34,007 nt of DNA, taken from positions 1 to 34,007 of the forward strand of contig PIVY01000036.1 of NCBI GenBank assembly GCA_003353795.1, read 5' to 3'. Position 1 is the first letter of the stretch. Each line of letters begins with the position of its first letter. Below the pieces are notes generated by a model. That model made no database searches, had not been told where the DNA came from, and saw only the letters and a list, made by a program, of their open reading frames with translations. This document shows positions 1 to 34,007 of this stretch, piece by piece. The stretch is from a bacterium. GTDB lineage: Bacteria > Krumholzibacteriota > Krumholzibacteriia > LZORAL124-64-63. The translations under genes were made by a program, and so were the position numbers.

Positions 1-82
1 ACAACAAGACCGGTCGAGCAGATCCGCGAAGCGTCTGTCCGACCGGTCTTGTTGTATGCACCCCCGGACGGGCTACTTGATC
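1..82 (+). repeat. Palindromic element, family A copy 1 (left side truncated by window start)
   Basis: 1-59 is identical to 3408-3466: ACAACAAGACCGGTCG-AGCAGATCCGCGAAGCGTCTGTC-CGACCGGTCTTGTTGTATGC. Similarity to copy 2 continues through 60-82 (RCCCYCGGAMGGGCTACTTGATC) with 3 mismatches. Confidence 0.93.
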
Positions 83-118
83 GAGGTGGTGTTCCGGACG
101 GATTGGGGGTGGTGGGCG

Positions 119-147
119 TTGCTTGGGGGCTATTGGGGTCCTATACT
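119..147 (+). promoter_or_regulatory. Putative sigma70-type promoter for the S8 protease gene
   Basis: TTGCTT (119-124), 17-nt spacer, TATACT (142-147), upstream of the ATG at 217. Confidence 0.45.
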
Positions 148-216
148 CATTTGGTGAATCGTTTGCAGGCTGTCTGCTGTCACCGATCCATTCATCGCCA
201 CCTGTCGGAGGCCCCC

Positions 217-3200
217 ATGAAGACCGTCGCTGCTCTTTCTTGTGTCGTAATGCTGGCGATCGCCGCCGCCGCATCGGCCGTTCCGTTCGAGAATGCCAGC
301 GTCGTGGGGCACGTGCAGGACCGGATCGTGATCACCGTGGAGCCGGGCGTGGCGCTCGCCGTCGACAAGAGCGGAGGGACGCCGCTGACCGGCCTGGCCA
401 GCATCGACGGCTTGACCGCCAGGCATGCGGTCGCAGACATCTCGCCGCTGTATGCGGGAATCGCGGAGAAGTTCGACGACGATGAACTCCGCCAGGAAAT
501 GGGTCGCTGGTATGCCGTGGACTTTGTCGGGGCCGTCGACCTCGACGAAGTGCTGGCCGACTACGGAAAGGCCGACGGGGTATTCGAGGCGCGTCCGGTG
601 GACATCTGTCGCCAGTACGGCACCGCCTTCCTGCCCAACGACCTCAACAATCAGTACTACCTCCGCAATGAGGCCCTGGCCGGAGGCGACGTGCGCGCCC
701 TCGGCGGCTGGGCCGAAACCCTGGGAGACAGCAACGTCATCGTGGCCGTGGCCGATTCGGGTGTCGACTGGAATCACCCCGACCTCGGCGGCCCTCATCC
801 CGACAGGGTCAACGGCGCCATCTGGACCAATTGGGACGAGTACTACGGCATTTCCGAGGTGGATGACGACAACAACGGTTACGTCGACGACATCCGCGGC
901 TGGGACTGGGTCCACGTTCCGGGCCAGGGCTATCCCGACGAGGACGACGAAACGCCCGACAACGACCCCAGCGACTACGAGAGCCACGGCACCAACTGCG
1001 CCGGCTGCGTGGCGCCGCTCACCAACAACGGCATCGGCATCGCCGGCACCGCCTCCGGCTGCAAGATCATGGCCCTGCGTGTGGGCTACCTGCCCGACGG
1101 CGAGTCCGGCGGCGTGGTGCGCATGGACTGGGCGTCCCAGGCCTTCTTCTACGCCGCCGCCATGGGCGCCCGGATCTTCAACGCCTCCTGGGGCAGTTCC
1201 AGCTTCCTCAGCTTCGGCGTGCGGGAGTTCCTGGACAACGGCGGCTTGATCGTCACGGCGGCCGGCAACGACAGCAACCAGGATGCCTCGTACCTTTGCG
1301 GCTATCCTGACGGAACGGGTTCCGAGCACCGGGTGCTCGCCGTGGCCGCCACCCAGCAGGACGACGGCAAGGCCGACTTCTCCAACTACGGCAGCTGGAT
1401 CGACCTCGCCGCGCCCGGCGTGAGCATCTACACCACGGCCTACTCCCGCTTCACCGACGAGAGCACCTACGCCACGGTCCAGGGCACCAGCTTCGCCTCG
1501 CCGCTCACCGCGGGCGCGGCCGCCTTGATCTGGTCGTCGAACCTGAACCGGACCGCAGCCCAGGTTTCGCAGGTGCTGCGCTTCAACTGCGACAACATCG
1601 ATGCCGCCAATCCCGGCTACGAGGACCTGCTCGGATACGGCCGGGTGAACCTCACCAAGGCGCTCGGTGACGACGAGCAACGCGTGCCGCAGGAGTTCGC
1701 CTCGATCCAGGACGCCATGAACTGCGCCGCCGTTGGCGATGTCGTCAAGATTCTCGCCGACGAGATCCTGCCGGCCTTCACTGTGATCGAGCGCGACCTG
1801 CAGATCCTCGGTGGCTACGCGGCGGACTATCAGACCCGAGATCCGCTCGGCACCCCGACCATGGTCGAGTCGCTGCCTACCACGCCGGTGCTCGACTTCT
1901 ACGGCGACGTGACCAACACCACGGTGGTGGACGGCTTCCACCTCACCGGCGGCGGCGGCCGCACGTTCGCCAATATCCCCTACTCCGGGCGGTACGGTGG
2001 CGGCATCATGCTCAATCAGAAGTCGCCGACGTTGCGCAATCTGGCGGTTTCCGGCAACTCGGTGGGCAACGCATCGACCCTGGGTCTGGGCGGTGGCATC
2101 GCGCTCTACAACTCCGACGCGGTACTCGAGAACATCACCGTCACCGGCAATACGGCCATCTATGGCGGCGGCGTGTTCGTCTACCAGGGCTCACCCTCCT
2201 TCAGCAACGTCACGCTGGACGCCAACACCTTGATCACCGACAACCTGACCAACGCGCCCCTCGGCGGCGGCATCCACGTGATCGACGCGTTCGTGACACT
2301 CGACGACGTGGTCATCACGGGTCACATCGACTCCGACAAGGGCGGTGGCATCTACGCGGCCGACCTCGACGGCTCGACCTCGGTGTACCTGAACGGCGGC
2401 GAGGTCTCGGGCAACACCGCCAAGACCAACGGCGGCGGGATCTGCGCCCTCGGCGGCACCATCGACCTGGTCGACGTGATCGTCTCGGACAACGGCAAGA
2501 CGGCCGCAGCCACCTTCATGGGCGGCGGCGGTCTCTATGCCGACGGCGCCATCGCCAGCGTCGCGGGCAGCACGTTCGACCAGAACGAGGCCCACAGCGG
2601 CTCGGGCGCTCAGTTCAACGCCTGCCCCGAGGTCTACCTCGCCGGAACGAGCTTCACCCGGTCCACCGCGGCGCTCTTCGGCGGCACGGTCTACGTCGTC
2701 GGCTGCACCCAGGCCGACCTGCACCACCTGACCATCGCCGACAATAGCTGCCCCAGCGGTGGCGCGGGCCTCTACTCGACCAACACGCCGTTGACCGTCG
2801 CCAACACCATCAGCGCGTTCAACACCGGTGCCGGCGCCACGGCCAACGGTATGTCCATCACCGGCGCGGCCACCTTGACGTGCAACGACGTCTTCGGCAA
2901 CGAGGGCGCCGCGTACGGCGGCGTGAGCGATCCCACCGGCACCGACGGCAACGTGGCCCTGGACCCCCAGTTCTGCGACCGCGGCGAGGGCGACTATCAC
3001 GTGAACCCCAACGGCCCCTGCGCTCCCGCCCACAGCGGTGGCTGCAACCTCATCGGCGCCCTCGTAGCCGACTGCGGCTCCGGCATCGGCGTGTCGGACC
3101 CATCGGTGCCCGTGGCCTTCCGCGTCGACCAGAGCTTCCCCAACCCCTTCAACCCGGCCACCACCATCCGCTTCGCCCTGCCCGCCGCGGCCCGCACCTC

Positions 3201-3390
3201 GCTGGTCATCTACGACGTCAAGGGCCGAGTCATCAAGACCCTCGTGGACACGGAACTCGAAGCGGCCACCCACACCTACCAGTGGCGCGGCCGCGACAAC
3301 CAAGGCCGCGCCACCTCAGCCGGCATCTACTTCTACAAGATCACCAGCGGTGATCACCAAGCAGTCGGGAGAATGGCGCTGATCAAGTAG
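217..3390 (+). CDS. Secreted subtilisin-like (S8) serine protease with right-handed beta-helix repeats and C-terminal FlgD-like/T9SS-type sorting domain
   Basis: Start MKTVAALSCVVMLAIAAAASA (signal peptide) with upstream CGGAGG. S8 motifs VADSGVDWNHPDL, SHGTNCAG, GTSFASPLTAGAAAL. Parallel beta-helix GGGI/NxxVxGNxA repeats. C-term QSFPNPFNPATTIRFALP...GIYFYKITSGDHQAVGRMALIK. Confidence 0.93.
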   Translation: MKTVAALSCVVMLAIAAAASAVPFENASVVGHVQDRIVITVEPGVALAVDKSGGTPLTGLASIDGLTARHAVADISPLYAGIAEKFDDDELRQEMGRWYAVDFVGAVDLDEVLADYGKADGVFEARPVDICRQYGTAFLPNDLNNQYYLRNEALAGGDVRALGGWAETLGDSNVIVAVADSGVDWNHPDLGGPHPDRVNGAIWTNWDEYYGISEVDDDNNGYVDDIRGWDWVHVPGQGYPDEDDETPDNDPSDYESHGTNCAGCVAPLTNNGIGIAGTASGCKIMALRVGYLPDGESGGVVRMDWASQAFFYAAAMGARIFNASWGSSSFLSFGVREFLDNGGLIVTAAGNDSNQDASYLCGYPDGTGSEHRVLAVAATQQDDGKADFSNYGSWIDLAAPGVSIYTTAYSRFTDESTYATVQGTSFASPLTAGAAALIWSSNLNRTAAQVSQVLRFNCDNIDAANPGYEDLLGYGRVNLTKALGDDEQRVPQEFASIQDAMNCAAVGDVVKILADEILPAFTVIERDLQILGGYAADYQTRDPLGTPTMVESLPTTPVLDFYGDVTNTTVVDGFHLTGGGGRTFANIPYSGRYGGGIMLNQKSPTLRNLAVSGNSVGNASTLGLGGGIALYNSDAVLENITVTGNTAIYGGGVFVYQGSPSFSNVTLDANTLITDNLTNAPLGGGIHVIDAFVTLDDVVITGHIDSDKGGGIYAADLDGSTSVYLNGGEVSGNTAKTNGGGICALGGTIDLVDVIVSDNGKTAAATFMGGGGLYADGAIASVAGSTFDQNEAHSGSGAQFNACPEVYLAGTSFTRSTAALFGGTVYVVGCTQADLHHLTIADNSCPSGGAGLYSTNTPLTVANTISAFNTGAGATANGMSITGAATLTCNDVFGNEGAAYGGVSDPTGTDGNVALDPQFCDRGEGDYHVNPNGPCAPAHSGGCNLIGALVADCGSGIGVSDPSVPVAFRVDQSFPNPFNPATTIRFALPAAARTSLVIYDVKGRVIKTLVDTELEAATHTYQWRGRDNQGRATSAGIYFYKITSGDHQAVGRMALIK

Positions 3391-3493
3391 CCCTTCCGAG
3401 GGCGCATACAACAAGACCGGTCGAGCAGATCCGCGAAGCGTCTGTCCGACCGGTCTTGTTGTATGCGCCCTCGGAAGGGCTACTTGATCAGCG
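3377..3493 (+). repeat. Family A palindromic element copy 2: perfect 47-bp inverted repeat around a 23-nt structured core
   Basis: Arms 3377-3423 (CGCTGATCAAGTAGCCCTTCCGAGGGCGCATACAACAAGACCGGTCG) and 3447-3493 (exact reverse complement). Core 3424-3446 AGCAGATCCGCGAAGCGTCTGTC. The left arm includes the last codons and stop of the 217-3390 CDS. Confidence 0.97.
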
Positions 3494-3503
3494 TCGGCAC
3501 CGA

Positions 3504-3947
3504 CTACTTGGTGACCAGCGGTGAAAGCCGGTCGAAGGAGCCGCACCAGCCGTGGTTGTGCTCTTCCACGGACTTTTCGGTGGGGAGTTTCGTCTGGGTG
3601 AAATGGAGCTCGGTGCCGCCGTCGGCGGGCTTGAACTCGAGGGTGACGAGCATCTCATGGTGGGCGTAGTCGCCGTCCTGCCAGACGAAGGTGTAGGCGA
3701 GGCGCTCGTTGGGGACGATCTCGCGGAACTCGCCGCAGAGGTCATGGGCGGGGCCCTTCTCGCTGGTCATGGTGAGGTGGTACCGGCCGCCGACACGGAC
3801 ATCCATGTCGCAGCGGGGCGTGCTGTAGCCGGGGGGCCCCCACCACTGCTGCATGAGCTCGGGTTCGGTGAAGGCGCCGAAGACCTCGGCAGGCGAAGCG
3901 GCGAAGGTCCGTCGAATCTCGAGGGTGTGTTGCTGCGTGGTTTCCAT
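3504..3947 (-). CDS. SRPBCC / AHSA1-family protein
   Basis: METTQQHTLEIRRTFAASPAEVFGAFTEPELMQQWWGPPG...FTQTKLP...NHGWCGSFDRL. Directly downstream of an ArsR regulator, a common pairing. Confidence 0.88.
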   Translation of the reverse strand: METTQQHTLEIRRTFAASPAEVFGAFTEPELMQQWWGPPGYSTPRCDMDVRVGGRYHLTMTSEKGPAHDLCGEFREIVPNERLAYTFVWQDGDYAHHEMLVTLEFKPADGGTELHFTQTKLPTEKSVEEHNHGWCGSFDRLSPLVTK

Positions 3948-3949
3948 GT

Positions 3950-4303
3950 CTATTCCTCCATGGGCTCGGGTTCGCGTCGGGACGCGAGGAAGCGGTCCAG
4001 GTTGTCGAACTGCTCGGTCCAGAGTGCGCGGTGTTCTTCGATCCAGGCGGTGGCCTCGTCCAGGGGTTCCGGCCGCAGCTTGCACAGGTGCAGTCGCCCC
4101 TGTTTCTCCTGGGTCACCAGACCCGCGCGTCGGAGGACCCCGACGTGCTTGGAGACAGCCTGCTGGGTCATGTCGAAGGCCTCCACCAGATCCCGCACGT
4201 GACAGGGGCCATCGCTCAGTCTGGCGAGGATGGCTCGGCGGGTCGGGTCGGCCAGGGCCGCGAATGCTTGGCTCAACATATCCACAACTATATGGTTGTA
4301 CAT
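3950..4303 (-). CDS. ArsR-family winged-helix transcriptional regulator
   Basis: MLSQAFAALADPTRRAILARLSDGPCHVRDLVEAFDMTQQAVSKHVGVLRRAGLV. Start could be 4303 (MYNHIVV) or 4279 (MLSQ). Confidence 0.9.
   Translation of the reverse strand: MYNHIVVDMLSQAFAALADPTRRAILARLSDGPCHVRDLVEAFDMTQQAVSKHVGVLRRAGLVTQEKQGRLHLCKLRPEPLDEATAWIEEHRALWTEQFDNLDRFLASRREPEPMEE
4284..4299 (-). promoter_or_regulatory. Putative ArsR operator overlapping the start of its own gene
   Basis: ACAACTATATGGTTGT: inverted repeat ACAAC-N6-GTTGT; overlaps the first codons of the regulator. Confidence 0.45.
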
Positions 4304-4330
4304 ATTTCGCGATCTGTCAAGCCCCCCTGT

Positions 4331-4432
4331 GGCCATGCTATCGGACTGCAGACATGACGAGACCCCTCGGACAGGGCGCGTCGCGATCCTGCTCGAGGGG
4401 TCTCGTCATGTCTGCAGTCCGATAGCATGGCC
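4331..4432 (-). repeat. Family A palindromic element copy 3: perfect 39-bp inverted repeat around a 24-nt core related to the core at 3424-3446
   Basis: Arms 4331-4369 (GGCCATGCTATCGGACTGCAGACATGACGAGACCCCTCG) and 4394-4432 (exact reverse complement). Core on minus strand AGCAGGATCGCGACGCGCCCTGTC versus AGCAGATCCGCGAAGCGTCTGTC in copy 2. Confidence 0.95.
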
Positions 4433-4527
4433 GCCGCGGCGATCGACTGATCGGAAATTTGTCCCCCCTGGAGTGGCGGATCGGGGGATGCTGGGCGGGT
4501 GCCGAAGCGCCCGCCCATCGTGCTGGG

Positions 4528-7500
4528 TTACTTGACCATGGTCATGCGGCCGGTGAGGATCTGATTGCTGGTGACCAGGCGGTAGATGTAGGTGCCGGAT
4601 GCCAGGCGGCGGCCATCGTTCGAGGTGCCGTCGAACGCGATGTCGTGGTGGCCGGCGGGCATCGATTCGCTCGCCAGGGTGCGCACGAGGCGGCCGCGGA
4701 GGTCGTGGACGGTGAGCTGGACGTGGGTGTCGCGCGGCAAGGCGAAGGCGATGCTCGTGCGAGGGTTGAAGGGGTTGGGAGCATTCTGGGCCAGCTGGAG
4801 GCTGGCGGGGAGATCCGGCGTGGCCGTGGAGGTATCCACCAGCAGATTCACCGGCACCGTGATCGGGCTGCCGCCGGAGGACAAGATCACCAGATCGACC
4901 GTGTACTGGCCCACCGGGAGCCCCGTGGCATCCAGGGTCACGGTCACCGATGCCGTCTCACCGGCAAGGGTCTGACCCGACTGCTCCGAGAGCGTGATCC
5001 AGGAGAACTCCTGGGTGATGCTGAAATCGGCGTCGCTGTTGTCGGCGATCAGCACGTTGTTCTGATCGAGGACGCGGGCGCGGCAGTTGTCGCTCGCCGG
5101 ACCGGTGACCAGCCACGGCCAGCTTCCGAGGCTGGCGTCGACATCCGAAGCCAGCAGTTCGAAGCCCTGCCCACGATCGACCAGCAGACGCACCAGATTC
5201 ACGTCTGCCGAGGCGTCCCAGGTGAACGTGCGAATCTGCCCGACCAACCAGGTCTCGCCGCCGTTGGGCGCGGTCAGGTCGAGGGACGGATCTCGGGATT
5301 CGCCGCCGGCGGCCAGCAAGCCCGACGCTTCCTGCAGCGTCAGCTGCCAGTTCAGCACCGAACCGACGGGCCCCGTGCTGTCGATCTCCAGGGTCCGCTC
5401 CACGGTCTGCCCCGGCATGAGGATCGCGTCGATGGACTCCGTCGCCACGGTGATCGCGGCGGAAATCTGCTCCGCCACGGGAACCCAGGCGATGGCCATG
5501 TTCGATTGCATCGTGCGCGCGCCGGGTGCATAGCGGTTGTAGTAGGTGTAGTTGATGCCCAGGTCGCCGTCCTGGAGACCCACGGTGGCGTAGCCGCGCT
5601 GGTTGTCGTTGTTGGTGGCCTGCTCGTACTGGAAGACCATCAGGCCGTCGCCCGTGGCGGTCGGGTGCATCGCGGTGTCGTGCAGGATCAGCTGACAGTT
5701 CTGGAGACCGTTGAGCAGGTTGCGCATGCGGCTCCACTGCACGACGTAGACGCCCTCGTCGGCGTCGTACTCATGGTAGACGCGGTTGGTGGAGGCCTGC
5801 GCCAGGTTGTCCCAGAACACGCACACCATGTTGTCGGGAGTGCCGGCGGCCGGCAGGCCCCAGTTGCGCCAGTGCACCAGGTAGGTCTGGCCGAAGGCGA
5901 TCCAGCCGTTGGAGCAGATGGAGATCTGGTCGTACTCCACGCCGTTGAAGAGGAAGCTGAACGGCAGGTCGAAGGTGTCGGTGTCGTCCTGCTCGTAGCC
6001 GAAGTCGCTGAGTCCCACATCGACGCCGTCTCCGCCGTAGTTGGGATCGATCTCCCGCCAGGCGAAGACCGGCGCGTCGGGTGACGGATCCTGACTGTCC
6101 CAGGCCAGGTACGGCAGATCGGGATTGCCCACCGGGCTGTCGGCGTTCACCGAGCCCACGGTCACCGGCATGTCCAGGACCTGCCGCGTGCCCGTGGCCG
6201 AGGTGACGGTGAGGGTGCAGCTGGCGAGGTGGCCGTTGAAGGCGTCACCCGAAACGAGGATGTCGTAGGCCACGGCCACCGTGGCGCCCGGAGCCACGTC
6301 ACCCAGGTCGGCGTCGACCGGGCCCGCGGGCAGGAGCAGACTGCTGGCGCTGGCGAAGCCGGCCATCCCGCCGGGTGCCATGACCGAGCCGTCGTTGCGC
6401 AGCGACACGGACAGCAGACCGGTATCGCCGGGCTGACCGTCGAAACTGGCCGACACGATGGTGAAGGCCGGCGCGCTCACCGGCAGGTCGACCCGCGACA
6501 GCCAGGCGTCGGCGCCCGAGTTGGCCGTCAATGAGAGCACCGCCGACGCGCCGTCGGGCAGGTCGTCGGGCAAGATCACCGACCACGGTCCGGCCGGAGT
6601 GGAAGCGCCGGCTGCGAGATCGCCGAGATCCACGACGCCGGTGCCGACGCCCACGCCCGCGGTCTGCGAGGCCAGGTTCACGCTGACCTGTCCAGCCGTC
6701 TGCTGGCCGAGGTTGCGCACCGTGATGGTGAGGTCACCGGTCTCGCCGGGATCGGGCATGCCGTCCTGGCCGTCGTCCCAGGTCCAGCCGTCCTCCACGC
6801 AGTAGGCGGTCACGGCGCCGAGCATGGTCTGGCCGCGGTGCGGCACGAGGTCGTCGCCGGTCACCGTGACGGACAGTTCGCCGGCGGCCGCGCCTGCGGG
6901 CAGCGACAGCAGCACCTGACCGGCCGCGTCGGTACGGGCAACCACCTGGATCGCGCCTTCACGATAGACAGTCACCTGCGCACCCTCGAGAGGTAGGCCG
7001 GCACTCATCACCGTGACGGGCAGCGTGCCGGCGTCGGGCGGCAACTGGGCCGGGTAGCTGACGACCGGCGTGGTCGGCAGGGCCTGGCGCATCTCGGTGG
7101 CGGAGTCGCCCATGAGGTTGTTCCAGACCGACCAGATCTCCACCTTGACGAGTTCGTTGCCTCCATACTGGCGGTAGAGCTCGATCTTGCCCCGATTGTG
7201 GGCGTACCCGAGAGTCCGGTCGGGCTCGCCCATGGCGCCTTCCCAGACTCCGTGGAAGTAGGCGTTGTTGTAGCGGGTATGGGTTCCCGTGGTGGCCGTG
7301 CCGACGGCCCCGATGGCGCCACCGTGCGGGTTGCGCAGCATGGCCTCGGTGTAGGCGTGGGTCTGCATGAAGCTACCCGACGCGCAGGTGGGCATGACGG
7401 CGAAGGGCAACTCGCCCTGGTTCTGGAGGTTGTCGATGTAGCCGGTCGAGAAGCCGCTGCAGCCCAGGTAGCCGCGGTAGCTGTAGACCGAGATGCCCTG

Positions 7501-8526
7501 GTTGAACTTCTGGGTGATCTGGCTGGCGAACGGACCGCTCCAGACGGTGTCGATGCGGGTGTAGTTCAGCCGCTCGAGGTGCTGCTCCTTGAGCCACTGG
7601 TTGACGTAGATCGTGCTCGTGCCCGAGGCGCTCGAGTCGCCCACCAGAAGGGCCGACGTGTACCACTCCGGGTTGGAGAAGGTATCGGGATTCTGCTCGT
7701 ACTCGAGGATCTTGGCGACGATCCCCTCGAGCTCCGGGACGTTGCGGGCGGACAGCCGGCCGATGAGGGCGTCCGACAGCACGTCGTTGCCCTCGAGCTC
7801 GGTGTAGTAGTGGTCGCCCTCGCCCTGGTAGCCGGAGCGGGACTCGCGCCAGCTGGCCACGGCCACGCCCCCGTTGGCGTCGCCCACCAGGCAGATGTGG
7901 ACCAGCGGCTCGTCGGCCGTGTCGTAGACCTGCTGGATGTACGACTTGATCTGCGTGGTGCTGGTACCTGTCTCGGCGGTGGACGCGGCGATCACGTTGT
8001 AGCCCTGCTTGCGGCGCCAGTCGAGCAGCGGCTGCACCGCGCCCATGGCACCGGTGGCCGACGAGACGACCGCCAGGTAAGTGCCCGGCACCACCTGGTA
8101 CCCATCGAGCAACGCGGCGGCGCCGATGACCTCGGCCTCGAGCAGATTGGCAAAGGACCTCGCGATCTTCGTGCGGCGCGGCGCCACGGCCCCGGGATCG
8201 GCGGTGAAGCTCAGGGCGACCTCGCGGCTACGAACCCCGTCGGCGGCCGGAGCCACGGACAGCGGCACGATCTGCATGCCGTGAAGGACGGCAGGCTGCC
8301 CCAGCTCGATGCTGGCCGCGGTGGTGAGCAACTCGGCTCGCTTGCCGGCGGGTACGGCCACCAGCCCCTGCCACGCCTCGGCATCCGCTGGCACGTCCAC
8401 CCGCAGGCGCATTCCGTCGCTGCTGCCAGCGAGGGTGGTCACCGCGGGATCAGGCTTGGCGAGAGCGGTCGAAGCGAGAAGGGCGAGGAGCAGGGTCATG
8501 AGCACGACAACTACGCGAGGACGCAA
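4528..8526 (-). CDS. Gingipain-like (peptidase C25) secreted protein with C-terminal T9SS-type sorting domain
   Basis: VQPLLDWRRKQGYNVIAAST...YIQQVYDTADEPLVHICLVGDANGG...DHYYTELEGNDVLSDALIGRLSA..., C-term LAQNAPNPFNPRTSIAFALP...GTYIYRLVTSNQILTGRMTMVK. Proposed TTG start at 8526, 8 nt after GGAGG, gives signal peptide LRPRVVVVLMTLLLALLASTALA. Homologous to 14110-18774. Confidence 0.88.
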   Translation of the reverse strand: MRPRVVVVLMTLLLALLASTALAKPDPAVTTLAGSSDGMRLRVDVPADAEAWQGLVAVPAGKRAELLTTAASIELGQPAVLHGMQIVPLSVAPAADGVRSREVALSFTADPGAVAPRRTKIARSFANLLEAEVIGAAALLDGYQVVPGTYLAVVSSATGAMGAVQPLLDWRRKQGYNVIAASTAETGTSTTQIKSYIQQVYDTADEPLVHICLVGDANGGVAVASWRESRSGYQGEGDHYYTELEGNDVLSDALIGRLSARNVPELEGIVAKILEYEQNPDTFSNPEWYTSALLVGDSSASGTSTIYVNQWLKEQHLERLNYTRIDTVWSGPFASQITQKFNQGISVYSYRGYLGCSGFSTGYIDNLQNQGELPFAVMPTCASGSFMQTHAYTEAMLRNPHGGAIGAVGTATTGTHTRYNNAYFHGVWEGAMGEPDRTLGYAHNRGKIELYRQYGGNELVKVEIWSVWNNLMGDSATEMRQALPTTPVVSYPAQLPPDAGTLPVTVMSAGLPLEGAQVTVYREGAIQVVARTDAAGQVLLSLPAGAAAGELSVTVTGDDLVPHRGQTMLGAVTAYCVEDGWTWDDGQDGMPDPGETGDLTITVRNLGQQTAGQVSVNLASQTAGVGVGTGVVDLGDLAAGASTPAGPWSVILPDDLPDGASAVLSLTANSGADAWLSRVDLPVSAPAFTIVSASFDGQPGDTGLLSVSLRNDGSVMAPGGMAGFASASSLLLPAGPVDADLGDVAPGATVAVAYDILVSGDAFNGHLASCTLTVTSATGTRQVLDMPVTVGSVNADSPVGNPDLPYLAWDSQDPSPDAPVFAWREIDPNYGGDGVDVGLSDFGYEQDDTDTFDLPFSFLFNGVEYDQISICSNGWIAFGQTYLVHWRNWGLPAAGTPDNMVCVFWDNLAQASTNRVYHEYDADEGVYVVQWSRMRNLLNGLQNCQLILHDTAMHPTATGDGLMVFQYEQATNNDNQRGYATVGLQDGDLGINYTYYNRYAPGARTMQSNMAIAWVPVAEQISAAITVATESIDAILMPGQTVERTLEIDSTGPVGSVLNWQLTLQEASGLLAAGGESRDPSLDLTAPNGGETWLVGQIRTFTWDASADVNLVRLLVDRGQGFELLASDVDASLGSWPWLVTGPASDNCRARVLDQNNVLIADNSDADFSITQEFSWITLSEQSGQTLAGETASVTVTLDATGLPVGQYTVDLVILSSGGSPITVPVNLLVDTSTATPDLPASLQLAQNAPNPFNPRTSIAFALPRDTHVQLTVHDLRGRLVRTLASESMPAGHHDIAFDGTSNDGRRLASGTYIYRLVTSNQILTGRMTMVK

Positions 8527-8566
8527 AACGACACCTCCGGTGGGCGGGCGGCTAAATGGAACCCTT

Positions 8567-8572
8567 ATTATA
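8567..8572 (-). promoter_or_regulatory. Putative -10 box (TATAAT) for the gingipain-like gene
   Basis: Perfect TATAAT on the minus strand about 40 nt upstream of the proposed start at 8526. No convincing -35. Confidence 0.4.
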
Positions 8573-8633
8573 GCGCATGGAACAGACAAAAGCGGGTTGA
8601 AATGAGTAAACCACCTGTTTTCAACGAAGAAGA

Positions 8634-8657
8634 CGGGGAGGCCGGACGGCCTCCCCG
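8634..8657 (-). terminator. Rho-independent terminator-like hairpin
   Basis: Perfect 10-bp stem CGGGGAGGCC/GGCCTCCCCG with a 4-nt loop, followed on the minus strand by TCTTCTTCGTTG. Lies downstream of the CHAT gene. Confidence 0.65.
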
Positions 8658-8716
8658 CTCCACTGGGGGGAACAAGCAGCGAGCGCTACTTGGTCGGGTC
8701 GGTCATGGGGATAGCG

Positions 8717-8770
8717 GTCTCCTTTCGGGGCAATCAATGGGGATCGAACCCCCCATTTCCCCGCGGAGAC
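8717..8770 (-). other. Multi-level hairpin in the 3' region of the CHAT gene
   Basis: Nested pairing on the minus strand: GTCTCC/GGAGAC, GGGG/CCCC, AATGGGG/CCCCATT with apical GGTTCGAT. Confidence 0.6.
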
Positions 8771-8783
8771 GGATCTTACGACC

Positions 8784-11711
8784 TCACCGAGCGTCACCGA
8801 TGGCCACGAATGCAGCCCATACGTTGGGGTGAGCCAGCGCCACGCCCCCGGACGTGGTCCCGGAATCGGCGGCGAACTCGCGCTTGGTGGCCGCGAGCGC
8901 AGCGCCGCGAGACGCGCCCTCTTCGGTTGCCAATCGCGCGTGATACCGACCCATGAATCGAGCGGCACCGTCGCCGCCCACATCCCATAGCGCGGCCACC
9001 ACGCTGCGGGCGCCGGCATAGAGGAAGGCCTGGCTCAGCCCCACGAGCCCCTCGCCGTCCACCGATTCCCCCAGGGCCGAGGAGCAGGCCGAAAGCACGA
9101 CCTGATCGCAGTCGAGGTCGAGCGCGAAGATCTCCGACACGTCGAGGAAGCCGTCGTCGGCGTCGGTGGCGGCGAGGACCAGTCCGGAGTACTGCGGGCG
9201 TTGCTCATTGAACAATCCGTGGGTCACCAGGTGTACGGAGCGCCAGGCGCCGTCGGCGCCCGGTGCGGGTCCGAGGTGGGCCGCGGTGGCCTCGGCGCCC
9301 TGCCACACGTGCGCCGTGTCGCCGTAGATCTCCAGGAGATTCTCGGTCTCTGCTGCAGCCCCCGGCACGGGAGCCAGGCCGGCAGCGCCGGCCACGCGGG
9401 CGAACACGCTGGCCTCGTCGGGACTCGGTAACTCGGGGTCGGCCAGGAGCAACAACGGCGCCGCGTCCAGAGCCACCGGGGGCGCGGCACGCAGCCGGGC
9501 CAGGGCGCTCACCGAAGGAGCCACCAGCACGTCGACCTGAGCGGCCAGCCAGGGCACCTCGTGGAACTGTTCGGCCTGCGAGTCGCGAACCGGCAGCGCA
9601 TCGAGCGGCAGGTAATGCAACAACCCGTCGGGCACCACGATCAACCGCTCGATGCCTTCGAGGTCGGCCAGCACCGGGTCGAGAAGATCGCGGGCCACGG
9701 CGCGGGCGGGCGCCGCATACCAGGCCGCCGCGCCACCGGCGAGGTCGGGATCGTGCAAGAGAGGCAGCAGGTCACGGATCCGGCCCTCGATCTCGGACCG
9801 TGGCGGCAGCCGGCGCATGACGAATCGGTCGTGGGACACCAGCCAGAGGTGCGAGTGGCGTTCGCCCAGCTGGAACTCGAGGAACGCCTCGCCGGGGCGC
9901 AGGACGGAGGTGCGGGCCTGGTCCAGCGTGATGGGCTGCGGATAGCGGAGGTCGGCGTAGCGGGGATCGGCGGCGCGCAGCTCGGCCTCCAGCACGTCCA
10001 GACGGGACTCGAGACGTCGGATCTCGGCGTCCAGCGCAGCCGCGCTGTCGGGCGACGCCAGGCGGCGCTCCTCCAGGGCCGCCATGGCCTCCAGGGTGGC
10101 CACCTCCCGCTCACGGTACGAAGCGTCCGCGCGGACCCTGAGATCGACCTCGCTCTCGGCCAGCAGATCGAGGAGCCAGCGGGCGCGCCCCTGCTGGGCC
10201 ACCTCCCAGGCGCGGACGCCGTGATCGGCTTGCGGCTCCACCTCCTGCCGCTCGTACAGCACGCCGACCAGGGCGTCGAAGACGTCGTTGGCCTGGCCGA
10301 AGTAGCCACTCTGGACGCCGGCCGAACCGCCGCTGTATCGGCGCACCTGGAGCACGGTGTCCACGGCGAGCTGGAGCTGCGCCTCGGCCTCCTCGAGACG
10401 CCCCTCGCGGCGGGCGATCTCCGCCAGACCCTTGCGACCGGATGCCTGCAGGTCGAAGTAGCCCAGCTGGTCGGCACGCACCATGGCGTCTTCCAGGAGC
10501 GGCCGGGCCTCCTCGAGGCGGTCCTCGTCGATGAGGGCGTGGCCCTTCACCTCGAGCGCCTTGGCAACGTCCAGGGGCAACTGGTACTCCTCGGCGTGAG
10601 CGATGGCGGCATCGAGATCGGCCAGCCCCTGCTCCACGTCGCCCACCACGCAGCGATTCTGGCCCAGGGCCAGCAGGATGGTGGACTCGGTGCGGTGATC
10701 ATCGGTGGCGCGCACCAGCTCCAGGGCTTCTTCGTAGCGCGGGATGGCCTCGGCGCGATGGCCTTGCCGGGACTGGATCGAGGCCAGATTGGTGAGGTAC
10801 CAGCCCTTGCGGCGCGGGTCGGCCGTGAGGTCGGAGGCTTCCTGGTACCGGATCGTGGCGCCGGTGTAGTCGCCGGTGAGAAAGAGGATGCCGGCCTGGT
10901 CGCCGAGGCAGCCCGCCAGCACGTCGTCCGACCCGGCCTCGCGCGCCAGTTGCTCCGCGGCCTGCAGCTTGATCATGGCCTGGGTCAGCTCGCCTCGCAT
11001 GGCGTGTGTCGTGCCGATGAAGTGCAGGGCGCGGGCGCGGCCGGGATCGTAGTTCGCCGACGTGTAGGCCGCGTAGGCCTCCTCCCGCAGGGCCAGCGCC
11101 GTGTCCAGATCCATGCGCAGCCGGGCCACCACCGAGAGGTTGAGGGCCGCGTCGCCGTGCCAACGGTCGATACCGAGATCGCGGGCGCCGTCGCGGGCGG
11201 CCTTGAGCCGCGCCTCGGCGGCGTCCACCTCGCGAGTGCGGATGAGCGCCCGCCCGAGGTTGAGGTCGGCCAGGACCAGCGCCATGGGCTGACCGATGTC
11301 GGTGGCCAGACGGCGGCAGCGCTCCAGGCGTGGGCGGGCCTCGGTCAACTGGAAGGCGTCGATCTCCAGAATCGCCAGGCGCTCGAGGCAAACCAGCACC
11401 CACACGCTGTCACCGGCAGCCTCGGCGGCGGCCAGTTGCTCGCCATAGGTCGCCATGGCCTCGTCAGGATCGGAGTCTTCGAGGTCGCGTAGATCGGCGT
11501 CGGCCAGCCATCGGGTGCGGGCCGACAGTTCGCCGCGAACCCGCTCCGGCGCCACCGAACCGTCCCGGACCAGGTCACGCCAGGCCGCCTCGGCACGGTC
11601 CAGATCCTGCGCCTGGACACCGGTCGCGAGAACGGCCAGCAGGAACGACAGGACAACGATCTTGCCAGGAACCGTTGCCGCGGGTGATGATCGGCGACGT
11701 TGCGGCCTCAT
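8784..11711 (-). CDS. Secreted or membrane-anchored TPR-CHAT (caspase-like) protein
   Basis: N-term hydrophobic signal KIVVLSFLLAVLATGVQA. TPR-like repeats. CHAT core RLIVVPDGLLHYLPLDALP, VHLVTHGLFNEQ (His), QVVLSACSSALGE (Cys), GLSQAFLYAGARSVVAALWDV. Confidence 0.92.
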   Translation of the reverse strand: MRPQRRRSSPAATVPGKIVVLSFLLAVLATGVQAQDLDRAEAAWRDLVRDGSVAPERVRGELSARTRWLADADLRDLEDSDPDEAMATYGEQLAAAEAAGDSVWVLVCLERLAILEIDAFQLTEARPRLERCRRLATDIGQPMALVLADLNLGRALIRTREVDAAEARLKAARDGARDLGIDRWHGDAALNLSVVARLRMDLDTALALREEAYAAYTSANYDPGRARALHFIGTTHAMRGELTQAMIKLQAAEQLAREAGSDDVLAGCLGDQAGILFLTGDYTGATIRYQEASDLTADPRRKGWYLTNLASIQSRQGHRAEAIPRYEEALELVRATDDHRTESTILLALGQNRCVVGDVEQGLADLDAAIAHAEEYQLPLDVAKALEVKGHALIDEDRLEEARPLLEDAMVRADQLGYFDLQASGRKGLAEIARREGRLEEAEAQLQLAVDTVLQVRRYSGGSAGVQSGYFGQANDVFDALVGVLYERQEVEPQADHGVRAWEVAQQGRARWLLDLLAESEVDLRVRADASYREREVATLEAMAALEERRLASPDSAAALDAEIRRLESRLDVLEAELRAADPRYADLRYPQPITLDQARTSVLRPGEAFLEFQLGERHSHLWLVSHDRFVMRRLPPRSEIEGRIRDLLPLLHDPDLAGGAAAWYAAPARAVARDLLDPVLADLEGIERLIVVPDGLLHYLPLDALPVRDSQAEQFHEVPWLAAQVDVLVAPSVSALARLRAAPPVALDAAPLLLLADPELPSPDEASVFARVAGAAGLAPVPGAAAETENLLEIYGDTAHVWQGAEATAAHLGPAPGADGAWRSVHLVTHGLFNEQRPQYSGLVLAATDADDGFLDVSEIFALDLDCDQVVLSACSSALGESVDGEGLVGLSQAFLYAGARSVVAALWDVGGDGAARFMGRYHARLATEEGASRGAALAATKREFAADSGTTSGGVALAHPNVWAAFVAIGDAR

Positions 11712-11808
11712 GATTCACCTCGGATCGTGTGGTGCGGAACCAACCTGGGCCGTATTCGTCCCAGTATGCACCGAGCCCAGCCAAGCAGCAACAGCCCGGG
11801 AGCTCCCC

Positions 11809-12432
11809 TTGGACGACGAGCAGACGCTAGAATCACTGGATCGGCTCCGAGATCGCGCCCTGGCCGGCGACGCCCGCGCCGAATCCGACCTGTTCGAGGA
11901 ATTGCGCGTAAGATTCCTGGTCATCGCCAAAAAGAGGGTGCATGCGGACCACACCGAGGACGTGGTCCACGAAGCACTCGAGGTCGTCCTGGCAAAGTAC
12001 CGGGCCCTCGACCGCGACCGCGGCCTTCTTCTCTGGAGTCTTACCGTGCTACGCAACGTGATCGGCAATCACTACCAGGCCCAGCGCCGCTCCACCGCCC
12101 AGACGGTGCAGGTGGAAGACTGGCGGACGGTGCCGGCGGCGGCCCTCAGCGAGGACCCCACCGCCGACCTGGGCGCCACCGAAATGGCCGATCGCCTGCA
12201 GACCGCCATCGACGAACTGGCGCGCCGCTCTCCCCGGTGCGGCACCATCTTCGCGCGAATCCTCGAGAGCCTGGACCAGGCCGACGGGACCCGCGAGGTC
12301 AGCCAGGCGGCCTTGACACTGGTGCAGCAGGACTTTCCGGATCTGTCGCGGAACACCTTCTACGTAGCCCTGCACCGCTGCCGTGCGCAGCTGCGCGGGT
12401 TGCTGGACCAGATGGAGGCTGCTCATGGCTGA
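11809..12432 (+). CDS. ECF-like RNA polymerase sigma factor (start uncertain; TTG proposed)
   Basis: ADHTEDVVHEALEVVLAKYRALDRDRGLLLWSLTVLRNVIGNHYQAQRR (region 2-like); FPDLSRNTFYVALHRCRAQLRGLL (region 4 HTH-like). Confidence 0.75.
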   Translation: MDDEQTLESLDRLRDRALAGDARAESDLFEELRVRFLVIAKKRVHADHTEDVVHEALEVVLAKYRALDRDRGLLLWSLTVLRNVIGNHYQAQRRSTAQTVQVEDWRTVPAAALSEDPTADLGATEMADRLQTAIDELARRSPRCGTIFARILESLDQADGTREVSQAALTLVQQDFPDLSRNTFYVALHRCRAQLRGLLDQMEAAHG

Positions 12433-13213
12433 CCGGGACCACAAGGCTGACCACGACCAGAAGGATCTGCTGGCTGCCTACGAACTCGGCCTTCTCGACG
12501 ACGCCGAGCGCGCCCGCTTCGAGGCCGCCACCCGCGAGGACGCCGACGTTCTCGACGACCTCTTCGAATCGGCCCCCGACGCCATGATGCTGGCCCAGGA
12601 TCCCGGCCGCTTCGCCGCCGCGGCCCGGTCTGCCCTGGCCGACGCGAAACCTCGCGAGACGGTCGGCCTGCTCCATCGACTGCGCGGCCTGCTCCGCGTG
12701 CGCGTCCTGGTGCCCGTGGCGGTGGCCCTGGCAATGGTCTTCATGGTGCTTGGTCCCGATGGCGGCGACAAGAGTGTGACGGATCTGGCCGTGGTCGCGC
12801 CGTTGCACGCCACCCGGCAGACCGTGCGCGCCGATGCTCCCGCCGCCGAGGCCCGTTTCCGCGACGCCATGGACGCCTATCTGGACGCCCGCTGGTCCGA
12901 TGCCGCCGAGAGCCTCGAGGAGGCCCTGGCGGCGGGGGGCGACACCTGGCCGCGGCGTGACCAGGCTCACCTCTACCTCGGCAGCAGCTTGCTTCTCGAC
13001 GGTCAGGCCGAAGCCGCCACCACGGCCCTCGAGGAGGCAACATCGGCCAGCGTGCTCCCGGTGCGCGAACAGGCCACCTGGCAACTGGCTCATGCCAGAC
13101 TCACCCTCGACGACGCCGCCGGCGCCCGCGCGGCTCTCGAGACCCTGAGCGCGAGTCCGGTGCTCGCCGAGAAGGCCCTGGCCCTGATGGCCGAACTGGA
13201 CGCCCGCGACTGA
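12425..13213 (+). CDS. Putative anti-sigma factor-like single-pass membrane protein with C-terminal TPR-like domain
   Basis: Start overlaps the sigma gene end by 8 nt. N-term DLLAAYELGLLDDAERARFEAA resembles anti-sigma N-termini. TM VRVLVPVAVALAMVFMVLG. C-term helical repeats (WSDAAESLEEALAAGGDTWPRRDQAHLYLGSSLL). Confidence 0.7.
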   Translation: MADRDHKADHDQKDLLAAYELGLLDDAERARFEAATREDADVLDDLFESAPDAMMLAQDPGRFAAAARSALADAKPRETVGLLHRLRGLLRVRVLVPVAVALAMVFMVLGPDGGDKSVTDLAVVAPLHATRQTVRADAPAAEARFRDAMDAYLDARWSDAAESLEEALAAGGDTWPRRDQAHLYLGSSLLLDGQAEAATTALEEATSASVLPVREQATWQLAHARLTLDDAAGARAALETLSASPVLAEKALALMAELDARD

Positions 13214-13326
13214 TTCGGGGATCAAGACTGCTGAATCGAAAACCGAATTCATCCAGTTGATGGATCGGGCGGTCTCTGGTAGGATCGTGCGGAACTCGCT
13301 GCGTCCCTTTGCCCGAGGAGGCAACC

Positions 13327-13986
13327 ATGTCGTTCGCCCGCACCTTCGCCGTCATCGCACTCCTGACCATGGCCGCGAGTCCGGCTCTCGCCCAGTCCGG
13401 AGGTCGCATCGGCAACCTCAACGATCCCGTCCAGACCGTGCCCGATCTGCTGACCGGCAACCAGAGCTTCGCCTACCTGGTCTTCCCCGCCGAGCAGGTG
13501 AGCTGCCCGGACGGCGGCTGCGCCCTGCAGAACGTCTTCATGTACCTCGACTTCACTCCCGAACAGGTGCCGCAGCTCATCACCGTCAGCGGCGGATTCA
13601 TCTCCGCCGAGTCCGACGGCGACGGCGGCTGGATCCCCGGTGACGACATCTGCGTCTCGCCGCCCATGCAGATCGAGATCCTGGAACCGGGGCCGCAAGT
13701 GATCGTGATCCCCGTGGCGGACATCTGCGGCTGCGTGCCGGTGGACCAGCCCTACTTCCTCAACGTGAACTTCGAGGACGACGCCAACGGCGGCATTCCC
13801 ATCGATAACGAACCCCAGGCCGGCGTGGTCTACTGGGACCTCGGCGACGGCTACACCGACATGATCGACGTCATCGTGGACAAGACTTCCGATGGCAAGG
13901 TGATCATCTGGGGCGACATCCTCTGTTGCATCGTCGTGGGCAACGAGGCGCAGAGTTGGGACAACGTGAAGAGCCTCTTCCGGTAA
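13327..13986 (+). CDS. Secreted protein of unknown function
   Basis: MSFARTFAVIALLTMAASPALAQ signal peptide, preceded by GAGGAGG. No family recognised. Confidence 0.8.
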   Translation: MSFARTFAVIALLTMAASPALAQSGGRIGNLNDPVQTVPDLLTGNQSFAYLVFPAEQVSCPDGGCALQNVFMYLDFTPEQVPQLITVSGGFISAESDGDGGWIPGDDICVSPPMQIEILEPGPQVIVIPVADICGCVPVDQPYFLNVNFEDDANGGIPIDNEPQAGVVYWDLGDGYTDMIDVIVDKTSDGKVIIWGDILCCIVVGNEAQSWDNVKSLFR

Positions 13987-13994
13987 GGCAAGTC

Positions 13995-14107
13995 TTCCGG
14001 GGTGTGTCACACTCCTCCCCGCTGGAAGTCCTCACGAAAGGCGGCCCATTAGGGGCCGCCTTTCTGTTGCGGAGATCCAGCGGGGAGGAGTGTGACACAC
14101 CCTGGAA
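13995..14107. repeat. Nested palindrome (family B): ~32-bp outer inverted repeat enclosing an internal bidirectional terminator-like hairpin
   Basis: Perfect 26-bp arms GGTGTGTCACACTCCTCCCCGCTGGA (14001-14026) and its reverse complement (14076-14101), extending to 13995/14107 with one G-T pair. Inner hairpin AAAGGCGGCC (14037-14046)/GGCCGCCTTT (14054-14063). Confidence 0.95.
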
Positions 14108-14109
14108 AA

Positions 14110-17100
14110 TCACCTCACCAGGGAGAGTTTCTTGACGTGGTCGCCGGTCTCGGTGCGGAGGCGGTAGATGTAGGTTCCTGACGATAGCGGCGCGCCCGAA
14201 CGGTCGGTGGCTTGCCAGAGGACTGTGTGGTGGCCGGCTGGCTGGTGACCGGTGACGAGGACGGCGACGCGGCGGCCGGCCAGATCGTAGACGGAGAGGT
14301 CGACGGGGCCGGCGGCCGGTAGGGCGAAATCGATGGTGGTGGCCGGGTTGAAGGGATTGGGGTGGTTCTGCATCAGGGCCACGATGCGGGGCAGGTCGTC
14401 CACGGGCAGGATGTCGCCCACGTCCAGGGTCACCGGCACGACCACCGCCGAGCCGCCGTTGTGGGTGATGATCAGCAGTTGCTCGTGGGTGCCCTCGGCC
14501 AGGCCGGCGGCATCGACGCTCGCGTCCAGGGTCACCGTTTCGCCGGCGGGAACGATGCCGCTCCACGCATCGAGAGAGAGCCAGGTGAGGTCGTGCTGGA
14601 TGATGAAGACGCCGTTGCTGGTGTCCGAGATCGAGGCATCGGACGACGCGGAGACGCGGACCTGGCACGTGGAGCTGACCGGCCCGGTGACGGCCCAGGT
14701 GATGGCCCCGTCGGTGGCGGGCACGCCCACGGCAAGGGTCTCCCAGGTGGCGCCGTCGCGGGTGAGTTCCACGTCCACGGCGGTGATGTCCACGCTGGTG
14801 TACCAGCCGATGTCGCGAGTCTCCCCCCGGGCCCAGATGTCGCCGGCGATGGGCGACTCGACCCGGATGGTTTCGGCGAGGCTGGGTAGGGTGATCGTGC
14901 CGGCGAGGGAGTGCGGCGGCGCCCCGTAGTTGTCGCCCTGCAGGGTCCACGGCAATGCGAGTTCGCCCAGGCCCTGCTCGGCCACGATGGTGATGGTGGC
15001 CTGGCCGGTGAAGCCGACGTAGATGTAGTCGCCGTTCCAGCCCACTTCGGCGCCATCGCCGGTCGCCCCGTTCCAGCCCAGGGTGGCGTTGGAAGTGGTC
15101 ATGTTGGAGGCGCCGAGCACGTTGACGCCCGGTGGGAAGTCCAGCGCCACGTCGATGATCCACTCGTCGTCGGGACTGCCGTTGGTGACGCTCAGGTGGA
15201 GGGTGGTCTCCACGCCGGGCTCGTAGCCGTCCTCGGCAAGGACCACGGAGCTGCCGTTGAGATTCTTGGCGCCGCCACCGGACACCGTGGGATCCACCTG
15301 ACTCACCGCGAAGTTGAGATCGGAGCCCGCGGGCCCGTTGTTCACGATGTGCAGCGACCGGTTCTGCTGACCGTCCACCGGCACGGCGAACGCGAGGTAA
15401 CCGGGATCCACGTCGCAGGTCGCCAGCGACAGCACACCCACCGGCAGGTAGGCCACGGCCGTGCCCGCGACCAGCGGCGCCGCGCCCGGCGCGTAATCGG
15501 CGTAATAGGTGTAGAGCACGCCGTCGGTGCGGGAGTGGTCCTGGATGCCGGCGGTGCCGTAGCCGCGGGTGTTGTCGTTGTTGGTCACCGTGTGGTACTG
15601 GCAGACGATGGCGCCGTCGCCGCTGGTGGTGGGATGGTACGCGGGATCGAGGAGGATGACCTGGCAGTTCTGAATGCCGCCATGGTAGTTGGCCATGCGG
15701 CTCCACTGAACGATGTAGCGATGGTTGGCCGCGTCGTGCCAGCGGTAGACGCGGTTGGAGCCGCTCTGGCGCAGGTCGTCCCAGAACACGGCGATCATGG
15801 CGTCGGGACTGCCGGCCGAGGGCACGGTCCAGTTCCGGTAGTGCGCCAGGTCGGTGTCGCCGAAGGAGACCCAGCCGTTGGAGCAGATGGACAGCCGGGT
15901 GTGGTCCACACCGTAGTAGCGGAACGCGAAGGGAAGGTCCACGGTGCGGGTGTCGTCCTGCTCGTAGCCGAAGTCGGAGAGGCCGGCGTCGGTCCCGGAG
16001 CCGCCGTGGTTGGGATCGATCTCCACCCACTGGTAGACCGGCGCCAGAGGATAGCCCGTGTCGCCGCTGTCGTAGGCGTGGTAGCCGTAGAGGTCGGGAC
16101 CGGCGGGGTCGGTGATTCCGGCCTCCCCCACGGCCAGGGTGATATCCACGCGGCGAACGGTGCCGTCGTCCTGGGTCAGCACGATGGTCAGCGGCGCGAG
16201 ATGTCCGCGCGGGCAGTCGCCGGCGATGACGATGGCGAAGGGATCGCCGGCATTGGTGCCGTCTCCACCCGGGGCGATGCTCCCCCAGACGCCCGACGAG
16301 TCGGTGACGGCCACCCACGGGCTGCGCGCCTGGAGCACCGCGTCGGCGCCGGCCACGGGCCGCCCACCGTCATTGCTCAGCGTGACCACCAGTTCACCGC
16401 TGGTGCCGGGTAGCGGGTCGCCGCCCGAGTAGGCCACGTCGCCCGGCTCGAGGCGACTGGCCACCACCGGCAACTCGAAGCGCGAGATCCAGGCTCCGTC
16501 GGCCCCGGTCACCTCGACGCGCAGTGAACAGGCTTCCTGGTCGGGCGCGGCGGCATCCACGGCCACGCGGATGGCGCGGTCGCCGCTCGAGGTTCCGCCC
16601 GCCGGAATGGCGGCGTAACCGGCGGCCGCCTGGGTCACGATGAGCCAGGAACTCTCGCTGGTCACGGTGGCGTTCACGCCGGTCGCCGTGGCGGTACCGA
16701 GGTTGCGGAGCACCAGGTCGATCTCCAGGGCCTCGCCCGGATTGACCAGCTGGTCGCCGTTGCCGGCCGTATCGTCGAGCTGCCAGGAATCGAGGGTCAC
16801 CCAGTGGGGCTGGTCGCCGATCGTGGCATCGCCCAGATAGGGCATGAGGCCGTGACCGGTGACCGTGACCTGGAGCGAGCCGTTGGTCACCGCGGCCAGC
16901 GGCAAGGTGACCGCGCCAACGTCATCGGTCAGCCCCACGGCCACCACGACGTCTCCCTGGACGATGGCCACGCGGGCGTCGGCAACAGGCTGGCTGGATG
17001 CGTACACCGTCACCGGCAGCGCGCCGGCCGAGGCGGGTAATGCGGCCGGATGTTCGACCACCAGTTGCCGCGGCACGGACATCCAGAGATCGGTGGCGGG

Positions 17101-18774
17101 GTCGCCCATGAGGTTGTTCCACACTGACCAGATCTCCACGGCGCTGGGCTCGTTCTGCTGGTAGTTGCGGTACAGCTCGAGCTTGCCACGCGAGTGGGCG
17201 GCGCCCTGGTGGTGGTCGCCGCTGTTGATGGCGCCCTCGAACGTACCCTGGTAGTAGCAGTTGTTGTAGCGCGTGTGGGTGCCGCCGGTGGCGGTGCCGA
17301 TGGCGCCGATGGCGCCGCCGTTCGGGTTGGCGAGGAAGGCCTCGGAGCGGCACACGGTGTCGGAGCGGAAGCTGCCCGTGAGGCAGGTGGGGAAGCAGGC
17401 GAAGGGCAGGGCCAGACCGTTGTTGAGCACCGACGCATGGCCGCTGGAGAATCCGCTCATGCCGGCGAAGCCGCGATAGCCGAACATGCTGCGGCCCTGA
17501 TTGAGCCCGTTGATCATGGCCGAGGCGAAGTTGCCGCCGTAGACCTCGAGGATGTTCAGGTAGTCGGCGCCTTCCAGTTGCTGCGCCACCCACTGTCCGC
17601 AGTAGACGGTGGTGATGCCGCTGTCGCTGGGATCACCCACGATCAGGGCGCTGGTGTACCACGACGGATCGAGGGTGGGCGGCGTGGTCTCGTAGCCGAT
17701 GATCTTGGCGACGATGCCCTGAAGGTCGCTGACCGAACGGCAGCTGAGGCGGCCGACATGGACGTCTGCCAGGATGTCGTCGCCGTCGAGGCGGGCGTAG
17801 TAGTGGTCGCCCTCGCCGCCGAAGCCGGAGACGGTTTCGCTCCAGGTGGGCAGGGCGATGGTGCCGTTGGCGTCGCCCACCAGGACCACGTACTCCAGCG
17901 GCGGGTCGAGAGTCGCGTACTGGGTGCGAAGCCAGTTCTGGATGTTGTTGGCGGTGGGACCGGTGGTGCCCAGGTCGGCGACCACGACGTTGAAGCCCTG
18001 CCGGCGGCGCCAGTCGGCCAGCGGCTGGATGGCGTTGACCACCGATCCGTTGTCTGGGCAGAGGATGAGCCAGGTTCCGGGAATGTCGTTGGCGCGGGGC
18101 GCCGTCAGTTCAGCCGGCAGGTTGAGTGCGACCCCGGCCAGAAGGTGGCGCATGGATGCCGGGACGGTACGAGACGGCACCGCTGCGGCCGCGGTCCAGT
18201 CGAGGGTGATCTCCACGCGGGTGGCCACGGTCGCGGTTCGGCTACCGGCGTCGTAGCTCACCGGTCGGATCGAGAGCGACATCACCGTGACGCCGGCCAG
18301 GCTGGCCGCGTCGCCGAGAGACACCAGTTCGGGCTTTGCGGACCGGCCGGCGGTGTACCAGTCGCGGTCGACGACCAGATCGTCGGCCTGGTCGGGTTGC
18401 ACGGGCAGGAGGTCGAGGTCGGTGAGGGTGTGCGTGTCGGCGGCCAACGCGCGGACCGTGGCCTCGGCGCCGGCCGGCACGACCACGAGGCCCGACCACT
18501 CGGGCAGGCCGGGGCGGCCTTCGCGACCGGTGATGGCGCCGTCGGGCAACGTCAGCGCGGTCCAGGTGCGGCCGTCCGCGTCCAGGGTCTCGTGCTGCAG
18601 GGCGCCCAGTTCCACGACCATCCGCACGCCGCCGGCGTGCTCCTCGATCACCTCCACCGAGATGGGAGCGGCATCCGGCCGAGCAGAATCGAGCGGTATC
18701 AGGATCGGCGCGGCGGCAACCGAGGAGGCGAGCGCGGTTGCGAAGGCGAGCGAGACGACGGCGCGTGACGGCAT
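14110..18774 (-). CDS. Gingipain-like (peptidase C25) secreted protein with C-terminal T9SS-type sorting domain, paralogue of 4528-8526
   Basis: Start MPSRAVVSLAFATALASSVAAAP. IQPLADWRRRQGFNVVVADLG...EYVVLVGDANG...DHYYARLDGDDILADVHVGRLSCRS; C-term LMQNHPNPFNPATTIDFALP...GTYIYRLRTETGDHVKKLSLVR. Confidence 0.88.
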   Translation of the reverse strand: MPSRAVVSLAFATALASSVAAAPILIPLDSARPDAAPISVEVIEEHAGGVRMVVELGALQHETLDADGRTWTALTLPDGAITGREGRPGLPEWSGLVVVPAGAEATVRALAADTHTLTDLDLLPVQPDQADDLVVDRDWYTAGRSAKPELVSLGDAASLAGVTVMSLSIRPVSYDAGSRTATVATRVEITLDWTAAAAVPSRTVPASMRHLLAGVALNLPAELTAPRANDIPGTWLILCPDNGSVVNAIQPLADWRRRQGFNVVVADLGTTGPTANNIQNWLRTQYATLDPPLEYVVLVGDANGTIALPTWSETVSGFGGEGDHYYARLDGDDILADVHVGRLSCRSVSDLQGIVAKIIGYETTPPTLDPSWYTSALIVGDPSDSGITTVYCGQWVAQQLEGADYLNILEVYGGNFASAMINGLNQGRSMFGYRGFAGMSGFSSGHASVLNNGLALPFACFPTCLTGSFRSDTVCRSEAFLANPNGGAIGAIGTATGGTHTRYNNCYYQGTFEGAINSGDHHQGAAHSRGKLELYRNYQQNEPSAVEIWSVWNNLMGDPATDLWMSVPRQLVVEHPAALPASAGALPVTVYASSQPVADARVAIVQGDVVVAVGLTDDVGAVTLPLAAVTNGSLQVTVTGHGLMPYLGDATIGDQPHWVTLDSWQLDDTAGNGDQLVNPGEALEIDLVLRNLGTATATGVNATVTSESSWLIVTQAAAGYAAIPAGGTSSGDRAIRVAVDAAAPDQEACSLRVEVTGADGAWISRFELPVVASRLEPGDVAYSGGDPLPGTSGELVVTLSNDGGRPVAGADAVLQARSPWVAVTDSSGVWGSIAPGGDGTNAGDPFAIVIAGDCPRGHLAPLTIVLTQDDGTVRRVDITLAVGEAGITDPAGPDLYGYHAYDSGDTGYPLAPVYQWVEIDPNHGGSGTDAGLSDFGYEQDDTRTVDLPFAFRYYGVDHTRLSICSNGWVSFGDTDLAHYRNWTVPSAGSPDAMIAVFWDDLRQSGSNRVYRWHDAANHRYIVQWSRMANYHGGIQNCQVILLDPAYHPTTSGDGAIVCQYHTVTNNDNTRGYGTAGIQDHSRTDGVLYTYYADYAPGAAPLVAGTAVAYLPVGVLSLATCDVDPGYLAFAVPVDGQQNRSLHIVNNGPAGSDLNFAVSQVDPTVSGGGAKNLNGSSVVLAEDGYEPGVETTLHLSVTNGSPDDEWIIDVALDFPPGVNVLGASNMTTSNATLGWNGATGDGAEVGWNGDYIYVGFTGQATITIVAEQGLGELALPWTLQGDNYGAPPHSLAGTITLPSLAETIRVESPIAGDIWARGETRDIGWYTSVDITAVDVELTRDGATWETLAVGVPATDGAITWAVTGPVSSTCQVRVSASSDASISDTSNGVFIIQHDLTWLSLDAWSGIVPAGETVTLDASVDAAGLAEGTHEQLLIITHNGGSAVVVPVTLDVGDILPVDDLPRIVALMQNHPNPFNPATTIDFALPAAGPVDLSVYDLAGRRVAVLVTGHQPAGHHTVLWQATDRSGAPLSSGTYIYRLRTETGDHVKKLSLVR

Positions 18775-18943
18775 GGAACGGCTCCCGGTTGACGGCATCG
18801 GATCGAAGACCAGCATGATTTTACAGGATCCGGGAGGATCATTGAAGGGCGTCACGGAGAAATCACGGTGAATTGACAATTTCTGGCGCCCGCGGCCGAC
18901 ACCCGTTAGCATGGCGCCAACGAACCGAGAGAAAGGATCCGCC

Positions 18944-19315
18944 ATGCCCAGCCAGCCCTCACGCGATCTCGAGGTCTTCGAGAACCCCGCCCCCGACCGG
19001 GATTACGAGATCACGTTCGACTGCCCCGAGTTCACCTGCCTGTGCCCCCTCACCGGGCAGCCCGACTTCGCACACTTCAGCATCGTCTACATTCCCGACA
19101 AGATTTGCGTCGAGTTGAAGTCGTTGAAGCTGTACCTGTGGAGCTTTCGAAACGAGGGTGCCTTCCACGAGAAGGTCACCAACCAGATCCTCGACGACCT
19201 CGTGGCGGCTTGCTCGCCGCGCATGATGGAGGTCAACGGAGAGTGGTTCGTTCGCGGCGGCATCACGACCGAGGTGCGGGCGACGTTCGTGGATCCGGGA
19301 TGGGGCGGCGAATGA
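18944..19315 (+). CDS. queF: NADPH-dependent 7-cyano-7-deazaguanine reductase
   Basis: [74 protein letters not shown] is a strong QueF signature. Confidence 0.95.
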
Positions 19316-19320
19316 TCGGG

Positions 19321-19953
19321 CTACAGACCCAGTTTTGACCGGATCTCCGCCTGCACCAGGTCCCGGTCCTGGTTCCCGTCGACGTGCACGATCAATTCCT
19401 TGACCGCGAAGATGTCCAGCACCGGCTTGGTCTTGGCATGGAAGTCGGCGATGCGCGCGCGCAGGGCTTCCTCGTTGTCGTCGTCGCGGGCAACCAGCTG
19501 GCCACCGCACACGTCGCAGGTGTCGTCCTTCTCGGGCCGGTGGTAGAACAGGTTGTAGTCGAGGCCGCACTGGCTGCACAGCCGGCGCGACAGGACCCGC
19601 TGCGCGACGATCTCGTCGGGCATCTCGATGTTGATCACCGCGTCGATGTCGTAGTTCTCGAGGAAGAAGGCGGCCTGGCGCGGGTTGCGGGGAAAGCCGT
19701 CGAGGATGAAGCCGTAGTTCCAGTCGTGGTCCGCGAGGCGCTTGTGAACGATATCGGCCACGATGTCGTCGGCCACCAGTTCACCGCGCGAGACGATGCG
19801 CTTGATGCTGGCGCCGAGCTTGGTGTGGTTCTGCACGCTCCAGCGGAAGATCTCACCCACCGAGATGTGAACCAGGTCGAAGTCCGCGGCGAGCAGCTTG
19901 GCCTGAGTGCCCTTGCCGCAGCCCTGGATACCCATGATGACGTACTTGCGCAT
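19321..19953 (-). CDS. adk: Adenylate kinase-family nucleotide kinase with Cys-rich lid
   Basis: MRKYVIMGIQGCGKGTQAKLLAADF P-loop; FILDGFPRNPRQAAFF; CSQCGLDYNLFYHRPEKDDTCDVCGG lid. Confidence 0.87.
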   Translation of the reverse strand: MRKYVIMGIQGCGKGTQAKLLAADFDLVHISVGEIFRWSVQNHTKLGASIKRIVSRGELVADDIVADIVHKRLADHDWNYGFILDGFPRNPRQAAFFLENYDIDAVINIEMPDEIVAQRVLSRRLCSQCGLDYNLFYHRPEKDDTCDVCGGQLVARDDDNEEALRARIADFHAKTKPVLDIFAVKELIVHVDGNQDRDLVQAEIRSKLGL

Positions 19954-20138
19954 GGTGGTCTTTCGGGTTCGGGATCCTGGTCGGCACACCTGTGGATGAT
20001 CGGCGTGGTTTCGGGCGCCTTGAATGAGCAATATGCCCCACGCCCGCGGCTTGCACCAGTCGTACGCGAGGACTCCAGTGAAAAAGGCGGTGACGTCACT
20101 GATTCGCTCTCCTAGAGTCCCGATCGAGGTATGAAAGC

Positions 20139-20687
20139 ATGAAAGTCAAAACACTCGCAGAGGCCTGTGCATTCGTGAAATCGGTGCAGATCTGCACCGT
20201 CTTTCCGTCGGACAAGACCGAACTGACATCCTTGTATGAACACGTCGACCTTCCGGAGAAGCAGCCGGGCGAATCCGGATGGGGCCAGCGGATCGAAGCG
20301 GTCTGGCCGTGGAAGAATCAGCTCCCCGCCAACTATCCGAACGAGATCTACTATGGGAAGATCAAGAGTGGATTCGCGGTGCTGATGGAGATGGGCTACC
20401 TCGATACCGTTCATTTCGCAGCCGCCTATCGACCGGTTCGTGCACTGAACCAGCTGGCGCAGCAGATCTTCGAAAAGATCCGCATCGAACCGTGGGTCAC
20501 CGGCGAATTGCGGAACGAAGTGATGGCGGAAACCGGCTGCTCGAAGAGCCCATTCGATACCGCGCTGAAGAATCTGCAGATCTCGATGAACGTCGTCCGC
20601 GACTGCGAAGCCGAACAGGATACCTGGCTCACGTTTCAGGAAGTCTATAGCGATATCTGGAAGCGGCATGTTCGGGATGAAGACTAG
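20139..20687 (+). CDS. Hypothetical protein, possibly AlkZ-related
   Basis: MKVKTLAEACAFVKSVQICTVFPSDKTELTSLYEHVDLP...GKIKSGFAVLMEMGYLD. Assignment from memory of similar proteins. Confidence 0.6.
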   Translation: MKVKTLAEACAFVKSVQICTVFPSDKTELTSLYEHVDLPEKQPGESGWGQRIEAVWPWKNQLPANYPNEIYYGKIKSGFAVLMEMGYLDTVHFAAAYRPVRALNQLAQQIFEKIRIEPWVTGELRNEVMAETGCSKSPFDTALKNLQISMNVVRDCEAEQDTWLTFQEVYSDIWKRHVRDED

Positions 20688-20734
20688 CCGACAGGAACGT
20701 CAGAGCAACGCTCCCCCGACCCCACGAGCCCGCC

Positions 20735-21733
20735 TCAACCGGTGGCAAGCGTGATCGGCAGCGGGGTGCTGCACGACGGACACTCCGGCGTGGTGAGATG
20801 CACCGTCGTCCGATACCCGCGCCGCTCGATCACCGACACTCCGCACTCGGGACAGCGAGTATTGTTCCACGCCGGCAGGTGAAGATTCCCGGTGAATACA
20901 TACCGCAGTCGATCCGCACACAGAGCGGCCGCACGCTCGAGAGTCGCCGGCGGAGTCGCCGGTGCGTCGAACCGAAACTCCGGACGATACGCGGACAGGT
21001 GCAGCGGAATATCCACCGAAAGATCGGCCACGAAGTCGCGGAGCCTGGCGAAGTGATCCACCGTGTCGTTGTGCCCGGGGATCACCAGGTTCGTCACCTC
21101 CACGTGAACGCCGGCCTCGTGCAGCGCGACGATGTTGGCCAGCACCGGATCCAGCTGACCCTTGCACACCTCGCGGTAGAAGCTGTCGTCCATGCTCTTG
21201 AGGTCGACGTTAGCGGCGTCCAGCAGCGGGATCAGTTCGGCGATGGGTTCGGGGTTGAGGTAGCCGTTGGTCACCACCACGTTCACCAGCCCGGCCTCGC
21301 GCGCCAGCCGCGCCGTGTCGCGGACGAATTCGAACCAGACCAGCGGTTCGCTGTAGGTGAAGGCGATACCCACCGACGCGTGCTGCTTCGCGAGGGCCAC
21401 CACGTCGGCTGGTGAGAGGTCGTCGGTGCGGCCATGCAGGGTCTGGCTGATCTGCCAGTTCTGACAGAAGGCGCAGTGCAGGTTGCAGCCCTTGGCGGCC
21501 ACCGAAAGGATGGGCTGGCCGGGGAGGTAGTGGTAGAGCGGTTTCTTCTCCATGGGGTCGAGGCCCGTGGCCACGACCTGACCGTACTGCAGCGGTAGCA
21601 TGCGGCCCTCGCGGTTGCCGCGAGTCCCGCACTGGCCATCCTGACCATCGCCCAGAACGCAGCCCACCGGGCAGAGCTCGCAGGCCACCCTGCGGTCGGT
21701 CGCCGTCTGCCAGTACGCCGCTTCACCGCTCAT
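20735..21733 (-). CDS. amrS: AmmeMemoRadiSam-system radical SAM enzyme (AmrS-like)
   Basis: CELCPVGC...GQCGTRGN, radical SAM CNLHCAFC, QNWQISQ, FTYSEPLVWFEFV, C-terminal Cys motifs. Confidence 0.9.
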   Translation of the reverse strand: MSGEAAYWQTATDRRVACELCPVGCVLGDGQDGQCGTRGNREGRMLPLQYGQVVATGLDPMEKKPLYHYLPGQPILSVAAKGCNLHCAFCQNWQISQTLHGRTDDLSPADVVALAKQHASVGIAFTYSEPLVWFEFVRDTARLAREAGLVNVVVTNGYLNPEPIAELIPLLDAANVDLKSMDDSFYREVCKGQLDPVLANIVALHEAGVHVEVTNLVIPGHNDTVDHFARLRDFVADLSVDIPLHLSAYRPEFRFDAPATPPATLERAAALCADRLRYVFTGNLHLPAWNNTRCPECGVSVIERRGYRTTVHLTTPECPSCSTPLPITLATG

Positions 21734-22857
21734 GCCGGCTCCTCCAGTCGGTTCACGGCCCAGGCTGCCACGGCGCGGACCTCGGGATCGGGATCCTCGC
21801 TGGCGGCGCGTCTCACCTCGTCCAGAAGATCGACCCGACCGGTGTTCGCGGCCACCACCAGGGCGTTGCGCCGCAGGCCCTCGGGATGCGCACGCCAGAG
21901 CGGCGTGCGCCGGAAACGCTCCCGGAACCCCTCGGCGTCCAGGCCGATCAGGCCGGCGAGGTCGATCTCGGCGTGGGCCTGCAGCGGCGCGTAGGCGTCG
22001 CGAGGCGTCGGTCTGCCGGCGGCGCCCCGCAGCGCCTTGCCGTTCCACGGACACACCTGCTGGCAGACATCGCAGCCGAACAGGTGGTCGCCCTGTCGGT
22101 CGCGCTCGTCGGCGGGCGCGCGGCCCTGCCACTCGATGGTCCAGGTGCTGAGACAGCGGCCGGCGTCGAGGACCCGTGCGTCGATGAACGCGTCGGTGGG
22201 GCAGGCGTCGAGACAGCGTGTGCAGGAGCCGCAGCGGTCGGTATCCTCCCGCGGAAGCGATCCGCGGGCCGCGACTTCGAACAGCGGATGCGGAGCCCCG
22301 GTCCAGTCGGAGAGGACCAGGTTGGTGGGCGCCACGGCCAGGAACATCCCCGAGCCCAGGGTCTCGTGGATGAGGCAGGTGTTCTTGCCCACGAATCCCA
22401 GGCCAGCGCGTACCGCCCAGGCGCGTTCCAGGTACGGCCCGGTATCCACCGCCGGGTGCGCCTCGAGCTCCGGCCAGGTCTCGCGAAGGTCTCGCAGCAC
22501 AGCCTTGACGGCCGCGAGCAGGACGTCGTGATAGTCGCTCCCCCGCGCGTAGCGGGAGACACCCCGCATCCAGTCCTGCGCTTCGTCAGGCGCCGGCCAG
22601 CCGTCGGTGTAGCGCTGGGCGAAGATCAGCAGCGACTTCGCCCACGGATTGCGCACCCGCGGGTCGGCGCGCTCGTCGCGGGTGCGCGCGAGATACTCGA
22701 GGTCGCCGTGGAGATCGTCGTCGAGCCAGCGGCGCCAGTGTTCTGCACCCGGTGCAGGGCCGTCCAGCGGCACGGCGCCGGCCAGGTCGATGCCGCGGGC
22801 CGGGCAGAGTTCGGCCAGACGCCGCGCCAGTTCGGCTGCGGATCCCGCCGGGCTCAT
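21730..22857 (-). CDS. queG: Epoxyqueuosine reductase
   Basis: SLLIFAQRY, GVSRYARGSDYHDVL, GFVGKNTCLI, two 4Fe-4S motifs CGSCTRCLDACPTDAF and CDVCQQVCPWN, C-terminal HEAT-like repeats. 4-nt overlap with the downstream amrS start. Confidence 0.93.
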   Translation of the reverse strand: MSPAGSAAELARRLAELCPARGIDLAGAVPLDGPAPGAEHWRRWLDDDLHGDLEYLARTRDERADPRVRNPWAKSLLIFAQRYTDGWPAPDEAQDWMRGVSRYARGSDYHDVLLAAVKAVLRDLRETWPELEAHPAVDTGPYLERAWAVRAGLGFVGKNTCLIHETLGSGMFLAVAPTNLVLSDWTGAPHPLFEVAARGSLPREDTDRCGSCTRCLDACPTDAFIDARVLDAGRCLSTWTIEWQGRAPADERDRQGDHLFGCDVCQQVCPWNGKALRGAAGRPTPRDAYAPLQAHAEIDLAGLIGLDAEGFRERFRRTPLWRAHPEGLRRNALVVAANTGRVDLLDEVRRAASEDPDPEVRAVAAWAVNRLEEPA

Positions 22858-23804
22858 GCCCCGGCCAGTCTGGTCACGGCCGCCGTATAATCGGTCGACA
22901 TGCGCGCGACGACCTCGGCCACCGTGGGCACGTCGTCGATGAGGCCCGAGACCTGACCGATCTCGAGCTCGCCCTCGTCGAGGTCGCCCTCCAGCATGCC
23001 GCGGCGGGCGCGCCCCTGCCCCAGCAGTTCCTGGAGTTCGTCGCGATCGGCGCCGCGGGCCTCGGCTTCCGCGACCTGCTCGAAGAAACGATTGCGCAGC
23101 AGGCGCACCGGGACGTGGCGCTTCATGGCGAGCATGGTGTCGCCGGCCCCGGCCTCCACCACCGCCTGCTTGAACGCCTCGTGGCCGCTGGATTCGCGGG
23201 TCACGGCGAAACGCGACCCTACCTGGACGCCGTCCGCGCCCAGGGCCATGGCCGCCGCCCACTGGCCTCCCGTGGCGATCCCGCCGGCAGCCACCACGGG
23301 GATGTTCACCGCCTGCACGCACTGGGGCACCAGCACCATGGTGGTCAATTCCTCGCGGCCGTTGTGTCCGCCCGCCTCGAATCCCTCGCAGATCACCGCA
23401 TCGCAGCCCGCGTCCTCGCACTTGACGGCCAGCTCCGGGCTGGCCACCACGTGCAGCACGGTGCAGCCGGCCTTCTTCAGGACCCCGATGGCGCGCTTCG
23501 GCGAGCCGGCGCTGGTGACGAAGATCGTCACACCGTCGGCCACGGCCAGCTCCACCACCTCGCGGCTGTGGGGGTAGAGAAGCGGCACGTTCACGCCGAA
23601 GGGTCGGTCGGTGAGGGACCGGCACTTGGCCAGCTGCTCGCCGAAGAGGTCGGGGCGCATGCTGCCCGAACCGAGCAGTCCGAGGCCACCGGCATTGGAT
23701 ACGGCGGCGGCAAGTTTGGCCCCGCTCATGTAGATCATGCCGCCCTGGATGACGGGAAGATCGATGCCGAGCAGGCGGCAGAGTCGGTTGTCGGACCAGT
23801 TCAC
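22854..23804 (-). CDS. Nitronate monooxygenase / FabK-like FMN-dependent enzyme (GTG start)
   Basis: LGIDLPVIQGGMIYMSGAKLAAAVSNAGGLGLLGSG, CEGFEAGGHNG, IPVVAAGGIATGGQWAAAMALGADGVQVGSRF. Confidence 0.88.
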   Translation of the reverse strand: MNWSDNRLCRLLGIDLPVIQGGMIYMSGAKLAAAVSNAGGLGLLGSGSMRPDLFGEQLAKCRSLTDRPFGVNVPLLYPHSREVVELAVADGVTIFVTSAGSPKRAIGVLKKAGCTVLHVVASPELAVKCEDAGCDAVICEGFEAGGHNGREELTTMVLVPQCVQAVNIPVVAAGGIATGGQWAAAMALGADGVQVGSRFAVTRESSGHEAFKQAVVEAGAGDTMLAMKRHVPVRLLRNRFFEQVAEAEARGADRDELQELLGQGRARRGMLEGDLDEGELEIGQVSGLIDDVPTVAEVVARMSTDYTAAVTRLAGA

Positions 23805-24105
23805 CAGGCAGTCCCTTCGCCGATTTCGAGGCCGGACATTGCTCCCGGAAGGCTCCGCCGGAGCGGATCCGTGAACCGAGAACGATTCTTGCAAACGGAC
23901 TTTCGCGAGGCCCACGGCATGGCGAGCATACGCCTCTGCGCGCCGCCGTGGCCAACGGAATCGCCACTGGAGAATACCAGATGCCGTTGATCCAGAATAC
24001 CTTGCGAGCGTCGACCGTGCAAAATCCACCTTTGAAGTTCGCGCCGATTGTCGCCTATGTTTGCGCCACAGTACGACCCGTCAGTCCGTTCTTCTGGAGG
24101 TTCTC

Positions 24106-25029
24106 ATGCGGAGAATGATCTGCCTCGTCTGCAGCCTCGCGGTCCTGGTCGCAGGACCGGCCGCCTGGAGCGGCGAGTATCTCGATGGCATCGAGGTCCC
24201 CGCCGACGCGACCTACGTCGGGTCGGAAGACTGCCTCGCTTGCCACGAAGAAGTCGGCGAGTTCTACGCCCACTCTCCCCACCTGCCCGAACTCGGCCTT
24301 TCGGTTCCTGGCCGGGCCGACATCTTCGGCTGCGAGGCTTGCCACGGTCCCGGCAGTCTGCACGTCGACGAGGGCGGCGACGGCTGGATCATGGGCCTCG
24401 ACATCATGCGGGCGCTGGACGACGTGAGCCGCGCTAACATGTGCACCCAGTGCCACCTGAGCCTGGACCTGCAGTATGCCGACGGTCCGCACGCGGGCAC
24501 CGAGGTCTCGTGCGCCGATTGCCATGCCGACCAGGTTCACTTCGGCGGCCAGGCCCGACCGGCCAACGAGTACCGCAACCGCTCCGAGTTCTGTCTGCAG
24601 TGCCACACGGCGGTGTCCGCAGCGTTCCGGCTGCCGTTCCGGCACCGCGTGCTCGAGGGCGACATCGGTTGTGCCGATTGCCACGACCACCACGGCGGCA
24701 ACGACCGCACCACCTGGGAAGGCGCCAATGCCACCTGCCTGAGCTGCCACAACCAGATGGCCGGCCCGTTCGTGTTCGAGCACGGCGGCACCACGGGCGA
24801 GCAGTGCACCAGCTGCCACCTGCCCCACGGATCGCACAACGACAAGCTGCTCACCCAGGACGGCAACGGTCTCTGCCTGCAGTGCCACTACGAGGTGGTC
24901 AATGGGGATCCCAGCTTCGACTTCGGCGGCGTCCCCCACAACGGTCTGCTCCAGGGCGAGGCCCGCTGCTACGACTGCCACCGCGAGATCCACGGTTCCA
25001 ACGTGTCCCCGTCCTTCCGGGACCAGTAA
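24106..25029 (+). CDS. DmsE/MtrA-like decaheme c-type cytochrome
   Basis: Signal peptide and ten CxxCH motifs (CLACH, CEACH, CTQCH, CADCH, CLQCH, CADCH, CLSCH, CTSCH, CLQCH, CYDCH). RBS CTGGAGG. Confidence 0.95.
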   Translation: MRRMICLVCSLAVLVAGPAAWSGEYLDGIEVPADATYVGSEDCLACHEEVGEFYAHSPHLPELGLSVPGRADIFGCEACHGPGSLHVDEGGDGWIMGLDIMRALDDVSRANMCTQCHLSLDLQYADGPHAGTEVSCADCHADQVHFGGQARPANEYRNRSEFCLQCHTAVSAAFRLPFRHRVLEGDIGCADCHDHHGGNDRTTWEGANATCLSCHNQMAGPFVFEHGGTTGEQCTSCHLPHGSHNDKLLTQDGNGLCLQCHYEVVNGDPSFDFGGVPHNGLLQGEARCYDCHREIHGSNVSPSFRDQ

Positions 25030-25041
25030 GGAGGCAAGGTC

Positions 25042-26949
25042 ATGAAGACGATCATCACGACGACCGCGCTGATCCTGGTCCTGGCGACGGCCGCGCTGGC
25101 CGGACCGACCCTGCCGGCCCAGGCCCAGCGCATCTGGGCGCCAGAAGGCGACCTGATCAGCTACGACCAGAACCATGCCACGGCGACCCTGATCATCAAC
25201 GACGACCACGGCGACTGGGCCAAGGCCGCCGAGGACTGGGCCATCCGGGGCAAGACCTTCGGCTACGGTCTGTTCAACTACCAGCACACCAGCGACAGCA
25301 ACCATCAGCTCAACGTGCGCGGTGACGGCGGCAACGTCCCCGGCAGCGGCCTGGCGGGCAACGTCGGCCTCTGGTCGTCCACACCCGGCAAGTACCGCGT
25401 GCGCCTGCTCTACAGCAAGCACGACCACTACTACGATCGCGACAGCGAACTGCGCAACCCGGGCTTCCCCTATCCGCCCGAGCCGCCGGCGCTTTCGGAT
25501 TCGCCGCACCTCGACTGGCGCCGCGGCCGACTCGACCTGAGCTGGCACCTTTCCAGCGCCTTCGACGTGACCTTCGGCATTGCCGACCTGCGCCGCGAGG
25601 GCAGCAAGGGCAGCCTGCTTCGCGGAACCTCGGGCGAGGCGCCTCCGGCGGTGCTGAGCCAGAAGACCAAGCAGTACGAAGTGTACCTCGGTGGCGTGTT
25701 CCGGGCCGGCAACCTCGGCGGCGGGTTGACCCTCGCCATGCGCAACGCCGACGGCTGGCGGACCCGCAGCGGGACCAACGGCCACGACTACGACGAGGAG
25801 CGTAAGAGCTACCGCGCCGCCCTCGACCTGGCCTACGACGTGTCCGGCGGCACGCGCCTGGCCGCCTACGGCGCCCTCAATCGCCTCGAGCTCAATGGCC
25901 GGGAGATCTGGGGCGGCGGCGACGGCTCGACCAACAGCGACTCCGAGAACGCGGTGGGCCTGCTGGCTCTGCAGACCCGGCTGGGTCGCAAGACCAACCT
26001 GCTCGCGTCGGCCCGCTTCGAGGGGCTCAAGAACGAGTCCCAGATCGACGACATGGCCGGCGTGCTCTACGCCGGCGACACCGATCGCCAGCGGCAGGAC
26101 TACCGCCTCGTGCTCGGCAACACCAGCCTGCCCCGCACCCGCCTGCGCCTGCAGTACCGCTACACCAACGCCGACCGCGAAGGCGTCACGAGCCAGGATG
26201 GACGGCCGGGCGAACCCACCGTGACGGTGGCCCAGGGCCTGAACGAGAATCGCGTCCGCCACGACGTCGACTTCCGGGCCAACGCCAACCTGAGCAAGGC
26301 CGTGAAGTTCAAGCTGGGCGTGCGGTACAACAAGCAGGACGTCGAGCAGACGGCCTCGGGCGACGACTGGTACGGCATCCTCGGCGACCACAATCGGTCG
26401 CGCCTGGGCTGGACGGCGGCCCTCAAGACCCGCCCGCATCCCAATGTACCGGTAGACCTGGGCTACCAGGGCATCGACCAGACCTTCGAGCGCACCGCCG
26501 GCGAACTGGCCGAGACCACCTGGAAAGCCAACCGCCTGTTCCTCAACATCAACTGGATCGCCAGCGCCCGGCTGTCGATGTACGGCATGGTCAACTACGG
26601 CAAGGAGACCTACGAGCTCACCGGCGTGGGCGACCCCGCTGCCGGCCAAGCCGCGTACGAATACGATGGTCAGACCTGGCGTTTCATTCCCGGTGCGGTG
26701 TTCCACGTCACCAATACACTGGAGCTCGAGGGCATGTGGGAAGGCATCCGGTACGAGAACACCGGCAGCGAGACGGCTGCCCTCGATGCCGTGAAGGCCG
26801 ACCACGACCGGGCGCTGGTGAGGGCCCGCTGGCAGACCACCCCGAAGTTCGCCGTCACGGCGAGCTACCGGCGCAACGAGTTCTTCGAGAACCGGTGGGA
26901 TAACTACATCCAGGATCTCTGGGGATTGTCGGTATCTGGCCTGTTCTGA
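25042..26949 (+). CDS. MtrB/PioB-like outer-membrane beta-barrel
   Basis: Signal peptide MKTIITTTALILVLATAALA, alternating beta-strand pattern (~600 aa), C-terminal ...DLWGLSVSGLF, 13 nt downstream of the decaheme gene. Confidence 0.88.
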   Translation: MKTIITTTALILVLATAALAGPTLPAQAQRIWAPEGDLISYDQNHATATLIINDDHGDWAKAAEDWAIRGKTFGYGLFNYQHTSDSNHQLNVRGDGGNVPGSGLAGNVGLWSSTPGKYRVRLLYSKHDHYYDRDSELRNPGFPYPPEPPALSDSPHLDWRRGRLDLSWHLSSAFDVTFGIADLRREGSKGSLLRGTSGEAPPAVLSQKTKQYEVYLGGVFRAGNLGGGLTLAMRNADGWRTRSGTNGHDYDEERKSYRAALDLAYDVSGGTRLAAYGALNRLELNGREIWGGGDGSTNSDSENAVGLLALQTRLGRKTNLLASARFEGLKNESQIDDMAGVLYAGDTDRQRQDYRLVLGNTSLPRTRLRLQYRYTNADREGVTSQDGRPGEPTVTVAQGLNENRVRHDVDFRANANLSKAVKFKLGVRYNKQDVEQTASGDDWYGILGDHNRSRLGWTAALKTRPHPNVPVDLGYQGIDQTFERTAGELAETTWKANRLFLNINWIASARLSMYGMVNYGKETYELTGVGDPAAGQAAYEYDGQTWRFIPGAVFHVTNTLELEGMWEGIRYENTGSETAALDAVKADHDRALVRARWQTTPKFAVTASYRRNEFFENRWDNYIQDLWGLSVSGLF

Positions 26950-26978
26950 TCTTTAACCCCCATTCAGCCCGTTTCAAG

Positions 26979-27005
26979 AAGGCCCCGCAAATGCGGGGCC
27001 TTTTT
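26979..27005 (+). terminator. Rho-independent terminator
   Basis: AAGGCCCCGC-AAAT-GCGGGGCCTT followed by TTT(C). Confidence 0.9.
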
Positions 27006-27099
27006 CTCCGCTATAACTCGCTGCAGTGTTTGAAGTTCGATTCTGTTTTCAAGTGAATATCTTTGATTGACAGCACATAAACAGGTCTCCATCTTGCAG

Positions 27100-27121
27100 T
27101 GAGTCAACGTTCGCTAACTCA
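27100..27121. promoter_or_regulatory. Putative TetR-family operator
   Basis: TGAGTCAACG-TT-CGCTAACTCA, imperfect palindrome (8/10 symmetric), 26 nt upstream of the TetR start; near TTGACA at 27067. Confidence 0.5.
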
Positions 27122-27146
27122 GACCAATTAAGGATGCCTTTAGCGC

Positions 27147-27794
27147 ATGTCCGCTACCAACGGCAACCGTAGCCAGCAGATCCTCTCCCGGGCGACCGAC
27201 CTGTTCGCCAAGCACGGGTATGCCGGCACGTCCATCCGTCGGATCGCCCGGGCATGTGGCATCACCGAGGCCGCCATCTACCGCCATTTCCAGAGCAAGA
27301 TGCATCTCTACGAAGAGGTCATCCGGGCCAAGGCGGCCCAGCACGACATTGCCGGATACCTGTCGGAACATGCCGGCCAGGGCTCGGTGCGCGATGCGCT
27401 GATCGCCGTGTCGAGTCATGTCATGAAGCTCACCCACGAGGACCCTGCCCTCGTGCGGCTGATGTTCAACAACAGCCTCGAGAGCGGCGACGTGCCCACC
27501 GTGCTCTTCCAGGAGATCCGCGTGCCCTACATCGAATTCCTCACGCAGGAGTTCGAGCGGCGCATGCAGGAGGGTGAAATCATGCCGGTGGAGGCCTTCC
27601 TCACCGGCCGCTGCTTCGTGGGCATGGTCATGGACTGCGCCCTGAATCTCGGGATCTGGAACACGCTGTTCCCGTCCCGGAATCAACCCGTCGACATCTA
27701 CACCAACACCGCAACGATCTTTGCCAACGGACTGACCAAATCCAGTGACGCCACGACATCGCGTGCCGCGTCCAAACCGGGGAGTACCTCATGA
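27147..27794 (+). CDS. TetR-family transcriptional regulator
   Basis: QQILSRATDLFAKHGYAGTSIRRIARACGITEAAIYRHFQSKMHLYEEVI. Stop overlaps the start of the next gene (ATGA). Confidence 0.93.
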   Translation: MSATNGNRSQQILSRATDLFAKHGYAGTSIRRIARACGITEAAIYRHFQSKMHLYEEVIRAKAAQHDIAGYLSEHAGQGSVRDALIAVSSHVMKLTHEDPALVRLMFNNSLESGDVPTVLFQEIRVPYIEFLTQEFERRMQEGEIMPVEAFLTGRCFVGMVMDCALNLGIWNTLFPSRNQPVDIYTNTATIFANGLTKSSDATTSRAASKPGSTS

Positions 27795-29389
27795 TGCAGC
27801 GATCGATCCTGGTCGTCCTGCCGCTTCTGGTCCTGGCCGCGCTCTGGGGGTGCGATAACGACACCTCCAACGACGTTGCCGGGCCTCCGGGCGGCGGCAG
27901 CACCGACAAGACGTGTATCGGCTGTCACTCCAGCGAGGCCGAGCTCAAGGCCGCGCTGGGAGTCGACGACAAGGGACTGGCCTCCAAGAAGGATCTGGCC
28001 CTGAAGTTCGCCAACAAGGACGACGGCTGAGGCGGCTCAGTACCCGAGCTGGAAGCTTGGGAAAAGGTCATCATCACCGGTTCCAACGGCGATCGGTTCC
28101 TCAACAGCATCCACGGCCCCGGCTACGAGGGCACGGACAACCCGACGCCCCATACGTTGACGTGCCAGCATTGCCACGCCGGCGCCCCGGACTTCGGGTT
28201 CAACACCATGGAAGAGGCCCACACGGGAATGTTCCGCGACCCCAGTGTGCCCGGCGAGACCGGCTGCACGGCCTGCCATGAGGAGAGCTTCGCGCGGTCG
28301 GCCTGCGACCAGTGCCACACCAACGCGGTCACCGTCACGGCCACCAGCCTGCACACCACGTTGCAGGGTTACAAGACGGCTATCGAGGATCGTTGCGGAC
28401 GTGACTTCGACGACCTGGGTATCGAAGAGCCCTTCGAGGTGCGTTGCGCCGGCTGCCACACCACGTGCGGCCAGTGCCACGTCTCGCGCCCCAACTCGGT
28501 GGGCGGTGGTTTCCCGAAGATCGGCGCGTACTACTCGCACCGCTTCCGCCAGTCGCCCGACATGAACGAGCAGTGCACCGCCTGCCACGGCAGCCGCGTG
28601 GGCGTCGACTTCAAGGGCGAACTCGAAGGCAACGTGCCCGACGTGCACCGCACCGCCGGCCAGCAGTGCAACTACTGCCACGGCAAGGACGAGATCCACG
28701 GCGACGGCACCGAGTACGACCACCGCTACGAGGTGGCCAACATGCCCCGCTGCGAGAACTGCCACGAGAGCGACATCCAGGTCCCCGCGGGAACCGGCGA
28801 CTGCACGTCGTGCCATCCGGACGGCTTCGGCAGCGCCACGGTCTCGGCCGCCGACAAGAATCACGCCCACCACGGTGGCGTGTCCGTCGACTGCAGTCAC
28901 TGTCACGATCCCGTGCCGGGCGTGTCCCTGCCGGTGGCGCAGTGCCAGACCTGCCACTCGCAGCCCTACAAGAACTGCACGAACTGCCACAACCTGACCG
29001 ACGAGGGCTTCGACATCAACGAGAGCATCGTGCAGCTCAAGATCGGGCGCAATCCGAGCCCGCATCGCGCCGAGTACGACATCGCGATCGTGCGGCACAC
29101 GCCCATCGATCCCAACACCTTCGCCAACTGGGGCCTCGACCTGCCCGACTACCTGACGAAGTCGACCTGGCAGTACGCGTCGCCTCACAACGTCCTGCGC
29201 TCCACCCCGCAGACCACGGTGGAGGCCGGCCAGTCCTGCGCCGCCAGTTGCCATGGTTCGCCGGATGGTCCGCAGGGATACCTGCTCAGGGAAACCGACC
29301 TCTACGAAGCCGACGGAACCACGCCGCTGGTCGACTACCAGGCCAACATCGACTACGTGATTCCCGAGAGCTTCCCGGCAGGAAAGTAG
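27791..29389 (+). CDS. Outer-membrane multiheme c-type cytochrome lipoprotein with in-frame TGA (candidate selenocysteine at codon 80)
   Basis: Lipoprotein signal MMQRSILVVLPLLVLAALWGC. One CxxCH before and twelve after the TGA at 28028-28030, plus one CxxxCH (CAASCH). Frame open on both sides; downstream segment GGSVPELEAWEKVIITGSNGDRFLNSIHGPGYEG. Confidence 0.85.
28043..28061 (+). promoter_or_regulatory. bSECIS-like hairpin
   Basis: CCCGAGCT-GGA-AGCTTGGG: 8-bp stem (one G-U) with apical loop GGA, beginning 12 nt after the TGA; apical loop 20 nt after it. Confidence 0.55.
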
Positions 29390-29404
29390 ATCGTCCGCTA
29401 GAAC

Positions 29405-29431
29405 GGCCGGGGTCACCCGTCGATCCCGGCC
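29405..29431 (+). other. Intergenic hairpin between multiheme and rhodanese lipoprotein genes
   Basis: GGCCGGGGTC-ACCCGTC-GATCCCGGCC, 10-bp stem with one G-U, no T-tract. Confidence 0.6.
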
Positions 29432-29496
29432 AGCACCTTGGAAGCGCGGCTCTTCCGCGTGACTATCCGGCCCGCGGGCCACACTGAGGAGTAGCA

Positions 29497-31335
29497 ATGA
29501 AACTTCACAAGACTTGGCTCATCCTGATGCTGGTCGCCCTGGTGGCCTTCATGGGTTGTTCGGACGACGACGATCCCGTGACGCCTCCCGGCGCGACCGA
29601 CTTCGAGACCATGGCTGCCGCCGGCACGGCATACGTCAACGACAACACCATCTGCCCGGGCGTCATCAACGCTCAGGTGGTGTACGACAACCTCGCTGAC
29701 TACACGGTCATCGACATCCGCTCCGAGGCCGCCTACCTGGCCGGCCACATCCCCGGCGCCTACCACAGCGGCCTCAGCACCCTGATCGCCGACCTGGCCA
29801 ACATCCCCAGTGACAAGCCCTACGTGATCGCGTGCTACAGCGGCCAGTCGGCCGGCCATGCCAAGATCGCCATGGAGATGCTGGGCTATGAGGACGTCTA
29901 CAGCCTGCTCTTCGGCATGTCCTCCTGGAGCCTGGACCTCGACAGCTGGTCCGGCAAATGCGCCAACGAGCTGGCCGTCGCCGAGACCGACCCCCAGAAC
30001 GACAACCTCACCGAGCACAGCTTCCCCGAGATCGCCGGCTCCGTCGAGGAGCGCGTGGCCGCCATGCTGGCCGCCGGCTTCAAGGCCAAGAGCTACGCCG
30101 ACATTGAGACCAACCTGGAAGAATACTTCATCCTCAACTACTTCGGCGAAGACGACTACCTGGGTGACGGCGAGGCCGGCGTCCCGGGACACATCCCCGG
30201 CGCCTTCCAGTTCACGCCGTACGCCAGCATGGGCATGGACGAGATGCTCATGAACATCCCCATGGACATGCCCGTGATCGTCTACTGCTGGACCGGTCAG
30301 CACTCGAGCCAGATCACCGCCTACCTGAACATGTGCGGATACGAGGCCTATAGCCTCAAGAACGGTTCGAACAACCTGTTCTACGACGCCCTGACCGCCC
30401 ACAAGTGGGGCCCCGGTGCGCAGCACGACTTCGAGCTCGAGACCGGCGCCATGCCCGACGAGACCTTCGAGACCATCGCCACGGCGCTGGCCGACTACCT
30501 GAACGACTCGGCCGACTGCCCGGGCGTGGTCAACGCTCAGGTCGTCTACGACAACCTCGAGGACTACACGGTCATCGACATCCGGCAGCTGGTCGACTAC
30601 GACGCTGGTCACATCGCCGGCGCGTACCACAGCAGCCTCGCGACCCTGCTGACCGACGTCGGCACCACCATCCCCACCGACAACCCGTTCGTGATCGCTT
30701 GCTACAGCGGCCAGAGCGCGGGCCACGCCAAGATCGCCATGGAGTTGGCGGGCTACGAGAACACCCAGAGCCTGCTCTTCGGCATGTCCTCCTGGAGTTC
30801 GGACCCCGACCTCGACAAGTGGACCTCCAAGTGCCTGAACCTCCTGCCCGTGGCCGAGACCGAGAACCAGAACGGCGACCTCGTGGGCTACAACTACCCC
30901 TCGCTGACCGGTGAGACGGTGGCTTCGCGGGTGGACGCCATGCTGGCCGCCGGCTTCAAGGCTACCAGCTACACGGCCATCCAGGACAACCTGGAAGACT
31001 ACTTCATCGTCAACTACTTCGGTGAGGCCGACTACCTGGGTGACGGCGATTCCGGCGTCCCGGGCCACATCCCCGGCGCGTTCCAGTTCACGCCGTATGC
31101 GAGCATGGGCCTGGGCCAGATGCTGGCCAACCTGCCCACCGACATGCCGATCGTGGTCTACTGCTGGACCGGTCAGCACTCCAGCCAGGTCACCGCATAC
31201 CTGAACATGCTGGGATACGATGCCTACAGCCTGGCCAACGGCTCCAACAACCTGTTCTACGACAGCCTGACGGCCCACAAGTGGGGCCCCGGCGCCATGC
31301 ACGACTTCCCGCTGGAAGTGACGCCGGGCAAATAG
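29497..31335 (+). CDS. Rhodanese-like lipoprotein with four rhodanese-type domains (tandem duplication of a two-domain unit)
   Basis: Lipobox VALVAFMGC. Active-site-like loops CYSGQSAGH, CWTGQHSSQ, CYSGQSAGH, CWTGQHSSQ; repeated CPGVxNAQVVYDNLxDYTVIDIR. Confidence 0.93.
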   Translation: MKLHKTWLILMLVALVAFMGCSDDDDPVTPPGATDFETMAAAGTAYVNDNTICPGVINAQVVYDNLADYTVIDIRSEAAYLAGHIPGAYHSGLSTLIADLANIPSDKPYVIACYSGQSAGHAKIAMEMLGYEDVYSLLFGMSSWSLDLDSWSGKCANELAVAETDPQNDNLTEHSFPEIAGSVEERVAAMLAAGFKAKSYADIETNLEEYFILNYFGEDDYLGDGEAGVPGHIPGAFQFTPYASMGMDEMLMNIPMDMPVIVYCWTGQHSSQITAYLNMCGYEAYSLKNGSNNLFYDALTAHKWGPGAQHDFELETGAMPDETFETIATALADYLNDSADCPGVVNAQVVYDNLEDYTVIDIRQLVDYDAGHIAGAYHSSLATLLTDVGTTIPTDNPFVIACYSGQSAGHAKIAMELAGYENTQSLLFGMSSWSSDPDLDKWTSKCLNLLPVAETENQNGDLVGYNYPSLTGETVASRVDAMLAAGFKATSYTAIQDNLEDYFIVNYFGEADYLGDGDSGVPGHIPGAFQFTPYASMGLGQMLANLPTDMPIVVYCWTGQHSSQVTAYLNMLGYDAYSLANGSNNLFYDSLTAHKWGPGAMHDFPLEVTPGK

Positions 31336-31362
31336 GCGCCACCACTGCGACGAAGACGAGAA

Positions 31363-31392
31363 GGGAGGGCCCCCCGCGGGCCCTCCCTACTT
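31363..31392. terminator. Rho-independent terminator between convergent genes
   Basis: GGGAGGGCCC-CCCGC-GGGCCCTCCC followed by TACTTTTA. Confidence 0.8.
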
Positions 31393-31411
31393 TTATGGCC
31401 TGGCGTCGGGA

Positions 31412-31975
31412 CTACAATCCGATGTCGCCGGCCACAGGCACCAGCGCCCCGAGGACATGCTCGATCACCGCGTCCACCTCCAGCCCCAGGTCCGCCGCCC
31501 CCTCCGCGATCTCCTCACGATTCACCTTGGCGGCGAAATCCTTCTTCTTCAATTTCTTCCGCACCGACTTCACCTTCACCTGCGCGATCTGCTTATCGGG
31601 CTGGACCATGGCGCAGGCCATGCAGAACCCGCAGAGCTCGTCCACGGCGAAGAGCCACTGCGCGCATTCGTTCTCCCGCGGCACGCCGGTGTGCGGCGCG
31701 TGGGCCATCACCGTGCGCACGAACTCCTCATCGTAGCCGCGCTCGCGCAGGATCTCCGCTCCCTTGAACGGGTGCTCCTCCATGGTGGGAAACTTCTCGT
31801 AGTCGAAGTCGTGGATCAGGCCCACCGCTCCCCAATGCTCGGGGTCGTTGCCGGTGCGGTCGGCGGCGGCGCGCATGGCCGCTTCCACGGCGTAGGCGTG
31901 GCGGCGCAGAGCCTCGCCCTCGGTGTATTCGTGGAGCAGCGCGAGCACGGTCTCGCGGCGGTAGAGGTCGGTCAT
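31412..31975 (-). CDS. HD-domain phosphohydrolase-like protein
   Basis: LRRHAYAVEAAMRAAA...WGAVGLIHDFDYEKFPTMEEHPFKGAEILRERGYDEEFVRTVMAHAPH. Confidence 0.88.
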   Translation of the reverse strand: MTDLYRRETVLALLHEYTEGEALRRHAYAVEAAMRAAADRTGNDPEHWGAVGLIHDFDYEKFPTMEEHPFKGAEILRERGYDEEFVRTVMAHAPHTGVPRENECAQWLFAVDELCGFCMACAMVQPDKQIAQVKVKSVRKKLKKKDFAAKVNREEIAEGAADLGLEVDAVIEHVLGALVPVAGDIGL

Positions 31976-32182
31976 GGCGGTCTCCTCTTGGCTGGTATAC
32001 GAAGCGCCGATCATGCCACGGAACGCACGGAACGCCAAGGCACCGGTTGCGGGCGCGGGCAGATGTCAGTACTAAAGATGCATGAGTCTCCGTATCCGAA
32101 TTCGCGCCAAGGCCGATCGCGTCGTCCCGGAAATCGCCCCTGGCGGCTGCCCCGCGGTGGTCGACCAGTCACGGAGGAAGTC

Positions 32183-32839
32183 ATGTCCGACCATCTGATC
32201 CTCATGACCCGCTATCCGCGGGCCGGCCAGAGCAAGTCGCGCTTCATTCCCGCCCTGGGCGCGGACGGCGCGTCGCGCTTGCAACGCAAGCTCACCGAGC
32301 ACGTCGTCGGCGTGGCGCGCGAGTGGCGTGATGCGAGCCCCGGTCGCCGGGTCCAGATTTCCTGTGACCGCGCCTCGGTGGACGAGTACCGCGAGTGGCT
32401 TGGCCGCGAACTGGATTTCGGCGCCGAGAGCGGCGGCAGCCTGGGCGCGCGCATGGCCGTGGCCTCGGTGCGTGCCTTCGCCCGCGGCGCCGATCGCGTG
32501 GTACTGGTGGGAACGGACTGTCCCGACCTGGACGTCGGCCAGATCAACCGTGGATTCTACGGGCTGGAGCACGCCGACTGCGTGATCGGCCCCACCACCG
32601 GCGGCAGCTACTACCTCGTGGGCCTTGTCACGCCGACACCGGCGCTCTTCGCCGGCATTCCCTGGGGCACCGGCGCGGTGCTCGCGCGAACGCTCCACAT
32701 CGCACGGCAGGAGAATCTGCGCGTGGGTGTGTTGCCGCAACTCTCGGTGATGCGTGGTCCCGGCGACCTGATCCATGCCGCCCCGTTGCTGGAGGTTCGC
32801 CCGGCCGACGTGCCCCTGGCACGCAAGGCGGAGGGCTGA
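32183..32839 (+). CDS. TIGR04282/DUF2064-like nucleotidyl/glycosyltransferase-fold protein
   Basis: LILMTRYPRAGQSKSRFIPALGADGASRLQRKLTEH; VVLVGTDCPDL; GPTTGGSYYLVGL. RBS GGAGG. Confidence 0.85.
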   Translation: MSDHLILMTRYPRAGQSKSRFIPALGADGASRLQRKLTEHVVGVAREWRDASPGRRVQISCDRASVDEYREWLGRELDFGAESGGSLGARMAVASVRAFARGADRVVLVGTDCPDLDVGQINRGFYGLEHADCVIGPTTGGSYYLVGLVTPTPALFAGIPWGTGAVLARTLHIARQENLRVGVLPQLSVMRGPGDLIHAAPLLEVRPADVPLARKAEG

Positions 32840-32844
32840 GCGGC

Positions 32845-33558
32845 TCAGAGTTCCAGTTCGAAGCCGTGATCCCGGAGCCAGTCCATGCACGCATCGTGGT
32901 CGGGGCAGTGGTTACGGACCAGCCGGTAGAAGCGCGCGCCGTGATTGGGATGCTCCAGGTGACACAGCTCGTGAATCACCACGGCGTCCACCACCCGCGG
33001 CGGCGCCATCACCAATCGATAGCAATAGGAAATCGTGCCGCTCTGGGAGCAACTGCCCCAGCGACTGGTCCGCTCGCCCACCATGACGCGCTGGGGCGAC
33101 AGTCCCGTGACGCGAGCCAGCCGGTCGGTGCATTCGCGTAAGTGAATCCCGGCGAAACGGCGGAGCCAGCGCTCCAGGGCCTCGCGAGGATCGAGGAGAT
33201 CCGTCGGGGAGAGTTCGAGGCGCAGGGTGGTGTCCGAGAGTTCCGACCGGGTCCGCGCGCGACCATCGGCCAGCGCCACCAGTTCCAGCCGACGCGGCGT
33301 TCCCAGCACGGCCAGTTCGCTGCCGGTGGCCCAGGCGCGGCGCCGCGGGCCGGACCACACGCCGTAGTGGTCGGCCTGTCGGGCCAGCCAGCGCTCCTTC
33401 AGGGTCAGCAATTCGTCCACGTCGCTCAGGGTCGCCCGCGGCGGGATCACCACCTCGATGCCTTGCCGCGCGCTCACCTGGATGCTGAGCCGCCGGGCCC
33501 GCGCGCTACGGCGCAAGCAGAGGCGTAGGGGCCGTCCCTGGACGAGGCGGGTTTCCAT
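32845..33558 (-). CDS. YgjP/SprT-like M48-type metallopeptidase (DUF45); start uncertain
   Basis: SRWGSCSQSGTISYCYRLVMAPPRVVDAVVIHELCHLEHPNHGARFYRLV; HELCH zinc motif. Confidence 0.88.
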   Translation of the reverse strand: METRLVQGRPLRLCLRRSARARRLSIQVSARQGIEVVIPPRATLSDVDELLTLKERWLARQADHYGVWSGPRRRAWATGSELAVLGTPRRLELVALADGRARTRSELSDTTLRLELSPTDLLDPREALERWLRRFAGIHLRECTDRLARVTGLSPQRVMVGERTSRWGSCSQSGTISYCYRLVMAPPRVVDAVVIHELCHLEHPNHGARFYRLVRNHCPDHDACMDWLRDHGFELEL

Positions 33559-33691
33559 GCGTGCGGTCAACGCGTCACTCCGGGTTGCTGTTTCGGCCGT
33601 ATTCTTGGCCAAGGCACTGGAGCCGGCGACCGATCTGTGCTAAAATCATACCAATCTCGTCTCGTTTTGACGGGAGATCGCGTCAACCCCG

Positions 33692-33709
33692 GGGCGGCTG
33701 GAGCCGCCC
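33692..33709 (+). other. 5'-UTR hairpin upstream of the cupredoxin gene
   Basis: GGGCGGC-TGGA-GCCGCCC, 24 nt before the ATG at 33734. Confidence 0.5.
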
Positions 33710-33733
33710 TCGCATACTACGAAAGGATCGCCC

Positions 33734-34007
33734 ATGACCGCAAAGCTCACGACTTTCCTGCTGGTTCTCGCCTTCGCCGGCGCCGCCATGGCCGTCGACC
33801 ACGACGTCAACCAGGTCGGCCTGACCTTCGCGCCCGATGAGCTGTACATCCAGGTCGGCGACACCGTCAACTGGATCTGGTCCAGCGGCGTGCACACCGT
33901 CACCAACGGCACCGATCTCGGCGACCCCGACCTGGGAATGATCTTCGACGGTCCGCTCGACGCCGGCAATACCACCTTCAGCTACAAGCTCAACTCCGTC
34001 GGCACCT
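33734..34007 (+). CDS. Cupredoxin/plastocyanin-like secreted protein (truncated by window end)
   Basis: MTAKLTTFLLVLAFAGAAMAVDHDVNQVGLTFAPDELYIQVGDTVNWIWSSGVHTVTNG. Confidence 0.8.
   Translation, partial: MTAKLTTFLLVLAFAGAAMAVDHDVNQVGLTFAPDELYIQVGDTVNWIWSSGVHTVTNGTDLGDPDLGMIFDGPLDAGNTTFSYKLNSVGT

Follow-up and report, generated by a model that had tools for sequence, protein, structure and literature searches.

The window analyzed here, i.e., the whole stretch of 34,007 nucleotides of contig PIVY01000036.1, belongs to a Krumholzibacteriota MAG of 953 contigs, estimated to be 86% complete. It contains a multiheme cytochrome gene interrupted by an in-frame TGA, and the genes around it follow the order found in Krumholzibacteria, namely a decaheme cytochrome, an outer-membrane barrel, a TetR-family regulator, the cytochrome with the TGA and a rhodanese-repeat lipoprotein (Table 1). 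The barrel has no Pfam family, and its predicted model finds its best PDB match in 6r2q_B, the MtrB protein of the Mtr complex (E 1.3e-14, TM 0.66). A weak likeness of the barrel to NF041027, the GSU2204 family, which is itself a listed selenoprotein family, was also observed.

Table 1. Features of the seleno-cytochrome locus (positions in the window).
Feature	Position	Strand	Evidence and remarks
Decaheme MtrA/DmsE-like c-type cytochrome (GSU2203/DmsE-type)	24061..25029	+	NCBIfam NF041028 7.8e-57, TIGR03508 8.5e-54, both below the curated cut-offs (TIGR03508: 182.7 bits vs 192.2)
MtrB-like outer-membrane beta-barrel	25042..26949	+	AF2 pLDDT 82.6, about 26 strands
TetR-family regulator, flanked by the conduit genes and the seleno-cytochrome	27147..27794	+	Pfam TetR_N 2.4e-17; conserved in 24 loci
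Sec-containing multiheme cytochrome lipoprotein gene (probable selenoprotein)	27791..29389	+	532 aa, 13 CxxCH + 1 CX3CH
In-frame UGA, probable Sec, residue 80, motif [DE]GUGG	28028..28030	+	TGA in 80/83 homologues; 26/29 phylum matches
bSECIS hairpin CCCGAGCU-GGA-AGCUUGGG	28043..28061	+	8 bp stem, GGA loop 20 nt past the UGA
Lipoprotein of four rhodanese domains, conserved partner	29497..31335	+	Pfam PF00581; CYSGQ / CWTGQ loops

The start codon of the cytochrome gene overlaps the stop codon of the TetR gene (ATGA). Between this ATG and the terminal TAG (29387-29389) the TGA is the sole internal in-frame stop, as already noted in the preliminary description, which had placed it between the part carrying the signal and first heme and the rest of the protein. 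Reading through it, a single CxxCH motif precedes residue 80 and 12 follow. The earlier count of 13 CxxCH motifs is thus correct, but it had missed an additional CX3CH at residues 483-488. The part downstream of the TGA is devoid of a signal peptide of its own, again in agreement with that description, and the lipobox cysteine (C21) is kept in 76 of 83 homologues; from the lipobox and the neighbouring genes, an outer-membrane lipoprotein exposed at the cell surface is inferred. Residue 80 sits in a glycine-rich loop between heme 1 and heme 2, in a region of lower confidence in the structure prediction, which is probably flexible. No NCBIfam family could be assigned to the cytochrome, the only matches being weak, local and around the heme motifs; Pfam returned generic heme domains only, the PDB, searched both by sequence and by fold, gave nothing useful and no solved fold that matches, and a viral fold library gave no match.

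Conservation of the UGA codon

In the 85,462 species genomes scanned, 314 relatives were found, the best 80 of which were kept. They are spread over about a dozen phyla, namely Krumholzibacteriota, KSB1, Neomarinimicrobiota, Calditrichota, Eisenbacteria, Gemmatimonadota, Planctomycetota (Phycisphaerae), Chloroflexota, Actinomycetota, Myxococcota, Thermodesulfobacteriota and others, the labels being taken from the titles under which the records were deposited, and some of these may be wrong. Many of the records of the closest homologues are named Candidatus Krumholzibacteriota. Within the home phylum, 29 of 80 genomes contain a homologue, which in 26 cases has exactly one in-frame TGA.

In the alignment of 83 sequences, the column of residue 80 is occupied by TGA in 80 and by CAA (Gln), TGG (Trp) and CGG (Arg) in one each. 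Cys is found in none of the 83, so that the usual Sec/Cys pairing on which discovery screens rely, without strictly requiring it, is absent. Thus, the expectation of TGA or Cys at this column, put forward in the preliminary description, was borne out for TGA, while the exceptions turned out to be Gln, Trp and Arg. The search itself could not favour TGA, since one of the search patterns had Cys codons at this stretch. Both flanks of the UGA are conserved (GUGG..P.LEAWE), with [DE]GUGG as the local motif in most members; in the Gln and Trp homologues the flanking glycines have drifted as well. An assembly error as the source of the TGA is ruled out, as the codon is kept in about 80 independent assemblies.

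These data bear directly on the possibility that the UGA is a real stop, giving a mono-heme lipoprotein of 79 amino acids followed by a separately started cytochrome, or else a pseudogene. A later in-frame start (TTG 28157) does open a frame of 410 amino acids. Nevertheless, both flanks of the UGA are conserved among the 83 homologues, the downstream product would have no signal peptide, no other disabling change is present in the gene, and three homologues carry a sense codon in place of the stop; a genuine termination codon is therefore extremely improbable. The pseudogene was rejected on account of the conserved flanks and the lack of further disabling changes.

The bSECIS hairpin and the selenocysteine machinery

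The hairpin that follows the TGA is present in both the MFE and the centroid fold. According to the published limits, a bSECIS element has a loop of 3-9 nt, a stem of 4-16 bp, a spacing of 16-37 nt, a G in the first two loop positions and an MFE <= -7.5 (PMC13188914). The hairpin of the window falls within every one of them, with a loop of 3 nt, a stem of 8 bp, a spacing of 20 nt and -12.1 kcal/mol (30-nt window). Among the homologues with TGA, 77 of 80 have a G within the first two loop positions, and their hairpins occur in two main registers, with the first loop base either 21 or 18 nt downstream. In the first register, the pair 17-27 covaries, being C-G in 23 sequences and A-T in 13; the swap at position 17 changes Glu to Ala, whereas position 27 is the third base of an Ala codon.

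Dinucleotide shuffling of the hairpin of the window gave a z of -1.58, so that a single hairpin is not decisive on its own; what decides is a comparative test in which codons 2-11 past the TGA were recoded synonymously with the codon usage of each gene. The mean z was -1.97 (mean MFE -11.5) at the hairpin vs -0.21 (-5.0) for 960 control windows taken from elsewhere in these genes, a contrast whose p of 3.6e-30 is nominal, the homologues being related to each other. In the three Sec-less homologues the hairpin has decayed, with z values of -0.23, +1.76 (the Trp homologue) and +0.38. On this comparative sequence evidence the hairpin is under selection at the RNA level, and the bSECIS-like element that had been proposed past the TGA holds up, given the agreement with the published limits, the covariation and the greater stability compared with synonymous recodings.

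The machinery for Sec insertion, whose presence in the genome had been named as a check, was found in full: selA (451 bits), selB (331 bits), a tRNA-Sec with anticodon TCA (70.6 bits) and selD. The selD gene (L170, C77) carries an in-frame TGA too, i.e., SelD is itself a selenoprotein (SAGUAAK). The hairpin after the TGA of selD has the apical loop GGA, the same as that of the cytochrome. Among near relatives, selA was found in 41 of 43 genomes and selB over the cut-off in 39 of 43.

The UGA could also be read as another amino acid, by Trp suppression or by a change of the code. One homologue does have TGG at this column. The other two exceptions are Gln and Arg, the selected hairpin is gone precisely in the Trp homologue, the Sec machinery is present, and TGA terminates homologous genes in relatives, all of which makes this reading very improbable; Trp suppression in particular was rejected. 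The hairpin would then recruit SelB and tRNA-Sec(UCA), which would decode the UGA as Sec80. In conclusion, the assignment of Sec to residue 80 made in the preliminary description is strongly supported by the machinery, the TGA in 80 of 83 homologues and the conserved bSECIS hairpin, and we give a probability of roughly 0.93 that the cytochrome gene, as judged from its sequence and those of its relatives, encodes a genuine selenoprotein. Gene callers split the genes of selenoproteins at the UGA, as had been anticipated for this gene, and this is the usual cause of their being missed; the present family runs this risk in many phyla of uncultured bacteria.

The rhodanese partner and the losses of Sec

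Across phyla, a rhodanese-repeat lipoprotein adjoins the cytochrome gene in 75 of 81 loci (74, plus L052 detected by tblastn), either downstream or upstream of it; for the clustering of neighbours, ORFs were chosen with conservation weighting. Over the family, the partner has two to four rhodanese domains, and their loops read CYTGQ, CWTGQ or CYSGQ, which means that the catalytic Cys has been retained. In L060, the rhodanese ORF is broken at 8480-8495 and resumes as a second ORF, apparently owing to a frameshift.

The three Sec-less homologues are L049 (genome G001), L064 (genome G015) and L084. A genome-wide search showed that the rhodanese partner is absent from all three genomes, where only unrelated single-domain rhodaneses were found; the contig of L064 in G015 stops just past the cytochrome gene. 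By comparison, the partner is present at the locus or elsewhere in the assembly for 76 of 78 Sec-containing loci, and the remaining two (L076 and L077) both lie on short contigs. The association is significant by Fisher's test (p 1.2e-4), but the tree contains only three separate losses of Sec, on which a sign test cannot reach 0.05. Since G001 and G015 keep selA and selB, it was not a lack of the machinery that forced them to give up Sec. With only three independent losses, a link between the retention of Sec and the rhodanese partner is suggestive rather than proven. The combination of Sec, a multiheme cytochrome and a rhodanese is rarely seen, and the coincidence of three independent losses of Sec with the absence of the rhodanese provides a testable hypothesis on extracellular respiration of sulfur or selenium. 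It also suggests a task for Sec here that Cys could not fulfil.

A different role for Sec80 is conceivable, namely that of an axial heme ligand or of a structural element tuning one heme, rather than that of a catalytic nucleophile. In the alignment of the homologues, 11 heme motifs are conserved against only 10 invariant or near-invariant histidines outside the motifs, so that one heme lacks a conserved distal His and may be either open at this site or bound by a different ligand; moreover, Sec is never replaced by Cys. However, the Sec-less homologues retain the same hemes and histidines, the loss of Sec accompanies the absence of the rhodanese, and the Sec region is probably flexible. A ligand or structural role is thus considered unlikely.

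Putative function and relation to known systems

In the window, an MtrA/DmsE-like decaheme cytochrome and an MtrB-like barrel stand beside a multiheme lipoprotein of the surface type, as in the MtrABC and OmcA-MtrC systems; the difference is that an unrelated seleno-cytochrome occupies the position of MtrC and that a rhodanese is added. Among the 81 loci, no MtrB-like gene was detected beside the cytochrome outside Krumholzibacteria, so the conduit is not universal. In other phyla the neighbours include QrcA-like and other cytochromes, a sigma-54 activator and a MerR regulator. The latter lies directly before the seleno-cytochrome gene in Neomarinimicrobiota (L126:9534-10004 and relatives), a hint of regulation by metal(loid)s or redox conditions. 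Two further conserved neighbours (L114:12855-14060 and L115:12438-13652) match no Pfam or NCBIfam family above threshold.

This arrangement leads us to infer a reductase at the outer surface, where Sec would act on a chalcogen bound to the rhodanese and the electrons would come through an Mtr-type conduit. The seleno-cytochrome would hold the place of MtrC/OmcA in an MtrAB conduit, as the gene neighbourhood suggests, and its hemes would receive electrons from the periplasm by way of the decaheme MtrA-like cytochrome, which would be housed in the MtrB-like barrel. The reactive centre would be Sec80, partnered with the adjacent rhodanese-repeat lipoprotein, whose cysteines would carry sulfane sulfur (as persulfide or polysulfide). 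The selenolate would attack this sulfur, and heme electrons would resolve the resulting Se-S bond with the release of sulfide. That the members form an uncatalogued extracellular family of about a dozen phyla, with Sec never replaced by Cys, a Sec-rhodanese site for chalcogen reduction and an Mtr-type conduit, has, taken as a whole, a nearly even chance of being right; polysulfide or elemental sulfur as the substrate is proposed tentatively. A precedent is offered by polysulfide respiration with Sud, where an exported sulfurtransferase likewise stands beside a reductase. Sud, a periplasmic rhodanese-like sulfurtransferase, is cited as carrying sulfur chains with as many as ten atoms (PMC3397948). 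The reductase of that system is a molybdoenzyme, whereas here a seleno-cytochrome is found with a lipoprotein made up of two to four rhodanese domains.

The nearest analogue is the ext cluster of Geobacter sulfurreducens, in which the predicted ExtKL (NF040886) is likewise a multiheme c-type cytochrome with an in-frame TGA, accompanied by ExtH, which is a rhodanese lipoprotein, and by ExtI, a barrel of the outer membrane (PMC5877670, PMC6148476). ExtKL is a pentaheme protein with the TGA between extK and extL, whereas in the present family, with its 11 or more hemes, Sec comes after the first of them. None of 62 members of the present family matches NF040886 at E<0.01, and the rhodanese of the window scores 18.1 bits against the ExtH model (NF040901), whose curated cut-off is 200. 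The two systems are apparently non-homologous, the same functional kit having been put together from different parts.

The ext cluster also leads to the possibility that Sec is inserted as described and that the substrate is selenite, tellurite or metal oxides instead of sulfur. In addition to the shared ingredients, the loss of extI impairs the reduction of selenite and tellurite (PMC5877670, PMC6148476), MtrAB-type genes lie upstream of the cytochrome, and the MerR-type regulator adjoins it in Neomarinimicrobiota. On the other hand, by NCBIfam the cytochrome and the rhodanese fall outside ExtKL and ExtH, and rhodanese repeats indicate sulfane sulfur in the first place; selenium or metal substrates are therefore regarded as possible, though rather doubtful.

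A 2026 inventory of 119 selenoprotein families includes ExtKL, GSU2204 and the octaheme TIGR04315; nothing in it matches the seleno-cytochrome family, for which NCBIfam has no model either. No description was found in the literature covered, outside of which lie subscription papers and preprints, so that a prior description elsewhere is possible. A weak local match around the heme motifs links 38 of 62 members (best 6.4e-12) to ExtM (NF040943), a 12-heme cytochrome of the ext cluster, and the cytochrome of the window scores 19.9 bits vs the cut-off of 800 of this model; this may reflect remote kinship or a similarity of the heme motifs. A separate ExtM-like gene occurs in one genome that also holds a member of the seleno-cytochrome family.
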